Notes under the pieces: model-generated
What the model was told of the DNA's origin: nothing
What the model saw: only the letters and a program-made list of their open reading frames with translations
The model's database searches: none
Shown here: one piece after another, positions 1-64,000 of the stretch
Numbering within the stretch: position 1 is the stretch's first letter
How the letters are laid out: every line of letters begins with the position of its first letter
Position numbers and translations under genes: made by a program
Assembly: GCF_000092905.1 (NCBI RefSeq)
Contig: NC_014098.1
Span: 310,001 to 374,000, forward strand
DNA from: Kyrpidia tusciae DSM 2912
Lineage (GTDB): Bacteria; Bacillota; Bacilli; Kyrpidiales; Kyrpidiaceae
Direction: 5' to 3'
Length of the DNA stretch: 64,000 nt

Positions 1-239
1 CCAAGATATTTGAATACACCGGTGCGCCCGGTGATGTTGACGATAATCATCATTCCGACCAGTAATCCGATGGTTCCAAAATCAACGTGCTGTATTGCCG
101 TTTGTTGGTCCACAACTCCGAGCAGGATCATGAGGATCCCGCCAACCATCGCGATAACCGTCCGGTGGATTTTCTCGCTGATAATCACGGCGTAGGTCAG
201 CAAAAAAATTCCTATCGCCAACAGGGCTTGATGTTCCAT
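1..239 (-). CDS. SLC13/NhaD-like transporter, N-terminal part (cut by window edge)
   Basis: This is the first 79 codons of a membrane carrier that runs off the left edge. It starts at ATG 239 behind an AAGGGGTG-like ribosome site. The visible protein begins MEHQALLAIGIF and carries two or three hydrophobic segments. It aligns without gaps to the N-terminus of the next gene upstream (271-1554), and roughly two thirds of residues are identical or similar, including the GVVDQ and VNITGRTGVF stretches. By family, such proteins are ion/anion carriers of the SLC13/ArsB/NhaD fold; the substrate cannot be told. The gap to the neighbour is only 31 bases, so the two are probably co-transcribed tandem duplicates. 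The catalytic half is outside the window, so completeness is unknown. Confidence 0.8.
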   Translation of the reverse strand, partial: MEHQALLAIGIFLLTYAVIISEKIHRTVIAMVGGILMILLGVVDQQTAIQHVDFGTIGLLVGMMIIVNITGRTGVFKYL

Positions 240-270
240 GTCTCTTTCGGCCCACCCCTTTCTCTCGCCG

Positions 271-1554
271 TCAGTGAATCAGATACCGGAGGTACACATA
301 TGCGGCGCTGATCGCGATCGATAGGATCATCAAGGGAAATCCGAGGATGAGGTACTGCACAAAGGAAATCCGGTGTCCTTCTTTATCTGCCAACCCCGCT
401 ACGATCAGATTGGCACTGGCCCCGATTAGGGTTCCATTCCCTCCAAGGCAGGCGCCGAGAGATAAGCTCCACCACAGCGGATCCAAGTTTGTGAGGCCCA
501 TGTGTCCCATTTCCTGGACCATCGGGATCATGGTGGCGACGAAGGGGATGTTGTCCAAAAACGCGGAAACAAGGGCACTCATCCACAGAATCAGCATAAC
601 GGTCGCATTCAATCTCCCCCCCGTTAACTCCAGGGCAGCCCGGGCCAAAGTTTCGATCACACCCGTTTCTACGAGACCGGCAATGATCACAAACAGACCG
701 GTAAAAAAGAAAATCGTGGTCCATTCGACCTTAGCTAGGGCCCTCTCCACTTGCTTTTCGTCGGTTAACAGGAGAAGCACAAAGGCCCCGGATAAAGCGA
801 TGGTTGCACTATCCAAGTGAAGCTTTTGATGAAGAAAAAAACCGAAAATCGTCAAGGCCAAGACACTGAGGCTCTTTTTCAATAGCACGGGATTTGTGAT
901 TTCAGTTTTTTCCTCCAGTGTCATCAGGGTCTCTTTGCGTTCAGCCGACGCGTCAAGAGATCGGCGAAAAATAAGGGCCATTAATCCGATGGTCACCACT
1001 AAAATGATCGCGGAAACGATGCCTAAGTTATTGATAAAATCAAGAAACGTGAGGTTTGGGTTTGCACTTCCGATCATGATGTTTGGCGGGTCACCAATGA
1101 GGGTGGCGGTACCGCCAATATTGGAAGCCAAAATCTGTGCCATTAAATAAGGGTAAGGGGAGATCCCCAGTCGTTGCGTCACGTTAAAAGTGACGGGCAC
1201 CATCAGCAAAACCGTTGTTACATTATCCAAAAATGCGGATACCACCGCGGTGACGACTGCCACTGCGACTAAAATCAGAATCGGCTCACCCCTGGCTTTT
1301 TTGGCTGTCCAAATCGCCAAGTATGAGAACACCCCGGTTTGCGCAGTAATGTTTACGAGAACCATCATTCCGATTAATAAACCTAGCGTATTAAAATCAA
1401 TGTGATGGATGGCCATGTCCTGGTCGACGATGCCTAATAAAATCACCAGTGCCGCTCCGACCATACTGATGATCGCACGGTGAACCCATTCGGATACGAT
1501 AAACGCATAGGTGATCACAAAAATTCCTACGGCCAATAGAGCTGTATGATCCAT
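271..1554 (-). CDS. SLC13/ArsB/NhaD-family membrane transporter
   Basis: This is a 427-residue polytopic membrane protein with about ten to twelve hydrophobic segments. Two pseudo-symmetric halves each carry a re-entrant signature: SAFLDNVTTVLL near residue 112 and SAFLDNIPFVATM near residue 330. Each is followed by a GG-containing loop (NIGGTATLIGDPPN, CLGGNGTLIGASAN). These motifs fit the ArsB/NhaD/SLC13 ion transporter superfamily; which ion or anion is moved cannot be read from sequence. I chose ATG 1554 because GGAGG lies 5 bases upstream and the protein then starts MDHTALLAVGIF, in register with the paralogue at 1-239. Translating from 1593 adds a non-conserved hydrophilic leader. It is probably co-transcribed with the downstream paralogue. 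The 259 bases between it and metH are divergent promoter space. Confidence 0.88.
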   Translation of the reverse strand: MDHTALLAVGIFVITYAFIVSEWVHRAIISMVGAALVILLGIVDQDMAIHHIDFNTLGLLIGMMVLVNITAQTGVFSYLAIWTAKKARGEPILILVAVAVVTAVVSAFLDNVTTVLLMVPVTFNVTQRLGISPYPYLMAQILASNIGGTATLIGDPPNIMIGSANPNLTFLDFINNLGIVSAIILVVTIGLMALIFRRSLDASAERKETLMTLEEKTEITNPVLLKKSLSVLALTIFGFFLHQKLHLDSATIALSGAFVLLLLTDEKQVERALAKVEWTTIFFFTGLFVIIAGLVETGVIETLARAALELTGGRLNATVMLILWMSALVSAFLDNIPFVATMIPMVQEMGHMGLTNLDPLWWSLSLGACLGGNGTLIGASANLIVAGLADKEGHRISFVQYLILGFPLMILSIAISAAYVYLRYLIH

Positions 1555-1813
1555 CATGTCCTCCGGCGCGCCTCCCCTGCTACTATACCACATGGAGCCT
1601 AGGTTATACCAAAGCGTTTTAGTGGCTGCCTTTGTAGCTTGTCCGCATGGGCTCTAACTCCGAAAAGGACACCAGATCCACTAAATTTGAAAAGAGGAAG
1701 CAGGTTCGGTAATATAGGCGTGAAATGACCGCGGCGGTTAGGAAGAGTATTTCGATGGCATCGTCATATGGGCTTGATATCCGAGCTGTCCGCTGTGCCA
1801 AGGGAGGTGGGGC

Positions 1814-4800
1814 ATGACGTTGGGACAGAATATCCAATCGGTTCAGCTGGCAAAGAGGCGCCCGGAGCTTCTGGAGCGCCGTCTCAAAGAGGCGATTCTG
1901 GTGCTGGACGGGGCAATGGGGACGATGATCCAGCAACAAGGCTTAACAGCCGCGGATTTTGGCGGCGAGGCCCAGGAGGGGTGCAATGAGGTCCTCAACT
2001 TAACCCGTCCGGACGTCATCACCTCCATCCACGAGGCCTATCTCGAAGCCGGGGCGGACATCATTGAAACCAATACGTTTGGGGCCACCCGGGTGGTGCT
2101 GGCCGAGTACGGGCTCGAGGGGAAAGCCTACGCCATCAACCGGACGGCGGCGGAGTTGGCCCGGCGGGCGGCGGATGGGTACAGCACGCCGGATCGGCCG
2201 CGTTTTGTGGCCGGGGCCATGGGTCCCACCACCAAAACCCTGTCGGTGACCGGGGGGATCGATTTTGACACCCTGGCGGCAGCCTACGCCGAACAGGCGA
2301 AGGGGCTGCTGGACGGCGGAGTGGACCTCCTTTTGGTGGAGACCGCCCAGGACACCCTTAACGTCAAGGCGGCGGGCGTGGGGATCCACCGGGCTTTTGC
2401 TGAGCTGGGTTTTGAAGTGCCGGTGATGATTTCCGGGACCATCGAACCCATGGGGACCACCTTGGCCGGCCAGGGGATAGACGCTTTTTATGTTTCGGTG
2501 GAGCACCTTCACCCCGTCGCCGTGGGGCTCAACTGTGCCACGGGGCCGGAGTTTATGACCGATCATCTGCGGACGCTCAGCGGGCTCGCGAAGACTGCGG
2601 TCAGCTGCTATCCGAACGCGGGGCTGCCGGACGAGGAAGGCCACTACCACGAATCCCCCCAGAGCCTCGCCGAAAAAATGGCGGGGTTTGCGCGGCAGGG
2701 GTGGGTCAATGTGGTGGGCGGGTGCTGCGGAACGACCCCGGAGCACATCCGGGCCCTGGCCCAGGCCGTCCGCGGGCTTCCCCCGCGCACCCCGGCGGCG
2801 GACCATCCGCCGGCGGTGTCCGGAGTAGAGGCGGTGTTCCTCGAGGGCGACAATCGGCCGCTGTTGGTCGGGGAGAGGACCAATGTCATCGGGTCCAGGA
2901 AATTTCGCGAACTCATCCAATCCGGGCGGTTCGAAGAAGCGGCGGAGATTGCCCGGGCCCAGGTGAGAGGCGGCGCGCAGATTATTGATGTATGCCTCGC
3001 GGACCCCGATCGGGACGAGTACGCGGACATGGACCAGTTTCTCAAATATGTGACCAGAATGGTCAAAGTGCCGCTCATGATCGACTCCACAGACCCCCGG
3101 GTCGTGGAGTTGGCTCTTCAGCGCTCCCAGGGGAAAGCTATTATCAATTCGATCAATTTAGAGGACGGGGAAAAGCGTTTTGCCCAAGTTGCGCCTCTCG
3201 CCCGGCGCTACGGCGCGGCGGTGGTGGTGGGGACCATCGACGAGGAGGGTATGGCGGTGACCCGGGAGCGCAAATTGGCGGTGGCCCAACGCTCCTACCA
3301 ACTTTTGACTGAAGAATACGGGATTCCCCCGGAGGACCTGATCTTTGATCCCCTGGTATTCCCGGTGGGGACCGGGGATGAGAACTACGTCGGGGCGGCG
3401 GCGGAGACGGTGGCTGCCCTCCGTATGCTGAAGGAGCGGTTTCCCCGCAGCGCCACCATCCTCGGGATCAGCAATGTGTCTTTCGGCCTGCCTCCCGCTG
3501 GCCGGGAGGTGCTCAATGCGGTATTCCTGTACCATTGCACCAAGGCCGGATTGGATTACGCCATCGTCAACCCTGAAAAGCTTCAGCGCTACGCCTCCAT
3601 TCCCGAAGAGGAGCGCCGCCTGGCCGAGGCGCTCCTCTTTGAAACGGGACAGGAGACCCTGGCCCGGTTCCACGATCGCTTCAAAGACCGACCCGCCGGC
3701 CCGCCGGTGCGCCGGGAGACCCTCTCCCTGAACGAGCGGCTGGCCCGCTGTGTGGTGGAAGGGTCGAAAGAGGGGCTTTTGGATGATCTCTCCGAGGCCC
3801 TTCAGAGCGCCTCTCCCATAGAGATCATCAACGGGCCGTTGATGGCAGGCATGGATGAGGTGGGGAGGCTCTTTAATGACAACCAGCTGATCGTGGCCGA
3901 GGTGCTCCAGAGCGCCGAGGTCATGAAGGCGGCGGTGGCCTATCTCGAACCGCACATGGAAAAGGCGGAGACGGCGAAAAAAGCCAAGATCCTCCTGGCC
4001 ACGGTCAAGGGGGATGTCCATGACATCGGCAAGAATCTCGTGGAGATCATCCTTAGCAACAACGGGTTCGAAGTGGTGAATCTGGGCATCAAAGTGGCGC
4101 CGGAGGTGTTAATCGAGGCGGTCCGGCGTGAGGAACCCGATGCCATCGGTCTCTCGGGCCTCCTCGTGAAAAGTGCCCAACAGATGGTGGTCACGGCCCA
4201 GGACCTCCGGGCGGCGGGCGTATCCCTGCCCCTTCTCGTCGGCGGTGCGGCATTGACGGCGAAATTCGCTTATACTCGTATCGCCCCGGAGTACGAGGGG
4301 TTGGTTCTTTATGCCAAAGACGCCATGGAGGGGCTGGAGATCGCCAATCGGTTGGTCGACCCCGAGGGGCGTCCGGAGTTGGAGAGGAAGACGGCAGAAT
4401 TGCGGGCCTCCCTGACCGACCGCCCAGCCGCTCCGGCCGTTTCAACCGGTTCCAGGCCGAGGAGGTCATCGGTGAGTCGCACCGTTCCTGTGGCGGTCCC
4501 TCCGGATTGTCGCCGCCACCTGTGGCGGGATTATCCTTTCGACCACGTTCAGCCTTACATCAATCTCCAAATGTTGCTGGGCCGCCATATGGGGCTGCGG
4601 GGGAACGTGGACAAGCTCCTCGCCGAGAGGGATCCGAAGGCCGTGGAGTGGGTGGAGCGGCTGAATGCCTTGATTGCCGAAGCCAAGGGGGAGGGGTTGC
4701 TGCGGCTTCACGCCGTGTACCAATTCTTCCCCAGTCAGAGCGAAGGAGACGACATCTTGATCTATGACCCTGAACAGCCGGGTCGAGTCATCGAGCGGTT

Positions 4801-5293
4801 CACCTTCCCTCGCCAGGGGAGGGAGCCGTATCTTTGCTTGTCCGATTACGTGCGACCGGTGGAGAGCGGAGAAATGGACTATGTGGCCTTTTTTGCCGTG
4901 ACGGCCGGTGCCGGGATCCGGGACAAAGCAGAGGAGTGGAAGGCTCGGGGGGAATACGTGAAGTCCCATTTTCTACAAGCCCTTGCTCTGGAAACGGCCG
5001 AGGCCTTTGCCGAGCGGCTGCACGGGATGATTCGCGACCTGTGGGGATTTCCGGATCCGCCGGATATGACGATGAGGGAGCGATTTCAGGCCAAATATCG
5101 CGGGATTCGGGTGTCTTTTGGGTACCCGGCCTGTCCGAATTTAGAGGATCAGGCGAAACTTTTCCGCTTGTTGCGGCCAGAAGAGATTGGGATTCGACTG
5201 ACAGACGGCTTCATGATGGACCCCGAGGCTTCGGTGTCTGCCTTGGTCTTCAGTCATCCGGAAGCGGTGTATTTTCGGGCAGACGTAACCTAG
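1814..5293 (+). CDS. metH: cobalamin-dependent methionine synthase
   Basis: This 1159-residue protein has all four MetH modules in order. The homocysteine-binding barrel occupies residues 1-320, with zinc ligands Cys241 (LNCATG) and Cys304/Cys305 (GGCCGTTPEH). The methyltetrahydrofolate barrel covers about 345-610 (GERTNVIGSRKF). The cobalamin cap and Rossmann domain cover about 640-880, with DVHDIGKN placing the cobalt-ligating histidine at 736. The C-terminal AdoMet reactivation domain covers about 895-1159. It transfers a methyl group from 5-methyl-THF to homocysteine through B12. The length matches the family, so it should be reactivatable. The start is ATG 1814 after AAGGGAGGTG. No cobalamin or SAM riboswitch was recognised in the 259-base leader. 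A perfect 8-bp hairpin follows the stop codon. Confidence 0.97.
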   Translation: MTLGQNIQSVQLAKRRPELLERRLKEAILVLDGAMGTMIQQQGLTAADFGGEAQEGCNEVLNLTRPDVITSIHEAYLEAGADIIETNTFGATRVVLAEYGLEGKAYAINRTAAELARRAADGYSTPDRPRFVAGAMGPTTKTLSVTGGIDFDTLAAAYAEQAKGLLDGGVDLLLVETAQDTLNVKAAGVGIHRAFAELGFEVPVMISGTIEPMGTTLAGQGIDAFYVSVEHLHPVAVGLNCATGPEFMTDHLRTLSGLAKTAVSCYPNAGLPDEEGHYHESPQSLAEKMAGFARQGWVNVVGGCCGTTPEHIRALAQAVRGLPPRTPAADHPPAVSGVEAVFLEGDNRPLLVGERTNVIGSRKFRELIQSGRFEEAAEIARAQVRGGAQIIDVCLADPDRDEYADMDQFLKYVTRMVKVPLMIDSTDPRVVELALQRSQGKAIINSINLEDGEKRFAQVAPLARRYGAAVVVGTIDEEGMAVTRERKLAVAQRSYQLLTEEYGIPPEDLIFDPLVFPVGTGDENYVGAAAETVAALRMLKERFPRSATILGISNVSFGLPPAGREVLNAVFLYHCTKAGLDYAIVNPEKLQRYASIPEEERRLAEALLFETGQETLARFHDRFKDRPAGPPVRRETLSLNERLARCVVEGSKEGLLDDLSEALQSASPIEIINGPLMAGMDEVGRLFNDNQLIVAEVLQSAEVMKAAVAYLEPHMEKAETAKKAKILLATVKGDVHDIGKNLVEIILSNNGFEVVNLGIKVAPEVLIEAVRREEPDAIGLSGLLVKSAQQMVVTAQDLRAAGVSLPLLVGGAALTAKFAYTRIAPEYEGLVLYAKDAMEGLEIANRLVDPEGRPELERKTAELRASLTDRPAAPAVSTGSRPRRSSVSRTVPVAVPPDCRRHLWRDYPFDHVQPYINLQMLLGRHMGLRGNVDKLLAERDPKAVEWVERLNALIAEAKGEGLLRLHAVYQFFPSQSEGDDILIYDPEQPGRVIERFTFPRQGREPYLCLSDYVRPVESGEMDYVAFFAVTAGAGIRDKAEEWKARGEYVKSHFLQALALETAEAFAERLHGMIRDLWGFPDPPDMTMRERFQAKYRGIRVSFGYPACPNLEDQAKLFRLLRPEEIGIRLTDGFMMDPEASVSALVFSHPEAVYFRADVT

Positions 5294-5295
5294 CT

Positions 5296-5315
5296 CGGTC
5301 CGGCTGCCCGGACCG
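5296..5315 (+). terminator. GC hairpin just after metH
   Basis: CGGTCCGG at 5296-5303 pairs perfectly with CCGGACCG at 5308-5315 across a 4-base loop, three bases after the metH stop. There is no T-tract, so it may stabilise the mRNA 3' end or act with a factor, not as a classical intrinsic terminator. Confidence 0.45.
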
Positions 5316-5659
5316 CCTGGCCCTGGAGGCCGGGCCGGTTCAGCTGCGGTCATTGTTGAACTTTAATGCTGGAGTATTACAATGAGGCGCTCAAGCGGGG
5401 AGGCCATACCCCCCATGTGTTGGAACGGGCCTTTTCCTTCCACCAACGCTTTCTAGAGCACGGATCGATGCAGGTGAGAAGCCAATCGGTCGGTCGATGC
5501 TGAAAGACGGAGTGCTATGCGGTCAGCTCCCGGAACAGGGATGGAGCGACGGGGCAACGACTGGTCGGATCGGAGAGGGCGAGGAAGGGGGGTTGAGATG
5601 GAGGGCGGGCCGTCGGGGGACCGACGGCCCAGAACCCAGGCCAGATCACGATGGCCGGT
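5316..5659. other. intergenic region without a convincing gene
   Basis: The only notable structure is a perfect 10-bp hairpin, GGGCCGTCGG (5607-5616) and CCGACGGCCC (5621-5630). It lies between the convergent metH and the 5660-5947 gene and could end transcription from either side, although neither side has a T-run. A 45-codon frame at 5366-5503 lacks a ribosome site and is not called. Confidence 0.5.
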
Positions 5660-5947
5660 TCAATGTGCGCCCACGTGAATCTCCCGGGCGTGAATCAAGG
5701 TCGTGGTCTTGTCACCCTCAAAATTTACTTGGCAATAGTCCACCAGGTAGTTTTTCCCGGATAAAGACGGTTCCTCCGTCCCTTCCGGAGGCTGCTGACC
5801 TTGGAACTCAAATCGGATGTGTTCGGTTTTGTCAAAAACGGACAGAGCCCCGTGAGTTCCGTCTCCCCGGGAATACACCTGTTCCAATACGACGATGGTC
5901 TGTCGCGGCAATACGACGATGCCGGGCAAGACGACTTTTAGATTCAA
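5660..5947 (-). CDS. small conserved-looking hypothetical protein (95 aa)
   Basis: The frame opens with TTG 5947, placed 7 bases after GAGGTG, which is the best ribosome site nearby and the reason I accept a TTG start. The protein is soluble and beta-rich by eye, with alternating hydrophobic stretches such as VVLPGIVVLP and IVVLEQVY. It has no signal peptide or membrane segment and one cysteine near the C-terminus. I do not recognise a family. A Gly/Glu-rich loop (QGQQPPEGTEEPSLSG) splits it into two halves. It is transcribed towards metH and divergently from ctaA. The upstream DNA is AT-richer than average, as expected for promoter space. Confidence 0.6.
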   Translation of the reverse strand: MNLKVVLPGIVVLPRQTIVVLEQVYSRGDGTHGALSVFDKTEHIRFEFQGQQPPEGTEEPSLSGKNYLVDYCQVNFEGDKTTTLIHAREIHVGAH

Positions 5948-6214
5948 TCCTTTTCACCTCAACCACGCGGATTATCTTCTTTTCCATGTTCCGTCAATCC
6001 GGACACCTTGTCAAGTGAAGGGCATGCGGGGCATTTTTTGGATAAACTGTGTCCAAATTGCAAACGATGTGCGACAGATGTCGAATCCCCCCGGTGGACG
6101 GCCCTTCCTGGGACTGGCGGTCGGGCGCATGGGAGTGTATCATTATATTAAGCAAAGTGTAGCGTTGGAGCGAGGCCCGGTCATCGCTGCGGGGTGGCAC
6201 GGCTTTTCCGGGCG

Positions 6215-7216
6215 ATGAATTCGACGGAAGGGGATGGGACGGTGGGGTACCGACTGCCGTTGGTTACAGCAGTGACAATATACATTTCGATGGTCATGGG
6301 TGCTTTGGTGGTGGGCCTGAATGCGGGATTTGTCTGCCCGGACTGGCCCCTCTGTAATGGACAGTTGATACCGCCGCTTGATGGCCTCGTCCTGGTCGAA
6401 TACACCCATCGCCTGGTGGCGGCCGCGGTTTCACTCCTGGTGTTGGCGGTAGCTGTAGTCGGTTTCCGCAACCGGAAGCGCTTGGATCGTTTGTCGAAGT
6501 GGCTGCTCGGGATCACCGTCGCCAGTATCTCGGTTCAGGTGATCGCCGGGGCGTTGATTGTGGTGTTGGTCCTGCCCGGCGCGTTCACCACCATCGATGT
6601 GGGCAACAGCATGATTCTGTTTGCGACGATGGTGGCTTTGACGGTACACTTGAGGCGGTCCGCTGGATCTGGAACCGCCGTTGCCCCCCGGGAGATGAAT
6701 ACGAAAGACCGGCGCTTGATGCGGGCGGCGTGGATCACCGCCGGTGCGGCTTTTGGGGAAGTACTGTTGGGCGGGTATTTTCGCCATTCCGGGGCCGGGG
6801 AAGCGTTATTCGGCAAGGGGACCTACCTCGCGAGTCATCAGCAGTTCATGATTCCGTCGAAGATTTTCTCCACAACGGTGTTTGCCCTACACATCCTTTT
6901 TTCCTTCGTCGTGGCGGCGTTAGCGGTTTGGCTGTTGACCGAGGCGGTGCGAAGCGCCCGGGGTGTCAAGACCGTCGTGCTCTACCTCAGCCTATTGGTG
7001 GCTGAGATGGCGGCGGGGGCGGTGGCGTACCTGTTAGAACTCAATGTGGCCTCGGTGACCGTGCATTGGTCGGGGGCGGCGCTGGTCGTCGGGCTCGGGT
7101 CGTATCTGGTGACCGGCTTGTGGCACGATCTGCACGGTCAACAGATCAATCCTGGGCACGAAACAGTGGTGGCCAAGGGGTCTTCGGACGGCCTGACGGC
7201 CGGGGGCCGGATGTGA
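6215..7216 (+). CDS. ctaA: heme A synthase
   Basis: This protein converts heme O to heme A in the membrane for aa3-type cytochrome oxidase. It has eight hydrophobic segments in two four-helix halves. The first extracellular loop holds the CPDWPLC cysteine pair typical of Bacillota CtaA. The EYTHR motif in helix 2 supplies a catalytic Glu and a heme His. Further histidines occur in FRHSGAGEAL, FALHILFS and VTVHWSGA, the expected heme-binding positions of the second half. The start is uncertain. ATG 6215 has no strong ribosome site, while GTG 6242 has GGAAGGGG suitably upstream and would begin directly at the first membrane helix. GTG 6194 is also open. ctaB follows after 54 bases, so the two probably form an operon. 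Confidence 0.93.
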   Translation: MNSTEGDGTVGYRLPLVTAVTIYISMVMGALVVGLNAGFVCPDWPLCNGQLIPPLDGLVLVEYTHRLVAAAVSLLVLAVAVVGFRNRKRLDRLSKWLLGITVASISVQVIAGALIVVLVLPGAFTTIDVGNSMILFATMVALTVHLRRSAGSGTAVAPREMNTKDRRLMRAAWITAGAAFGEVLLGGYFRHSGAGEALFGKGTYLASHQQFMIPSKIFSTTVFALHILFSFVVAALAVWLLTEAVRSARGVKTVVLYLSLLVAEMAAGAVAYLLELNVASVTVHWSGAALVVGLGSYLVTGLWHDLHGQQINPGHETVVAKGSSDGLTAGGRM

Positions 7217-7270
7217 CCGGAACGGTGGTGAAGGTTGAGGACGCACGATGTACAGAAAGGAGGGGGAAGG

Positions 7271-8206
7271 ATGGAAAGGCCCGCGGCCTATGATTCTCCG
7301 ACCCCCGCTCAGATAGAATCCGATTCTGCAGCGGAGCCGCAAGAAGTCAGCCGTTCCTGGAAAGATTATGTTTCGATCACGAAGGTAGGAATCAATGTCG
7401 CCAACTTGTGGACGACGTTCGCGGGGTTGTGGCTGGCCGGCCACGGGCGTATCGACGGGTACACCACAGTGGTGACCCTGGCGGGTACGGCCCTCGTAGT
7501 GGGGGGTGGGGCCGCCCTCAACAATTGGATTGATCGGGATATTGATCGGGTCATGCCTCGCACGGCCAAGCGGCCACTGGCCAACGGCCGGATTCCAGCC
7601 GTGCAGGGACTATTGCTCGGTTCGGCCATTTCTCTGGCAGGGTTGGTGCTCCTCGCAGTGGGCATCAATGGTCTGGCGGCGCTCACGGCTTTTATCGGCT
7701 GGTTTACTTATGTCATCGTCTATACGTTATGGTTGAAGCGAACCACCACCCTGAACACCGTGGTCGGGGGAATCGCCGGTGCTGTTCCTCCTCTCATCGG
7801 CTGGGCGGCGGTGCGGGGCACGTTGGACCCATCGGCGTGGATTCTTTTTTCGATCATCTTTCTCTGGCAACCGCCCCATTTCTTTGCCCTGGCCATGAAA
7901 AGGGTGGATGATTACCGAGCGGCGGGAATCCCCATGCTGCCGGTGGTACGGGGGTTCGAGCCGACGCGGCGCCAGATGCTCGGTTACACGGTGGTGCTGT
8001 GGCCCGTCTCACTGTTGCTCTTTTGGACCGGGGCTGCGGGGTGGTTGTATTTGATTCCGGCGGCGATTCTCGGCGGGATCTACGTCGGAATGAGTCTATG
8101 GGGCTTTCGAACGTCCGAACCGATGAAGTGGGCCAATGGAATGTTTCGTTATTCGTTGATCTATCTCATGGCCATCTGCGCAGCGGCCATCGTCGGCGTG
8201 GAATAA
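7271..8206 (+). CDS. ctaB: protoheme IX farnesyltransferase (heme O synthase)
   Basis: This UbiA-superfamily prenyltransferase attaches farnesyl to heme B, the step before CtaA. The first Asp-rich motif is clear (NNWIDRDIDRVMPRTAKRP, about residues 88-106), with the cyoE/ctaB-specific RT..RP continuation. The second is reduced to MKRVDDYRAAGIPMLP. Around nine hydrophobic segments follow a roughly 40-residue polar N-terminus. I chose ATG 7271 because GGAGG lies 9 bases upstream and the longer reading frame adds only low-complexity sequence. The gene lies 54 bases after ctaA in the same direction and is closed by an intrinsic terminator at 8221. Confidence 0.95.
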   Translation: MERPAAYDSPTPAQIESDSAAEPQEVSRSWKDYVSITKVGINVANLWTTFAGLWLAGHGRIDGYTTVVTLAGTALVVGGGAALNNWIDRDIDRVMPRTAKRPLANGRIPAVQGLLLGSAISLAGLVLLAVGINGLAALTAFIGWFTYVIVYTLWLKRTTTLNTVVGGIAGAVPPLIGWAAVRGTLDPSAWILFSIIFLWQPPHFFALAMKRVDDYRAAGIPMLPVVRGFEPTRRQMLGYTVVLWPVSLLLFWTGAAGWLYLIPAAILGGIYVGMSLWGFRTSEPMKWANGMFRYSLIYLMAICAAAIVGVE

Positions 8207-8220
8207 CTCTTGTTGAAGGG

Positions 8221-8257
8221 AAATGGGCCTCCCTCCTTCCGGGGGAAGCCCATTTTT
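8221..8257 (+). terminator. intrinsic terminator after ctaB
   Basis: AAATGGGC at 8221 pairs with GCCCATTT near 8248, with a pyrimidine/purine-paired inner stem (TCCC with GGGG). It ends in a run of five T on the plus strand, and so closes the ctaA-ctaB operon. Confidence 0.8.
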
Positions 8258-8325
8258 CGTCGGCTGGAGCCCACTGCCCTGTGGGCGGGGCCGGAGATCG
8301 TGGGCCCACACCGGCCAGGCGCTTG

Positions 8326-10311
8326 TCACACGGGCACAGCCTGGGCGACGTAATCTCCGTAGACCCATCCGTCTTGGCCGCTTGGCAGGCGGACGTGGTA
8401 CCAGTTGTTGACTATCGCTGGCTTGCCTCCGGCGGTGTTGACGGGGGTGAGGAGGGTGCCGGCGGGAACCTGGGTGATGACGCTGAAGGAGAGACCCGGT
8501 CCCCGGCGGACGTTGAGGGCGTCGTCCACCCGGGTGACGAGCACGTGATCGAGTTGCAGGTACTGGCCGTATACCCACCCTTTTTGCCCGCCAATGTCCA
8601 CCTGAAACCAGCCATCCGGGGATCGCTGCAACGCCGTCACCGAAGTCGCGGGTGGCAGCACAGTGATGACCCGGCTTGAGGTGCTGGGGCCTTCCCGGAG
8701 ATTGACGGCGTCGGTCGTCTCGCCCTTGAGACCTGCGGGCAGGGGGGTTGGCACCCCCGAGCGGTCTCCGAGCTGGGAACCGAGGATAGGCAGGCCGGTA
8801 CCGGTGCCGGGCCGGCCCGGGTTTGGAGGCGGCAAAGTGCCGCCGGAGTTGGCGGGCGCCGGAGGTGGATCTGCGATGGGTCCGGGAGGCGGCGGGGCGG
8901 AAGCGGGAAGCGTCGCCGCCCCGCGGTAATCCTCCGGCCGATACGGGCGCATCTGTTCCATCAGGGCGGCGATCTTCTCCGCCCAATCGGGATCTGTGGC
9001 GTAGTGGACATTCATGCCGTCTAAAGTTGGCGAACCTCCGTACCACCGCCCGCCGGAGTCCAAATACTGGTGCCGGACGAAGTAAGCGATAAAGCGGATC
9101 GAGTCCTCGTAACTCGCGAAGGTGGCGGCGGCGTTGTACGGGTCGCCATCATAGGCCCCGTATCCGAACAGATTTTTCTTGTCGAGGGCGATGGAAGACA
9201 GTCCCCACCCGCTCTCCAGGATCGCATGGGCGGCCAGGTATTGGGCGTTGACCCCGTATTGTTGCCCGGCCTGCACGAAGGCGTTCCCCATTCCAACGAG
9301 TGGGCTGTCGGGGTGGTGCTCCCGAATAAACTGGTCGATCTCCTGGCCGGTGATCTTGGCCGGCAGTCGGAGGTCCAGGGTTTCAAAGGGAGGCTCCCAC
9401 ACGCCCACTGGCTGATCGCCCGAAGGAGTCCGCCGGTAAAACCGATGTGCGGAGTCCCGTATGTAGATGTCTCCGGGCCGCATAAAGTCGGGTGCCGGTC
9501 CCACCACGATTGCCGCCTTGGGTGGCGCCCCCGGGATGCCGAACAGGTGCAAAAGAGTGCCCCCTTGAACCTCGTAATAATCCGGCCCATAGGGAGCAGG
9601 CCGATCCGGGACCCGGGTGGTCCCACTTCCATTCCCCGGTTGGGGTGAAGAGGTTGCGGCCCCAGGGGACGGTGTCCCTTGCCCATTCGCCGAGTAAGCG
9701 GGCGAGGGACTTTCCGTTGATGTCCCCGGGGCTGGTCCCGGCGAAGATCCACCGGGTAACGGGTTTGCCGACGCCTTTGTCGCGGTCGTCCCCGGGGGTA
9801 GGATCTGGGCGTAAACAGGCGGATGATCCACCGGGGTCGATGGGGCATTGCCCGGGGGGGAGTTGCTCGCTGTTTCTCCCCGAGAGGATAAACCGTCCCC
9901 GGAAGCCCCGCCCTGACTCGGAGCAGTCGTCGGGGGGTGCCGCCAAACCACAGTTCCGGTCAGGGCATTCAACACGACGGAATCCTGCACATTCTTCGCT
10001 TTTTGAACGGCTTGCTCCTTGGCCCAGGCAGCGTCCACCCACTCGCCGTTCCGAACTACCCAGTAGCCCAACATGGCGGCAGGGGCCGGATAGTTGTCCC
10101 ATTCGTCTTCGCCGGTGGCCAGGTTGACGATCCGGCTGTGGTCCCACAGTTTCGCATAGGCCACGGCATCCGTCAGTGTAGGAAACTCTTTTAACCGAAC
10201 GGCATATTGAAAGACGGCGTAAGAACCCTCCGCGTGGGCTGGGTGTGCTCCCGCCACGCCACCGGCCGTTCCGAGGACGAGCAACGGCCAGAGGTATCTC
10301 TTGCGCTTCAC
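8326..10311 (-). CDS. secreted glucosaminidase-domain protein with two SH3b repeats
   Basis: The protein has a signal peptide (PLLVLGTAGG...AHPAHAEG), then a roughly 100-residue N-terminal region with WVVRNGEW and WDNYPAPAAM motifs. A Pro/Gly/Ser-rich linker follows (about 130-245). A lysozyme-like glucosaminidase domain lies at about 320-460, and its probable catalytic Glu is in AILESGWG (about residue 366), followed by LFGYGAYDGDP. A second Pro-rich linker and two bacterial SH3 repeats (NLREGPSTSSRV and NVRRGPGLSFSV) end the chain. It should cut peptidoglycan glycan strands at the cell surface, with the SH3b modules holding the wall. The start is most likely GTG 10311, 8 bases after GGAGG; GTG 10317 is too close to that site. 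The gene stands alone and is divergent from the 10562 gene. Confidence 0.85.
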   Translation of the reverse strand: MKRKRYLWPLLVLGTAGGVAGAHPAHAEGSYAVFQYAVRLKEFPTLTDAVAYAKLWDHSRIVNLATGEDEWDNYPAPAAMLGYWVVRNGEWVDAAWAKEQAVQKAKNVQDSVVLNALTGTVVWRHPPTTAPSQGGASGDGLSSRGETASNSPPGNAPSTPVDHPPVYAQILPPGTTATKASANPLPGGSSPGPAPGTSTESPSPAYSANGQGTPSPGAATSSPQPGNGSGTTRVPDRPAPYGPDYYEVQGGTLLHLFGIPGAPPKAAIVVGPAPDFMRPGDIYIRDSAHRFYRRTPSGDQPVGVWEPPFETLDLRLPAKITGQEIDQFIREHHPDSPLVGMGNAFVQAGQQYGVNAQYLAAHAILESGWGLSSIALDKKNLFGYGAYDGDPYNAAATFASYEDSIRFIAYFVRHQYLDSGGRWYGGSPTLDGMNVHYATDPDWAEKIAALMEQMRPYRPEDYRGAATLPASAPPPPGPIADPPPAPANSGGTLPPPNPGRPGTGTGLPILGSQLGDRSGVPTPLPAGLKGETTDAVNLREGPSTSSRVITVLPPATSVTALQRSPDGWFQVDIGGQKGWVYGQYLQLDHVLVTRVDDALNVRRGPGLSFSVITQVPAGTLLTPVNTAGGKPAIVNNWYHVRLPSGQDGWVYGDYVAQAVPV

Positions 10312-10561
10312 CGACACTGCCTCCCTTCAGTCCCTTGGCGTCACGTCGTTCCCAGACGGCGTTTGGCCGGCTGGGAAAGTCGTGTCTCACATCCTTGCAG
10401 GGGAAGGCCATCTACTACCTCACGACAAGAAATTCGTCCACAGAGAACGATTTTCCTCCCGGGTCGGGCAGAATTTGTCCTGTACAGATTCGGCCGTTCA
10501 TGAGACACTAGCAATAGAGAGTTTAGGGGGAAGGAGATTCGAGAGGGAACGGGGTGCGGGG

Positions 10562-11308
10562 ATGACGATTTTCGGGTTTGCATCGGTGACCCACGCGGAT
10601 CTGACGGAATTTCTGAATACCGTGACGGAGATTTGGACGGAGCGCTTTTCTGGAGTGGCCAATGTCCACAAAGATGTGGAATTGGTGGATTTGTCGAATT
10701 CGCTGCGGCAATTGAACCTTGGGCCGATCGACAAGGCGGACCGACTGTTTTTGATTTGTTCGGGGAATCCCGCTCTGGCGGCCGGGCTGGCGGGGTTGCT
10801 TCATCACATTGAATCGCTTCACGGCAGTCGGGTGAATCTCGTTCTTACGCACTTGTCCGAAGAAGGGGTGGCCCAAGCCTTTAAACAGGCGGTGGACCGA
10901 CCGATCTTCGGCATTGTCAAGGACACCCAGGACGCCCGGCGAGAGATGGAACAGTTGGTGGAAGCCCTGGTGTACGAGTATGTGGCGGTGCGCCTGGAAG
11001 AACGCCGGAAAGACGAAGTTCGGGACTTGGTGCTCCGGATTCTCGGTGCCCAGAGGCTGGTCGTGGGCCCCAGCCGGGGAATCGAAGCGGGGTTGGATCA
11101 GTTGGAACTTCCCTTTGGCATTCGGTGGATTTTCCAGGAATTCCTCCAGTTGCGCACCCGTTTGGGGCAACCTGTGGATAAGGCGTTGGAAGATCTGTTG
11201 CCCTTGGCCTTCGCGGGAGATGGGGGAGCAGTCCTCGCTCGGCAATTGGCCTTGGAGACGGAGGTCCTGCGGGTTTTGCGGGGTCAGCCGCCCCAATCTC
11301 AGGCGTAA
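10562..11308 (+). CDS. unrecognised cytosolic protein (248 aa)
   Basis: No family recognised. The open frame extends upstream to 10301, but that part overlaps the divergent gene's promoter and start and has a different composition, so I use ATG 10562 (MTIFGFASVTHADL). Its ribosome site is poor (AAGGAG about 25 bases upstream). The N-terminal half alternates helices with hydrophobic strands (RLFLICSGNPALAAGL, VNLVLTHL, IFGIVKDTQDAR), suggesting a Rossmann-like alpha/beta fold. From about residue 130 it is highly helical and charged (VRLEERRKDEVRDLVLRIL), which could be an oligomerisation or partner surface. There are no membrane segments and no clear nucleotide-binding loop. An aldo/keto reductase follows 49 bases later and may be co-transcribed. 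The function cannot be named. Confidence 0.7.
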   Translation: MTIFGFASVTHADLTEFLNTVTEIWTERFSGVANVHKDVELVDLSNSLRQLNLGPIDKADRLFLICSGNPALAAGLAGLLHHIESLHGSRVNLVLTHLSEEGVAQAFKQAVDRPIFGIVKDTQDARREMEQLVEALVYEYVAVRLEERRKDEVRDLVLRILGAQRLVVGPSRGIEAGLDQLELPFGIRWIFQEFLQLRTRLGQPVDKALEDLLPLAFAGDGGAVLARQLALETEVLRVLRGQPPQSQA

Positions 11309-11357
11309 GGACTGTTGGCCAAAATCTCGGACGGCATGAAGCAGAGATGGCGGAGGG

Positions 11358-12194
11358 ATGAAGGTGATTCGGGGATTGTCGGATAGGGCGGTTCTCAACA
11401 ACGGCGTCGCGATGCCTTGGCTTGGCCTGGGGGTGTACAAAACCAAGGAGGGCGAGGAGGTGGAGCGTGCGGTGCGAGCCGCTTTGGAGGCGGGGTACCG
11501 CAGCGTCGACACCGCGGCGATGTATCAGAATGAAACGGGAGTAGGCCGGGCGGTCCGGGAGAGCGGAGTGCCCCGGGAGCAGGTGTTTCTCACGACGAAG
11601 GTGTGGAACAGCGATCAGGGGTACGATTCCACCCTAAAAGCTTTTGAAGAGAGCCGGCGGCGGCTGGGGGTGGAGTATGTGGACTTGTACCTCATCCACT
11701 GGCCGGTGAAGGGTCGTTACAAAGAGACGTGGCGGGCGATGGAAAAACTGTATCGCGACGGTTGGGTCCGGGCAATTGGAGTAAGCAACTTTCAGATCCA
11801 CCATTTGCAGGACCTCATGGCGGATGCCGAGATTCGGCCGGCGGTCAACCAGGTGGAATTTCACCCCCGTCTGACCCAAAAAACCCTTTTGTCCTTTTGC
11901 CGGGAGCACGGGATTCAATTGGAGGCCTGGAGCCCTCTCATGCGGGGTCACCTGTTCGACGAGCCGACGGTGCGAGGGTTGGCAGAAAAATACGGAAAGA
12001 CCCCGGCCCAGATCATCCTTCGGTGGGACCTGGAACACCAAGTGGTGACCATTCCAAAATCTTCCCATCCCGAACGGATCCGGGACAATGCCAAGGTGTT
12101 CGATTTTGAGCTCGCCCCCGAGGATGTGGCGGCCCTGGATGGGTTGAATCGCGACCAGCGGGTGGGGCCCGATCCGGACAATTTTCATTTTTGA
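11358..12194 (+). CDS. aldo/keto reductase (diketogluconate/methylglyoxal reductase type)
   Basis: This 278-residue NADPH-dependent carbonyl reductase has the full AKR catalytic tetrad: Asp51 and Tyr56 (SVDTAAMYQNE), Lys81 (LTTKVWN) and His114 (LIHWPVKG). The cofactor motifs GVSNF (about 139-143) and IPKSSHPERIRDN (about 234-246) are present. The sequence resembles the AKR5-type enzymes such as YvgN/YtbE that reduce methylglyoxal and other aldehydes; the substrate is inferred only at that level. The annotated ATG has GGAGG just one base upstream. GTG 11364 (codon 3) has better spacing and may be the true start, with no effect on the fold. It lies between an unknown gene and a Toprim gene. Confidence 0.92.
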   Translation: MKVIRGLSDRAVLNNGVAMPWLGLGVYKTKEGEEVERAVRAALEAGYRSVDTAAMYQNETGVGRAVRESGVPREQVFLTTKVWNSDQGYDSTLKAFEESRRRLGVEYVDLYLIHWPVKGRYKETWRAMEKLYRDGWVRAIGVSNFQIHHLQDLMADAEIRPAVNQVEFHPRLTQKTLLSFCREHGIQLEAWSPLMRGHLFDEPTVRGLAEKYGKTPAQIILRWDLEHQVVTIPKSSHPERIRDNAKVFDFELAPEDVAALDGLNRDQRVGPDPDNFHF

Positions 12195-12229
12195 GGCAGG
12201 GTACGGGCAAGGCATTTCCGGTCCCGGCG

Positions 12230-12238
12230 TGGTATGCT
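12230..12238 (+). promoter_or_regulatory. extended -10 element abutting a start codon
   Basis: TGGTATGCT (TGn plus a TATAAT-like hexamer, 12233-12238) sits six bases before ATG 12245. Transcription would begin at or next to the start codon, consistent with a leaderless message. Confidence 0.4.
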
Positions 12239-12244
12239 GGATCT

Positions 12245-12601
12245 ATGAAAGGCATCGACCGCGAGGAAGAGCGTTTCGCCATTCTGGTGGAAGGAAAACA
12301 CGATCGGGCGAGGTTGCGTCGAATCCTGCCCGCGGACGTGATGATACTGTGTACGAACGGGATTCCCGGTCACCGGCGGCTCATGGCGCTGCAGAAGCAG
12401 GTGGGGCGCCGGCAAGCGGTGATTTTGACAGACAATGACCCGTCGGGTCGGAGGATCCGGGGGCTGTTGTCCGAGGTGTTTCCGGATGCCCTTCACGTTT
12501 ATACCAAAGCGGGGTATGCCGGAGTGGAGGGCACACCCTTGGAGTATCTTGAACGACAGTTAGAAAAGGCCGGGGTGCTGGGTCCGGGCTGGGATGAGTA
12601 A
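12245..12601 (+). CDS. small Toprim-domain protein (RNase M5/YusF-like)
   Basis: This 118-residue stand-alone Toprim domain has the metal-binding acidic residues at the expected places: Glu16 in LVEGKHD and the DxD pair Asp63/Asp65 in LTDNDPSG. The GIPGH turn lies between them. In the family this fold cleaves or joins nucleic acid with Mg2+; single-domain forms resemble the catalytic half of RNase M5 and the uncharacterised YusF. It lacks the DUF4093 tail that RNase M5 uses to recognise 5S precursor rRNA, so I do not call it rnmV. The start is ATG 12245. No Shine-Dalgarno is present, and an extended -10 sits 6 bases upstream. It lies 50 bases after the aldo/keto reductase. Confidence 0.8.
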   Translation: MKGIDREEERFAILVEGKHDRARLRRILPADVMILCTNGIPGHRRLMALQKQVGRRQAVILTDNDPSGRRIRGLLSEVFPDALHVYTKAGYAGVEGTPLEYLERQLEKAGVLGPGWDE

Positions 12602-12703
12602 AGGCCCCCGGGCGATTCGTCGGCATGGGGGCGTGACGGGAAGCGGAGATAGGCAGAGGTCTGTCCGCTTCTTTTGTTATGGAGAAAAGCCGAGGTGGTT
12701 GGA

Positions 12704-15241
12704 GTGAGGGAAGAACGGGCGATCACAGAGTGGCGCATCGAGGGGTTTGAGCCGGGAGGGACCCGGGATACCGAAGTAGCTGCCCGGGATTACATCGATC
12801 ATTTCTGGCTCCCGGCGGAGGTGCCCGGAGATGTGCACACGACCCTGCATCGAGCCGGGGTCATTCCTCACCCATTTTATGGACACAACGACCGGCGCAC
12901 CCGTTGGGTGGAAGAACGGGTGTGGTGGTACCGGGGCCATTTTTTTATGGATGAAGGGTCACTCCGCGCGGGGGAGACGTTGGAGTTGGTGTTCGAAGGG
13001 CTGGACACCTTGGCCACGATCTATCTCAACGGTCGGGAGCTCGGGAGCCACGCCAACATGTTCGTCCCGGCGAGCTTCGACGTGACCCGGGAACTGGTGG
13101 CCGGGGACAATGTGGTGGCGGTGAAATTCGACCCCGTGGCCCTGGCGGTCAAAGAGAAGGATCACGGGTTGTGGGCGGCTTTCAACCGCGACCGGGTGTG
13201 GGTTAGGAAAGCGCAGAGCCATTTTGGTTGGGATTGGGGGCCCAACATCGTTCCCTGCGGAATTTGGCGGCCCGTGGTGCTTCGCCGGCATCGGGGTTGG
13301 CGGATTCAGTCCGTGAATCCCAGGACTCCATTTATTGGCGAGGGCTGGGCGAAATGGCCCGTGGAGGTGGAGATCCTTCGCCCGGGGGATCCCGAGGGGA
13401 AGGAAGATGCCCGGGTGCGGATTGTCCTCCGGGATGGGGAGCGCAAGGCCGCCGAGGGCGAGGCGCCGGTGATCGGAGAAAGGGCATCGGTGGATCTGGA
13501 AGTGTTGCGGCCAAAACTGTGGTGGACCCGGGACCTCGGTGAACCCCACCTCTACCGGTTGCAGGTCGCCCTGATTGTCCGGGGAGAGGAGTTGGACCGC
13601 CGGGAACAGGGGGCCGGGCTGCGCACATTGACCCTGCGCCGGGAGGAGGATGGTGAACCCCGGTTTACCTTTATGCTCAACGGTCGGCCGATCTTTGCCA
13701 AGGGGGCGAACTGGATCCCCGCGGATCAGTTTCCCGGGGCGGTGACGGAAGAGCGCATCGCTGGGCTTCTGGAGGCAGCCGGGCAGGCGGGAATGAACAT
13801 GATCCGGGTATGGGGAGGCGGACTCTACGAACCGGACATCTTTTACGAAACATGCGACCGGCTGGGTATCTTGGTGTGGCAGGACTTCATGTTCGCCTGT
13901 GCCCTGTATCCGGACTATAATAAGGATTTTATGGAAAATGTAAGAGCCGAAGTGGAAACGGTGGTTCGCCGGCTGCGGGGTCATCCGTGTTTGGCCCTGT
14001 GGTGCGGCAACAATGAGAATGAGTGGCTCTGGGAAATGATGGTTTCCGACGGCCGGCTCCGGGAACCGTTTTACGGGGAGCGGATTTACCACCGTTTGAT
14101 CCCCGAGGTGCTGCGGCGCCTGGATCCGGACCGGCCGTACTGGCCCAGCTCGCCCTACGGCGGGGCCGACCACAACAGCGCCGAGGAGGGGGACCGGCAC
14201 AATTGGCAGGTGTGGCACGGACAGGTGTACCCCCGCCACTTCGGGGAGCCCGAGCGGGTGGATCGCAGCGTTCAGGGCGTGTCGTTCAAACAGTACCTGA
14301 AAGATACCGCGCGCTTTGTCAGCGAGTTTGGCATTCAGGCGGCGGCCAACCGCTATACACTGGGAAAATGGCTTCCCGACGGCGGTCTGGAGTGGGGGAG
14401 CCGGGAGATGGCGTACCGGAACAAAGACGCTCATCCGCAGACGGCGGTGTTGGTGATGGCGGGGTACACCGGCGTGCCGCAGACCTTTGAGGAGTATGGG
14501 ATGAACTCCATGCTCACCCAGGCCGAAGGGCTCCGGTTGGCGGTGGAACACTACCGCCGGCGAAAGTTCGCCACCTCCGGGGCGTTAATTTGGCAACTGA
14601 ACGACTGCTGGCCGGGGATCAGCTGGAGTATCATCGATTACGAGGGCCTGCCCAAGGCGGCTTACTACTATGCCCGGCGGTTTTTCCACCCGTACCTGTT
14701 AACCCTGGAGGTGAAGGAAACGGAATGGATTTTACACGCGGTGTGGGACGGTCCGGACCCCTTGAGCGATGAGGTGACGATGGAGCTGGTCGACTTTCAC
14801 GGAACTCGCTTGAAAATGGCGCAGTGGCCGATTCGGGTGCCTGCGGGAGGCCGGGTGGAGATTGCCAGGCTCGCCCCGGAGGAGTGGCTGGGCGGGGCGG
14901 ACGTCCGGCGGGTGGCGGTGGCCCTGCGGTCCCAGACGGGGCGCACCCCGGAACGGTGGGTGTACCTGTGCGATCAAAAAGACATGGACCTGCCCCAAGC
15001 TTCCCTTGAGGTGGAGATTCTGGAGGGCGGGCGGGAGGTTCGGGTCCGGGTTGACGTCCACGCCCGGATGATCGTCCTGGAGGTGCCGGGAAAACCGGCG
15101 GTGTTCGAGGAGAATTTTTTTGACCTGGCAGCCGGAGAGAGCCGGGTGGTGAAAGTGACCGCCGGGGTGTCCGGGGAGCTTCGCCGGGTGACGGCGCGGT
15201 GTCTGAATGGGGCGCCGGTGATGGTGGAGATCGCCCGGTAA
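12704..15241 (+). CDS. GH2 family beta-mannosidase
   Basis: This 845-residue glycosidase has the full GH2 layout: N-terminal sugar-binding sandwich (WLPAEVPGDVHTTLHRAG, GLDTLATIYLNG, HFGWDWGP), immunoglobulin-like middle domain, then a TIM barrel (ANWIPADQFPG, NMIRVWGGGLYE). The acid/base is Glu438 in CGNNENEW and the nucleophile is Glu541 in FVSEFGIQ. These, with the WGGG and GWDWGP motifs, are characteristic of beta-mannosidases and not beta-galactosidases. There is no signal peptide, so it acts in the cytosol on imported manno-oligosaccharides. I start at GTG 12704, 5 bases after GAGGTGG; an upstream TTG at 12674 only adds ten residues. A zinc dehydrogenase follows 53 bases downstream, probably co-transcribed. 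Confidence 0.92.
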   Translation: MREERAITEWRIEGFEPGGTRDTEVAARDYIDHFWLPAEVPGDVHTTLHRAGVIPHPFYGHNDRRTRWVEERVWWYRGHFFMDEGSLRAGETLELVFEGLDTLATIYLNGRELGSHANMFVPASFDVTRELVAGDNVVAVKFDPVALAVKEKDHGLWAAFNRDRVWVRKAQSHFGWDWGPNIVPCGIWRPVVLRRHRGWRIQSVNPRTPFIGEGWAKWPVEVEILRPGDPEGKEDARVRIVLRDGERKAAEGEAPVIGERASVDLEVLRPKLWWTRDLGEPHLYRLQVALIVRGEELDRREQGAGLRTLTLRREEDGEPRFTFMLNGRPIFAKGANWIPADQFPGAVTEERIAGLLEAAGQAGMNMIRVWGGGLYEPDIFYETCDRLGILVWQDFMFACALYPDYNKDFMENVRAEVETVVRRLRGHPCLALWCGNNENEWLWEMMVSDGRLREPFYGERIYHRLIPEVLRRLDPDRPYWPSSPYGGADHNSAEEGDRHNWQVWHGQVYPRHFGEPERVDRSVQGVSFKQYLKDTARFVSEFGIQAAANRYTLGKWLPDGGLEWGSREMAYRNKDAHPQTAVLVMAGYTGVPQTFEEYGMNSMLTQAEGLRLAVEHYRRRKFATSGALIWQLNDCWPGISWSIIDYEGLPKAAYYYARRFFHPYLLTLEVKETEWILHAVWDGPDPLSDEVTMELVDFHGTRLKMAQWPIRVPAGGRVEIARLAPEEWLGGADVRRVAVALRSQTGRTPERWVYLCDQKDMDLPQASLEVEILEGGREVRVRVDVHARMIVLEVPGKPAVFEENFFDLAAGESRVVKVTAGVSGELRRVTARCLNGAPVMVEIAR

Positions 15242-15294
15242 GCCCGTCGGGCGGGCAGCCTGCAATCGACAGCGCGCGGAGGGAGGGGAGTGCG

Positions 15295-16296
15295 ATGAAG
15301 GCGATGGTGATCCCCGAGCCGGGGCGGGCGGTGATCCGAGAAGTCCCGGAACCCGAGCCGGGCCCGGGTGAAGTGGTGGTCTCCGTCAAAGCGGCGGGGA
15401 TTTGCGGGACAGATTTTCATATCTTTGAGGGAGATTCTCTGGGCAGTTACCCGATCATCCCCGGGCACGAGTTCGCCGGCGTGGTGGCGAAGGTGGGCCC
15501 GGCTGTGACGTCCCTTGCGGTAGGGGATCGGGTGGCGGTGGACCCGTCGCTGTTTTGCGGGCGCTGCCGCTATTGTCTCACGAACCGGGGAAATCACTGT
15601 GAAAACTGGGGTGGTATCGGCACCACGGTACCCGGCGGGTTCGCCGAACAGGTGGCGGTACCCGAGTCTTCCGCTTTTCGGCTTCCGGATGCGCTTAGTT
15701 TTCAAGAAGGGGCGTTCGTGGAACCGGTGGCCTGCGTGGTACACGGGATAAACCGGCTGAATCTTCGCCCGGGGGAACGGGTGCTCCTCTTCGGAGCCGG
15801 GGCGATGGGCCAGCAGTTGGTGCAAGCGCTGGTCCACGCCGGGGCGGCGGAGTTGACCGCCGTGGATGTCGACCCGGGGAAATTGGCGCTGGCCCGACGG
15901 TTTGGCGCCACCCGGACGGTGCTAGCGGCGGCCCTGGAGAAGGAGCTCGGCGGGGAGCTGGAGTCGTTTGACGCGGTGGTGGATGCCACTGGAGCGCCGG
16001 CGGTGATTGAAACGGCCTTGCGGTTTCTCGGGCCGGCGGGAAAGTTCTTGCAGTTCGGCGTGGCGCCCAAAAGGGCGAAAATCTCCCTGAGCCCTTTTGA
16101 TCTGTATCGGCGGGACTGGACGCTGATCGGCAGTATGGCCATTAACCACACGTTTCTGCCCGCCCTGGAGTGGGTGGCGGCGGGAAGGATCCAGGTGAAG
16201 CCTTTGCTGTCGAAAACGATCCCCTTGGAGGAGCTTCCCGAATTTCTGGGACGCCCGAAAGCGCCGGAGTTGCTCAAAGTTCAAGTGGTTTTCTGA
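15295..16296 (+). CDS. zinc-dependent medium-chain alcohol/polyol dehydrogenase
   Basis: This 333-residue MDR dehydrogenase has the catalytic zinc site in AAGICGTDFHIFEGD and IPGHEFAGVV (Cys, His, Glu). The structural zinc lobe has four cysteines in CGRCRYCLTNRGNHC. The NAD(P)-binding Rossmann domain is marked by LLFGAGAMGQQLVQAL, followed by an acidic residue at the strand end (VDVD), which favours NAD. The family oxidises sugar alcohols such as sorbitol or arabinitol to ketoses; the substrate is not identifiable. The start is ATG 15295 after GGAGGGAGGGG, and the longer upstream frame lies inside the mannosidase gene. Its place after the beta-mannosidase suggests a sugar-catabolic operon, closed by hairpins at 16296 and 16370. 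Confidence 0.9.
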   Translation: MKAMVIPEPGRAVIREVPEPEPGPGEVVVSVKAAGICGTDFHIFEGDSLGSYPIIPGHEFAGVVAKVGPAVTSLAVGDRVAVDPSLFCGRCRYCLTNRGNHCENWGGIGTTVPGGFAEQVAVPESSAFRLPDALSFQEGAFVEPVACVVHGINRLNLRPGERVLLFGAGAMGQQLVQALVHAGAAELTAVDVDPGKLALARRFGATRTVLAAALEKELGGELESFDAVVDATGAPAVIETALRFLGPAGKFLQFGVAPKRAKISLSPFDLYRRDWTLIGSMAINHTFLPALEWVAAGRIQVKPLLSKTIPLEELPEFLGRPKAPELLKVQVVF

Positions 16297-16323
16297 CGGG
16301 GTGTCGGCGCTGGCCGACCCCGT
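16296..16323 (+). terminator. hairpin at end of the dehydrogenase gene
   Basis: ACGGGGT..TCGGC pairs with GCCGACCCCGT across GCTG with one bulged G. No T-run follows directly; it probably works together with the hairpin at 16370. Confidence 0.45.
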
Positions 16324-16369
16324 GTCAGCCGCACCCTTTCGCGGATTTTCCTGTGATAAACTAAAAGAG

Positions 16370-16397
16370 GCCCGGGTGCCGCCGGGCGATTTTTTTG
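16370..16397 (+). terminator. intrinsic terminator before the second aldo/keto reductase
   Basis: GCCCGG (16370-16375) pairs with CCGGGC (16382-16387), followed by GA and a run of eight T. The ribosome site of the next gene begins about ten bases later. The gene's own promoter must therefore lie upstream of or inside this element, or transcription reaches it by read-through. Confidence 0.7.
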
Positions 16398-16415
16398 ATG
16401 AGGGGGGCTCAAAGG

Positions 16416-17378
16416 ATGGAATACCGAAGGCTGGGAAAGAGTGGACTCAAGGTTTCGGCGATTGCCTTGGGAAGCTGGCTGACCTATGGGACGGTGACTG
16501 AAGAGCGGACAGCCGAGGCCTGTGTACATAAAGCTTTTGAGTTGGGGATCAATCATTTCGACTGCGCCAATGTGTACGGGGCGGAACCCCATGCCGCCGA
16601 GCGGGTGTTGGGCCGGGCCCTGCGGGAGTACCCCCGGGAGAGCTATGTGGTGACGACGAAGGCCTTTTGGCCGGTGGGAGCCGGACCCAATGATCGAGGA
16701 CTCAGCCGTAAACACATCATCGGCGAGGTGGAGAAAAGTTTGACCGCCCTTGGGGTGGATTATGTGGATATTTTCTATTGCCACCGGTTTGACCCGGAGA
16801 CAGACTTGGAGGAGACCCTCCGGGCTATCGATGACCTGATCACCCAGGGGAAGATTTTGTACGCCGGGTTCAGTGAATGGTCGCCGGTGCAAATTGCCGA
16901 TGGGGTGCGCCTGCAGAAGGAGTTGGGGTTGCACCGGTTTGTGGCGAGCCAGCCGCTGTACAATATGCTCAATCGCGGCATCGAAGCCGAGGTGATCCCC
17001 TTGTGCGCCCGGGAGGGAATCGGCCAGGTGGTGTTTTCGCCCCTTGGGCAAGGGGTCCTCACGGGCAAATACCGCCCGGGCCAGCAGCCGCCGGCGGGCA
17101 GCCGGGGGGCCACGCCGGAGGTGCAGGCGTTTATGCGCCGATACCTGCAACCGGAAATCTTGCAAAAGGTGGAGGAGCTGGCGGCCGTCGCCCGCCGGTA
17201 CGACCTGACTTTGGCGCGGATGGCGTTGGCGTGGGTGTTGCGGCTGCCGGAAGTGTCCAGCGCCTTGGTGGGGGCTTCCCGGCCCGAGCAGGTGGAGGAA
17301 AATGTCAAGGCCGCGGGGGTGGTGCTGCCCGAGGAGGCGCTGCGGGAGATCGACCGCATCTTAGGTGCGGCGGGATAA
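16416..17378 (+). CDS. aldo/keto reductase (Kv-beta/YhdN-like)
   Basis: This 320-residue NADPH reductase is of a different AKR branch from the one at 11358. It opens with the family-typical MEYRRLGKSGLKVSAI. The tetrad is Asp49 and Tyr54 (FDCANVYG), Lys82 (VTTKAFW) and His123 (FYCHRFDP). It also has GFSEW, SQPLYNML, FSPLGQGVLTGKY and the C-terminal VGASRPEQVEEN cofactor motif of the potassium-channel-beta/YhdN group. It probably reduces aldehydes or sugar ketones; the substrate is unknown. ATG 16416 is chosen over upstream in-frame starts because the canonical N-terminus begins there. A terminator with eight T lies 19 bases before the start, so it is transcriptionally separate from the mannosidase operon or fed by read-through. 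Confidence 0.92.
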   Translation: MEYRRLGKSGLKVSAIALGSWLTYGTVTEERTAEACVHKAFELGINHFDCANVYGAEPHAAERVLGRALREYPRESYVVTTKAFWPVGAGPNDRGLSRKHIIGEVEKSLTALGVDYVDIFYCHRFDPETDLEETLRAIDDLITQGKILYAGFSEWSPVQIADGVRLQKELGLHRFVASQPLYNMLNRGIEAEVIPLCAREGIGQVVFSPLGQGVLTGKYRPGQQPPAGSRGATPEVQAFMRRYLQPEILQKVEELAAVARRYDLTLARMALAWVLRLPEVSSALVGASRPEQVEENVKAAGVVLPEEALREIDRILGAAG

Positions 17379-17388
17379 CAGGACTTCA

Positions 17389-17417
17389 GGCCGGCGGGCG
17401 GGAGGCGGCCGCCGGCC
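17389..17417. terminator. GC hairpin between convergent genes
   Basis: GGCCGGCGG (17389-17397) pairs perfectly with CCGCCGGCC (17409-17417). It is shared by the plus-strand aldo/keto reductase and the minus-strand Uma2 gene. There is no T-run on either side. Confidence 0.4.
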
Positions 17418-17443
17418 CGGAGCCAGAGGGCCGGCGGGAGGTG

Positions 17444-18079
17444 TCAAGGATTCGACTTAGTCCCGGCGGCGCGGGGCCCGATGTCGGGGATCCGCTCGGC
17501 GATCGCTTGCATGGTGAAAGAAATGCAAGGCATACCCGGCGAACTCACCGGCTCTTCGCCATGGTAGACGGCGGTCAGTTCATACCGTTCCTTTTCCAGA
17601 ATGTATTGCTCGAGCACGAAAGTTTGCGGTTCCACGATCCAATACTCGGGAATTCGGTAAAAGGCATAAACCTTCGCCTTGTCCACTTTGTCTCTCTGCA
17701 GGGTAGAGGGTGAGAGAATTTCGACAACGAGATCGGGAGGACCTTCCACGCCGCGTTCGGTTAAAATGTGGATGCGATCCTGGCGAACCAGCAAAAGATC
17801 CGGTTGGCGAACTTCAGATGGCGACAGAATCAAGTCGATGGGTGCGTTTAGGATGATATAATCGCGTTCACAGGTGTCGGCCAATGTCCTCAGTAGTTCA
17901 TAGCTGAGCAGTTGATGGCGGGGTGAGGGGGAGGGACTCATGAGCTCGAGGCGGCCCGCCGCCAATTCGTAGCGGTTTCCGTCATCGAGGGCCGCGTAAT
18001 CGTCGTAGGTCATTCCGCCTTCCCGAACCACCGACGGTTTTTGCTGCGGGGTCGGCCGTTGGTTTTCCTTTTGTCCCAT
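17444..18079 (-). CDS. Uma2-family (DUF820) PD-(D/E)XK nuclease-fold protein
   Basis: This 211-residue protein has the Uma2 core: a YELAAGRLELMSPSP entry strand, RQPDLLLVRQD, then DLVVEILSPST followed by a conserved lysine in KAKVYAFYRIPEYWIVEP. These give the Asp, Glu and Lys of the restriction-endonuclease-like fold. The family is widespread in Cyanobacteria and GC-rich Bacillota and often present in many copies, but its role is unproved. Many copies sit near mobile DNA; here it lies between a sugar reductase and the sucrose-phosphate-synthase-like gene. The start is ATG 18079, 11 bases after GGAGG; the upstream frame adds nonconserved residues. It is transcribed divergently from the osmolyte operon. 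Confidence 0.85.
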   Translation of the reverse strand: MGQKENQRPTPQQKPSVVREGGMTYDDYAALDDGNRYELAAGRLELMSPSPSPRHQLLSYELLRTLADTCERDYIILNAPIDLILSPSEVRQPDLLLVRQDRIHILTERGVEGPPDLVVEILSPSTLQRDKVDKAKVYAFYRIPEYWIVEPQTFVLEQYILEKERYELTAVYHGEEPVSSPGMPCISFTMQAIAERIPDIGPRAAGTKSNP

Positions 18080-18175
18080 AACATCGCACCCCTCCTCTGC
18101 CTGGCGATCTTTTCGATGTCCATTGTAGCACATCCTTTCCGCCTCCTATCGACAGACGGCCCGAATCGGGTCGAA

Positions 18176-18213
18176 TTGACATCCAGACAACTCATGTATA
18201 AAATTAAGTTGTC
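18176..18213 (+). promoter_or_regulatory. sigma-A promoter with an inverted repeat over the -10
   Basis: TTGACA (18176-18181), a 17-base spacer and TAAAAT (18199-18204) form a near-consensus promoter for the glycosyltransferase gene. GACAACT (18186-18192) and AGTTGTC (18207-18213) are perfect 7-base arms flanking the -10 with a 14-base gap. This is placed like a repressor operator. Confidence 0.75.
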
Positions 18214-18238
18214 GGAAGGTGCTTAGGGGGGTGGAAGG

Positions 18239-19507
18239 ATGGGGCTTCGGGTCTGCATGATTTCGGATCACGGCGATCCTCTGGCGACACTTGGGGATAC
18301 CCAAAGTGGCGGGCAGAATCAGTACGTGTATCAGCTCAGCATCCACCTGGATCGCCTGGGGCATCAAGTGGATGTCTACACCCACTGGTCCCGGGAGGAT
18401 GCGCCGGAGGTAGAAACTTTCGGGGATCGCGCCCGGGTGATCCGGGTGGCGGCCGGGAAGCGGGGCTATCTCCCGAAAGGTGATCTCTATGAGCGGCTGG
18501 ATCTTTTTTATCATGAATTATCGGCGAAGATCGCCACTTGTGGGCCTTATGATCTGGTCCACGCCCACTACTGGATGTCAGGCGCCCTAGGGCGCGTCCT
18601 GCGCCGGGAGCTGAACTGTCCGCTGATTTACACGCCGCATTCCCTGGGGATGGTCAAAGGGCTTCAGACGGGCAGGTGGGACTGGGAGAGGCTCTGGAAG
18701 GAACGGTCGATTTTGGTGGAGGCCGATCACGTCGTGGTGACCACCGAAACCGAGAGAGAGCATGCCAAGGAATTTTGCGGGAAGACGGCGACGGCGCCCA
18801 TCAGTGTGATCCCGGCGGGGGTGGGGGAACATTTTATAGTCGATCCGAAAGTGGAGTCGGCAACGGATGAGACGGCGGATCGGGACTGCGGGGTGCCCGT
18901 GGATCCAAATGGACATCGGCGGCCTTATGTGTTGTACGTCGGCCGATTGGCGAAGGAGAAAGGTCTCGGTGTACTGTTGGACGCATACAGCATGTGGGTG
19001 GCCCGGAATCCCGATGTTCCGGATTTGTGGGTCGCAGGAGGGGATCGGGAAGGCCGGGAGTGGCGGCGATGGACGGTGACACACGCCGCACTCGGCGAAC
19101 TGTTGACCAGGATGCCGGATCGGGTTCGGTACTTGGGACCGGTGGAGAACGAAAAATTGCCGCAGCTGTACCGGGGGGCGGCGATGGTGGTGGTGCCCTC
19201 TTGGTATGAATCCTTCGGTTTGGTGGCGGCAGAAGCCATGGCGGCGGGGGGCGTCGTGATCGCTTCCGGGGTTGGAGGTCTCCGCCATATCGTTCAGGAT
19301 GGGGTCACAGGCCGGTTGGTCCCACCCCGGGACTCCGGGGCCTTGGTCCAAGCCATGGATGAAATATGGGTGAGTCCGTCTCTTCGGAACGCCTTTCGCA
19401 GAAAGGGGACTCGGGATGCCCGGCGAAGGTTTTTCTGGCCGAACATCGCTCCGCAAGTGGTGGAAGTCTATATGGGCTACGTCAAACAGCCCGTCGTCCT
19501 CCCCTGA
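18239..19507 (+). CDS. GT4 glycosyltransferase, sucrose-phosphate-synthase-like
   Basis: This 422-residue GT-B enzyme has an N-terminal ISDHGDPLATLGDTQSGGQN segment that matches the SPS/sucrose-synthase subgroup, whose acceptor site contains DTGGQ. VYQLSIHLDRLGHQVDVYT, HAHYWMSGALG and YTPHSLGMVK follow. The C-terminal UDP-sugar domain has LYVGRLAKEKG, then PSWYESFGLVAAEAMAAGGVVIAS with the retaining-GT EX7E pattern. By family it would join glucose from UDP- or ADP-glucose to fructose-6-phosphate. A sucrose-6-phosphate-phosphatase-like gene starts 16 bases downstream, which strongly supports sucrose synthesis. A related acceptor (mannosyl- or glucosyl-phosphoglycerate) remains possible. The start is ATG 18239 with GGAAGG upstream, and the promoter is at 18176. 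Confidence 0.82.
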   Translation: MGLRVCMISDHGDPLATLGDTQSGGQNQYVYQLSIHLDRLGHQVDVYTHWSREDAPEVETFGDRARVIRVAAGKRGYLPKGDLYERLDLFYHELSAKIATCGPYDLVHAHYWMSGALGRVLRRELNCPLIYTPHSLGMVKGLQTGRWDWERLWKERSILVEADHVVVTTETEREHAKEFCGKTATAPISVIPAGVGEHFIVDPKVESATDETADRDCGVPVDPNGHRRPYVLYVGRLAKEKGLGVLLDAYSMWVARNPDVPDLWVAGGDREGREWRRWTVTHAALGELLTRMPDRVRYLGPVENEKLPQLYRGAAMVVVPSWYESFGLVAAEAMAAGGVVIASGVGGLRHIVQDGVTGRLVPPRDSGALVQAMDEIWVSPSLRNAFRRKGTRDARRRFFWPNIAPQVVEVYMGYVKQPVVLP

Positions 19508-19523
19508 ACAGCCTCGGGTGGAG

Positions 19524-20324
19524 ATGGGGATCGTCACAGATCTGGATGACACGTTGGTCGGTTCCTCCGAATGTCTGTCCGCCTTTTTGCGTTGGCGGGA
19601 GGGGCGGCCGCAGTGGGGGCTCGTGTATGCCACCGGCCGATACTTGGATTCGGCGCTGGAGTTGATCCGGGAAGCGGGGCTGCCCCGGCCGGAAGCGTTG
19701 ATTACCGACGTGGGGAGTCGGATCTTTTTCCCCGCTTCGGGTTCTCCCGGCGGAGGTTCGGGCCGGGAGAGGGCGGGGGGCGAGGGTTCGCCGGTTTCCG
19801 GGACGGAGTGGGAAGAAGATTTGAGGTGGTGGAGCCGGGCCTTGGCAACCTGGCGGCCGGTGGAGGCGGTCCGGGCCCTTGAAGGAGTCCCGGGCTTTTC
19901 TGTGGACGCGGTGGACGGGGAAGATCCCCGGGGGCCGAAAGGGCGGATCAGCGGCAGGTGGGATGGAGATCCAGGCGTTGTCGCTCAAGTTGAGAAAGCG
20001 TTGAAAGAAGCCGGTTTACCGGTTCGGATTCTGACGAGCCGGGGTCGGATCGACGTAATTCCAGCTTCCGGGGGGAAGGGGGCGGCGGCCCGGTACGCCG
20101 TGGGCCGGCTGGGTTGGCGGAAGGTCCTCGCCTGTGGGGACAACGGAAACGACCGGGACCTGCTTCTGGCCGGCTTTCCCGCTGTGCTGGTCGGAAACGC
20201 CGATAAGGGGATGCGGGAAGAACGTTGGCCGCCCCGGGTATACATCGCCTCGAAACCTTACGCCTGTGGTATACTGCAAGGATGGGAGCATTGGTATGGG
20301 GGTCCGAACATGGAAGGGCCCTGA
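19524..20324 (+). CDS. HAD phosphatase, sucrose-6-phosphate-phosphatase-like
   Basis: This 266-residue HAD enzyme carries motif I DLDDTLVG (residues 6-13) right at the N-terminus. ATGRYLDSALELI is the motif II region, and the motif III lysine lies in ASGGKGAAARYAV. Motif IV is ACGDNGNDRDLL. The C2-cap layout fits the S6PP/Cof family that dephosphorylates sucrose-6-phosphate or related phospho-osmolytes. The frame is open upstream to 19416, inside the glycosyltransferase gene. I chose ATG 19524 because the nucleophile motif normally lies within the first dozen residues; GTG 19518 is equally possible. A Gly/Ser/Glu-rich insert (about 72-95) is unusual. It forms the second step of the pathway with the preceding gene. 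Confidence 0.82.
   Translation: MGIVTDLDDTLVGSSECLSAFLRWREGRPQWGLVYATGRYLDSALELIREAGLPRPEALITDVGSRIFFPASGSPGGGSGRERAGGEGSPVSGTEWEEDLRWWSRALATWRPVEAVRALEGVPGFSVDAVDGEDPRGPKGRISGRWDGDPGVVAQVEKALKEAGLPVRILTSRGRIDVIPASGGKGAAARYAVGRLGWRKVLACGDNGNDRDLLLAGFPAVLVGNADKGMREERWPPRVYIASKPYACGILQGWEHWYGGPNMEGP
20267..20275 (+). promoter_or_regulatory. extended -10 element inside the phosphatase 3' end
   Basis: TGGTATACT is an extended -10 match located 84 bases before the regulator's GTG start. It could give the regulator its own transcript in addition to operon read-through. Confidence 0.35.
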
Positions 20325-20358
20325 CAGCCCCGGAAACTGTGCGAAGGAGTGCGTGGTT

Positions 20359-20994
20359 GTGGCTGGTCCCCATTCGGAGGGTCTTTCTCGCTATGAGCAG
20401 ATCGCTGTGGATATTGCTCAAAAAATCGCGTCCCAGGAGTATAGGGAAGGCATGAAGTTGCACGGTCGGTCTACCCTGGCCAGTCAGTACAACGTGTCGC
20501 CGGAAACGATTCGCAGGGCGATCTCCGTGCTCGATGCCGCGAAAGTGGTCCGGGTGCAACCCGGCGTTGGAATCGTGGTGTTGTCGAAACGGGCGGCTGA
20601 ATTGTTCCTGTCCCAGATGCATTTTAAGCGCACGCTGGAAGAGTTGCACCGCCGCTTGACCGAATTGGTGGAAAAACGCCGGGTGATTGACAACGAGATC
20701 GACCAGGTGCTTCACGATATTCAACATTCTTCTCACCGGTATGTGGTGTTGCACGATTTGCTTCACTGCGTGGCCATTCCCGAAGGTTCTCCGGTGATCG
20801 GAAAAACCCTGAGGGACCTCTCTTTTCGCAACGTGACCGGGGCGACGGTGGTATCCATCGAGCGGTCGGACCGGGCCATGAATCTCGCGGCCGGAGAGGC
20901 CCCCCTGTCCGCCGGGGATCTGCTTTGGCTCATAGCCGAACCCGGGTCTCTGGCCCAGGTGGAACGGCTGCTGGGGAGCGGCCCCCAGGTGTGA
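20359..20994 (+). CDS. BusR-type transcriptional regulator (GntR wHTH + RCK_C)
   Basis: This 211-residue regulator has a GntR winged helix at residues 8-78 (QKIASQEYREGMKL, SQYNVSPETIRRAISVLDAA). A helical coiled-coil linker follows (about 85-125; LEELHRRLTELVEKRRVIDNE). A C-terminal RCK_C/TrkA_C domain ends it (about 135-205; IGKTLRDLSFRNVTGATVVSIER, LSAGDLLWLIAEP). This architecture is that of BusR, a c-di-AMP-responsive repressor of compatible-solute uptake in lactic acid bacteria (established knowledge). Here it follows a sucrose synthesis pair, so I infer c-di-AMP or ion control of osmolyte synthesis. The start is GTG 20359, 9 bases after AAGGAG. The ABC exporter gene starts 15 bases after its stop, so it is part of the same transcript. 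Confidence 0.85.
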   Translation: MAGPHSEGLSRYEQIAVDIAQKIASQEYREGMKLHGRSTLASQYNVSPETIRRAISVLDAAKVVRVQPGVGIVVLSKRAAELFLSQMHFKRTLEELHRRLTELVEKRRVIDNEIDQVLHDIQHSSHRYVVLHDLLHCVAIPEGSPVIGKTLRDLSFRNVTGATVVSIERSDRAMNLAAGEAPLSAGDLLWLIAEPGSLAQVERLLGSGPQV

Positions 20995-21009
20995 CAGGAG
21001 GTTGCCTCA

Positions 21010-22008
21010 GTGTCGGCAGAAAGCAACCGAGGGCCCGGGGACCCGGCGGTGCGGGCCCGGGGACTCGTCAAGCAGTACGGCCATTTTCAGGCGGTTCGGG
21101 GGATTGATTTGCTCGTGCGGCGCGGCGAGTGTTTCGGGGTGCTCGGCCCCAATGGGGCGGGGAAATCCACGACCATGAAGATGATTTACGGTCGCACGCC
21201 CCTGAGCGCCGGGGAACTTTTTGTGCTGGGGATGGATGTCCGCACGGAGATGCGGCGGATCAAAGCCCGGATCGGCGTGGTTCCCCAAGAGGATAATCTG
21301 GATCCTGATTTCACAGTGATCCGGAACCTGCTCGTGTTCGCCCGGTATTTTGGCCTGTCCCGGAGAATTGCCCGGGAACGGGCGGAGCAGCTGCTGGATT
21401 TTGTCGGGTTGGCGGAGCGGCGGGATTCCCGGGTGGACAGTCTCTCCGGGGGGATGAAACGCCGGCTGGTGATCGCCCGGGCCTTGATCAACGATCCGGA
21501 GCTGTTGATTCTGGACGAACCCACCACCGGGCTGGATCCCCAAGCCCGGCAGCTGGTGTGGAGCAAGATGCGGGAACTGCGCACCCGGGGTGTCACGCTG
21601 CTCCTGACCACCCATTACATGGAAGAAGCCGCCCGGTTGTGCGACCGACTCGTCATCATGGACGGGGGACGCATTCTGGCCGAGGGATCGCCCCAGGGTC
21701 TGATTGAAGCTCACGCCGGGCCCTGGACGGCAGAGGTGATGCTGCCTCCGGCACAGCACCAAGAGGCGCTGAGGCGGTTAGAAGTCGACACGGCTGCCGG
21801 GGTCGTTCAAATCGGGAATCGAGGGATTCGCGGGTGGGAATCGGCGGAAGATCGATTGTTGCTCTATACGGAGTCCGTCGAGGAGGCCACCGCGGCCTGC
21901 GAGCGTTTGAAGGCCATGGGACTTGGCGGGGCGGGCTTTTTCTCCAGGCCCACGACTTTGGACGACCTGTTCCTGCGACTCACCGGGCGGACCCTCCGGG
22001 AGGGATGA
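21010..22008 (+). CDS. ABC-2 exporter ATP-binding protein (DrrA/NodI-like)
   Basis: This 332-residue ATPase has Walker A GPNGAGKST (about 46-54), Q-loop GVVPQEDNLDPD, signature LSGGMKRRL, Walker B LLILDEPTTGLDP and switch His in LLTTHYMEE. The C-terminal extra domain of about 90 residues is typical of DrrA/NodI exporters of hydrophobic compounds or polysaccharide precursors. The GTG start 21010 is 8 bases after AGGAGG and 15 bases after the BusR-like stop. The next gene, its permease, starts 2 bases past this stop. The substrate is unknown; context could suggest export of a solute or envelope component, but the link to sucrose is only positional. Confidence 0.92.
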   Translation: MSAESNRGPGDPAVRARGLVKQYGHFQAVRGIDLLVRRGECFGVLGPNGAGKSTTMKMIYGRTPLSAGELFVLGMDVRTEMRRIKARIGVVPQEDNLDPDFTVIRNLLVFARYFGLSRRIARERAEQLLDFVGLAERRDSRVDSLSGGMKRRLVIARALINDPELLILDEPTTGLDPQARQLVWSKMRELRTRGVTLLLTTHYMEEAARLCDRLVIMDGGRILAEGSPQGLIEAHAGPWTAEVMLPPAQHQEALRRLEVDTAAGVVQIGNRGIRGWESAEDRLLLYTESVEEATAACERLKAMGLGGAGFFSRPTTLDDLFLRLTGRTLREG

Positions 22009-22009
22009 G

Positions 22010-22771
22010 ATGAGCGCGCGGGCGGTATGGGCGGTGTTCGCCCGGAATATGGATGTGTTTCGTCGCTACTGGTTGAACAACCTTGTGTCGAATTTTTTTG
22101 AACCCTTTTTGTATCTTTTGGGAATGGGCGTGGGGATGACTCGCTATGTGGGCGGAATCGACGGCGTTTCGTACACGGCCTTTATCGCTCCGGGGATTGT
22201 GGCGTCCACGGCCATGTTTGCGGCGACTTTCGAATCGACCTATGGAACTTTTGTCCGCATGGAGTTTCAGAAGACGTTCGATGCCATGATTGCGACCCCG
22301 GTGAACGTGGAGGAAGTGGCGGTCGGGGAACTGGTTTATGGGGCAGTCAAAGCGGCCATCGTCGGGGTGATCATCCTGACGGTGGTGGAGGTGTTCGGGT
22401 TTGTGCCGGGGTGGCATTATTCCGCCCTCCTGGTTCCGCCCGCGGCTCTGCTCGTGGGATTGGTCTTTTCGGCCCTGGCCATGACCGCTTCCACCCTCGT
22501 CCCTCAAATCGATCATTTTAATTACTACATCACGTTGTTGATCACTCCAATGTTTGTGTTTTCCGGGATCTTCTTCCCCTTGGAGGGATTGCCTTCCGCG
22601 GTGCAGGAGGTGGCGTGGTTTACCCCCCTGATGCATGGGGTGCGCATGTGCCGGGAGTTGATCTTCGGCACGTGGACTCATGTCTGGGCGGATGCGCTGT
22701 GGTTGGCCGTGGCGGCCGCAGCCCTTTCATGGCTGCCCGTGATCTTGTTGCGTCGGCGATTGATTCGGTAG
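22010..22771 (+). CDS. ABC-2 type permease (NodJ/DrrB-like)
   Basis: This is a 253-residue membrane protein with six hydrophobic segments. It has the NodJ-type N-terminus (RNMDVFRRYWLNNLVSNFFEPFL is the cytosolic lead-in) and the FEPFLYLLGMGVG helix. The conserved ABC-2 signature region near ITPMFVFSGIFFPLEGLP is present. With the ATPase encoded immediately upstream it should form a heterotetrameric exporter. ATG 22010 follows GGGAGGG by 6 bases, and the overlap geometry (stop TGA 22006-22008) implies translational coupling. The longer frame from 21923 lies in the ATPase gene. The HAD gene follows 13 bases later in the same direction. Confidence 0.9.
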   Translation: MSARAVWAVFARNMDVFRRYWLNNLVSNFFEPFLYLLGMGVGMTRYVGGIDGVSYTAFIAPGIVASTAMFAATFESTYGTFVRMEFQKTFDAMIATPVNVEEVAVGELVYGAVKAAIVGVIILTVVEVFGFVPGWHYSALLVPPAALLVGLVFSALAMTASTLVPQIDHFNYYITLLITPMFVFSGIFFPLEGLPSAVQEVAWFTPLMHGVRMCRELIFGTWTHVWADALWLAVAAAALSWLPVILLRRRLIR

Positions 22772-22784
22772 GGGAGGCGAAGGG

Positions 22785-23615
22785 ATGCCGGACATTCGGA
22801 TGATCGTGTATGACCTGGACGGGACTTTGTATCGGGATCGGAGCCATTTTCGCCGTTATTGTGAACTTCTGGCTGCCGGGGCCCCCCGACCGAGCGCGTT
22901 TGAACGGGACTGGGAATATATGGAAGAAGAACGCCACCCTCTGCGGGTGGGGATGTTTTTCAACGGAAGAACGGGGCAGATCTGCGGCCCGAAGGGTTTG
23001 ATGACCTGGGAGGGGGAGGTGGTAAAGGCGGGGTCAGCCTTTTATGATGATCTGGTGAACGACGTGGAACAAGAACGGGACCTGGGGGATTGGTTGTACA
23101 TCGGCGACCTTTGGTGGTCGATGATCGCGCTGGCGGCGTGGCACCGGGTGCCGCCCGAGCGGCTGAGGGAAAGTTTCCTGGCTACCCGGGCGTATATGAT
23201 GGAGGATGCGGTGCCGCTCCGGACAGTGCCCGGTCTGAGGGAGTTCATCCAAGCTCGCAACCGGGAAGGGGTGGTGCAGATCTTGGCCACGAACAGCCCC
23301 GAACCGGATAGCCGGGCGATCATCGGAAAACTCGGCTTGAAAGGTCTGTTTCAGGTTTGCTCCTTTGTCACGGGTAAACCTGCGGGATTGCTCCCCCGGT
23401 TGCGGGAGTGGGCGGCCGAATTCGGCGCTTCCCTCGACGAGGTGCTCATGGTGGGCGACAACTACCGGAATGACGTGGTGCCGGCCCGGCGCGGGGGATG
23501 CCGGACCTTTTTTCTGGACCCGCACCGGGTGCCCCACCCGGTGCACGCCACGTACCACGAGAGACGGATCGAGTCCCTGTTCGTTCACTGGAATTCTGCT
23601 CAGAACTTGTGTTGA
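22785..23615 (+). CDS. HAD-superfamily hydrolase
   Basis: This 276-residue HAD phosphatase has motif I VYDLDGTLY (Asp10, Asp12), motif II in LATNSPEPDSRA, a motif III lysine in TGKPAGLLPRL and motif IV VGDNYRNDVVPARRGG. The large helical cap (about 20-140) contains repeated aromatic residues (WLYIGDLWWSMIALAAWH), consistent with the C1-cap group. The substrate is unknown. The start is ATG 22785 with GGGGAGGCGAAGGG upstream, 13 bases after the permease stop, so it belongs to the same operon. Its stop abuts that of the convergent amidohydrolase with no spacer. No intrinsic terminator is visible at that junction. Confidence 0.88.
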   Translation: MPDIRMIVYDLDGTLYRDRSHFRRYCELLAAGAPRPSAFERDWEYMEEERHPLRVGMFFNGRTGQICGPKGLMTWEGEVVKAGSAFYDDLVNDVEQERDLGDWLYIGDLWWSMIALAAWHRVPPERLRESFLATRAYMMEDAVPLRTVPGLREFIQARNREGVVQILATNSPEPDSRAIIGKLGLKGLFQVCSFVTGKPAGLLPRLREWAAEFGASLDEVLMVGDNYRNDVVPARRGGCRTFFLDPHRVPHPVHATYHERRIESLFVHWNSAQNLC

Positions 23616-24455
23616 TCACGAGCGCGGGGGGTCCGTCAAATTCCAGAACCGCCGGGCGTTGGTATCCAGAATCTCCTGTTTGACCTGCTGGCTCAGGGGC
23701 AGCCCCTCGACCCAGGCTTTCACATCGGTCCGGCCGTTTAAAAATGGAATGTCGCTGCCAAAGAGTACACGTCCGGGCAGGCGTTCGATCCACTCCACCC
23801 ATTGCTCCGCGGGCGGCCAACCCATGGGGCCAGGCCAGTGGTCGAGTGTTTCCGGGGTGATGGCCGCCGTGTCAAAGACGACGTTCGGCAGCTGCTCGGC
23901 GAGGCGCACAAAAGATTCGGTCTCGTACAGGCCGAAATGAGCCACTTGAACCCGAAGTTCGGGAAACCGGTCCATGGTCCGGGCGAAAAATCGAACGCCC
24001 ACCGTTCCGGTGTAGTCCCGGGGGGCCGTCCCGGCGTGAACGATCAAAGGCTTGTTGAAAGCGATCAATGTTTCATACAGCGGATCGAGTCTCGGGTCGT
24101 CCATGGAGACCCGCTGCACGGCGCAGTGGAGTTTCATTCCCGCAAAACCCAGTTCCCCCAAGCAATACTCAGTTTCCGCGCTGACATCGTCGTCCTGGTG
24201 GACGCATCCGATGGGAACGACCTCGGGATGAACCGTCGCCAGGTCCGCCAACCAGTCGTTCAAGGACCGCGCCATTCCCGGTTTGTGGGCGTACAAGAGG
24301 ACGAAGAATCGCTCTATTCCCTGCTTTCTGTGTTCTGCAAAGAGCTCTTCGGTCTGTTTGCCGTCATAAGGAATCTTCCAGCCATCCCGGCGAAACCAGG
24401 CGTAGATCGCGTTCATCAACCGTTCGGGGAAGGCGTGGGTGTGCACATCGATCAT
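23616..24455 (-). CDS. amidohydrolase-2 (ACMSD-like metal-dependent hydrolase)
   Basis: This 279-residue TIM-barrel hydrolase starts MIDVHTHAF, giving the metal-binding HxH at residues 5 and 7. Further expected ligands are His in IVHAGTAP and VAHFGLYE, and the catalytic Asp in VLFGSDIPFLNG. The layout is that of the amidohydrolase-2 (PF04909) group, which contains decarboxylases such as ACMSD and various hydrolases; the precise reaction is not assignable. ATG 24455 is preceded by AAAGGAGG 10 bases upstream; the frame to 24491 lacks conservation. It lies between the HAD gene (convergent) and thiC (same strand, upstream), from which it is separated by 195 bases. Confidence 0.85.
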   Translation of the reverse strand: MIDVHTHAFPERLMNAIYAWFRRDGWKIPYDGKQTEELFAEHRKQGIERFFVLLYAHKPGMARSLNDWLADLATVHPEVVPIGCVHQDDDVSAETEYCLGELGFAGMKLHCAVQRVSMDDPRLDPLYETLIAFNKPLIVHAGTAPRDYTGTVGVRFFARTMDRFPELRVQVAHFGLYETESFVRLAEQLPNVVFDTAAITPETLDHWPGPMGWPPAEQWVEWIERLPGRVLFGSDIPFLNGRTDVKAWVEGLPLSQQVKQEILDTNARRFWNLTDPPRS

Positions 24456-24650
24456 TCGACGAAGGCCTCCTTTTTGTAGCCATTTTAGCAAAATGATTCG
24501 AGAGTTAGAAACGCGTAGAAAGTGGTGGCGAAGTGCGCAAACGCTTCACAAAAGGCTCTCGGCGGAGGGGCGCACAAAAATGCCCCCGGGCCGGCCATGG
24601 CCCGGAGGCGGAAGGAGGTCTTGACGCCGGCTGCGTCATATCTTTGGGAA

Positions 24651-26498
<1,848 letters not shown>

Positions 26499-26631
26499 TC
26501 ACCCGGTGGCGCCCGGTGCGCGGTGCGGAAAGCTGGGTCGGCGCGGCGGCCACTCTGGGGAACTTCCGTTGCCGCTCCTCTGGGGAGATCCCGTCGCACC
26601 TGTCTGGGCTCCGGCCGGCGGAATTGGCGAG

Positions 26632-26665
26632 GAAAAGAAAAACCGCGCCGGACCGGGGGCGGTTT
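26632..26665 (-). terminator. riboswitch-controlled intrinsic terminator
   Basis: Read on the minus strand, AAACCGC pairs with GCGGTTT across a GC-rich loop and runs into TTTTTCTTTT. It lies about 50 bases downstream of the TPP aptamer and about 200 bases before thiC, so the switch most likely works by transcription termination. Confidence 0.8.
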
Positions 26666-26713
26666 GGCGCGGACGCGTGTCGAAAACGGTGTTTTGTGGC
26701 ACGGCGCTGAGCG

Positions 26714-26806
26714 ACGACGAGTGTTCCTCCGCTGGCATTACCCAGGTCAGGTTCTGACGGTCGGCAGCGGATCGGCTGCCCTCTCAGCCCGGCTCCCCGA
26801 GCTCCC
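26714..26806 (-). ncRNA. TPP riboswitch (thi-box) upstream of thiC
   Basis: The minus strand carries the hallmark GGGCTGAGAGGG block (26779-26790), a variable P3-type hairpin (GGCAGCCGATCCGCTGCC), then ACCGTCAGAACCTGACC. The invariant CTGGGTAATGCCAGCG follows (26730-26745), ending in GAGGAA. These are the pyrimidine- and pyrophosphate-sensing parts of the TPP aptamer. When TPP binds, the downstream terminator should form and thiC is switched off. Confidence 0.95.
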
Positions 26807-26890
26807 GTGGATGTGCAGTTGTGCTGGTTTGAGAATAGCACAAGGGCGCTCCGGGGGCAAGGGAACGGGTCGGGGAGGAGGTGGGGCGGC

Positions 26891-27007
26891 ATGGCTGATT
26901 CGCCTGTGATTCAACGATACACGAATGATTCGCCCACGGATTGTTCGGTTCTGGAATCAATAGCAGGGGAAGTTTATGACGCGTTGAGAAATCCACGCGC
27001 ACTGTGA
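26891..27007 (+). CDS. possible small protein (38 aa)
   Basis: ATG 26891 is preceded by an excellent ribosome site (GGAGGTG, 7-base spacing) and opens a 38-codon frame, MADSPVIQRYTNDSPTDC to RNPRAL. The encoded peptide is soluble and acidic-to-neutral with no membrane segment. It diverges from the thiC riboswitch and ends about 150 bases before the insertion element. No family is recognised. It might be a genuine small protein or the start of a gene interrupted long ago; the strong ribosome site is the main argument. Confidence 0.4.
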   Translation: MADSPVIQRYTNDSPTDCSVLESIAGEVYDALRNPRAL

Positions 27008-27304
27008 ACCGGTCGCGAAGGGCTGCTGTGAAGAGCTTCTATCCGTTTTGGTACGATTCTTGCTAAACGTCTGTGGGAGCGATGGGACCTGAGGATCGAA
27101 CGATGCGGGTGAGGGGTTACAGTCGATGCGGGGAGAAACAGGCGCGCCCGACACGAGCCTTTTTCGATGCCGAAAAGGCCAGGAGGGATAAGGGGTAAGG
27201 AGAAGGGACCAGAAAACTTTCCCCCAAAGGGGTCCAGGAAAGACAGGGGTTTTGAATGGGGGGAGGGATAGGTTCGGGCAAATTCACCCCAGTCCAATAA
27301 GACA

Positions 27305-27364
27305 GGTGAGTCCTCTTTTGTTAGAATAGTGGTTAGACAAATGATCCAACAAGGAGGACTCACC
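27305..27364 (+). promoter_or_regulatory. ribosome-site-masking hairpin of the transposase
   Basis: GGTGAGTCCTCTTTTGTT (27305-27322) is nearly complementary to AACAAGGAGGACTCACC (27348-27364), which contains the transposase GGAGG. A -10-like TAGAAT at 27322-27327 would start transcription inside the loop. The element's own message then lacks the left arm, while read-through RNA from outside would fold and hide the ribosome site. Confidence 0.65.
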
Positions 27365-27366
27365 CT

Positions 27367-28668
27367 ATGGCCATTATACCACAACTCGAACTGTTTTCCT
27401 GGGAAGACATTGAGCCGCTTGGAGACTTGGAACGCCTCCGGCTGGTTCTGGAACATCTGCCGGACGAAGCGCTCATGGCGCATCTGGAGAAATCGAGAGG
27501 TCATGGACGAGATGACTACCCGGTACGGGCGATGTGGAACTCGATGTTGGCAGGAATCGTGTTTCAGCACCCGTCGATCGAGAGCTTACGTCGGGAACTC
27601 TCTCGAAACGGGCAGTTGCGATCGATCTGTGGGTTGCGCGCAGTTCCCAGCGCAGCCGCTTACACCCGATTTCTCCGCAGCTTGATGGAGCACGGATCGT
27701 GGATCGAATCGATGTTCGACGAGCTGGTGAAGGCCCTGAGTGAGGAACTTCCGGAGTTCGGGCGTCGTTTGGCGATGGACAGTAAGGCAATCGCCTCGTG
27801 GGCGTCCCGTCCCTCGAAAGAAAAGAAGGAAGACGGACGGCGGGATCTGGATGCAGCATACGGGGTAAAAACCTATCGTGGGACCCGCGAGGACGGGAGT
27901 ACATGGGAGAAAGTGGTCCGGTGGTTTGGCTACAAGCTCCACCTGGTGGTGGATGCTCAGCATGAATTGCCTGTGGCGTATACGGTGACCAAGGGGTCGC
28001 GCTCGGACGTCAAAGAAGGGCATGTCCTGCTGGATGAGTTGGAGAAACGCCATCCGGAGATGTTGAAAAAGGCCGAGGTCCTGACGGCCGATCGGGGGTA
28101 CGACGACTCGAAACTCTTGAGTCGCTGCTGGGATGAATATGGGATCAAGCCCGTGATCGACACGAGGCGACTGTGGAAAGACGGGGAGCAAACGCGGTTG
28201 TTACCGGGACACACGAACGTGGTGTATGACGAACGGGGAGCGGTGTACTGTTACTGTCCAGAGACAGGGGCCCGGCAACAGATGAGCAATGGTGGGTTCG
28301 AGAAAGACCGGGGCACGCTGAAAAAAGTATGTCCAGCCAAGGCGTACGGGATCACGTGTCAAGGGCGGGAACAGTGCCCCGTGGCCGGAGGGGTGCGGGT
28401 GCCGCTCGCAGTGGACCGGCGGATCTTCACGCCGATTGCCCGGGAGAGCTACAAATGGGCGAAGGAATACCGGTACAGGACGGCGGTGGAGAGGGTGAAC
28501 AGTCGCTTGGACGTCTCGTTTGGGTTTGAACGGCATACCATTCGTGGGCTGGCCAAGATGCGGTTGCGCTGCGGCTTGGCTTTGTGCGTGATGCTGGCGA
28601 TGGCATTGGGGAGGGTGCGGGAGAAGCAGCAAGAACGCATGAGGAGCTTGGTTCGCAGCGTGTCCTAA
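27367..28668 (+). CDS. IS1182-like DDE transposase
   Basis: This 433-residue transposase has an N-terminal DUF772-type helical domain (YPVRAMWNSMLAGIVFQHPS, LRRELSRNGQLRSICGL). The RNase-H-like DDE core has its first Asp in RLAMDSKAIASW, second in LTADRGYDDSKL, and Glu in YRYRTAVERVNSRLD (the Y-x2-R-x3-E signature of IS4-type enzymes). A Cys-containing insert (CYCPETGARQQ, CPAKAYGITCQGREQCP) is usual in IS1182 members. The frame is intact. The start is ATG 27367 with AAGGAGG upstream inside a masking hairpin. Confidence 0.93.
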   Translation: MAIIPQLELFSWEDIEPLGDLERLRLVLEHLPDEALMAHLEKSRGHGRDDYPVRAMWNSMLAGIVFQHPSIESLRRELSRNGQLRSICGLRAVPSAAAYTRFLRSLMEHGSWIESMFDELVKALSEELPEFGRRLAMDSKAIASWASRPSKEKKEDGRRDLDAAYGVKTYRGTREDGSTWEKVVRWFGYKLHLVVDAQHELPVAYTVTKGSRSDVKEGHVLLDELEKRHPEMLKKAEVLTADRGYDDSKLLSRCWDEYGIKPVIDTRRLWKDGEQTRLLPGHTNVVYDERGAVYCYCPETGARQQMSNGGFEKDRGTLKKVCPAKAYGITCQGREQCPVAGGVRVPLAVDRRIFTPIARESYKWAKEYRYRTAVERVNSRLDVSFGFERHTIRGLAKMRLRCGLALCVMLAMALGRVREKQQERMRSLVRSVS

Positions 28669-28992
28669 ACGGAACGCGATCGTAGAAGGTGGAGCTCCTG
28701 GGCCAGGTAACCAAGAACCTGACCCTGGTTCAGCATGGCCTGAACCATCCAACCTGTGGATGATAAACCAGATAATGGACATACCAAACTCGCCACGCCG
28801 ATGGGATTCGTGCTGAAGGTTCGGGGAAAAAGGGACATCGAAAAAGGCTCGACACTTGTCGGTATTGCGTGACCGGCAGGGCGGGTGCACAATGAGGATA
28901 CATGGCAGGCGGCTTTTGTGTATGGAGCGAGGAAGGTGGCAAGGGATGGGACGGATTGACAAACGTTGCTGGATCGGGCGGGGGATACCGCA

Positions 28993-30303
28993 ATGAGGAT
29001 GAATGATGAGGCCCCAAAATGGGCGCCGATTCCACCCGGTGATGTTGCCGCTCCCCTGGCGGGGGTGCGGGTATTCGATCTTTCCCGGGTGTTGGCCGGG
29101 CCCTTTTGTACGATGCTGCTGGGGGACCTGGGGGCGGAAGTGATCAAGGTGGAGACGCCCCGGGGTGGGGACGAGACCCGGAGCTGGGGCCCTCCCTTTG
29201 CCGGCGATGTCAGCGCGTACTATCTCTGTGCGAACCGGAACAAGCGGTCGATTGCCGTTAACCTCAAGTCTGCCGAGGGGCTGGAGGTCATCAGGCGCTT
29301 GGCCGCCCGCAGTGATGTGGTGATCGAAAATTTTCGCCCGGGGAAGGCGGAGGAGCTGGGAGTGGGATATGCCCAGCTCAAAAAGATCCGGCCGGATCTC
29401 GTCTATTGTTCAATCAGCGGATTCGGCCAAACCGGGCCGTACCGGAACCTGCCCGGATATGATTTTATCGTCCAGGCCATGTCGGGGCTGATGAGCATCA
29501 CCGGGGAGGCGGACGGGCGGCCGATGAAAGTCGGGGTGGCGGTGGCCGATGTCTTCACGGGACTGTTTGCCGCCCTGGGGATCGTGTCGGCGCTGCGGGT
29601 GAAGGAGCGAACCGGGGTGGGGCAGTACATCGACCTGGCGCTGATGGATGTGCAGATCGCCGCCATGGTGAACGTGGCCAGCAATTATTTGGTGGGCGGC
29701 AATGTCCCCCGGCGGTATGGCAACCAGCACCCGAACATCGTGCCGTATCAAACTTTTGAGGCGGCGGACGGGGAGATCGCCGTGGCGGTGGGCAACGACC
29801 GGCAATTCCGGCGGTTGTGCGAGACGATGGGGGTGCCGGAGTGGGCGGAGGATCCCCGGTTTGCCACGAATGACCGCCGGGTGGAGAATCGCGACGTGCT
29901 GATCCCCATGCTTCAGGAGCGGTTCCGAACGCGGACGGGGCGGGAGTGGATGACGGCTCTGGCGGAGCATGAGATTCCTTGTGGTCCCATCCAGACGATG
30001 GACCGGGTGTTCGCCGATCCCCAGGTTCAGGCCCGAGAGATGGTGCGCCGTCTGGTCCATCCGTCCGCCGGGGAGGTGCCGGTGGTGGCGAATCCGTTAA
30101 AATTGTCGGAAACTCCGGTGCAGATCCGGCGGCATCCTCCGGATCTGGGGGAGCATACCGAGGAGATCTTGTTGGAACTCGGCTATACGCTTGAGCAAAT
30201 TGAAGCTCTGGAGGCGGGTGGAAGCGTTCGCCGGGGCGGGAGCAGGGGGCCGGCTTCGGGGGACGGGGCTTCGGGGGAGAGGCCCGAATCCGACTCGCGG
30301 TAG
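28993..30303 (+). CDS. CaiB/BaiF family III CoA-transferase
   Basis: This enzyme of about 436 residues belongs to the formyl-CoA-transferase fold family. LAGVRVFDLSRVLAGPFCTM opens it, followed by GDLGAEVIKVE, CANRNKRSIAVNLKS, SDVVIENFRPG and FGQTGPY. The catalytic aspartate is in DLALMDVQ, and the family's PNIVPYQTF block follows. It moves CoA from a donor such as succinyl-CoA to a carboxylic acid. An acyl-CoA dehydrogenase follows on the same strand, suggesting activation then oxidation of one acid (glutarate-like or branched), but the substrate is not determined. ATG 28993 or ATG 28999 is the likely start; the TTG at 28966 is less convincing. The C-terminal 30 residues are Gly/Ser/Arg-rich and probably disordered. 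Confidence 0.9.
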   Translation: MRMNDEAPKWAPIPPGDVAAPLAGVRVFDLSRVLAGPFCTMLLGDLGAEVIKVETPRGGDETRSWGPPFAGDVSAYYLCANRNKRSIAVNLKSAEGLEVIRRLAARSDVVIENFRPGKAEELGVGYAQLKKIRPDLVYCSISGFGQTGPYRNLPGYDFIVQAMSGLMSITGEADGRPMKVGVAVADVFTGLFAALGIVSALRVKERTGVGQYIDLALMDVQIAAMVNVASNYLVGGNVPRRYGNQHPNIVPYQTFEAADGEIAVAVGNDRQFRRLCETMGVPEWAEDPRFATNDRRVENRDVLIPMLQERFRTRTGREWMTALAEHEIPCGPIQTMDRVFADPQVQAREMVRRLVHPSAGEVPVVANPLKLSETPVQIRRHPPDLGEHTEEILLELGYTLEQIEALEAGGSVRRGGSRGPASGDGASGERPESDSR

Positions 30304-30514
30304 GGTGCGAAGGGTGTGGCCGCTCTGGTCGGCCTCGCGGGAACGAGGTGCTTGCCAGGGCTTTGGCCCCGGGACGTGCGGCGGGGGGCCAGCCGTGCAG
30401 AAGTCGGTCCTGCCAGAACCGGCCAAATCGACGGAGCCCAGCCAAAGAGACCGGTGGGCCGGCCAAACAGATGGGCGGCCTGGCGAACAGACTGAACAGA
30501 AAAGGAGAGACACC

Positions 30515-31720
30515 ATGCTGGATTTTAGTTTGACAGAAGAGCAAATGGCCGTTCGCGACATGGTGCGGGATTTTGTGGACAAGGAGATCATGCCGTATAT
30601 CAAAGAGTGGGACGAGAACCATCATTTTGAACGCAGCGTCCTAGACAAACTCGCCGGGCTCGGCCTGATGGGCGTGTGCATTCCCCAGGCCTACGGCGGG
30701 GCGGGAATGGATTACAATACCCTGGCTCTGGTGTGTGAAGAGTTGGAGCGGGGGGACACGGCTTTTCGCACCGCGGTGTCGGTGCACACCGGGCTGAATT
30801 CCATGACTCTCCTGCAGTGGGGCACCGAGGAGCAGAAGCAAAAGTATCTCGTGCCCCAGGCCAAGGGGGAGAAGCTGGGGGCTTTTGGACTGACTGAGCC
30901 CGGGGCCGGGTCGGACGTGGCGGCGATGCAGACCACGGCGGTGCGGGACGGCGAGGGCTATCGGCTGAACGGGTCGAAAATCTGGATCTCCCTGGCGGAT
31001 GTGGCGGATCATTTTTTGGTGTTTGCCTACACGGACAAAACGAAGAAACACCACGGTATCACGGCCTTTATCGTCGAGCGGACTTGGCCGGGGTTCAGCA
31101 GTCGGCCGATCAAAGGGAAACTCGGCATCCGGGCCGGGAATACCGGGGAGATCATTTTTGAGGATCTGTGGGTGCCCGAGGAGAATCGGCTGGGCGAAGA
31201 GGGGGAGGGGTTCAAGATCGCCATGTCGGCCCTGGACAACGGGCGGTTCACCGTGGCGGCGGGGGCCTGCGGGACGATTCAGGCCTGCCTGGAGGCGTCG
31301 CTGAAATACAGCCACGAGCGGGAGACCTTCGGCCAGGAGATCGGGCGGCACCAGTTGGTGCAGCAGATGATCGCGAAGATGGCGGCGAACCTGGAGATCT
31401 CCCGGCTTTTGGTGTGGAAGGCGGGATGGCTGAAAAATCAAGGGCAGCGCTGCACCCGGGAGGTGTCGCTGGCCAAATGGGTGGCCTGCGACGCCGCGTG
31501 GGAGGCGGCCAGCGACGCGGTGCAGATCCACGGGGCGTACGGATACTCGAACGAATACCCGGTGGAGCGGTATCTGCGCAACGCCAAGGCGCCTGTGATC
31601 TACGAAGGGACCCGGGAGATTCACACCATTATGCAGGCGGAGTACGCCCTGGGATACCGGGAGGACAAGCCGCTGAACAAGATGTTGCCGTCCTGGCCCT
31701 TTGAGGTGGACGGGGAGTAG
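30515..31720 (+). CDS. acyl-CoA dehydrogenase
   Basis: This 401-residue flavoenzyme begins [20 protein letters not shown]. It has the FAD-binding [14 protein letters not shown] (about 126-139) and [17 protein letters not shown]. The catalytic base is Glu364 in [13 protein letters not shown], and [17 protein letters not shown] completes the family pattern. It introduces a 2,3-double bond in an acyl-CoA. The Glu position next to the C-terminal IHT motif is seen in short-chain and glutaryl-CoA-type members; chain length is not assignable. ATG 30515 follows AAAGGAGAG by about 8 bases. The 211-base gap from the CoA-transferase holds no gene or obvious terminator, so co-transcription is likely. Confidence 0.92.
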
Positions 31721-31764
31721 GGTGAAAACGATGATGCGGCTGAAGTGAAAGCGTCATCATCAAC

Positions 31765-32016
31765 GTGAATCCCCGCCGCAGGTGGGTGAAGGGACACGTG
31801 CCCGGCGAGGTGAATCTCGATCCGGCGGCTTACACGGCAAGTGACCTGCCCGGGGACAAAAACGTCACTTTGGTCTTTTATTGCAAGGATCCCGGCTGTG
31901 GAGCGGCCCGTCATGCGGCCAGGCGCGCCGAGAGGATGGGTTACCCCCATGTGTTCGTCATGCCGGACGGGATCGAGGGCTGGGTCCGGGCCGGCAACGC
32001 GGTGGAGCAGGGGTAG
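31765..32016 (+). CDS. rhodanese-like domain, probably lacking its native start
   Basis: The frame encodes KGHVPGEVNLDPAAY, LVFYCKDPGCGAARHAA and DGIEGWVRAGNAVE. These match the GHIPGA, catalytic-Cys and GG-x2-W-x2-AG elements of rhodanese sulfurtransferases. The first beta strand (usually IDVR) is still readable in frame just upstream as VIINVN (from about 31753). However, the only start codon in frame before it is absent, because a TGA precedes at about 31741. The first available start, GTG 31765, begins after the strand and has no ribosome site. An ATG-ATG with a GGGTGAAAACG leader exists in another frame at 31730, hinting at an indel. Treat it as a decayed or frameshifted gene. Confidence 0.55.
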   Translation: MNPRRRWVKGHVPGEVNLDPAAYTASDLPGDKNVTLVFYCKDPGCGAARHAARRAERMGYPHVFVMPDGIEGWVRAGNAVEQG

Positions 32017-32025
32017 GACGGCCGG

Positions 32026-32712
32026 TTATCCCCTCGGCGCGGGGGCGCCTTTTCTGCCCGACTTGACCGTCGCGAAGAGGGAAAGAATCAGCGAGACGAT
32101 CGACAGCCCCAGAGCCGTCCAGGGCGCCCAGGCCGGTACACCCGCTCCCGCTGCCGGCGCCGCGGGCGCTCCGGCGGCCGGCGTTCCGGCCTCTCCGCCG
32201 ACTGCCGGCCCGGCCGCGGATGTGCCCGCGGTCGGCGTCCCCACCACGGTGACGGCCGCGGGCGTCTTCTCGTCCTGCGGGCCCGTCCACTCGACAACCG
32301 ATCCGTCTTTGTAATATTGATAGGCCTTCCACGACAATTCGCCGGACTGCTGCGGATTTTTGGCCTGGAAGGAAAATTCCTGAAACTCTCCCGGTTTGAT
32401 TCCTTCTCCCGCCGCCTGCCAGACGACCGCCGTGACGCGCCCGTTTTCCTTCTGCAGATCGTACGACCAGCCCGGCACCGGCTCCATAGATTCCACGGAC
32501 ACGCCGTCGGGCACCTTGAGAACGATTTTAACCGTCGGCACGTCTTTCTCCGTCGGAACGCGCACCGTGTATTTCTCCCACGCCCCCGGCCGGCTCTCCT
32601 TCGGCCAGACGGTGACGTGGGCGCTGGCCACCCCGGTGAAAACCAGAACAAAAAAGGCCATCAGCGCCGCAACCCGGAGCGGCCCGGACATCCGCACACG
32701 TCTCATCGACAT
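32026..32712 (-). CDS. YcnI/DUF1775 copper-associated membrane-anchored protein
   Basis: This 228-residue protein has a signal peptide (AALMAFFVLVFTGVASA) with predicted cleavage before His32, giving HVTVWP at the mature N-terminus, as in YcnI copper-binding proteins. The DUF1775 beta sandwich follows (GAWEKYTVRVPTEKDVPT, VPGWSYDLQKENGRV, WQAAGEGIKPGEFQEFSF, VEWTGPQDEKTPA). An Ala/Pro/Gly-rich stalk (about 150-190) and a C-terminal membrane helix (TALGLSIVSLILSLFA) end it. It should sit outside the membrane and bind copper with the CopC-CopD protein encoded 117 bases upstream. The start choice (32712 rather than 32718 or 32706) rests on spacing to AAAAGG. Confidence 0.88.
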   Translation of the reverse strand: MSMRRVRMSGPLRVAALMAFFVLVFTGVASAHVTVWPKESRPGAWEKYTVRVPTEKDVPTVKIVLKVPDGVSVESMEPVPGWSYDLQKENGRVTAVVWQAAGEGIKPGEFQEFSFQAKNPQQSGELSWKAYQYYKDGSVVEWTGPQDEKTPAAVTVVGTPTAGTSAAGPAVGGEAGTPAAGAPAAPAAGAGVPAWAPWTALGLSIVSLILSLFATVKSGRKGAPAPRG

Positions 32713-32829
32713 CCCCATCCTTTTCAAATTTTCTCGGGAAATTTTCTCGGCCGAATCCCGTCGGACACGACAATCGGACCCGCCCCGACACCGCTCATCC
32801 GGCACCCGGCCGTCCCCGACACCCCCGCC

Positions 32830-34500
32830 CTACCGGCCCACCGAAAATTCGGTGTTCCAATCGATGTCCTCCAGGCTCCGGGTCAACCCGTGAATCCGGA
32901 TCTGCCACCGGCCTCCCATGGACAGGAAACTCCCACCGGCTTCGTACCGTCCCGGTCCGACCGGTCGAAGGGCCACCTCCGTCTCGCCCATCTCCGGCAT
33001 GCTCGGCATCGAAACGGTGACGCGAACCGTTTCCAGATCCGCCAGGGGCCGTCCCGACGGATCGCGCAGCTCCAGCCTCAGATGGTTCACGCCGGCCCGG
33101 TTCGGTTCCACCCATACTTCGGCGATTCCAGCTTTCTCGGCCAAAACGAGATGGAGCGGACCCGGATTCGATTGCGCGGGGGCGGATGACGTCAGGACCG
33201 CGACACAGATCGTCACCAGCATCCCCAAGGCCCATTCGGCGACGAGAGTTCGGCCCCTCCATTCGGCTGCTCGCCCTTCCCGGGGCAGCCCCGACAGCGG
33301 CAGGCCGTGCCAGGCCGCGAGGATCGCCATCCCCGCGACCAACATGAGTTTGACCAGGAGCGCCTTTCCCCAAACCGTATGCGTCAAGCTGAACGCTGTC
33401 GGGGCATGCAGAACCCCCTCCCGCATCCCGGTCAGCACCAGGATGGTCAAAGATCCCGCAAATCCCCAGCCGACCGCGCGCACCGCGGCATACCACTCCC
33501 GCCCGGCCGCCCCCGTCGCCCGCCACCAGACGGCCATCCCGGCCAGCCCCCCGATCCACCACCCGGCGGCCCCGAGGTGCAACATGTCTACCGGGACGTC
33601 GAAGGCCGGGGTCACACTGGTCCGGGCATGACCGGCCAGGGCCATGGGAAGCAGAACCCCGAAGGCGGGGAAGAGCCACAGATCGCCCCCCGGGCCCGGA
33701 CGGAGCCACCGCTCCCCGGCATCCCGTCGCCAGGCGGCGAGAACCAGCAAAAACAGCAGGGGGATCTGCTCCACAAAGACCGCGCCGAATGAGCTGTTGC
33801 CGATCAGAACCGCCCACTGGGCCGGACTCCACGCTTCGCCCCAAAAGGGAAGCTCTCCCTGAATGTGCGTCTCCACCGGCAACCGGAGCAGACTGGCTGC
33901 CAGAACGGCCGTCGCCGTCCATGCGGTGACCCTCCGGACCGCCTCCGCCGGCGGTGCCGGGATCTCCCCCTTCCGGCGGGCCAGGACCCGCCAGAACCCG
34001 ATCAGCCCCGGCAGGGTCAGCAGGGCCGCCCATTGCAATCCCCGGGCCACAACCCCCAACGGAGGCGGACCTCCGGCCGTCTCCGCTCCCCCCGCCGGTG
34101 CGGCCGAAACCGTTCCGACGGAAAAGACAAAATTCCCCTCCACCGGATGACCGTCCGCCGAGACGACCCGCCAGTGCACCGTGTACGTGCCGCGTTCGGA
34201 CGTTCCTTCCAGAGGTACGACCAGCGAACTCCCGTCCCGGGGATCGGCCGCCGGGGGACCGGTAGCCACCCTCTTCCCGCCGGGGTCCAGCACCGTGACA
34301 CTGGCGAACCTCGATTCCAAGGGCTCGCTGAACCACAGTTGAATGTGCGACGGGGGCGCCGCGACGACGCTGTCGGGCGCTGGGCTGGCTTTCACGAGAT
34401 ACGCATGAGCCCAGGCCGCCGGGGGGAAAAGGCCCCCCAACAGCGCGATCAACACCCATCCCCACAGGATCCGCCGCAGTCGCGTCCTCCGCCGCTCCAT
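32830..34500 (-). CDS. CopC-CopD fusion copper-uptake protein (YcnJ-like)
   Basis: This 556-residue protein has three parts. The signal peptide and CopC domain (about 1-125) give a mature N-terminus HAYLVKASPAPDS, with His again in SADGHPVEGNFVFSV. The CopD membrane domain (about 140-430) has eight or so helices and FDVPVDMLHLGAAGWWIGGLAG. A C-terminal beta domain of YcnJ/FixH type (about 445-556) contains VTVSMPSMPEMGETEV. It is thought to import copper; CopC passes Cu to the CopD channel. ATG 34500 follows GGGGAGCG by 6 bases. With the YcnI-like gene downstream it forms a copper operon. The usual copper-sensing repressor YcnK is not adjacent. Confidence 0.9.
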   Translation of the reverse strand: MERRRTRLRRILWGWVLIALLGGLFPPAAWAHAYLVKASPAPDSVVAAPPSHIQLWFSEPLESRFASVTVLDPGGKRVATGPPAADPRDGSSLVVPLEGTSERGTYTVHWRVVSADGHPVEGNFVFSVGTVSAAPAGGAETAGGPPPLGVVARGLQWAALLTLPGLIGFWRVLARRKGEIPAPPAEAVRRVTAWTATAVLAASLLRLPVETHIQGELPFWGEAWSPAQWAVLIGNSSFGAVFVEQIPLLFLLVLAAWRRDAGERWLRPGPGGDLWLFPAFGVLLPMALAGHARTSVTPAFDVPVDMLHLGAAGWWIGGLAGMAVWWRATGAAGREWYAAVRAVGWGFAGSLTILVLTGMREGVLHAPTAFSLTHTVWGKALLVKLMLVAGMAILAAWHGLPLSGLPREGRAAEWRGRTLVAEWALGMLVTICVAVLTSSAPAQSNPGPLHLVLAEKAGIAEVWVEPNRAGVNHLRLELRDPSGRPLADLETVRVTVSMPSMPEMGETEVALRPVGPGRYEAGGSFLSMGGRWQIRIHGLTRSLEDIDWNTEFSVGR

Positions 34501-34848
34501 GCCTCGCTCCCCGCTCCTGTTGCCCATGAACGAAAACTCCCCGCCCCAAGCCCTTGCCTTCAGGCGTATTTGACCCTGGGCAGGTTCAGTATAGCTTTCC
34601 GTTCGCCGGACCAACAATAGCCCTTTCGGGTCATTGTGGGGACCGTCCCCCATACCAAATTCCCAAGCTGAAGTGGCGCAAGCAGAAAAGAACCGGTTCC
34701 GACGGTGACAGCATCTGGCTACACCGGGTCCCGGCTAATTTCACCCTGCCCAATCATTTCATAACGAGGGGGGCGCGTATCCCTACAATAAAATGAGAGG
34801 GATTACACCCTCTCGCACTTCCCCTGATGGCGAGGAGACGTTCCGTCC
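34501..34848. other. intergenic region between copper operon and split nucleotidyltransferase
   Basis: This stretch contains the promoter region of the minus-strand copper operon (an in-frame ATG at 34527 is a less likely start) and the downstream flank of the nucleotidyltransferase fragment. I see no convincing gene, terminator with T-run or long repeat here. Confidence 0.4.
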
Positions 34849-35166
34849 CTATTCGTCTTCAAACAGAGCCTCGACGATATACTGGATTTTCGGTACCAGC
34901 AAGCGCGGTGGAACATATTTTTCCACGATTTTCAGCACTTGTTCCGCATTTTCAAGCCGAAGAAATTTCACCAGATGTTTCAGGTCGCGAACGTCTTCCG
35001 CACGCCCCGCTACAGCCTTCATGGCAACCATGTACTCCGGCGTTACCGAATAAACCCGGAGACCGGGAAATTCGGCAATGACCGTTTGCGGCGGCGTTCC
35101 GTAAAAGAAACCCTTCACACCATCGTTTAACCAGTTCTCGTCCAATCCTACCCTTTTGGCCACCCT
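34849..35166 (-). pseudogene. DUF6036-type nucleotidyltransferase, C-terminal fragment
   Basis: The frame reads (N)RVAKRVGLDENWLNDGVKGFF...GLRVYSVTPEYMVAMKAVAGRAEDVRDLKHLVKFL and ends at 34849. The LDENWLNDGVKGFF and EYMVAMKAVAGR...DVRDL blocks are typical of the second half of DUF6036 nucleotidyltransferase-fold proteins. The first half, ending in PDAVRKAARR, lies at 37502-37693. Joining the two across the insertion gives an uninterrupted protein (...KAARRVAKRVGLDENW...). The GTG at 35163 would allow translation of the fragment alone, but it lacks the nucleotide-binding core. The split results from the IS607-like element at 35164-37503. Confidence 0.8.
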
Positions 35167-35605
35167 GTTTCATTTTTGCTATCACCTTCTATAAAACATT
35201 GACAGACTTAACAGCAAAGCAGTTTACGCTCTCCGAGAGGCTGGCTGCTCCCCGAAGACCCGATTGGCGAGGCCCTGGGGCCGAGCATCTGGAGTCCCGC
35301 CCGAAACAGTACCATCCGGTCGTCCGCCGACCAGCGCCCGACACCGACAGTTTCCAAACGGCGGGGTGGTCCCTCGACGCTTGCGCGTCTCCCACCGGCA
35401 GGACAGGGATCGGTTTCGCCAACCCGGAAGGCCGTTTTGCCGAACCCCCCAGGATCAGCCACCCGGCGGCGCTCCGCTTGCGCCTCATCGTCAAAGCCGT
35501 GTTCCGTGCGGCCTTCGCCAACCCCCGCACGCCCTCATGGTCTTTCTCCCGCCCGGCCTGTCCCTGTCCCGTCCTCCCGGGAACATCCCGGGAACTCTGA
35601 TTCAT
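35164..35605 (-). ncRNA. predicted TnpB guide RNA (omega/reRNA) region at the element's right end
   Basis: Between the tnpB stop (35606) and the element edge lie about 440 bases with no credible gene. In TnpB elements this region yields an RNA that overlaps the tnpB 3' end, folds against TnpB and ends with a guide copied from flanking DNA. Here the flank is the nucleotidyltransferase gene, starting GTGGCCAAAAGGGTAGG on the minus strand from 35163. Inferred from family and position only. Confidence 0.4.
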
Positions 35606-37039
35606 TCATGCGTGGTTCTCCCAGTAGCGCTTCAGCAAAATTCTTTTGACTTCTTTGTGTGGGGTGTACTTTGTGATCTCTTGGTCGCGAAGACGCCCCT
35701 TCACATTGGCCGCCGCCACATGGTCCGCATCTCCTTCATATCCGCACTTTTGGCACCGGAACGAATCACCGTTGCGATTCTTGCCGTCCACCCACCCGCA
35801 TCCGGGACAGGGACAGGTCTGGCTCGTATAAGCGGCGTTCACTGGTCCCGGATCGGTTATGGAATAAACATGACACAAGTATTCCAGTCGCCCCCGGATC
35901 GCCTGCCGTTGCCACTGGCTCACCTTGCGGGACAGCCCCTTGTTCCTCGCCTTCCCCCGCAGGTGGGACAAATCTTCGTAGGCGATCACCCTCGGCCGGC
36001 GTTCCCGAAAAAACGCCCGAAACGCCCGGTTGATCTCGTTCTCGCACCACGCCCGGTACCGCCTGTGTCGCTTGTGCTGTTTCACCAGCCCCAGGTTGTG
36101 CCGCCGGATTCGCCTGGCCTTTCCCGGGTCCCGCTCCCGGTTTTTGCGATACAACGCCCACAGCTTCTGGCGTTTCCGTCCTTTGTCCAGCACGTGGTCC
36201 GACATCTCTTGCAGGGCCTGGCCGTACTCCGGCCGATACTTCTTCCCCGAGTCGTCCGTCAGAACTTCGGTGACTCCCAGGTCGATTCCCGCCTCTTCCT
36301 CCCCAGCCGGGTAGGTCTTCGGCTCCCGGCTCATATGAATCTCCACCGCCTGTTCGTCCGGCAGCAGAACCACCCGCAGATTGCCCCTCAGCTTGTGAAT
36401 CCCGGCAAGGGGGATCACGATCCTTTTTCCCGGGGACAACCCCATCACCGCCACATACTGCCGGTTGCCCACCATGAACACTCGGTACATCTGCTGGTCC
36501 ACAACAAAACTCCGGGCTTTCCTGACCCGCGGCCTCTTTCCCAGGACCCGGCGAAACAGCCGCTTCAGCCCGTGGCGGATCTTCTTCCGCCCGGCCGGCT
36601 CCAATTCGGTCTTTTTCCCGGCCAGATCCTCATCCCGAAAAATCGCCTCAATCTTTCTCCAATCCCGGGGCCTGTCCCCGAACTTGTCCAGCAACCAGAA
36701 GGCGTAATCCCGTTCCTTCGGGGTTAACCCTCCGTTGCGGTAAAGGCGGTCCCGCACCTCAGCAATCGCCGCTTCCCACTGTCGCTCCAAGGTCCATAAG
36801 GCGTCTTCCAAAGCCAGCTTCCACTGCCGGGCCTGAAGACCAAAGGGACTCACAAACCCGGCGGCCACCCGTTCATCTCGAATTCTCCGTTTATACCCCA
36901 GATCCTTGAGGCACTTCACCTGCGCGTACTCCACCAAGAAGGCGTCCTTCTGCCGGGAATACGCCTCGGCCACTTCGACGATCTGCCTCCATTTCTCACG
37001 ATTCAGCGGCAGGCTCTTTTGTCGGATCGTCTGTCGCAC
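35606..37039 (-). CDS. tnpB: TnpB RNA-guided nuclease (IS607-associated)
   Basis: This 477-residue TnpB has helical REC/wedge regions in the first 240 residues. Split RuvC motifs follow: Asp253 in AGIDLGVTEVLTDDSG, Glu355 in VIAYEDLSHLRG and Asp439 in YEGDADHVAAANVKGR. The zinc-finger cysteines CPCPGCG and FRCQKCG lie between the last two. All three catalytic acids are present, so the nuclease should be active. GTG 37039 is preferred, with GGGAGGAG 7 bases upstream; the open frame to 37198 overlaps tnpA. It is longer than the roughly 400-residue minimal TnpBs because of an extended N-terminal region (about 1-60). It sits downstream of a defective tnpA, so it is effectively an orphan nuclease. 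Confidence 0.93.
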   Translation of the reverse strand: MRQTIRQKSLPLNREKWRQIVEVAEAYSRQKDAFLVEYAQVKCLKDLGYKRRIRDERVAAGFVSPFGLQARQWKLALEDALWTLERQWEAAIAEVRDRLYRNGGLTPKERDYAFWLLDKFGDRPRDWRKIEAIFRDEDLAGKKTELEPAGRKKIRHGLKRLFRRVLGKRPRVRKARSFVVDQQMYRVFMVGNRQYVAVMGLSPGKRIVIPLAGIHKLRGNLRVVLLPDEQAVEIHMSREPKTYPAGEEEAGIDLGVTEVLTDDSGKKYRPEYGQALQEMSDHVLDKGRKRQKLWALYRKNRERDPGKARRIRRHNLGLVKQHKRHRRYRAWCENEINRAFRAFFRERRPRVIAYEDLSHLRGKARNKGLSRKVSQWQRQAIRGRLEYLCHVYSITDPGPVNAAYTSQTCPCPGCGWVDGKNRNGDSFRCQKCGYEGDADHVAAANVKGRLRDQEITKYTPHKEVKRILLKRYWENHA

Positions 37040-37420
37040 CGGCCAACTCCTCCCGAACCGCTTTGGGGTTTCCGCGCCCTGTAGGTTCGCGCCCCGTACA
37101 GTTTTGCCGCAAAATGCTGGACAATGTTTATTAGATCTTCGGCCAGTTCCTGGGCCGGTGACATGCCCTCGGCCTTGTTGACCACCAGAATCTCGCAACC
37201 GAACTGTGCAAACAGGTCCTCCAAGAAATCAAACCCAAACCGGACCAGCCGGTCCTTGTGAGCCACTTCCCAACGCCTGATAGAACATATCCTCGGTGTA
37301 TCTGCGCTTGTTGGTAGGAGTTCGCAAAGGCACCAGCTTGCCTTCTCTGTCCCACGCTCGAAGTGTGGAGACACTGACGCCGAGTTTCTCCGCAAACTCT
37401 CGAATCGAATAGAGCTTCAC
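37003..37420 (-). pseudogene. tnpA: IS607 TnpA serine recombinase with internal deletion
   Basis: The N-terminal frame encodes the MerR-like DNA-binding domain (MKLYSIREFAEKLGVSVSTL, PTNKRRYTEDMFYQALG). After about 50 residues it runs directly into HKDRLVRFGFDFLEDLFAQF, CEILVVNKAEG and AEDLINIVQHFAAKLYGAR, the C-terminal part of the recombinase, but in a different reading frame. The segment normally between them, about 90 residues with the YARVSS catalytic serine and the arginine active site, is missing. The gene is therefore both deleted and frameshifted and cannot recombine. Its 3' end overlaps the tnpB start, as in intact IS607 elements. Confidence 0.88.
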
Positions 37421-37501
37421 CTGAACATCACCCTAATCAGGTGACGTTGATTTTCGGCAAATCACTTCTCTTCTTCATAGAAGGCCAAAAGCTGTATTCA
37501 A

Positions 37502-37693
37502 CCTCCTGGCCGCTTTTCGCACCGCATCCGGATTTTCGCCCAAATACGCACTGACAACTTTGGTCATTTGGCGGCTTTTCACCACAAGCAGCATGACGGC
37601 GCCTCCGGCGAGCACGATGTCGCCACACTTGCCTTCTTTTTGCAACTCTTCGCCGACCATCCGCAAATACTTCAAAATGTCTTTGCTTTCCAT
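37502..37693 (-). pseudogene. DUF6036-type nucleotidyltransferase, N-terminal fragment
   Basis: MESKDILKYLRMVGEELQKE, DIVLAGGAVMLLVVKSRQ and NPDAVRKAARR form the start of a DUF6036-like protein, including the LAGGAVMLL nucleotide-binding-type loop. The frame then enters the IS607-like element and stops at 37475. Its partner fragment is at 34849-35166. ATG 37693 is 4 bases after the stop of the 141-codon ORF at 37698, so the two were translated as a coupled pair. In the intact family the fold is a minimal nucleotidyltransferase; such proteins often occur in toxin-antitoxin-like pairs (family knowledge). Here it is inactivated by insertion. Confidence 0.82.
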
Positions 37694-37697
37694 GCTC

Positions 37698-38096
37698 TCA
37701 CATCCGCGACACAGGATCGTCGCCCGTGAAGATGTTGCGGGAAACGAACGCGGGCGGCGTCATGACGAGCTGCCACGCCCGAAACCGCCAATTTTCGTAA
37801 AGAAACCACGGATCGGGCAAACGGTAGATTTCATCCAGAACCCAATCCGGACGCTGGATATTGTAATGCCAGCATAGGTACTCGACCATCGCGGCGAAAT
37901 AAGCCGCGTATTTCCTGTTGTCGGGCGTGACCCGTTCCTTTGGAATGGGCTGGCTGACCATCCGGGCGCGTTCCCCGTTATCTGCGGAATAAAAATCGTC
38001 GAGAAAATTTCCTTTGGCGATAAAGAAATCCTCCTCGCCCTTGATCTGCTCAAAATATTCCGCGGCCGTCAACCTCCGGTATTCCACCTGGCCCAT
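37698..38096 (-). CDS. hypothetical partner of the split nucleotidyltransferase (132 aa)
   Basis: The protein begins MGQVEYRRLTAAEYFEQ and is rich in aromatic residues (AAYFAAMVEYLCWHYNI, DEIYRLPDPWFLYENWRF). It is soluble and mostly helical by eye, with no membrane segment and no motif I can name. ATG 38096 follows GGGAGGG very closely; GTG 38087 has better spacing. It ends 4 bases before the ATG of the DUF6036-type gene, so both were one operon. Such position and size resemble the first gene of a two-gene toxin-antitoxin or defence pair, but this is inference. Its partner is broken, so the system should be inactive. Confidence 0.65.
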   Translation of the reverse strand: MGQVEYRRLTAAEYFEQIKGEEDFFIAKGNFLDDFYSADNGERARMVSQPIPKERVTPDNRKYAAYFAAMVEYLCWHYNIQRPDWVLDEIYRLPDPWFLYENWRFRAWQLVMTPPAFVSRNIFTGDDPVSRM

Positions 38097-38309
38097 CCCT
38101 CCCTTTCGCGGCCAGAGGTTCACAAGATTTCATCTAATTTACCCGCCGGATCTTGGCTCTTCTCCGAACCCGCTGCAATTGCACCGACAACTCACCACGC
38201 TGCTGGCGCAGGGGCCGGAGGGGGTCAACCTAGCCGCACCCCCGACGCCCGGTCCCATGCCCGTTCTGACCGATGCCCTTGTCACACCGGGCTCACCCTG
38301 AAAGACCAC

Positions 38310-38364
38310 GGCCTGTGGATTTGATGGACAACCAAAAGCGGGTTGTCCACAAGCTCCACAGGCC
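38310..38364. repeat. two-step inverted repeat (10 + 9 bp stems)
   Basis: GGCCTGTGGA (38310-38319) pairs with TCCACAGGCC (38355-38364). Inside, TGGACAACC (38325-38333) pairs with GGTTGTCCA (38341-38349). The stems are separated by a symmetric 5/5-base internal loop and capped by 7 bases. Pairing is perfect in both stems. No T-run follows. Confidence 0.8.
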
Positions 38365-38370
38365 CTGCCC

Positions 38371-38396
38371 AGGGGAGGCCGCATCGCTCCTCCCCT
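38371..38396. repeat. second hairpin next to the two-step repeat
   Basis: AGGGGAGG (38371-38378) pairs perfectly with CCTCCCCT (38389-38396), six bases beyond the larger structure. Together the two form a compact structured block in a 465-base intergenic region. Confidence 0.65.
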
Positions 38397-38457
38397 CTGG
38401 CCTTACGGCCATTCACCCCTCCCGCTCCTCCTCCAAAGGGATAGGGATTGGGTTAGA

Positions 38458-38521
38458 TATTTATGTGAGTGAGCTATACCCCTTCGGTAAGATTTTTACG
38501 TGAGTTGACACGTTTGTCAAC
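38458..38521. repeat. spaced direct repeats and a 7-bp palindrome
   Basis: TATTTATGTGAGT (38458-38470) and TTTTTACGTGAGT (38493-38505) match at 11 of 13 positions with a 35-base period. Next to the second is GTTGACA-CGTT-TGTCAAC (38504-38521), a perfect 7-bp palindrome. The stretch is AT-rich for this genome. It lies downstream of the thioredoxin-reductase fusion and upstream of the 141-codon ORF, so it could hold that operon's promoter/operator. Confidence 0.5.
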
Positions 38522-38561
38522 GGAGGTTATCCCTTCCCGGCGGGGAACGGTTAGGGTTTGA

Positions 38562-39821
38562 TCAACTGTACTGAACCCGCATTTTTTCCCTTTGATGAAC
38601 GAATTGGTCGGCTCCCAGCGCCGCGACGCACCCGTCGGCGGCGGAAACGACCGCCTGTTTGGCCGGCGTGCGGCGCGCATCACCGCCGGCAAAAACGCCG
38701 GGGACATTTGTTCTTAAAAACTCGTCCACGATGACATATCCTTCTTCATCCCGCCGGACCTGGTCTTGGAGAAAATCCGTGCCGGGTTTCATGCCGGCCA
38801 AATACAGGAACACGCCGTCCACTTCCCACGTTTGTTCCCGCCGCCCGTCGTCCAGCACGACGATGCGCTCCACCGCATGGTTCCCCAAGATTTCCTTGAT
38901 GCGATGCCTTCTGTAAATGCGCACGTTGGGCCTTTGCTCCAGTCCCGACAGGTCGACTTCCCCTTTGAGGCTCGATCCCGGAATCAGGAGGCGGACTTCC
39001 TTGCAGAATTTGGCCAGCGCCTCCGCTTCATGCACCGCTTCTTCACTGTCGCCTGCGACCGCGACCACCCGATTTTCAAAAAACGCCGCGTCGCAGGTGG
39101 AGCAGTAGCTGACGCCCCGGCCGGTGAACTCTTCTTCCCCTTTGATTTTGCCGGGAGGGGCTTTTGCGCCGACGGCGATCAATACACTTTTGGCGCGGAT
39201 AACCCCTTCGGGAACGTGAATTTTTTTCTCGTGAGGGTCGGAGAAGTCCACCGACAGGACCTGGGTCCGCGCGAAAGTGGCCCCGAACTCTTTGGCCTGA
39301 AGCTGCATTTCCGAAAGCAGTTCCAAACCGGTGACCGTTTTGCGGACTCCCGGATAATTGGCGATCTTGTGGGTGATGGCCAGGGTGCCGGAAGCGGGCG
39401 CTTTGTCGATGACCAGGGTTTTCAGCCGGCCTCTGGCCGCATACACCGCGGCCGAGCTCCCGGCCGGACCGCCGCCGATGGCGACGAAATCGTACACTTC
39501 ATTCAGGATTTCCGGAGTGACGGTCTGGAAAATCTCGTCCGGCCGCACGGGGGTCTCCTGCCCGGCCCCGGCCGCATTTGACCGTTCATCCAATCCCAAA
39601 GCTTGTCGCATCTTTTTCGGTTGAAATCCGAGAATGATTTTGCCGTTGATCAAGGTGGCGGGCGTGCCGAAAATTTTCCTGCTCCTCAGTTCCTCGAAAT
39701 ATTCCCTGACCTCGGAGACGTTTCTCTCTTCAAAGGGGACGTTCCACTCTTTCAACTGCTCTTTGACGTTGTGGCAGTAGGGGCACCCCGTGCTCGTATA
39801 AACAATGACGTTGGCGGCCAT
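38562..39821 (-). CDS. glutaredoxin-thioredoxin reductase fusion
   Basis: This 419-residue protein has an N-terminal glutaredoxin-like domain (about 1-78; TSTGCPYCHNVKEQL, Cys13/Cys16, FGTPATLINGK). After a linker comes a full thioredoxin-reductase-like flavoprotein (about 108-410): VAIGGGPAGSSAAVYAARG for FAD, VSYCSTCDAAFF with redox cysteines 240 and 243, VVAVAGDSEEAVHEAEAL for the pyridine nucleotide, and GVFAGGDARRTPAKQ. It should pass electrons from NAD(P)H through its own disulfide sites to a partner. The peroxiredoxin gene ends 15 bases upstream on the same strand, so this is probably its dedicated reductase (AhpF-like role). ATG 39821 follows AACGGAGGGAG. Confidence 0.92.
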   Translation of the reverse strand: MAANVIVYTSTGCPYCHNVKEQLKEWNVPFEERNVSEVREYFEELRSRKIFGTPATLINGKIILGFQPKKMRQALGLDERSNAAGAGQETPVRPDEIFQTVTPEILNEVYDFVAIGGGPAGSSAAVYAARGRLKTLVIDKAPASGTLAITHKIANYPGVRKTVTGLELLSEMQLQAKEFGATFARTQVLSVDFSDPHEKKIHVPEGVIRAKSVLIAVGAKAPPGKIKGEEEFTGRGVSYCSTCDAAFFENRVVAVAGDSEEAVHEAEALAKFCKEVRLLIPGSSLKGEVDLSGLEQRPNVRIYRRHRIKEILGNHAVERIVVLDDGRREQTWEVDGVFLYLAGMKPGTDFLQDQVRRDEEGYVIVDEFLRTNVPGVFAGGDARRTPAKQAVVSAADGCVAALGADQFVHQREKMRVQYS

Positions 39822-39836
39822 GCGCGCTCCCTCCGT

Positions 39837-40376
39837 TTACAGCAATTTGTCTCCCGGGTTCCAATTGGCCGGGCACAACCCGCCGGCCTGCAGCGCCTGC
39901 AGCACCCGAAGGGTTTCATCCACGCTGCGTCCCACATCATTGTGATGAACCACCTGATACTTGACGATTCCTTCCGGATCGATGATGAACAGCCCGCGCA
40001 GAGCCACCCCTTCTTCTTCCACGAGAACGCCGTACGCGCGGCTGACCTGTTTCGTGATGTCCGAGGCGAGCGGAAAGTTCAACGGGCCGAGTCCGTTCTG
40101 TTCTCGGGGCGTGTGGATCCAGGCCCGGTGGGTGAACTGGCTGTCGACGCTGACGCCCAGGATATCCGCATCCAGGGCCGCAAATTGTTCATGGGCGTCG
40201 CTCAGGGCGGTGATTTCCGTGGGACAAACGAACGTAAAGTCAAGAGGGTAGAAGAACAAAACCAGCCATTTCCCTTTGTAATCCGACAGGGAGGCTTTTC
40301 CGAATCCCTCTCCGTTTCCAAGGGCGGTTTCCATGGTAAAATCTGGTGATGACTTTCCCACGAAGGGTGTTGTCAT
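39837..40376 (-). CDS. 2-Cys peroxiredoxin (AhpC/Prx1 type)
   Basis: This 179-residue peroxidase has the peroxidatic Cys51 in DFTFVCPTE and the resolving Cys168 in GLCPANW near the C-terminus, the typical 2-Cys arrangement. GVSVDSQFTHRAWI and the catalytic Arg region (LFIIDPEGIVKY) are present. It reduces H2O2 and organic peroxides in the cytosol. ATG 40376 lies 8 bases after AAGGAGG; the extension to 40433 is discarded. It is the first gene of the two-gene operon with the Grx-TrxR fusion and is preceded by an AT-rich promoter with a palindrome that could bind a peroxide regulator. Confidence 0.95.
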   Translation of the reverse strand: MTTPFVGKSSPDFTMETALGNGEGFGKASLSDYKGKWLVLFFYPLDFTFVCPTEITALSDAHEQFAALDADILGVSVDSQFTHRAWIHTPREQNGLGPLNFPLASDITKQVSRAYGVLVEEEGVALRGLFIIDPEGIVKYQVVHHNDVGRSVDETLRVLQALQAGGLCPANWNPGDKLL

Positions 40377-40456
40377 TTCAAGCTCCTCCTTTTTAATCGT
40401 GTCATGGGGGTATCGGTGGATATAGATTAACAAGTTCTCGTTTAAAAATCAATAGT

Positions 40457-40472
40457 ATATTAGAATTAATAT
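40457..40472 (-). promoter_or_regulatory. palindrome over the peroxiredoxin promoter
   Basis: ATATTA-GAAT-TAATAT is a perfect 6-bp palindrome in an AT-rich island about 85 bases upstream of the peroxiredoxin start. On the minus strand it overlaps -10-like TATACT/TAATAT hexamers. Its shape resembles PerR/Fur-type boxes. PerR control is inferred. Confidence 0.5.
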
Positions 40473-40476
40473 CGAT

Positions 40477-40982
40477 TTCTTTTCAGCCCAGCGTGCGTCC
40501 GGCGTCCAAAACAGTCGGGCCCTGACTTATCCCGAAACCCGACCCGCTTTGGATCAGCCGCTATCCGTCACGTCGGCCACACCCGCATTTCGATACCGCC
40601 TCCGCGGCGGAGGCAACCGCGCCGCCGGGCGGCCATCATCCCGCACGCGAGCGCGGGCGAAAGGTGGCAGACTGGCATCGTCACCTCCAGACCCGCGCGG
40701 CTCAGCACAGATCAAGCGAACACAAAAAGGCCTCCCGGTAACACGCTTCGTATTGCTCGGAAAATATTTCACCTGGGATGGACTTGGTGACGCAACGATT
40801 TGGACTTGCCGGCGAAATGGCGGTCTTTTTTAGGTTAATGCTGTTTGCAACAAGTTGTTGACCGGAGCCTATGCGTATGGTAGGTTAGAGATGTAAAACG
40901 TATGTTCGCAATATGCCGGCAGGAGAAGGGATGTTGGCTGGATTGGCAGGCCTTGATTATACTGAAGGTAGGCGGGGAGATC
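40477..40982. other. intergenic region upstream of the Rpn-type gene
   Basis: GC-rich DNA with a short palindrome (GCCTCCGCGGCGGAGGC, near 40599) and no convincing gene. A plausible promoter for the plus-strand gene is TTGACC (40860-40865), 17 bases, TAGGTT (40883-40888). Confidence 0.4.
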
Positions 40983-41852
40983 GTGGAGATATCACGGAAT
41001 TCAAACGATATTGTCGCGCGCCATTTGACTGTTGCCATGGCCCAGGGTGCGCTGGCGGCGATCGGCATCTCCGACGCTGTGGTGGTCGGAGCTTTGCCTG
41101 CGGATTTGCCGAGGGTGGAAGTGCGCGAAGACCGGATGGATATCCTGTTGGAACTGCAGGATGGCCGATTGATGCATCTCGAGTATCAGAAAAAGAAGGA
41201 GCCTAATCTCTACCGGTTTTTGCATTATGATGCCGCCATTGTCGAGAGATATCGCTGTAAGGTTCGCACCATTGTCGTCTATACCGATGAGGTGGCCAGT
41301 GCTCCAGAACAGTTGGATGCCGGAGCAATCTCTTATCGGGTAGAAAATTTGTATCTCAGCCGAATTGACGGCGACGCTACAATCGACACACTGCGCCAGC
41401 ATGTGTCAGTGGGTGAATGGACTGCGGTCGATCGGGTGAAAACAGCGTTTGCGTTTCATATGCGTTTCACCCGGAGAACGCCGGAACAGGCATTTGACGA
41501 GATCGTGGAAGTGATTCGTCGAATACCCGATCAAGAGGAGCAACGCTACGTTGCGGCCCTCATCCTCGGGTTCAGTGCCAAGGCTTTAACCGATCAACAG
41601 ATGAAAATTCTTCGGGAGGTGGCTGGGGTGGCCGACCTGCTTTACTCTGTTCAACGGGAAGCCATTGAAAAAGGTTGGAAAGAAGGTTTGCAGAAGGGAT
41701 TGCAAGAGGGTCTGCGACAGGGTCGCGAGGAAGAAAAACGTGACATTGCTAAGCGAATGTTACAACGGGGTGTATCCGTGTCGGTTGTCGCGGAATTCAC
41801 GGGTCTGACGGAGTCCGAGGTGAAACAGATTATGAGAAGCCTCGACCGATGA
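40983..41852 (+). CDS. Rpn-family (PD-(D/E)XK) recombination-promoting nuclease/putative transposase
   Basis: This 289-residue protein has a nuclease core in the first 100 residues: VEVREDRMDILLELQDGRLM and HLEYQKKKEPNLYRFLHYDA supply the Asp, the ExQ and the lysines of Rpn/PDDEXK_2 proteins. The C-terminal third holds a charged repeat (KGWKEGLQKGLQEGLRQGRE) and a small helix-turn-helix-like end (GVSVSVVAEFTGLTESEVKQI). The family promotes RecA-independent recombination or acts as mobile-linked nucleases (family knowledge). GTG 40983 is chosen, 5 bases after GGCGGGGAG; the longer frame to 40902 has no good start signal. It is unrelated in orientation to the redox operon. Confidence 0.85.
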   Translation: MEISRNSNDIVARHLTVAMAQGALAAIGISDAVVVGALPADLPRVEVREDRMDILLELQDGRLMHLEYQKKKEPNLYRFLHYDAAIVERYRCKVRTIVVYTDEVASAPEQLDAGAISYRVENLYLSRIDGDATIDTLRQHVSVGEWTAVDRVKTAFAFHMRFTRRTPEQAFDEIVEVIRRIPDQEEQRYVAALILGFSAKALTDQQMKILREVAGVADLLYSVQREAIEKGWKEGLQKGLQEGLRQGREEEKRDIAKRMLQRGVSVSVVAEFTGLTESEVKQIMRSLDR

Positions 41853-41927
41853 CCGGGATCGCGGCTGGAGCCGATGCCGTCTGGTGGCAAGTATCCTGGT
41901 GCGGGAATTACGGAAGGTGACAGGCGG

Positions 41928-43673
41928 ATGACGGAGCGGGAACTGTTAGATGTGTTGGACACGCCGATCTATTTCATCGACGCAAAGCACGTCGTGGTCT
42001 GGATGAACCGTGCCGCCCAAAATGCGGTTCCAGGGATTGTCAAGGGGATGCCGTGGACTGACGTACAGCCCCGCCTTCCGCGAACCCACATCTTTAGGTT
42101 CCACGAAGTGCAGGTCGGCGGAGAACCCGGTGTAATGGTGGAAGGGACGCCGAGTGCCGATCCGGCGCTTTTGTCCGAGTTGGAACGGCTGCGTCAGGCC
42201 AATGAGGATCTTGAAACTATCCTGGACACGTTGTTTGATGAAGTTTTCGTCACCGATGGAGAAGGGGTGGTCCTGAGGGTCAATACGGCGGCGGAGCAGT
42301 TGTACGGCCTACAAAATTCCGATATCGTTGGACGAACGGTGTTTGACCTTGAGCGGGAACAGGTGTTTTACCCGTCGGTGGCCGCCATGGTTCTTCAGCG
42401 GCGCAGACGCGTGACGGCGCTTCAAGAGACGAAAAACGGCCACCGGCTGGTGGTGACGGGTAGCCCGGTTTTCGATCGCGAAGGGCGGATCGTGCGGATC
42501 GTTTGTTACACCCGGGATCTGACCTCTACCCGGTCATGGCCCTCGGAGGCTGTTCAAGGAGTAGGGCAAGGCGTAGAAATACCCCGGGATTCGGGCCTGG
42601 TGGCGGAGAACCCCGCCATGAAGTCCGTCATGGATCTGATCCGGAGGGTGGCCCCCACCGATGCGACGATTTTGCTGCTCGGGGAAACCGGGGTGGGAAA
42701 GAACCGCCTAGCCCGCTTCATTCACGACCTCAGTTCCCGCCGGGCGAATCCCTTTGTGGAGATCAACTGCGCCAATGTCCCCGAATCCCTCTTCGAGAGT
42801 GAACTATTCGGCTATGAAAGCGGAGCCTTTACCGGTGCTCGGAAGGAAGGCAAGGTCGGCAAGGTCGAGTTGGCCCACGGGGGCACCTTATTCCTCAATG
42901 AGGTGGGGGAGCTGCCTCTTCACGTGCAGGGAAAGATTTTGGACCTCCTTCAGGAACGGACCGTTTCCCGGGTGGGCGGGGTGCACACCCGGAAGGTGGA
43001 TATCCGGATCGTGGCGGCGACAAACAAGGATCTCCGCCAATTGGTGAAAGAAGGGCGGTTCAGGGATGACTTATATTTCCGCCTGAACGTCGTCCCTTTA
43101 ACCATTCCCCCCCTTCGGGAGCGGGGGGAAGATATTTGTACCCTCGCGGAGACCCTGGTTCACCGCTTTTGTGACAAATATCAACTGCCGAGAAAAGCGA
43201 TTCATCCCGACGTCATGGCGTGTTTCCTACATTATGCCTGGCCCGGCAACGTCCGGGAACTGGAGAATGTGATCGAACGGCTGTGCATCATCGTGGAAGA
43301 TGACATCCTGCTTCCGGAACACCTGCCTGAAGAACTTTGGTCATCGAGGGGGACCGAGCGAGGAGAGAAGGACGGGTATCTCGGGACAAAGGGAACGCCG
43401 GACAACGGAGGCCCACCGCCCAAGACTGTCTTCAGCTCTTCGCTGCCGGGGAAGGCGGCTTTCCAGTCGCACTCTTCGCCAGATATTCTTTCCCACGGAT
43501 GGGGCATTCGCCAGGTGTTGGAAGAGGTGGAGCGGGAGCTGTATGCCCGGGCTTTACAACAATACGGAAGCACCTACGCCATCGCAAAACATCTTCGGGT
43601 GAGCCAACCCACGGTGGTGCGGAAGTTGAGACAGTTCGGCCTTTCGGGCGGGAGGGCATTGGATTCTCAATAA
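41928..43673 (+). CDS. sigma-54-dependent activator (PAS-AAA+-Fis, RocR/TyrR-like)
   Basis: This 581-residue enhancer-binding protein has three regions. Its N-terminal sensory part (about 1-215) contains PAS-like DGEGVVLRVNTAAEQLYGL. The AAA+ domain (about 220-460) has Walker A GETGVGKN (252-259) and the sigma-54 contact loop GAFTGA (299-304). Walker B is FLNEVGELP, and RLNVVPLTIPPLRERGEDI follows. A Fis-type HTH ends it (about 550-575; YAIAKHLRVSQPTVVRKLRQFG). Two deviations are visible: Asn324 replaces the usual Walker B Asp, and Walker A ends KN instead of KE. ATG 41928 is preceded by AAGGTG. Its likely targets are the two sigma-54 promoters at 46802 and 46994; PAS points to a small-molecule signal. 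Confidence 0.93.
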   Translation: MTERELLDVLDTPIYFIDAKHVVVWMNRAAQNAVPGIVKGMPWTDVQPRLPRTHIFRFHEVQVGGEPGVMVEGTPSADPALLSELERLRQANEDLETILDTLFDEVFVTDGEGVVLRVNTAAEQLYGLQNSDIVGRTVFDLEREQVFYPSVAAMVLQRRRRVTALQETKNGHRLVVTGSPVFDREGRIVRIVCYTRDLTSTRSWPSEAVQGVGQGVEIPRDSGLVAENPAMKSVMDLIRRVAPTDATILLLGETGVGKNRLARFIHDLSSRRANPFVEINCANVPESLFESELFGYESGAFTGARKEGKVGKVELAHGGTLFLNEVGELPLHVQGKILDLLQERTVSRVGGVHTRKVDIRIVAATNKDLRQLVKEGRFRDDLYFRLNVVPLTIPPLRERGEDICTLAETLVHRFCDKYQLPRKAIHPDVMACFLHYAWPGNVRELENVIERLCIIVEDDILLPEHLPEELWSSRGTERGEKDGYLGTKGTPDNGGPPPKTVFSSSLPGKAAFQSHSSPDILSHGWGIRQVLEEVERELYARALQQYGSTYAIAKHLRVSQPTVVRKLRQFGLSGGRALDSQ

Positions 43674-43771
43674 AGCTTTACACTTGGGACTCCGCCCAGG
43701 AACTGAAGGGTCACGATATGGAACCCAAGCGGAGGCTGTGACCAACGCCCCCGGGACGTGAAGCCGGGCCG

Positions 43772-43799
43772 GGCCGGTTATTCCGACTCCCGACCGGCC
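43772..43799. terminator. hairpin between convergent activator and 5-oxoprolinase operon
   Basis: GGCCGGT (43772-43778) pairs with ACCGGCC (43793-43799). It lies between the two convergent stops and has no T-run. Confidence 0.35.
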
Positions 43800-43817
43800 G
43801 TGCTGGCTTCCGGTTAT

Positions 43818-44078
43818 CTACTTGTCCTCTTTGGGAATCAGGACGGCGATCTCCTGACCGACGTCCACCATTGCTTCATTTTCCACGGAGAAAGCGGCAA
43901 TGATCCCGTCTTCTTCCGCCTGGATCTCATAGAAGTTCTTCATCACTTCCACCAGCCCGATGGTGTCTCCCGACTTCACCGTATCCCCTTCGCGGACGTA
44001 CACGTCCGACTGCGGGTTGGGCCGTCGATAGAATATACCGGGCAAGGGGGAAACGATGCTCTTGCGCGGTCCGGACAT
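43818..44078 (-). CDS. biotin carboxyl carrier-like protein
   Basis: This 86-residue stand-alone biotinyl/lipoyl domain has its attachment Lys47 in VEVMKNFYEIQAEEDG and the usual EGDTVKSGDTIGLVEVMK lead-in. The MKN (not MKM) triplet is the biotin-type variant seen in carriers linked to LamB/YcsF and KipI/KipA genes. It is the last gene of the pxpB-pxpC-pxpA operon, 45 bases after pxpA. No biotin carboxylase gene lies in this window, so its loading partner would be encoded elsewhere, or it serves PxpC, whose family name is biotin-dependent carboxyltransferase-like. The start is ATG 44078 after GGAGGTGTACC. Confidence 0.88.
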   Translation of the reverse strand: MSGPRKSIVSPLPGIFYRRPNPQSDVYVREGDTVKSGDTIGLVEVMKNFYEIQAEEDGIIAAFSVENEAMVDVGQEIAVLIPKEDK

Positions 44079-44123
44079 ACCGGTACACCTCCTTCAGGTT
44101 GCTGCGTTTGCTACGTCGTGTCC

Positions 44124-44888
44124 TCAGGCAGAGGCGCCTTCAAAAGGCCGAATTTCGACGCCGTGTTCCATGAGGTGCCGGCGGATCACCCGGGCCAACT
44201 CCGGGGCGCCGGGCGTGTCACCGTGAATACAAATGCTATCGACCCTAACCGGGATGTCCTCGCCTTCTGCCGTGGTCACCCGTTTCTCCCGAACAGCCCG
44301 CAGAACTCTTTCAGCCGCTTTAACGGGGTCCAGGGCTGTCTCCACCTTCCGGGTGAACAAGATTTTGCCGTCCTCCGCGTACTCCCGGTCGGCGTAAAAC
44401 TCCGCCGCCACCCGCTGGCCCATCTCGTTGGCCACGCGATAGGTGGCGGAGGCCTCCATGCAGTACAGGATGAGGGACGAATCGACCCGCTGAATGGCAT
44501 CGATCACTGCCCGACTGAGATCCTCGTCGTCTGCCATCATCATGTACAAGGCGCCGTGGGGCTTTACATGTTGGACTTTCAACCCGTAAAGAGAGGCGAA
44601 TTCCCGCAGGGCCCCCAGTTGGTAGATGATGTCGTCCTGAACCTCCTGGGGTGTGCAGCGCAGATACCGTCGGCCGAAGCCCACCAAGTCCGGGAATCCG
44701 GCGTGAATCCCCACGGCGACGCCGTGAGCTTTGGCCAATTCTACGGTCCGGCGCATCACGTGAGGGTCTCCGGCGTGAAAGCCGCCCGCCACATTCGCCG
44801 AGGAGATGTACTTCATCATTTCCTCGTCCCGTCCCATGGTCCAGGCCCCAAAGCTTTCTCCCATATCGCAGTTCAGGTCCACCTGCAC
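44124..44888 (-). CDS. pxpA: 5-oxoprolinase subunit A (LamB/YcsF family)
   Basis: This 254-residue protein begins [14 protein letters not shown], the defining LamB/YcsF signature, followed by [43 protein letters not shown] and [13 protein letters not shown]. With PxpB and PxpC it hydrolyses 5-oxoproline (pyroglutamate) to glutamate using ATP. ATG 44888 is the third cistron; PxpC ends 19 bases upstream. The set is transcribed from a sigma-54 promoter at 46802-46818. Confidence 0.95.
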
Positions 44889-44906
44889 CGCATAGGCCCC
44901 CTTCTA

Positions 44907-45884
44907 TCAGCTTTGTCGCAAAAACGATTCCACTTCCAGAATCCTCGTCTGCCTCTCCCGGCGCCGGCGCAGGGCCTCGGCCAGATCGATTTCGACGAAT
45001 TTCGCTTTCTGGTTCGTCCGGGTCTGGGCGATGCGATCGAGATCCGCACTGATCACCGTGCCGATGGTGGCGTAGCCCCCTCCCGTCACGGCGTCGTTCA
45101 ACAGGACAATGGGCTCCACGCCGTCCGGGACCTGGATGGAACCGATGGGATACCCGCAGTCGACCACGTTCGACGGGTTGCTGCCGGCCCCGAAGGGCTG
45201 AGGACGATCCACGAATTGTAAACGGATTCCCTTGTATCGATAACCCACGCGGTTGGCCTCGGGGGTGACGGTCCACTCGGCGGCAAAAAACTCCTGTTTA
45301 CTCTCCTCGGTCAGCCGGTGTACGTACAGCCCCGGCACCACGTGGAGCTCCGCTGCCTCGGCAAAATTCGGACGCCATTTCGTGGGTAAGGCGACCCCTT
45401 CCCTGGGCGCTCGGGTTTGCAAGTCCCCCTTCTCGAGCATATCCCCGGCCTTCAAAGCCCGCCCCTCGTAGCCGCCGATGCCGCACAGGGCGTAGGTGGA
45501 ACGGCTGCCCATGACCGGCGGGACTCCAATGCCTCCTTCCACGGCGATGTAGCTGCGGGCTCCTTTTTGCAGCATGCCAAAGGACAGCACGTCCCCGGAC
45601 CGGGCAGCCACCGCCGTCCAGAGAGGGATGGGTTGTCCATTGAGAAAAGCGGGCATGTCGGCTCCGCACACGGCAAATCGAACATTTGCCCGGAATTCCA
45701 GTTCCGGGCCGAGATAAGTCGCCTCCAGGGTCGCCGCGGACGGATCGTTTCCCACCAGCAGATTGGCCACGGTGTGAGAATATTTGTCAAGAGCCCCGGA
45801 AGGTGGGAGGCCAATGCTGTAGTATCCGGGTCTCCCCAAATCCTGCACCGTTGTTGACAGCCCTGGCTTGATCACGCGGATCAT
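44907..45884 (-). CDS. pxpC: 5-oxoprolinase subunit C (KipA/AHS2, biotin-dependent carboxyltransferase-like)
   Basis: This 325-residue protein begins MIRVIKPGLSTTVQDLGRPG, the KipA/AHS2 entry motif, with GLPPSGALDKYSHTVANLLVGN. It also has FAVCGADMPAFLNGQP, GSRSTYALCGIGGYEGRAL and VIVLLNDAVTGGG-like TIGTVISADLDRIAQ elements. It is the PxpB partner. Its start overlaps the pxpB stop by four bases (ATGA), indicating coupled translation. The full length is kept. It lies in the middle of the minus-strand operon. Confidence 0.94.
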   Translation of the reverse strand: MIRVIKPGLSTTVQDLGRPGYYSIGLPPSGALDKYSHTVANLLVGNDPSAATLEATYLGPELEFRANVRFAVCGADMPAFLNGQPIPLWTAVAARSGDVLSFGMLQKGARSYIAVEGGIGVPPVMGSRSTYALCGIGGYEGRALKAGDMLEKGDLQTRAPREGVALPTKWRPNFAEAAELHVVPGLYVHRLTEESKQEFFAAEWTVTPEANRVGYRYKGIRLQFVDRPQPFGAGSNPSNVVDCGYPIGSIQVPDGVEPIVLLNDAVTGGGYATIGTVISADLDRIAQTRTNQKAKFVEIDLAEALRRRRERQTRILEVESFLRQS

Positions 45885-46762
45885 CGCTCCAGCTCTCCTT
45901 TCACGGCCGCGGAGAATCCGGCGGGATCCCGGATGGCGTCGCCCGGGTTAAAGGTGATCTCCCGTATCCGGTATCGGAACGTCCCGTTGTCCACGGTGGC
46001 TCGAATGGCCTCGTACTCCTTCATGTCGATGGGCCGGAACCAGTAAATGTCTCCCGGCCGGGGAAAGACCATGGACTCCCGAAAATCCGGCAGGCGCTGG
46101 TCCCGGTCAAAAATCGGACTTGGGGAGATGCCGAACAATTGATATCCTCCCGCCCCGTCCACCGGGTAGATGGCCACAAAAGCGCCTCCGAATCCAAACG
46201 CCCGGGCCGGAGTATACGTGCGGGGCCGCACGTATTTGGGCACTTCGATCTGCTCCTCCCGGGGTGCGATCTGGAAGCACCAGGGCAGGCCCGGCACAAA
46301 CCCCGTCATAGACACAATGTACGGTGCCCGACACAGAGCTTCGATAAAAGCTTCTGTCGAAGAAAACCCATTGATGCGCGCCGCGTATTCCAAATCTGTC
46401 GAGTTCGGGTCCTGGTGGCGATCCCGGGCCCGCATCAACGCCTCCCGGGTCCAGGGGTCATCGAAGAGGATCGGAAAATCCACCACCCGGGACGTGAGAG
46501 ATACGCGGGCCAAATCGGTGGTGGACCGGTCTGTCGCCTCAAGGTGCCGCAACAAATCCTCGGGGGAGATCACGTCGGGATCGTACCGGACCATGTAAGA
46601 CGCATTGGCCGGGCAGATGTCCAAGACTCCCCGAATATGATGCTCTTGCAGCTCCCGGGTGATGGCCATCACTCGGATGTTCGCTTCCAGGCTCATTTCC
46701 TCGGAGAGTTCGACGAAAATAAATTCATCGCCGCCATAGGTATAACGTGGGGTCGAATGTAT
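45881..46762 (-). CDS. pxpB: 5-oxoprolinase subunit B (KipI/AHS1), irregular start
   Basis: This KipI-like protein has NIRVMAITRELQEHHIRG, SYMVRYDPDVISPEDL, SMTGFVPGLPWC, VPKYVRPRTYTPARA and VAIYPVDGAGGYQLFG. The first ordinary start, ATG 46696, would begin after the first beta strand. In-frame sequence upstream still encodes the expected TYGGDEFIFVELSEEMSLE. In that frame no ATG/GTG/TTG exists before a stop at 46766. The codon best placed after GGAGG (8 bases) is ATA 46762, a very rare start. An ATG at 46769 is in another frame and one base from the ribosome site; one extra G/C in the four-base run 46749-46752 would explain the difference. A frameshift or a non-canonical start is therefore likely. 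Confidence 0.85.
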   Translation of the reverse strand: MHSTPRYTYGGDEFIFVELSEEMSLEANIRVMAITRELQEHHIRGVLDICPANASYMVRYDPDVISPEDLLRHLEATDRSTTDLARVSLTSRVVDFPILFDDPWTREALMRARDRHQDPNSTDLEYAARINGFSSTEAFIEALCRAPYIVSMTGFVPGLPWCFQIAPREEQIEVPKYVRPRTYTPARAFGFGGAFVAIYPVDGAGGYQLFGISPSPIFDRDQRLPDFRESMVFPRPGDIYWFRPIDMKEYEAIRATVDNGTFRYRIREITFNPGDAIRDPAGFSAAVKGELER

Positions 46763-46801
46763 GAGTCATCCCTCCTTCAACTGAGCGATCAAAGAAATCC
46801 C

Positions 46802-46818
46802 GTGCAAAATATATGCCA
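46802..46818 (-). promoter_or_regulatory. sigma-54 promoter of the pxpB-pxpC-pxpA operon
   Basis: The minus strand reads TGGCAT-ATATT-TTGCAC, matching the TGGCAC-N5-TTGCA consensus with correct GG/GC spacing. The start of transcription would be near 46790, about 15 bases before the pxpB ribosome site. Confidence 0.85.
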
Positions 46819-46901
46819 TCTTTGCTTATCCTATCCGGAGAACGCCCGGGCCAGGCTGTGCAGGTGGTCGTCCTCTTTCCGGGGCTTGTCGTTGAGCGGA
46901 T

Positions 46902-46923
46902 TTTGATTCATGCACGAATCAAA
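46902..46923. promoter_or_regulatory. central enhancer palindrome between divergent sigma-54 promoters
   Basis: TTTGATTC-ATGCAC-GAATCAAA has perfect 8-base arms around a 6-base spacer. It lies 70 bases upstream of the gabT -24 box and 83 bases upstream of the pxpB -24 box. A weaker related half-site (GTGCACATATGAATT) follows at about 46936-46950. It is placed as the binding site of a Fis-type activator such as the one at 41928. Confidence 0.75.
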
Positions 46924-46993
46924 CGGAATCCGATCGTGCACATATGAATTGCTCATCCCGGAAACATCGGCCATTCCGGGCTCTCCCCCGCCT

Positions 46994-47009
46994 TGGCATT
47001 CATTTTGCA
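46994..47009 (+). promoter_or_regulatory. sigma-54 promoter of the gabT-gabD operon
   Basis: TGGCAT-TCATT-TTGCA (46994-47009) matches the -24/-12 consensus with GG and GC ten bases apart. Transcription would start near 47020, about 75 bases before the aminotransferase start. Confidence 0.85.
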
Positions 47010-47096
47010 TACCGACATGGCAAGGGCCTGCGGGCAACTGTCAACCCGAGGCCAACCGCGGCCTAGAGCCCGACAAGGGGAAGGGAGCGAGGGAGT

Positions 47097-48458
47097 TTGA
47101 CGCGTCGATTCATTGATTTAAAAACGCCGATCCCGGGCCCAAAGTCTCAGGCGTTGATGGAACGCCGGAAGGCTCGGGTGCCCAGGGGCGTGAGCAACGC
47201 CACACCGATTTTTGTCGATCGGGCGGAAGGCGCCTTGGTGACCGATGTGGACGGAAACACGTTTTTGGATTTTGCAGGAGCGATCGGAACGATGAACGCG
47301 GGTCACCGGCCCCCGGCGGTGGTCAAGGCCCTGCATGAGCAAGTGGACCGGTTTCTGCACACCAGTTTCCACGTGGCCATGTACGAGTCCTACGTGGCCT
47401 TGGCGGAAAAACTGGCGGAATTGACCCCCGGAAACTTTGAAAAGAAGGCAATGTTTCTCAACTCCGGGGCTGAGGCGGTGGAGAATGCGATCAAAATCGC
47501 CCGGCGATACACCGGGCGGCCGGCGGTGGTGTCCTTTACCCGGGGTTTCCACGGCCGGACGTTGATGGGCATGTCCCTCACCAGCAAGGTCAAACCCTAC
47601 AAGTACCAGATGGGACCCTTTGCGCCGATGGTTTACCAGGCACCGTACCCCTACGTGTACCGCAGGCCGGCGGGGATGAGTGAGGAGGAATACACCGATT
47701 CGGTGATCGCCCAGTTCAAAGAATTTTTCTCCGCCGAAGTCTCACCCGAAGAGGTGGCCGCCGTGATTTTTGAGCCCGTTCAGGGGGAGGGCGGCTTCAT
47801 CGTTCCGCCGAAGCGGTTCGTCGATGCGGTGAAGGAGTTCTGCGCCCAGCATCGAATTGTTTTTATTGCGGATGAAATCCAGACCGGCTTTGGGCGCACC
47901 GGGCGGTGGTTTGCCTCGGAGCATTTCGGGTTGGAGCCCGATCTGATCACCGTGTCGAAGTCTTTAGCCGCCGGGCTGCCCATCAGTGGGGTGGTTGGCA
48001 GGGCGGAGATTATGGACGCCGCGGAACCCGGTCAACTCGGGGGGACGTACGGGGGCAGTCCGCTGGGCTGCGCGGCCGCCCTCGGGGTGATTGAAACGAT
48101 GCAACGGGAAAACCTGGTGCAGAAAGCGGAGGTCCTCGGCCGGCAATTGATAGATCGGTTCACCCGGTGGTACGAGCGTTACCCATTGATCGGGGACGTG
48201 CGGGGCCTCGGCGCCATGGCAGCGGTGGAGTTGGTGAGGGATCGCCAGACGAGGGAGCCGGCCAAGGACGAGACGGCCCGGGTGATCCAGGGATCCGTTC
48301 AGCGGGGCGTGTTGTTGATGGGCGCAGGGCTGTACAGTGACGTGATTCGGATTTTGTGCCCCTTGGTGACCACGCCGGAAGAGCTGGACGAAGGGCTCGA
48401 TGTCGTGGAAGAAGCCTTGGCCGAAGTGAGTGGCGCGGTTTCGACTCAACAAGCTTGA
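47097..48458 (+). CDS. gabT: 4-aminobutyrate-type aminotransferase (class III)
   Basis: This 453-residue PLP enzyme has GVSNATPIFVDRAEGALVTD at its N-terminus, LNSGAEAVENAIKIARR for the phosphate, FTRGFHGRTLMGMSLTSK, FEPVQGEGGFIVPP and ADEIQTGFGRTG. The Schiff-base lysine is in TVSKSLAAGLPISGV, and GGTYGGSPLGCAAAL is present. This is the GabT/omega-aminotransferase pattern. It transfers the amino group of GABA or a related omega-amino acid to 2-oxoglutarate. The start is TTG 47097, 9 bases after GGGAG; no better start is in frame. It is driven by the sigma-54 promoter at 46994 and followed after 53 bases by the semialdehyde dehydrogenase gene. Confidence 0.93.
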   Translation: MTRRFIDLKTPIPGPKSQALMERRKARVPRGVSNATPIFVDRAEGALVTDVDGNTFLDFAGAIGTMNAGHRPPAVVKALHEQVDRFLHTSFHVAMYESYVALAEKLAELTPGNFEKKAMFLNSGAEAVENAIKIARRYTGRPAVVSFTRGFHGRTLMGMSLTSKVKPYKYQMGPFAPMVYQAPYPYVYRRPAGMSEEEYTDSVIAQFKEFFSAEVSPEEVAAVIFEPVQGEGGFIVPPKRFVDAVKEFCAQHRIVFIADEIQTGFGRTGRWFASEHFGLEPDLITVSKSLAAGLPISGVVGRAEIMDAAEPGQLGGTYGGSPLGCAAALGVIETMQRENLVQKAEVLGRQLIDRFTRWYERYPLIGDVRGLGAMAAVELVRDRQTREPAKDETARVIQGSVQRGVLLMGAGLYSDVIRILCPLVTTPEELDEGLDVVEEALAEVSGAVSTQQA

Positions 48459-48511
48459 TAAATGGGAAGGGGACGGTTTCGGCCGGTCTCACTCCCTCAG
48501 GAGGTGCGGCC

Positions 48512-49960
48512 ATGCGGCGATACGGATTGTATGTCGATGGGCAGTGGACCCCGGCAGGCAGCGGGAAAACGTTTGAGGTCTACAACCCGGCCACCGGGGA
48601 CGTGGTGGGGGAAGTGGCGGATGCGTCGAAAGAGGATGTCCTTCGGGCCGTGGATGCGGCTCATCGCGCCTTTCCCGATTGGGCGGCGAAGACGGCGAAG
48701 GAGCGCTCGGAGATTCTCCGGCGGGCTTACGATTTGATGGTGGCCAATCTCGACGAGCTGGCGGTCATCATGACCACCGAGCAGGGCAAGCCCTTGGCCG
48801 AAGCCAAGGGAGAGATTCAGTACGCAGCCGATTTTGTCTTGTGGTATTCCGAGGAAGCGAAACGGGTGTACGGCGAAACGATCCCGGCTTCGTTTCCCCA
48901 CAAACGGATCCTGGTCCTGCGCCAACCGGTGGGCGTGGTGGCGGCCATCACGCCGTGGAATTTTCCCGCAGCCATGATCACCCGAAAGATCGCTCCCGCC
49001 TTGGCGGCGGGCTGCACGGTAATCGTCAAACCGGCCAAACAGACGCCGCTCACCGCCTGCCGGCTGGTGGAGATTTTCGAAGAAGCGGGGATGCCTCCGG
49101 GGGTGGTGAACCTGATTACGGGAAGCCGGGCCGCGGAGATCGCCGATACGATGCTCGCCGACGAGCGGGTTCGGAAGATCACCTTCACCGGCTCCACCGA
49201 AGTGGGCAAGCAACTGATGCGCAAAGCGGCGGACACGGTGAAACACATCAGCCTGGAACTCGGAGGACACGCGCCATTCCTGGTCTTTGAAGACGCGGAC
49301 ATTGATGCGGCGGCCCGGGAGGTGGCGGCGAGCAAATTCCGCAATGCCGGCCAGACCTGTGTGTGCACGAACCGGGTGTACGTCCACGAGTCCATCGCCG
49401 AGCCCTTTGCCGCAGCCCTGGCCAAACGAGCGGCGGAGATGAAAGTCGGCAACGGCCTGGAAGAAGGAGTGGTCATCGGGCCTCTCATCGACCGCCAGGC
49501 TGCGGAAAAAGTCGAGGAGCACGTTCGAGATGCGGTCCAGAAGGGGGCCCGGGTGGTGACGGGCGGCCATCGGTTGAGCCGGACCGGCACCAAAGGGGAA
49601 GTGCACTTTTTCGAGCCCACGGTTCTGCTCGACGTCAGTGACGACATGCTGGTTCTCTACGAGGAAACCTTCGGTCCCGTCGCCCCGGTGCAGACCTTCC
49701 GGGATGACGAGGAAGCGGTCCGGAAAGCTAACGACACCCGCTATGGGCTGGCAGCTTACCTGTTCACCCGGGATCTGTCCCGGGCCGTGCGGGTGGCCGA
49801 GAGCCTGGAGTACGGGATTGTCGGCATCAACGATGGTCTGCCTTCCGTCGCCCAAGCTCCTTTTGGCGGTTTCAAGGAGAGCGGCTTGGGCCGGGAGGGC
49901 GGCCGCCACGGGATCGAGGAGTTCCTGGAGATCAAGTACGTGTCCCTGGCGCTCGTCTGA
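48512..49960 (+). CDS. gabD: succinate-semialdehyde dehydrogenase-type ALDH
   Basis: This 482-residue aldehyde dehydrogenase shows PWNFPAAMITRKIAPALAAG and the FTGSTEVGK nucleotide motif. The general base Glu is in LELGGHAPFLVF and the nucleophile Cys in NAGQTCVCTNRVYV; EETFGPVAP and PFGGFKESGLGREGG complete it. The CVC after the nucleophile is shared with succinate-semialdehyde dehydrogenases. With the preceding aminotransferase it would convert GABA to succinate through succinic semialdehyde. ATG 48512 follows AGGAGGTG by 7 bases; the longer frame lies in gabT. Confidence 0.93.
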   Translation: MRRYGLYVDGQWTPAGSGKTFEVYNPATGDVVGEVADASKEDVLRAVDAAHRAFPDWAAKTAKERSEILRRAYDLMVANLDELAVIMTTEQGKPLAEAKGEIQYAADFVLWYSEEAKRVYGETIPASFPHKRILVLRQPVGVVAAITPWNFPAAMITRKIAPALAAGCTVIVKPAKQTPLTACRLVEIFEEAGMPPGVVNLITGSRAAEIADTMLADERVRKITFTGSTEVGKQLMRKAADTVKHISLELGGHAPFLVFEDADIDAAAREVAASKFRNAGQTCVCTNRVYVHESIAEPFAAALAKRAAEMKVGNGLEEGVVIGPLIDRQAAEKVEEHVRDAVQKGARVVTGGHRLSRTGTKGEVHFFEPTVLLDVSDDMLVLYEETFGPVAPVQTFRDDEEAVRKANDTRYGLAAYLFTRDLSRAVRVAESLEYGIVGINDGLPSVAQAPFGGFKESGLGREGGRHGIEEFLEIKYVSLALV

Positions 49961-49983
49961 GGATTGTTTCGCGGTGGGGTTGT

Positions 49984-50014
49984 GGCCGCGGGGGTGTTCA
50001 GCCCCTCTGCGGCC
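49984..50014. terminator. hairpin between convergent gabD and dehydratase gene
   Basis: GGCCGC..GGGG (49984-49994) pairs with CCCC..GCGGCC (50002-50014) with small internal mismatches. It is pyrimidine-rich downstream (TCCCCTTTCTC) on the plus strand and could serve both convergent genes. Confidence 0.5.
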
Positions 50015-50045
50015 GTCCCCTTTCTCGTCCATTTCTTCCCACCCA

Positions 50046-50459
50046 TTAGAAAAACCGCACTTCTGCTGTACCGGCGGTGACGACCTCTCCGCTTTGGTTT
50101 ATGGCGGCCAGTTCAAGCTCGGCGACCCGGTCATCGGGTTGAAGGGCACGCACCGTCCCCCGACAGGTCAAGACATCCCCCGGTTTGACCATGCGCTGGA
50201 ACCGAACTTTCATGCGCAGGATATCCCCTTTTACCCCCAGAAGATGGCGCAGGTATTGTCCGAGAAAACCCATGCTTAACATACCGTGGGCGATGACACC
50301 GTCCAAGCCCGCCTGCCGGGCGAACTCCTCCACTGTGTGAAGGGGGTTAAAATCCCCCGAGGCGCCGGCGTATTTCACCAACTGCACCCGGTCCACGGGG
50401 GGCTTGACCAGCGGTTCGAGTTCCATGTTTTCCTTGAGTGTGTCCCAGGTCAGTTCCAT
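50046..50459 (-). CDS. MaoC-like dehydratase (hot-dog fold)
   Basis: This 137-residue hot-dog protein has the catalytic hydratase-2 motif AGASGDFNPLHTVEEFARQ (Asp and His) followed by IAHGMLSMGFLGQYL. It is the size of single-domain (R)-specific enoyl-CoA hydratases or HadB-type dehydratase subunits. It probably pairs with the neighbour encoded 12 bases upstream (FAS1-like dehydratase N-domain type) in (R)-3-hydroxyacyl dehydration. ATG 50459 is 7 bases after GAGGGGGC. Confidence 0.88.
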   Translation of the reverse strand: MELTWDTLKENMELEPLVKPPVDRVQLVKYAGASGDFNPLHTVEEFARQAGLDGVIAHGMLSMGFLGQYLRHLLGVKGDILRMKVRFQRMVKPGDVLTCRGTVRALQPDDRVAELELAAINQSGEVVTAGTAEVRFF

Positions 50460-50471
50460 GGCACCGCCCCC

Positions 50472-50918
50472 TCAGTCTTGTCGATAGATGATCGTCTCCC
50501 GGGCGGTGACCACCGGTAGGTCATTGATGTCTTTGGCCCGGGTTTCGATGACGATGAAGGTCATTCGTCCGCTTCGCCCGGCCCGATCGTAGACATCGAT
50601 CACCTCTTGCTGCACCCAGTACCGGTCCCCCGGCCGCATGGGACGGTGGAAAATGTACTCCTGTTCCCCATGGAGAACGCGATGCAGGTCGAAGCCCGGC
50701 ACATCGGATAGCGGGCTGGGGATGACCCGAGCCAGGGTGGTGGCAAAGGTCGGGGGAGCGATGAGCCCCCGAAAGGGGGTGGATGCGGCGAAGGCCTCAT
50801 CCACGTACAGGGGAGACGGGTCTCCCACAGCTTCGGCGAATCGGCGGATATGTCCCTTTTCCACGTCGACGACATGAACGTTCGTCTTCTTGCCGATCAA
50901 GGAGCGATCTACCGGCAT
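50472..50918 (-). CDS. MaoC N-terminal-domain dehydratase (HadA/FAS1-like)
   Basis: This 148-residue hot-dog protein has EKGHIRRFAEAVGDPSPLYVDE, RGLIAPPTFATTL and LHGEQEYIFHRPMRPGDRY. These are the features of the MaoC_dehydrat_N family (HadA/HadC-like), which lacks the full hydratase motif and works as a heterodimer with a catalytic MaoC subunit. ATG 50918 has AAAGGAAAGGTG upstream; the frame to 51017 overlaps a degenerate ligase fragment on the other strand. It is the first gene of the pair; the partner starts 12 bases downstream. Confidence 0.87.
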   Translation of the reverse strand: MPVDRSLIGKKTNVHVVDVEKGHIRRFAEAVGDPSPLYVDEAFAASTPFRGLIAPPTFATTLARVIPSPLSDVPGFDLHRVLHGEQEYIFHRPMRPGDRYWVQQEVIDVYDRAGRSGRMTFIVIETRAKDINDLPVVTARETIIYRQD

Positions 50919-51039
50919 CTCCACACCTTTCCTTTCTCGGGGACGGGCCTGTTGGCTGCAGACTACGAAACTTTTCTGACGAGGACAGACGGCCTGCTTA
51001 TCAGATTTCCACATCAATCTTCGTCCCCGGCCTTGAAAA

Positions 51040-51218
51040 TTCCTGGTCGGTTCGCTGCTCGGCGATATCCCGATAAAGCCGCTATTCTCTACTATGGTGG
51101 CGTGATCCCATATCGTCGGTTGGTGCCCCTCAATCCGATGAATGTCACCGAGAAACTGGCATTTTATGCGGAGGACAGCGGAGCTCGGGTGGCTGTTGCC
51201 GGGCGGTTTCTTTTTGCC
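51040..51218 (+). pseudogene. relic of an acyl-CoA synthetase (AMP-binding) gene
   Basis: In the plus frame the DNA encodes PGRFAARRYPDKAAILYYGG and VIPYRRL, then directly VPLNPMNVTEKLAFYAEDSG and ARVAVAG. These are two blocks of the N-terminal region of long-chain acyl-CoA ligases. In intact ligases roughly 60 residues separate them, and the whole catalytic core after them is missing. The remnant has no ribosome site and sits just before uppP. It is the trace of a gene once next to the two dehydratases, possibly part of one lipid-metabolic cluster. Confidence 0.7.
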
Positions 51219-51350
51219 GCAGGCCGAGGCTTGTCCCCGTGGTGGTCAAGTGGTAGGCTAGATTTCGTGTGGGGGAGGATACATAGGAGGTCCGCGGGTG
51301 GCGGGATCTCGTTGAGGGAGAAGTTGGATGGGGGAGAGGAGAACGATCGG

Positions 51351-52199
51351 ATGACTTGGATACAGGCGTTGTGGTTTGCGGCGGTGCAGGGAATTACGGA
51401 GTTGTTTCCCGTAAGCAGTGTGGCCCATGCTGTCATGTTGCCCGCGGTGCTGCACTGGCCGGTGGATCCGGATGGGCTGTTGCCTTTTACCGTGATGCTT
51501 CACTTGGGAACAGCTGTTGCGTTGCTCTTATTTTATTGGAGGGAATGGCTGTCGCTTATCGTCTCCCTGTTTCACAGCCGGGCGCCGGAAAAGCGCCGGG
51601 TGTTCGTATTGTTGGTGGTGGCGACCATCCCCGCGGCGGTGATCGGAGGGCTGTTTGAAAAGACCCTCCGGGCTCATTTTCCGTCCGCGTCCAGTGCCGC
51701 CTTTTTCTTGATGGTCAACGGCGTGATTCTCTGGATCGGGGACCGGCAGAGGCGCCGGGCGATAGCAAGATCTGGCATGTTCAGCCGGATCGGCAGAGAG
51801 GACGAGGAAATATCGCGGCTCGGGATGGGCCAGAGCTTTTTGATTGGGTGCGCTCAGTGTCTTGCGCTTATCCCGGGTTTTTCCCGGTCGGGAATGACGA
51901 TGATCGCCGGGCTCTATGCGGGTCTCGGGTACGAGGCGGCGGCCCGGTTTGCCTTTTTGTTGGCGACGCCTGTGATCCTGGGGGCCGGGATCCTGGAGGT
52001 TCCGAAGCTGCTCCACGACCAGCACCGGGACTTGTTGGGCCCCGCCTTGGTCGGGGGATTGGCGGCGGGGGTGGCCGCTTTTGTGAGCGTGTGGATTTTG
52101 ACGCGGTATTTTCAACAACAGGAGGTCCGGGCATTTCGACCTTTTGCGATTTACTGTCTAGTCATCGGGCTAGTTGCTCTGTTATACTTTGTGCTGTAG
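51351..52199 (+). CDS. uppP: undecaprenyl-diphosphate phosphatase
   Basis: This 282-residue membrane protein starts MTWIQALWFAAVQGITELFP. It has the catalytic ITELFPVSSVAH motif (Glu, Ser, His) and PGFSRSGMTMIAGLYAG (Arg), plus about eight helices. It recycles undecaprenyl pyrophosphate for cell-wall synthesis. A charged loop (IARSGMFSRIGREDEEIS) between helices is longer than in most members. ATG 51351 follows GAGAGGAG by 10 bases; the frame to 50850 runs through the ligase relic and is not part of the gene. Confidence 0.94.
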   Translation: MTWIQALWFAAVQGITELFPVSSVAHAVMLPAVLHWPVDPDGLLPFTVMLHLGTAVALLLFYWREWLSLIVSLFHSRAPEKRRVFVLLVVATIPAAVIGGLFEKTLRAHFPSASSAAFFLMVNGVILWIGDRQRRRAIARSGMFSRIGREDEEISRLGMGQSFLIGCAQCLALIPGFSRSGMTMIAGLYAGLGYEAAARFAFLLATPVILGAGILEVPKLLHDQHRDLLGPALVGGLAAGVAAFVSVWILTRYFQQQEVRAFRPFAIYCLVIGLVALLYFVL

Positions 52200-52366
52200 A
52201 GTCATAGACCGGGTATGGGAGTGAGCCCCGGGTCTTGGTGAGGTGGGGGTAGGCGCATCGCCAGGACACGGGGAAGGCTCCCGTCCCCGTACTGTCTGAA
52301 AGTTCCCATTTATAGTGACGGGTCGCAGTTTTGCAGACCGACTTCGGCAAGGAAAGGGACGAGAAG

Positions 52367-52675
52367 ATGGAAGTGACGATCCAGGGCACAGTGGTCCGGT
52401 CCCGGGTTTTTCTCGACAGCGATGATTTTGTGGAGCGGGGGCTGGTCTTTGTACAGACCGATCGGCCCGTCAACATCGAAGGGCAGAGCTATGTGATGAT
52501 CCCAGTGATTTTGGCCGATGCCGCCGCTCTCGATTCTCTGGGCGATCATATCTCGGTGACGGGTGAGTTGGTTCTCCGGCAGGTCCCCACCCCCTCCGGC
52601 AAGCTGACCTCCCACGCGGTTCCGGTGGTATGGATTGAGGCGAGGGTCCAAGAGAAAGCGCGTCCGGCCAACTGA
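52367..52675 (+). CDS. small beta-rich hypothetical protein (102 aa)
   Basis: The protein begins MEVTIQGTVVRSRVFLDSDD and continues GLVFVQTDRPVNIEGQSYVM and HISVTGELVLRQVPTPSG. Its alternating hydrophobic residues suggest an OB-fold-like or other small beta barrel. There is no membrane segment or signal, and I recognise no family. ATG 52367 is preceded by GGAAAGGGACGAG, while the TTG at 52331 only extends it by twelve polar residues. It follows uppP by 167 bases and is closed by a strong terminator at 52713. Confidence 0.65.
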   Translation: MEVTIQGTVVRSRVFLDSDDFVERGLVFVQTDRPVNIEGQSYVMIPVILADAAALDSLGDHISVTGELVLRQVPTPSGKLTSHAVPVVWIEARVQEKARPAN

Positions 52676-52712
52676 GCCACTGGACGCACGAGAATCGCGC
52701 GTGAAATAATGG

Positions 52713-52739
52713 GTCACAGGGTATCCTGTGACTTTTTTT
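52713..52739 (+). terminator. strong intrinsic terminator
   Basis: GTCACAGG (52713-52720), loop GTAT, CCTGTGAC (52725-52732), then seven T. A textbook structure after the 52367-52675 gene. Confidence 0.92.
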
Positions 52740-52766
52740 GTTGGAAGGAGGGCGGGAAAACTGACG

Positions 52767-53633
52767 ATGGGTGAGACGCGAATGGCCGAACATTGGAGAT
52801 ATCGGGTCTATCAAGGGGTTCTGGTTATTGGGGGCAGCTTGGTGGCGGCGTACGGGTTGCGGGGGTTTCTGGTGCCCAATCATATCATCGACGGAGGCAT
52901 GACGGGAATTTCCATACTGCTGTCCTATCTGACCGGATTGAACATTGGGTGGTTCCTGTTGGCCCTGAATCTTCCTTTTCTCCTGCTTGGCTACAACCAG
53001 ATCGGCAAAACTTTTACCGTCCTGACCTTCCTCGGGGTTGCGGGGCTGGCGGTCTGGACCTGGGTGCTCGGCTCGGCGGCCGTGGTGACTCAGGATCTGT
53101 TGCTGGCGGCGGTGTTCGGGGGGGTGATCGTGGGTCTCGGGGTGGGATTGGTGATTCGACACGGGGGTTCCATGGATGGAACGGAAATTGTCGCCGTGGT
53201 GCTCAGTGAGCGGTGGCCCTTTTCCGTGGGCGAGATCATCATGTTTTTTAACGTGTTCATCCTGGGAAGCGCCGGATTCGTCTTCGGTTGGGACCGGGCC
53301 ATGTACTCCTTAATTGCGTATTTTGTCGCGTACAAAACCATCGATGTGGTGGTGGACGGCTTGGATGAGTCCAAGGGGGTTTGGATTGTCTCCAACCGCG
53401 CCGAGGAACTGGGGGTGGTCATCTTGGCCCGCCTGGGGAGAGGGGTGACGTACCTCGAGGCCAAGGGCGGGTATTCCGAAGAGCCGAAGCAGATGATCTA
53501 CACGGTGGTCACTCGGCTTGAGCTGCCGAAATTGCGTACCGTGGTGCGGGAAATCGACCCCCAGGCTTTCGTTTCCGTGGCGGACATTCACGAGACCATG
53601 GGCGGGTATTTTCGCAAGAGAAAGATCCACTGA
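52767..53633 (+). CDS. YitT-family membrane protein (DUF161 + DUF2179)
   Basis: This 288-residue protein has five or six membrane helices in two symmetric halves (YGLRGFLVPNHIIDGGMTGI, GLGVGLVIRHGGSMDGTEIV), the YitT_membrane signature. The cytosolic DUF2179 domain covers about the last 85 residues (VWIVSNRAEELGVVILARLG, TYLEAKGGYSEEPKQMIYTV, IDPQAFVSVADIHETMGGYF). It is widespread in Bacillota with no settled function. ATG 52767 or ATG 52782 is the start, the former following GGAAGGAGGGCGGG at a long distance. It begins just after a strong terminator, so it needs its own promoter. Confidence 0.92.
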   Translation: MGETRMAEHWRYRVYQGVLVIGGSLVAAYGLRGFLVPNHIIDGGMTGISILLSYLTGLNIGWFLLALNLPFLLLGYNQIGKTFTVLTFLGVAGLAVWTWVLGSAAVVTQDLLLAAVFGGVIVGLGVGLVIRHGGSMDGTEIVAVVLSERWPFSVGEIIMFFNVFILGSAGFVFGWDRAMYSLIAYFVAYKTIDVVVDGLDESKGVWIVSNRAEELGVVILARLGRGVTYLEAKGGYSEEPKQMIYTVVTRLELPKLRTVVREIDPQAFVSVADIHETMGGYFRKRKIH

Positions 53634-53680
53634 CGTTTGGGAGCCGTTGACCTGGGATTCTGTGGCATCAACGTGTGGGT

Positions 53681-53735
53681 TTGACAAACCGCTGCACCTC
53701 GTGCATACTGTATGTACCGGATGATGTGGTACACA
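53681..53735 (+). promoter_or_regulatory. sigma-A promoter and operator of the GntR-ABC operon
   Basis: TTGACA (53681-53686), 17 bases, CATACT (53704-53709). Immediately downstream, TATGTACC (53711-53718) and GGTACACA (53728-53735) form an imperfect inverted repeat with 6-bp perfect core arms (TGTACC/GGTACA) over the transcription start, as expected for autorepression by the encoded GntR protein. Confidence 0.75.
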
Positions 53736-53811
53736 TGGTTCATACGGCACAAACGGGGCACGTTCTGCAGCGCAGGTATGGAGAACGGCCGTGAGGGGAA
53801 GGGGGATCGGG

Positions 53812-54207
53812 ATGTGGTTGAGGATTGATCCCAGATCGGAAGTGCCCCTGTATCAACAGATTGTCGATCAAGTGCGGGAAGCCGTGGCAAGGAGGTGGCT
53901 GGAGCCCGGAACCCGACTTCCCTCGGTCCGGGAGTTGGCCGTCCAGTTGGCGCTGAATCACAACACTGTCGCTAAGGCTTACCAGGAACTGGAACGAGAA
54001 GGATTGATCGAAACGCTCCGGGGGCGGGGGACCTTTGTGGCGAAGCCGAATCCTCGAACGCCTTCCCCCGATGATGTGGCGTGGATGGAAAAGCAGATTC
54101 GACAACTCCTCATCGCGGCGTACCATTTGGGAATCGAGCCGAAAGTTTGGCTGGAGATCGCCGGCCGGGTGGTGGCCGGCTGGTCTCAATCGGAGGGAGG
54201 TTTCTGA
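53812..54207 (+). CDS. GntR-family repressor, YtrA-like
   Basis: This 131-residue regulator has the YtrA-subfamily layout: a winged helix (RIDPRSEVPLYQQIVDQVRE, LPSVRELAVQLALNHNTVAK, YQELEREGLIETLRGRGTFV) followed by a short helical tail instead of a large effector domain. ATG 53812 lies after AAGGGGGATCGGG. Its stop overlaps the next gene's ATG (TGATGA), so translation is coupled. In Bacillus the YtrA repressor controls an ABC exporter induced by cell-wall antibiotics. The gene order here (regulator, ATPase, permease) supports the same role by analogy. Confidence 0.92.
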   Translation: MWLRIDPRSEVPLYQQIVDQVREAVARRWLEPGTRLPSVRELAVQLALNHNTVAKAYQELEREGLIETLRGRGTFVAKPNPRTPSPDDVAWMEKQIRQLLIAAYHLGIEPKVWLEIAGRVVAGWSQSEGGF

Positions 54208-55121
54208 TGAGCTGGGCGGTCGAAGCGCGAGATTTGTCGAAAACGATCGATGGGGTTCAGGCTCTTAAGGATGTGACGCTGCACATTCCGACCGGAGCCG
54301 TGTATGGCCTCATTGGCCCGAACGGCGCTGGGAAAACGACGTTGATTCGCCTGATGTTGGGTATTTGGCAGCCCACCGTCGGCCAAGTACTCCTTTTTGG
54401 AAACCGGGCGGACGATCCCACGGGGATAGCCCGGCAAGGGGTGGGGTACGTGCCCGACATCCCGAACTGGCCGAACAATTTTCGCGTGGAAGATGTGTTG
54501 AAGTGGCACCGCCTTGTCTATCGGGGGTGGGACGAGCACCGGGCGGGGGCGCTGCTGGAGATGTTCCGACTCCGGCGCAGAGCATTATTGTCGACCCTCT
54601 CCAAAGGTCAGAAGATGCAGGTTTCCCTGTCCTGCGCTTTAGCGACGCATCCCCGGCTCCTGGTATTGGATGAGCCGACCAACGGCTTGGATCCCGTGGT
54701 GCGGAGGGAATTTCTTCAGCTTTTGGTCCGGCAGGTGGCCGAAGACGAGACCACGATGTTGTTTTCGACGCACCTCCTGGAAGATCTGCAACGGGTGGCG
54801 GATCACATCGGGGTTCTCTTTCAGGGCAGACTGCTGCTGTCCACGGCTTTGGCCGATCTGTGGGAGGAGGCCAGGAAAATCCTGGTTGTGTTCCGGCCCG
54901 AGGCGGAGCCCGACCTGTCCCAGTGGCCGGAAGTGTGGCGGGTGGAGCACGAGGGGCGGCTGTGGGTCCTGTGGGTCGGGGGCGCCGCGGAGAGGGTGAT
55001 GGAACGGATCCGGGCGTTGGAGCCCGTGTACTGGGAAGCGGTACAACCGGCTCTGGACGATCTTTTTGTGGAAATGATGCGCCGGGAGGGGTACACCTAT
55101 GGGGATCTGGAATTGGAATAA
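54207..55121 (+). CDS. ABC transporter ATP-binding protein (YtrB-like)
   Basis: This 304-residue ATPase has Walker A GPNGAGKTTLI, the VPDIPNW Q-loop region (Q replaced in GYVPD), the non-canonical signature LSKGQKMQVSL, Walker B LLVLDEPTNGLDP and switch His in FSTHLLEDL. The K in LSKGQ and the missing Q-loop glutamine are shared with YtrB-type ATPases. It is translated from ATG 54207 overlapping the regulator's stop. The permease gene overlaps its 3' end by 23 bases. Confidence 0.9.
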   Translation: MSWAVEARDLSKTIDGVQALKDVTLHIPTGAVYGLIGPNGAGKTTLIRLMLGIWQPTVGQVLLFGNRADDPTGIARQGVGYVPDIPNWPNNFRVEDVLKWHRLVYRGWDEHRAGALLEMFRLRRRALLSTLSKGQKMQVSLSCALATHPRLLVLDEPTNGLDPVVRREFLQLLVRQVAEDETTMLFSTHLLEDLQRVADHIGVLFQGRLLLSTALADLWEEARKILVVFRPEAEPDLSQWPEVWRVEHEGRLWVLWVGGAAERVMERIRALEPVYWEAVQPALDDLFVEMMRREGYTYGDLELE

Positions 55122-56130
55122 CGCGGTGGCGTGGAGGGAGAGGCGCCAGAATACGTCCATGTGGGTGCTCGCGGTGGCGCTGATCTCTATTCCCGTCATC
55201 GGTCGGCTCCTCGGGGTGCAGTTGCTGGCTGGGGTGGGAGTGGCGGCCGAAAGAATGGTTCGGGAGGCCGCGGTGCAGACGGTGGAAGTTCCAACCGGGT
55301 ACATCGCCCTGTGGAGCGTCGCCGCTCTGCTCCTCGCCGTGACCGCCTGGTATCGGGAGTGGACTCATCAAGGACTTCCCACGGTCCTGGCCGGGCCGGT
55401 GGGACGCCGCCATGTGGCGGGGACGAAGTGGTGGACCGGCTGGTTTGTGCTTCAGGGGGTCGTTCTCGCCAACGTCCTGGTGGCTGTCCTCATGGGGGCC
55501 TATGATGCGGGTTGGTGGGCGGTCTTCGACTGGTGGCTGTCATCGGCCATCGGCCTTTCGGCCGTGTACGGCACCGGGTTTCTCTTTGCCATGTGGAGTG
55601 GAACGGCCCGAAGTGCAAGCTTTACCTCTGCTTTTGTGGTTTTCGGTATTCACGTATGGGTCCGAATTCTCGTCACGGCTCTCGGCGGGGTGTTCGGAGA
55701 TTGGACATGGTTCGCGAGCCGGATCCGGGGGGCGGTGGATGTGGCAGTCTATTTGACCGTGTCGGAATACCTGGCTCAAGAAGCGGTGTTTGGGAACACC
55801 GGGCTAAAGATTCTACTTCTCGCCGTGGCTGCCGTCGCTCTGTGGCTGGCGGTGTGGACGTTTGAACGACTGCCTTTGGAGCGAACGGGGAAGGCGTGGT
55901 TTTTCCGCTGGATCGAGACAGTGGGGCTGTGGATGGCCGGGATCACCGCGTTTGTCATCGCCGGGTCGATGGGAGCGGCGGTTTTTGTCTATCTCGGAGG
56001 CGGAGGGACCGGACACGTGCCGTCCACACCGGTGAGGGCCGGTGTTTTTCTGGTGGTCGGAGCCGTCTTTGTGTATTTGTTTCGTACCCTGGCCCTTTGG
56101 GCCGCCAGGCACAAGTATGCTCAGAGTTAG
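55099..56130 (+). CDS. ABC-type permease-like membrane protein
   Basis: This 343-residue protein has about eight hydrophobic segments, with AVALISIPVIGRLL, SVAALLLAVTAWYREWTHQG, GPVGRRHVAGTKWWTGWFVL and the final FLVVGAVFVYLFRTLALWAA. The position and the GPVGRR..K.W motif are typical of the membrane partners in YtrBC/YhcI-type exporters. ATG 55099 overlaps the ATPase gene and has GGGAGGGG upstream, so it is translated in concert. The substrate is unknown. A GC hairpin at 56312 may end the operon. Confidence 0.85.
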   Translation: MGIWNWNNAVAWRERRQNTSMWVLAVALISIPVIGRLLGVQLLAGVGVAAERMVREAAVQTVEVPTGYIALWSVAALLLAVTAWYREWTHQGLPTVLAGPVGRRHVAGTKWWTGWFVLQGVVLANVLVAVLMGAYDAGWWAVFDWWLSSAIGLSAVYGTGFLFAMWSGTARSASFTSAFVVFGIHVWVRILVTALGGVFGDWTWFASRIRGAVDVAVYLTVSEYLAQEAVFGNTGLKILLLAVAAVALWLAVWTFERLPLERTGKAWFFRWIETVGLWMAGITAFVIAGSMGAAVFVYLGGGGTGHVPSTPVRAGVFLVVGAVFVYLFRTLALWAARHKYAQS

Positions 56131-56311
56131 TGGAAATCCGAGGCGCACCGGGCCGGTTCCTCACCAGGATCGGGAGAAAGGGACTGGAAATGGACAGCTT
56201 TCGGCGGGGGCTGGTCCGGATCCTCCTTATCCGGCAGGTGGTTTTGGCGTGCGGGCAGCGGAACGGGTAAGCGTTAGTCTCACCGGACACCGTCTGGAAG
56301 CAGATGAATGA

Positions 56312-56334
56312 GGCCCCCGTCAGGATTGGGGGCC
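56312..56334. terminator. hairpin at the convergent end of the YtrABC-like operon
   Basis: GGCCCCC (56312-56318) pairs with GGGGGCC (56328-56334). It overlaps the last codons of the minus-strand gene. TTGTTGTAA follows on the plus strand, so it may terminate the plus-strand operon weakly. Confidence 0.5.
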
Positions 56335-57183
56335 TTGTTGTAACGTCTGTATGATCTGGTCTTCCGACATGCCTTTTTGGAACGTGTAGGTGCCCGGTTT
56401 TAGATCTTGGTCCACGTGCGTGTCGGCGAGCTTCTGGTTAAAGGCGGCGACATCCTGGATGAGCCCTTTGTCGTGGAGAAACTGGGTCAGATCTCCGGCC
56501 GTCATCCCCATCTGAAGGGCGAAGGTGATCGTCTCGTTAGGCGGCGTCGCCTGCCCCTGGGCCGGAGGCGCAGCCCCCTCGGGTTTTGGGCCGGTACTTT
56601 CGGGCTTGGACGCTGCTCCACCGGGGACTTGGGCGGCCGTCCCGGACGGGGCCCCTTTTGTCGCGTTGGCGGAGGTGGGCACCAAGGTGTACCCAGCGGC
56701 GCTGGCCAAAGCTTCCAGGCGTTGTTGATTGTGGCCGGCCAGATATTGCCCCACTGATCCGGCGATCAGGGCGATGAGGACATAGGAGACCACCAAGGCC
56801 GCCCCCATCACCCGGGGTCGCTTCCACACGGGGCGGCTGGACAGCGCCGCCACGCCGCCGCTTCTCCACACGTCCCGGCGATAGATCAGCCAAGTGTCCA
56901 CCAGGTGGTTTTGATAGGGAATCCGGACGAGGAACGAAAAACGTCCATCCCCTGTGTCCTCCACGGTCAGCACCTCGGCGGAGGTCAATTGCGCGTATAA
57001 CTTTTGCCGGAGATTTTTGATCTCTTCCCGAGTGAGTTCCAGGTGGGCGATGAGGTACTGTAACACTTCCGCATCAAACACGTCAGGACCCGGAGGGGCG
57101 CAGCCGAGGTCTTGAATACTCTGCTGAAATCCCCGGTGGATCGATGATTCAAGCAAAACGTTGCGCTGGTTGGACGGTAACAT
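56320..57183 (-). CDS. membrane protein with MltG/YceG-type N-domain only
   Basis: The protein of about 287 residues has a soluble N-terminal region (about 1-125), one membrane helix (VMGAALVVSYVLIALIAGSVG) and an Ala/Pro-rich linker (about 175-220). A C-terminal module follows (about 225-285): ITFALQMGMTAGDLTQFLHD, KGLIQDVAAFNQKLADT and LKPGTYTFQKGMSEDQII. This last module is the LysM-like part that precedes the lytic domain in endolytic transglycosylase MltG, but the catalytic Glu domain is absent. I infer a wall-associated binding role. Starts at 57183, 57192 or GTG 57195 are all possible; 57183 has the best spacing to AGGTG. Confidence 0.72.
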   Translation of the reverse strand: MLPSNQRNVLLESSIHRGFQQSIQDLGCAPPGPDVFDAEVLQYLIAHLELTREEIKNLRQKLYAQLTSAEVLTVEDTGDGRFSFLVRIPYQNHLVDTWLIYRRDVWRSGGVAALSSRPVWKRPRVMGAALVVSYVLIALIAGSVGQYLAGHNQQRLEALASAAGYTLVPTSANATKGAPSGTAAQVPGGAASKPESTGPKPEGAAPPAQGQATPPNETITFALQMGMTAGDLTQFLHDKGLIQDVAAFNQKLADTHVDQDLKPGTYTFQKGMSEDQIIQTLQQGPQS

Positions 57184-57368
57184 ACTCCCCATCACCTGAT
57201 GTTCGTATTTTCAGGGTTCATCCAACTGGGACAAACCTTCCAGTTGGATCATACCAGAGCTTCGCCCGGGAGAGTAGTCTATTTCGACGGGAAAATAGTT
57301 CTCGCCGCTCGTTTTCCGATTTCGCCGGGTTTGCGGTATTATGGAAAGGTCGAGGGAGGAGTGAGAAG

Positions 57369-58676
57369 GTGGTTGGCGGGATCGGAATCGCCGGTGCGGC
57401 GGGGCGCAGTGTGCAATGGTTGATTTATCTGATCGCATCGGTGGTCCCCATCCCCGTGGTGCTCGCTCAAGCGTTTCATCTGGATCCAGTGACGGCCGCC
57501 GGATTCATTTCCCGGGCCTGCTTGGTTGCTGGCGCCGCTTCACTGGTTCAGGGTTTATGGGGTCACCGGATGCCCATTAATGACGGACCAGCCGGCCTGT
57601 GGTTTGCCGTTTTTTTCTTGTTCGCCTCGGCGGCCGCCGGCGGTCCCGGCATTCCCCGGGCTTTAGAAATGGGCCTGTTGGCGGCGGGCACCTTTGTCAT
57701 ACTGTTGGCGGTGACCGGCGCCTTTCAGATCATCCGAAAATGGTTCACTTCCGCGGTGACGGGTTGTTACTTGCTCCTCTTGGCCGCCCAGATGGCCGGG
57801 CCGTTTTTTGAGGGGGTACTCGGGTTGCCGGTGTCTCCCCACGGGGTCTGGTTCGGTTGGGGGGGTATGCTCACGGTTGCCATCATTCTTGCGGCATCTC
57901 TGGGGCCGGTGCGCTGGCTTCGGCAGTACTCGGTGCTCATCGGGATGGCGATCGGCTGGATGGCCATGGCTGCGGCTGGCTACCACTCCGGGGAGGCAGC
58001 CCAGACCGGGGCTTGGTTTGCCTGGCCCAGTCCGTTTCTGTTCGGTCCCCCCGTTTGGAATTGGTCGGTGGTGGTGAACGGTTTATTCGTGTCCATTATC
58101 CTGATTAGCAACCTGGTCGCCTCGGTGGAAGCCATGGAGCGGATTCTGCAGGTTCCCCCGGCAGATATGCGCCGCGCCGGCTTCTGGCACGGGGTGACGA
58201 CGGTGGCCGCCGGGGTGGCTGGAACGGTGGGGATGATCCCGCAATCCACGGCGTCGGGGTTTGTCGCTCTAACCGGCATTCGGGATCGGCTGCCATTTTT
58301 TTGGGGTTCGGCGATGCTGGCGGCAATGGGATTTTTTCCAGGGATCGCCGGATGGTTAGCGGCCATGCCCCGGGAAGTGGGATACGGCGTCATGTTTGCA
58401 TCCTTTACACAATTGATTCTGGTGGGGCTGGACGCCATGCGCCAAGCTCACCTGGGTCCGGGGCAGCGTCAGGGTCTCGGGCTGGCCCTGCTCCTGGGGC
58501 TGGGTTTGACAGCCCTTCCCAGTGGTGCCTTCTCTGCACTGCCACAGGTGGTTCGCGTTTTTCTCAGCAACGGCCTGGTGGTCGGGACGTTGGTCTATCT
58601 CCTCTGGGATGGGACGTATCGTTGGGTGGCCGGCCGGCGGTCGAAGGGGTGCTCTAGGGAGGGAACGGCAAGGTGA
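57369..58676 (+). CDS. NCS2-family nucleobase (xanthine/uracil) permease
   Basis: This is a 435-residue polytopic protein with about 12-14 helices. It has GHRMPINDGPAGLWFAVFFL, GSMLTV-like GGMLTVAIILAASLGP, VEAMERILQVPPADMRR and the motif MIPQSTASGFVALTGIRDR that corresponds to the NCS2 signature near helix 10. The family moves purines or pyrimidines with protons; substrate specificity is not readable. GTG 57369 is preferred, 9 bases after GGAGG; the longer frame lies in the divergent gene's territory. A -10-like TATTAT is at 57337. glpQ overlaps its stop by 4 bases. Confidence 0.88.
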   Translation: MVGGIGIAGAAGRSVQWLIYLIASVVPIPVVLAQAFHLDPVTAAGFISRACLVAGAASLVQGLWGHRMPINDGPAGLWFAVFFLFASAAAGGPGIPRALEMGLLAAGTFVILLAVTGAFQIIRKWFTSAVTGCYLLLLAAQMAGPFFEGVLGLPVSPHGVWFGWGGMLTVAIILAASLGPVRWLRQYSVLIGMAIGWMAMAAAGYHSGEAAQTGAWFAWPSPFLFGPPVWNWSVVVNGLFVSIILISNLVASVEAMERILQVPPADMRRAGFWHGVTTVAAGVAGTVGMIPQSTASGFVALTGIRDRLPFFWGSAMLAAMGFFPGIAGWLAAMPREVGYGVMFASFTQLILVGLDAMRQAHLGPGQRQGLGLALLLGLGLTALPSGAFSALPQVVRVFLSNGLVVGTLVYLLWDGTYRWVAGRRSKGCSREGTAR

Positions 58677-59401
58677 ATAGCGAACCGGTGGAAGTGCGAG
58701 TGTGGGCGCACCGGGGAGCTTCGGCGGAGACACCGGAGAATACGTTGGCTGCGTTCCGCCGGGCCGTGGAGATCGGTGTCGGGGGGATCGAGCTCGATGT
58801 GCAGTTGACCCGGGACGGCGTCCCGGTGGTCCTGCACGATCCGACGCTGGAGCGGACCACGGATGGCCGGGGCTGGGTGGGCGATTGGACTTGGTCGGAG
58901 TTGCGCCGACTCGATGCCGGGGCGTGGTTTCATCCGCGCTTTGCTGGAGAACGGATTCCGACGTTGGCCGAAGCCTTAGTGGCAATTCCCGAAGAAGTTT
59001 GGATCAACATCGAACTGAAGACGACGCCGGAGGTGTACCGGGGTCTCGAAGAGCAGGTGGTCAACTGCGTGCGGGCGTCCGGGCGGCGAAGGATCATCTA
59101 TTCTTCTTTCGATCACTCGGCCCTGGAGCGGCTTCAGCGGATCGATCCCGAGGCCCGATTGGGGTTGTTGTACGATGGGTTTCTTTTGTCCCCTTGGAAA
59201 TATGCCCGGCAGGCGGGGCTGAGGATTTACAGCCTTCATGTGCGTCACTGGTTTGCCGGGCGGGGCTTGGCCCAGGCCGCCCGCCGTAAGGGTTTGGCGG
59301 TCTTTGCATACACGGTCAACGATCCGCGCCGGGCGGCACACTTATTTCGCTCGGGCGTGCATGGGGTGTTTACGGACAACCCCCGGCGGGTGCGGGGTTG
59401 A
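58673..59401 (+). CDS. glycerophosphodiester phosphodiesterase
   Basis: This 242-residue GDPD TIM barrel has the catalytic WAHRGASAETPENTLAAF (His and Glu), GIELDVQLTRDGVPVVLHD (Glu, Asp, His), INIELKTTP and TDNPRRVRG. It hydrolyses glycerophosphodiesters to glycerol-3-phosphate and an alcohol. No signal peptide is present, so it is cytosolic. The start codon GTG 58673 overlaps the permease stop (GTGA), giving translational coupling. The start has GGGAGGG upstream. Confidence 0.94.
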   Translation: MNSEPVEVRVWAHRGASAETPENTLAAFRRAVEIGVGGIELDVQLTRDGVPVVLHDPTLERTTDGRGWVGDWTWSELRRLDAGAWFHPRFAGERIPTLAEALVAIPEEVWINIELKTTPEVYRGLEEQVVNCVRASGRRRIIYSSFDHSALERLQRIDPEARLGLLYDGFLLSPWKYARQAGLRIYSLHVRHWFAGRGLAQAARRKGLAVFAYTVNDPRRAAHLFRSGVHGVFTDNPRRVRG

Positions 59402-59420
59402 GGTGAGGGTGGGTGCCGGG

Positions 59421-61073
59421 ATGGAAGGCGGGAAGTGGTTCATGGGGCGACAGGCCAAGTGGTGGCGGGTGCAACAGATCACCCGGGTATTTCTCAAACA
59501 CGGTTTTGGCTACCTGTGGGATGGGCGTAAGGAAATCGCGTCCCCGGAGCGGGGGCGGTCCATGGGAAGGCGATTGCGCCAGGTGTGCGAAGAGTTGGGG
59601 CCGACTTTTGTAAAATTGGGCCAGTTGATCAGCACCCGGCCGGATTTGGTGTCTCCGGAGGTGGCGGCGGAGCTGGAGCAGCTTCAGGATCAGGTTCCCC
59701 CGGTTCCCTTTGAAGTGATTGCCCGCTGTCTGGAAGAGGAATTTGATAAACCCATAGACCGCTTGTTCTCGTTTATCGATCCGACTCCTCTGGCGGCCGC
59801 CTCCATCGGACAAGTACATAGGGCCAGACTCCCTTCGGGCCAGGAGGTTGCCGTCAAAGTGCAAAGGCCGGGCATTGAGGGACACATTGAAACCGATGTG
59901 GCGATCTTGGAAGAGTTGGCGGCCTGGGCCGAAGTGCACACCCAGTGGGGAAAGATCTACCCCCTCACCGCCATTGTCGGAGAGCTTCGCCAATCTTTGC
60001 GCCGGGAGCTGGATTATCGCCTGGAGGCTCAGTATGCCCGGCAGATGCGTCGGCGTCTGCCGGATGAGAGCGACGTTTACATCCCCGATGTAGTGGGGGA
60101 ATATTCCACTCGTCGGGTGTTCACCGCCGAGTATATGGAAGGTTCCAAATTATCTTCCCAGGCGGTGGAGGCGCTCAGCCAGGAGCGAAAACGGCGCCTC
60201 GCCCGAACCATTGCAGAGACGATCCTCCACCAAATGCTGGTGGACGGTCTATTTCACGCCGACCCCCATCCCGGCAACTGGCTGGTCAAGAAAGACGGCT
60301 CCCTGGTACTGCTCGATTTCGGCATGGTGGGAAGGCTGACTCCGGAGCACAAAAGCCAGTTGGCAGACCTGATCATCGCGCTCATGCGCCAAGACACCCC
60401 GGCCATAGTCGAGGCGCTGCTCAATCTAGGGGTAGCTCCGGTGGATGTGGACCGGGTCGCCCTGTACCGGGACGTGGATGAGATTCGCGATCAGTTTTAC
60501 GAAGTGCCCCTTCACGAAATCGACATCCGGGATGTGGTGCGCCTCACTTTCGAGTTGTCATTCCGCCACCAGATCCGCATACCGACCCATTTGACGCTGG
60601 TGGGGAAAGCCATGGTCACCCTGGGCGGAGTGGTGGAGCAGCTCGATCCCTCGCTTAGTATCGTGGAGTTGGCCGAGCCCTTTGGCACGGAATTGTTTGT
60701 CGGGCGCTATACCCCCAGAGCGGCGGCGGAGAAACTTGCGGCCTACGGTCGGCGATGGCGAAAGATTGCCGAAGAGGCACCGGACTGGTTGGCGGAATGG
60801 GCTTCGGCGGCCGGGGACGGCGAGTTGCGGCTCGGGCTGCGCCTTCGGGACGGACAATGGGCGCTGCGTCGGGTGGAGCGGGCGGTGAATCGGTTGGCGG
60901 CCAGTGTGATCCTCCTGTCCCTGGCGGTGGTGGTGGCGGCCTTGGTCCTCGGGGGATTCGCCCGTTCCCCAGTGCCCACTTGGTTTTATACCGCTGTGAC
61001 AGTGGGGCTTGCGGCCATTGGCGCGATAACGTTTTGGTTAATCATGGAAATTACCCGGTCCGGGAAAAAGTGA
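59421..61073 (+). CDS. UbiB/ABC1/ADCK atypical kinase-like protein
   Basis: This 550-residue protein has the invariant KxGQ motif in TFVKLGQLISTRPDLVSPE, the Ala-rich loop AAASIGQVHRARL and the ATP lysine in VAVKVQRPG. It also has FHADPHPGNW and VLLDFGMVGRLTPEH (HRD/DFG equivalents). Two C-terminal membrane helices (VILLSLAVVVAALVLGGF and AVTVGLAAIGAITFWLI) end it. The family supports quinone biosynthesis or membrane lipid homeostasis by ATPase activity. ATG 59421 is chosen; upstream in-frame sequence lies in glpQ. It follows glpQ by 19 bases on the same strand, so the two may form an operon with the permease. Confidence 0.92.
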   Translation: MEGGKWFMGRQAKWWRVQQITRVFLKHGFGYLWDGRKEIASPERGRSMGRRLRQVCEELGPTFVKLGQLISTRPDLVSPEVAAELEQLQDQVPPVPFEVIARCLEEEFDKPIDRLFSFIDPTPLAAASIGQVHRARLPSGQEVAVKVQRPGIEGHIETDVAILEELAAWAEVHTQWGKIYPLTAIVGELRQSLRRELDYRLEAQYARQMRRRLPDESDVYIPDVVGEYSTRRVFTAEYMEGSKLSSQAVEALSQERKRRLARTIAETILHQMLVDGLFHADPHPGNWLVKKDGSLVLLDFGMVGRLTPEHKSQLADLIIALMRQDTPAIVEALLNLGVAPVDVDRVALYRDVDEIRDQFYEVPLHEIDIRDVVRLTFELSFRHQIRIPTHLTLVGKAMVTLGGVVEQLDPSLSIVELAEPFGTELFVGRYTPRAAAEKLAAYGRRWRKIAEEAPDWLAEWASAAGDGELRLGLRLRDGQWALRRVERAVNRLAASVILLSLAVVVAALVLGGFARSPVPTWFYTAVTVGLAAIGAITFWLIMEITRSGKK

Positions 61074-61083
61074 TCCCGGACCG
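61056..61083 (+). terminator. hairpin spanning the UbiB-like stop codon
   Basis: CGGTCCGGGA (61056-61065) pairs perfectly with TCCCGGACCG (61074-61083); the stop TGA lies in the 8-base loop. No T-run follows. Confidence 0.5.
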
Positions 61084-61235
61084 CGCCACGAGCATAGTGG
61101 AGTCAAAATGTATTCACCATTCTGAGGTTTCACGTGGAAAACCCGTCGAAATAACGGTTTAATCTCTGGAATGGCGTCGGAATTTGTCGTAAATAATCGG
61201 ATTGCCACGAAAAAAACGCGAAGGGGGAGCGCCCG

Positions 61236-62195
61236 ATGCGGCCGGTTCTTTACATCGCCCGGAAACTGCCCGATGAAGCTTTGCGCGTGGCAGAAAATGA
61301 TTGTGAGGTTCGCCTGTGGGACCGGGAGTCCGAGCCTGTTCCCCGAAATGTCTTGTTGGACCAATTGCGGGATGCCGAAGGCCTGGTCTCCGTGCTGACC
61401 GAGCGGGTGGACGACGAGTTGCTAAAAGCTGCTCCCCGCCTTAAGGTGGTGGCCAACATGGCGGTGGGCTACGACAACATCGATGTGGAGGCCTGCCGCC
61501 GCCACGGGGTCATCGTGACCAATACGCCGGACGTGCTGACGGAGACCACGGCGGATCTAGCTTGGGCGCTGTTGCTCGCCACCGCCCGGCGGCTTCCCCA
61601 ATCCGCCGAACTGGTTCGAGATGGGGGCTGGACCACCTGGTCGCCCCTGGGGCTGACCGGTGTAGATGTCTATGGCAAAAGCCTGGGCATTCTCGGTATG
61701 GGCCGGATTGGAGAAGCGGTGGCGCGCCGGGCTCAGGGGTTTGGCATGACCATTCTGTACCATAATCGCCGCCCCCGGCCGGAAGTAGAGGAGCGCCTTG
61801 GCGCCCGGTACCTGAGTTTGGACGCACTCCTGCGTGAGGCGGACATCCTGGTCATCCTCACCCCCCTGACGGCGGAAACCCGGCACCTCATCGCCCGCAA
61901 CGAACTGGCAAAAATGAAATCCACCGCGATTCTCGTCAATGTGTCCCGGGGGCCGGTGGTGGACGAGGAAGCGTTAGTGGACGCCCTGCGAAATGGGGTG
62001 ATCTGGGGGGCGGGCTTGGATGTTTATGAGCGGGAGCCCATTGGGGCCGATCATCCCCTGCTCCAGTTGGATAATGCCGTGTGTCTGCCCCACATCGGCA
62101 GCGCCACGGTGGCAACCCGCACCGCCATGGCCCGGTTGGCGGTGGAGAACGCGGTGAACGTTCTGACGGGCAAAGAGCCCCTTACACCGGTGTGA
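61236..62195 (+). CDS. D-2-hydroxyacid dehydrogenase (glyoxylate/hydroxypyruvate reductase type)
   Basis: This 319-residue NAD(P)-dependent dehydrogenase has VANMAVGYDNIDVEACRRHG, TPDVLTETTADLAWALLL, the Rossmann motif LGILGMGRIGEAVARRAQG and catalytic Arg in LVNVSRGPVVDEEAL. Glu in LDVYEREPI and His in CLPHIGSATVATR complete the triad. The YHNRRPRP after the second strand favours NADPH. It reduces glyoxylate, hydroxypyruvate or related 2-oxoacids. ATG 61236 follows AGGGGGAG by 8 bases. Its last 14 bases overlap the 3' end of the convergent vapC-like gene. Confidence 0.94.
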   Translation: MRPVLYIARKLPDEALRVAENDCEVRLWDRESEPVPRNVLLDQLRDAEGLVSVLTERVDDELLKAAPRLKVVANMAVGYDNIDVEACRRHGVIVTNTPDVLTETTADLAWALLLATARRLPQSAELVRDGGWTTWSPLGLTGVDVYGKSLGILGMGRIGEAVARRAQGFGMTILYHNRRPRPEVEERLGARYLSLDALLREADILVILTPLTAETRHLIARNELAKMKSTAILVNVSRGPVVDEEALVDALRNGVIWGAGLDVYEREPIGADHPLLQLDNAVCLPHIGSATVATRTAMARLAVENAVNVLTGKEPLTPV

Positions 62196-62598
62196 GCAAT
62201 TCCACCCCGTCGGTCGCCGCCGCCTGAGCGAGTTTTTGGTCGGCGGCGGCGAGCGGGAGGTGTTTTCGCAGCGCCATCTCCAGATACGCGGCATCGTAGA
62301 TGGACAGTTCGTACTGTGCGGCGACCGGGAGCACGTGAAGCAGGATGTGCCCGGTCGACGCGGGTTCAACCTCGATTCCCAGATGTGCCAACAAATCGGC
62401 GGCTTCCCGGCGCTCTGCGTCCGTCAACCGGCCGCGGCGGCCCGCGGTCAGCAGGGCATTGCCGACCTCCATGGACCAGATGGCCGGCACGATGCCCGGG
62501 TCCCACGCACGGCGCTGAAGAATAGCGTCGTTTTTTTCCGAACCTTCCTCGGGGAAACACCAACTCAATGCCATCGAGGCGTCGAGAACAAAAGGCAT
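62182..62598 (-). CDS. PIN-domain toxin (VapC-like)
   Basis: This 138-residue PIN nuclease has four acidic metal ligands at the expected places: Asp6 (VLDASMALSW), Glu44 (WSMEVGNAL), Asp102 (IYDAAYLEMA) and Asp120 (AADQKLA). VapC toxins cleave specific RNAs and stop translation when unopposed. ATG 62598 shares its A with the TAA of the antitoxin gene (TAATG), indicating coupled translation. The gene is the second of a toxin-antitoxin pair on the minus strand. Confidence 0.92.
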   Translation of the reverse strand: MPFVLDASMALSWCFPEEGSEKNDAILQRRAWDPGIVPAIWSMEVGNALLTAGRRGRLTDAERREAADLLAHLGIEVEPASTGHILLHVLPVAAQYELSIYDAAYLEMALRKHLPLAAADQKLAQAAATDGVELLTPV

Positions 62599-62837
62599 TA
62601 GAATCGCCGGCCTTCCTCAATCATTTCGCGAATGGACGGCGTTCCCGGTTTGACGTTCTTCCGAAGCTGGTAAAGACGATGGACGATCTTCTCCCAGGTC
62701 CATTCGTCTGATTCGACCGGCACCATCTTTGCGACCGGTTTGCCTTTCTTCGTAATCAAGATCGTTTCTCCCTGCGCCACTTGATCCAATAATTCCGATA
62801 AATGAACCTTCGCTTCATAGGCTCCGATTTGTTTCAT
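62598..62837 (-). CDS. Phd/YefM-type antitoxin
   Basis: This 79-residue antitoxin begins MKQIGAYEAKVHLSELLDQV and has GETILITKKGKPVAKMVPVE, the Phd/YefM DNA-binding fold. A charged C-terminal tail would wrap around the PIN toxin. ATG 62837 is preceded by TGGAGGGG; the frame upstream to 62984 lacks homology. It should repress its own operon through the repeats at 62849-62868. Confidence 0.93.
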   Translation of the reverse strand: MKQIGAYEAKVHLSELLDQVAQGETILITKKGKPVAKMVPVESDEWTWEKIVHRLYQLRKNVKPGTPSIREMIEEGRRF

Positions 62838-62848
62838 GATTTCCCCTC

Positions 62849-62868
62849 CAGACCAGTCTGTACGACTG
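62849..62868 (-). promoter_or_regulatory. operator-like nested palindromes of the toxin-antitoxin operon
   Basis: CAGAC-CA-GTCTG (62849-62860) overlaps CAGTC-TGTAC-GACTG (62854-62868). The block sits between a minus-strand TATACAG (-10-like, about 62872) and the antitoxin ribosome site, as expected for autoregulation. Confidence 0.6.
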
Positions 62869-63074
62869 TATACCCAAAAACAAATGAAAAGGTAAGGCCG
62901 TCTTGCTGCACACTGTGCCTTGAAAAAGCGGTGTTTTCGAACCGGGGATTCGGAGACACGACCATGGAAGCGATGGCCGAACAATGTGCGGTGGCGAAGG
63001 GTACCCCGGACTACAGCGTTATATTAGAATGGAGCCAAGAAGGGGGAAAGGGACCTCTCGAGGAGGGATTCGGA

Positions 63075-64000
63075 GTGAAAGGTTTCAAAAAAGTAGCCGG
63101 CGTTTCTGTTTTCGTTTCCAGCGTTTTGCTGCTCGGCGGGTGTTTCGGCGGGGCGGGGGCCCCGGCGAGCCCTCCGGTCGGCCAGGGCGGCGCCGCCCCG
63201 TCGGGTACGACTCCGCCGGGTCAAAACGGCCCGTCGCAAGGCCAGGGAAGCAACACCGCACCCCCTGCGGGGCAATCTCCCCCTGGAGGGCAAGCCTCCC
63301 CTACGGGGCCGGACAATCCGGCGCCGGCTCCTTCACAGCCTTCCCAAGGGGCTTCCTTTCCGCCCATCGTTCGGATGGCCATGGCGGAATTCCCCGGTTC
63401 CATCCTTCAGACGGCCTTTGCGCCGACCGTGGTTCCGACCCCCCGGGACGGTTCGAATGCACTGTTTTATGAAACGAGCGAGAACACCCACCCGATTATG
63501 GGCGTTCAAGGCTTTATTTCCAATTACAACGTGCAGATCAATTCTCGAACGAAGAAGCTGGGCACGTTCTTCGGTGCTCGTTATGATACGGCAGCCCATG
63601 CCAACGGCGCGATTCTCACCGAGCTCGGGAACCAGCCTCTTCAGGGAACGCACTCCACGTTAGACCTCGGTCATGGCATCACGGCAGATTTAACCGCGGC
63701 GACGTCTTCGGCGACCATCGAGTGGAAGGAAGGCCGTTGGCAGATTCGCGTCACCCGACAGGATGCGGCGGTGGTGCCCGTCGCGACCGCCCAGACGGTC
63801 GTTGCGTACTTAGAGAAACATTTCATGCCTGTACCGAAAGAGTTTGGGGCCATCCGGGTGACGCTTCAGGGAGATCGCCCGGACACGTTGGTCGTGTGGC
63901 AGGAAGGCGACAGGGTCCATCAGGTGGGCACCACGGTTGATGCGAACAATCCCGTCGAGACGGCGCTGGCCATGGCGATTTCCATGCGGCCGTATGCCGG
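63075..64000 (+). CDS. lipoprotein, C-terminus cut by window edge
   Basis: GTG 63075, 8 bases after GGAGG, opens a frame still open at the right edge. It begins MKGFKKVAGVSVFVSSVLLL and GGC at the lipobox (LLGGC), so it should be lipidated on Cys after signal peptide removal. A Gly/Pro/Gln/Ser-rich low-complexity stretch follows (about 25-95; APPAGQSPPGGQASPTG). A folded domain then begins (MAEFPGSILQTAFAPTVVP, YDTAAHANGAILTELG, IEWKEGRWQIRVTRQDA). I do not recognise the domain. The protein would face the outside of the cytoplasmic membrane. Confidence 0.8.
   Translation, partial: MKGFKKVAGVSVFVSSVLLLGGCFGGAGAPASPPVGQGGAAPSGTTPPGQNGPSQGQGSNTAPPAGQSPPGGQASPTGPDNPAPAPSQPSQGASFPPIVRMAMAEFPGSILQTAFAPTVVPTPRDGSNALFYETSENTHPIMGVQGFISNYNVQINSRTKKLGTFFGARYDTAAHANGAILTELGNQPLQGTHSTLDLGHGITADLTAATSSATIEWKEGRWQIRVTRQDAAVVPVATAQTVVAYLEKHFMPVPKEFGAIRVTLQGDRPDTLVVWQEGDRVHQVGTTVDANNPVETALAMAISMRPYA

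Follow-up and report, generated by a model that had tools for sequence, protein, structure and literature searches.

The comparisons described here make it probable, taking the regulatory explanation as a whole, that the 208-bp gap between a minus-strand pxp-like operon and the plus-strand gabT and gabD genes of the soil bacterium Kyrpidia tusciae DSM 2912 (Bacilli) is a bidirectional sigma-54 control region, in which one activator acting at one central site would co-activate both operons. The architecture of the region and the pairing of the activator with its site are well supported by comparison between genomes; from these we infer binding, looping and co-induction. The features that enter the argument are listed below in coordinates of the window, that is, the whole 64,000-nt stretch of DNA that was analyzed.

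41928..43673, plus strand: sigma-54 enhancer-binding protein, GabR/PrdR-like, with the order PAS, AAA+, HTH_50
43818..44078, minus strand: biotin carboxyl carrier protein-like, 86 aa; NF005457 103.4 bits (cut-off 87), Pfam Biotin_lipoyl 56 bits
44124..44888, minus strand: pxpA-like (LamB/YcsF); NF003814 344 bits (cut-off 226), Pfam LamB_YcsF 323 bits
44907..45884, minus strand: pxpC-like (CT_A_B); TIGR00724 287 bits, over the cut-off
45881..46762, minus strand: pxpB-like (CT_C_D); CT_C_D 132 bits over the open frame
46803..46818, minus strand: predicted sigma-54 promoter (-24/-12) of the pxp-like operon, TGGCATATATTTTGCA; exact consensus
46902..46923, no strand: candidate enhancer palindrome, TTTGATTC-ATGCAC-GAATCAAA; proposed activator site for both promoters
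46994..47009, plus strand: predicted sigma-54 promoter (-24/-12) of gabT-gabD, TGGCATTCATTTTGCA; exact consensus
47097..48458, plus strand: gabT, 4-aminobutyrate--2-oxoglutarate transaminase, TTG start; NF005376 705 bits (cut-off 676), TIGR00700 614 bits, over the cut-off
48512..49960, plus strand: gabD, succinate-semialdehyde dehydrogenase; TIGR01780 673 bits (cut-off 646)

Outward-Facing Sigma-54 Promoters and the Central Palindrome

The minus-strand -24/-12 site, TGGCAT-ATATT-TTGCA, runs from 46818 to 46803 and its plus-strand counterpart, TGGCAT-TCATT-TTGCA, from 46994 to 47009; both possess the GG-N10-GC geometry of sigma-54 promoters. The preliminary description had presented them as two near-consensus divergent promoters of the form TGGCAT-N5-TTGCA; its coordinates were right, and both sites proved to be exact. 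When the window was searched for exact matches to TGGCAY-N5-TTGCA, only two were returned, and these are the two promoters in question. Genome-wide (3.38 Mb), the pattern TGGCAY-N5-TTGCW occurs 21 times and a reversed control pattern seven times, so that an outward-facing pair within 210 bp is unexpected by chance. The genome, a single contig of 3,384,766 bp, carries one copy of rpoN (223 bits). An alternative sigma-70-type promoter was dropped from consideration, since a simple scan of the pxpB-gabT gap gave none.

Between the two promoters lies a perfect 8+6+8 palindrome (46902-46923), which is separated from the -24 boxes by 83 bases on the minus side and 70 bases on the plus side; its position, symmetry and distances are as originally claimed. 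Measured from the core of the palindrome, GATTC-N6-GAATC, the sigma-54 box is 73 bp away on the gabT side and 86 bp away on the minus side. The palindrome is single-copy in the genome. Every other near-match has three mismatches, and these near-matches are located away from other sigma-54 promoters, with the exception of one that overlaps a promoter itself. By our estimate, the chance of finding a perfect 8-bp inverted repeat in approximately 330 bp is about 0.06 if any spacer of 0-12 is allowed; taken alone, such a repeat is therefore only mildly surprising. The palindrome owes its weight to its conservation and to the recurrence of its motif in orthologous promoters.

Among 40 relatives, one sister species (G001; 94% DNA identity) matched the region in full and three others matched the start of pxpB only; hence, the divergent layout is known from two close species only. 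The sister species retains the palindrome and both -24/-12 promoters, the elements whose conservation the preliminary description had proposed to look for. Its palindrome is longer (9+6+9), its gabT-side promoter is identical and its pxp-side promoter contains one change, in the free spacer. Overall, 1 of 54 positions differs within the three elements compared with 25 of 248 in the remaining gap (Fisher p = 0.034), and besides this one change a single base is inserted at the edge of the palindrome. At the sequence level, a conserved activator-type site is thus present between opposed sigma-54 promoters in two species, as would be expected of a shared enhancer. The idea that a single enhancer may serve the two divergent promoters gains support through this comparison.

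The Candidate Activator and Its Proposed Site

The protein encoded at 41928 contains the Pfam domains Sigma54_activat (PF00158; 227 bits), AAA_lid_14 (PF25601), PAS and HTH_50 (PF18024); an AAA+ domain with its lid, followed by a C-terminal HTH, places it among the enhancer-binding proteins. Its best NCBIfam match is PrdR (NF041552) at 375 bits, far under the equivalog cut-off of 795. The start at 41928 agrees with the orthologs better than a start at 41874. Just upstream of the gene, positions 40902-41852 encode a Rpn/transposase-type protein (TIGR01784, below the cut-off). The genome encodes 17 strong enhancer-binding proteins, namely this activator and 16 others, and the activator gene does not adjoin the palindrome here. 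Its nearest full-length relatives, with 41-49% identity in BLAST alignments, occur mostly in genomes of one related family, here designated f7, and are mostly located beside gabT, usually in divergent orientation and mostly with a sigma-54 site preceding gabT. This position beside gabT, together with the sigma-54 promoter in related genomes, is what characterizes a GabR-like regulator. The neighborhood of the orthologs and the recurrent site described below back the preliminary choice of this protein as the candidate activator.

The motif GATTC-N6-GAATC, with up to two mismatches, was found in 11 of the 13 gabT promoters adjacent to f7 orthologs, with the qualification that the 13 regions are not independent (six are from one genus) and that the 5-bp core was picked after the promoters had been viewed, the arms and their 6-base spacing being taken from the window. 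In dinucleotide shuffles of the same 13 regions, the motif was found in 1.97 regions on average and in 6 at most, and other spacers (2 to 10) gave 0 to 7 regions. Most of the orthologous sites match at two mismatches of 10; exact copies were present in two regions (L089 and L139) and in no shuffle. The distance from the end of the site to the downstream sigma-54 box is 75-85 bp in six regions, compared with 73 bp on the gabT side of the window. At two ortholog loci (G135 and G199) the motif is absent or diverged. A further instance was provided by the metagenome-assembled genome clean1249 (L152), in which an ortholog (49% identity) faces an operon with the order NCS1-like permease, pxpBCA, biotin carrier and accC. 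Here, GATTC-GATATC-AAATC is positioned 87 bp before the sigma-54 promoter of the operon, which compares with the spacing on the minus side of the window. This type of activator and site is therefore not confined to gabT but is also seen beside a pxp-like operon.

The clean1249 locus bears directly on the reading that the palindrome acts on the gabT promoter alone, and that the pxp-like promoter depends on a different site or on another of the 17 enhancer-binding proteins. Although most orthologs in f7 and their sites do accompany gabT alone, and pxp-like operons elsewhere in Bacilli have sigma-54 promoters of their own and other activators in the vicinity, the clean1249 ortholog itself faces a pxp-like operon that carries this kind of site, the 86 bp on the minus side of the window fits the same distance distribution, and the next sigma-54 activator gene is approximately 52 kb from the region. 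We consider this reading unlikely. Perfect short palindromes are typical of operators, and GABA genes in other bacteria use GntR/MocR-type regulators; however, no such gene was recognized among the proteins adjoining the region, and the motif accompanies the sigma-54 activator from genome to genome and holds its distance to the -24 box. We therefore consider it very improbable that the palindrome is the operator of a conventional repressor or activator (e.g., a GntR or MocR protein) that has nothing to do with sigma-54. The preferred reading is thus a single site shared by both promoters.

Promoters under the control of other activators (n = 7) gave a different result: AAGTC-N6-GACTT was present with up to two mismatches in four of the seven, three of these being exact, and GATTC-N6-GAATC was present at two mismatches in one. 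The recognition helix, SQPTVVRK, differs from the SQSSAMRK found in the activators of the AAGTC-N6-GACTT promoters. From this comparison, AAGTC-N6-GACTT putatively marks a second specificity among the activators of this pathway. It was also considered as the site of the activator at 41928 and rejected, having been found in 4 of 14 at two mismatches and in none at better. At three loci (L099, L132, and L109), AAGTC-N6-GACTT palindromes precede the promoter of gab operons that are accompanied by a different sigma-54 activator.

The Minus-Strand Operon and Its Relatives

The last gene of the pxp-like operon encodes the biotin carrier; it is unannotated, had been missed in the preliminary description and is intact in the sister species as well. 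It lies hidden beneath a spurious long plus-strand ORF (43758-45221). At the other end of the operon, the N-terminus of the PxpB-like protein is conserved with its homologs and reaches about position 46762, beyond the downstream ATG codon at 46696, and the conserved N-terminal sequence RYTYGGDEF has no in-frame ATG, GTG or TTG before it (46749-46769, minus strand). Two candidate starts were noted: an ATA codon at 46762-46760, eight bases after GGAGG, and an ORF that begins at the ATG at 46769 (MTHTFDP...) and would connect through a +1 frameshift on CCCC (46752-46749). The two genomes of the genus agree in these bases, which makes a sequencing error unlikely.

The PxpB-like protein scored 65.8 bits, below the TIGR00370 cut-off of 145.55, while the genome has a canonical PxpB (248.1 bits) at another locus (2893151-2893750; L150, at 2.893 Mb) together with a PxpC-like neighbor. 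The PxpC-like protein scored 231.9 bits against the NF045499 cut-off of 500, but the other PxpC of the genome also falls short at 265.1 bits, which renders this score uninformative. The urea carboxylase model is matched by the CT_A_B subunit as well as by the CT_C_D subunit; it is accordingly a reasonable guess, and no more, that the enzyme carboxylates a cyclic amide in a biotin-dependent step and then hydrolyzes the product. In most of the Bacilli relatives, accC, encoding biotin carboxylase, is located between pxpC and pxpA. Judged by its composition and model scores, the minus-strand operon is probably a diverged pxp paralog as opposed to a canonical 5-oxoprolinase, a name that fits it poorly.

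To place this operon in context, 80 loci with close PxpB relatives were surveyed. A gabT gene (at least 50% identity) was found within 9 kb in 11 of the 80, in Bacilli and in Rubrobacter-related actinobacteria, and in five further Bacilli loci the aminotransferase-dehydrogenase pair is more distant and has a sigma-54 site of its own. Two unrelated queries, included as controls in this locus search, gave no matches. The pxp and gab gene sets run in one direction at L095, L099, and L109. The recurrent linkage indicates that the pairing is old, and what is special in the window is the divergent layout with one central site. At approximately 21 Bacilli loci (within L153-L230), an exact sigma-54 promoter is located about 60-110 bp before a pxpBC-accC-pxpA operon, and an additional diverged pxpBC pair lies next to an activator gene in many loci of this set. 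In the proximal sigma-54 promoters of pxp-like operons of Bacillus relatives, neither GATTC-N6-GAATC nor AAGTC-N6-GACTT was clear, which implies that the activators differ there. The survey suggests that sigma-54 control of pxp-like operons may be widespread in Bacilli; our search of the literature found no description of such control for this operon.

A Possible Route from Lactams to GABA

The preliminary description had assigned the minus-strand operon to 5-oxoprolinase and to pyroglutamate/glutamate supply, and hence to a pathway from 5-oxoproline to glutamate joined to the GABA shunt. The operon does belong to the PxpABC superfamily, and its PxpA passes the subfamily cut-off. This proposal is nevertheless weakened by the sub-cut-off score of PxpB in a genome that encodes the canonical protein elsewhere, and by the biotin-carrier gene as part of the operon. 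Moreover, glutamate decarboxylase (TIGR01788) was not found, so that a conversion of 5-oxoproline to GABA via glutamate would lack that step. We regard the 5-oxoproline pathway as unlikely, and the assignment was not upheld.

With modest confidence, we infer that the co-induced operons probably form one pathway that leads from a lactam, such as 2-pyrrolidinone, to GABA, which is a better fit than pyroglutamate supply. A more specific version, which we offer tentatively as one possibility, is that pxpBCA and the biotin carrier constitute a urea-carboxylase-like enzyme that opens 2-pyrrolidinone (gamma-butyrolactam) to GABA and is co-induced with gabTD via the shared enhancer. The authors of a 2023 paper knew of no enzyme-based method for cleaving gamma-butyrolactam under mild conditions, and OplAB showed only trace activity on this compound (PMC11033972). 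A lactamase that resembles 5-oxoprolinases but has no activity as a 5-oxoprolinase has also been reported (PMC6061476). A described gene cluster for 2-pyrrolidinone was not found in our literature search.

The proposed mechanism would proceed as follows. The activator (41928-43673) would bind the palindrome (46902-46923) via its C-terminal HTH, and its PAS region would register a compound of the GABA pathway as the presumed inducer. The AAA+ ring would then assemble on the palindrome, and DNA looping would bring the activator to RNA polymerase-sigma-54 waiting at either of the flanking promoters, such that both gabTD and the pxpBCA-like operon, biotin carrier included, would be turned on together from one site. 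The ring-opening enzyme would supply GABA or a close omega-amino acid, which GabT and GabD would convert to succinate.

The region represents a compact and testable case of one bacterial enhancer with two flanking sigma-54 promoters, for which both an activator and its site can be predicted. In addition, the name "5-oxoprolinase" is probably wrong for a widespread operon that is tied to GABA genes in Bacilli and in Rubrobacter relatives; its products may convert lactams to GABA by ring opening, a reaction of industrial interest for which no good enzyme is known.

Comparison with Known Systems

The pxpABC 5-oxoprolinase of Bacillus subtilis and Corynebacterium glutamicum (PMC13274462) has homologous LamB/YcsF, CT_A_B and CT_C_D subunits; by comparison, the copy in the window is a diverged paralog, has a biotin carrier and is linked to gabTD. 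In Escherichia coli, the RpoN holoenzyme binds within the spacers of the divergent operons hycA/hypA and sgrR/sgrST, and at sgrR/sgrST both NtrC and RpoN are needed on the two sides (PMC8743547). The activators and genes differ from those of the window, and that work demonstrates no single central palindrome.

Two further parallels come from Bacillus thuringiensis, and they qualify the remark in the preliminary description that the arrangement was not known to be described: the divergent layout with one central site still stands as special, but the region as a whole is less unprecedented than had been thought. Control of gabT by sigma-54 and GabR is established in this species (PMC4279683). 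Both systems have a PAS-AAA+-HTH activator, a sigma-54 promoter for gabT (TGGCATACATTTGCA in B. thuringiensis), an upstream inverted repeat and GABA genes. The B. thuringiensis system, however, has one promoter, with no pxp-like operon described opposite, and the GabR repeat differs from that of the window in having 21-bp arms 5 bp apart; the likeness of the window activator to GabR is one of domains and gabT setting. In the case of B. thuringiensis SoxR, one site serves two opposed sigma-54 units (PMC4941409). That single activator site, an 11-bp inverted repeat, resembles the arrangement proposed for the window, with the difference that the soxC promoter lies beyond the soxR gene, at a distance of more than 1.7 kb, whereas the promoters in the window flank their site almost symmetrically.
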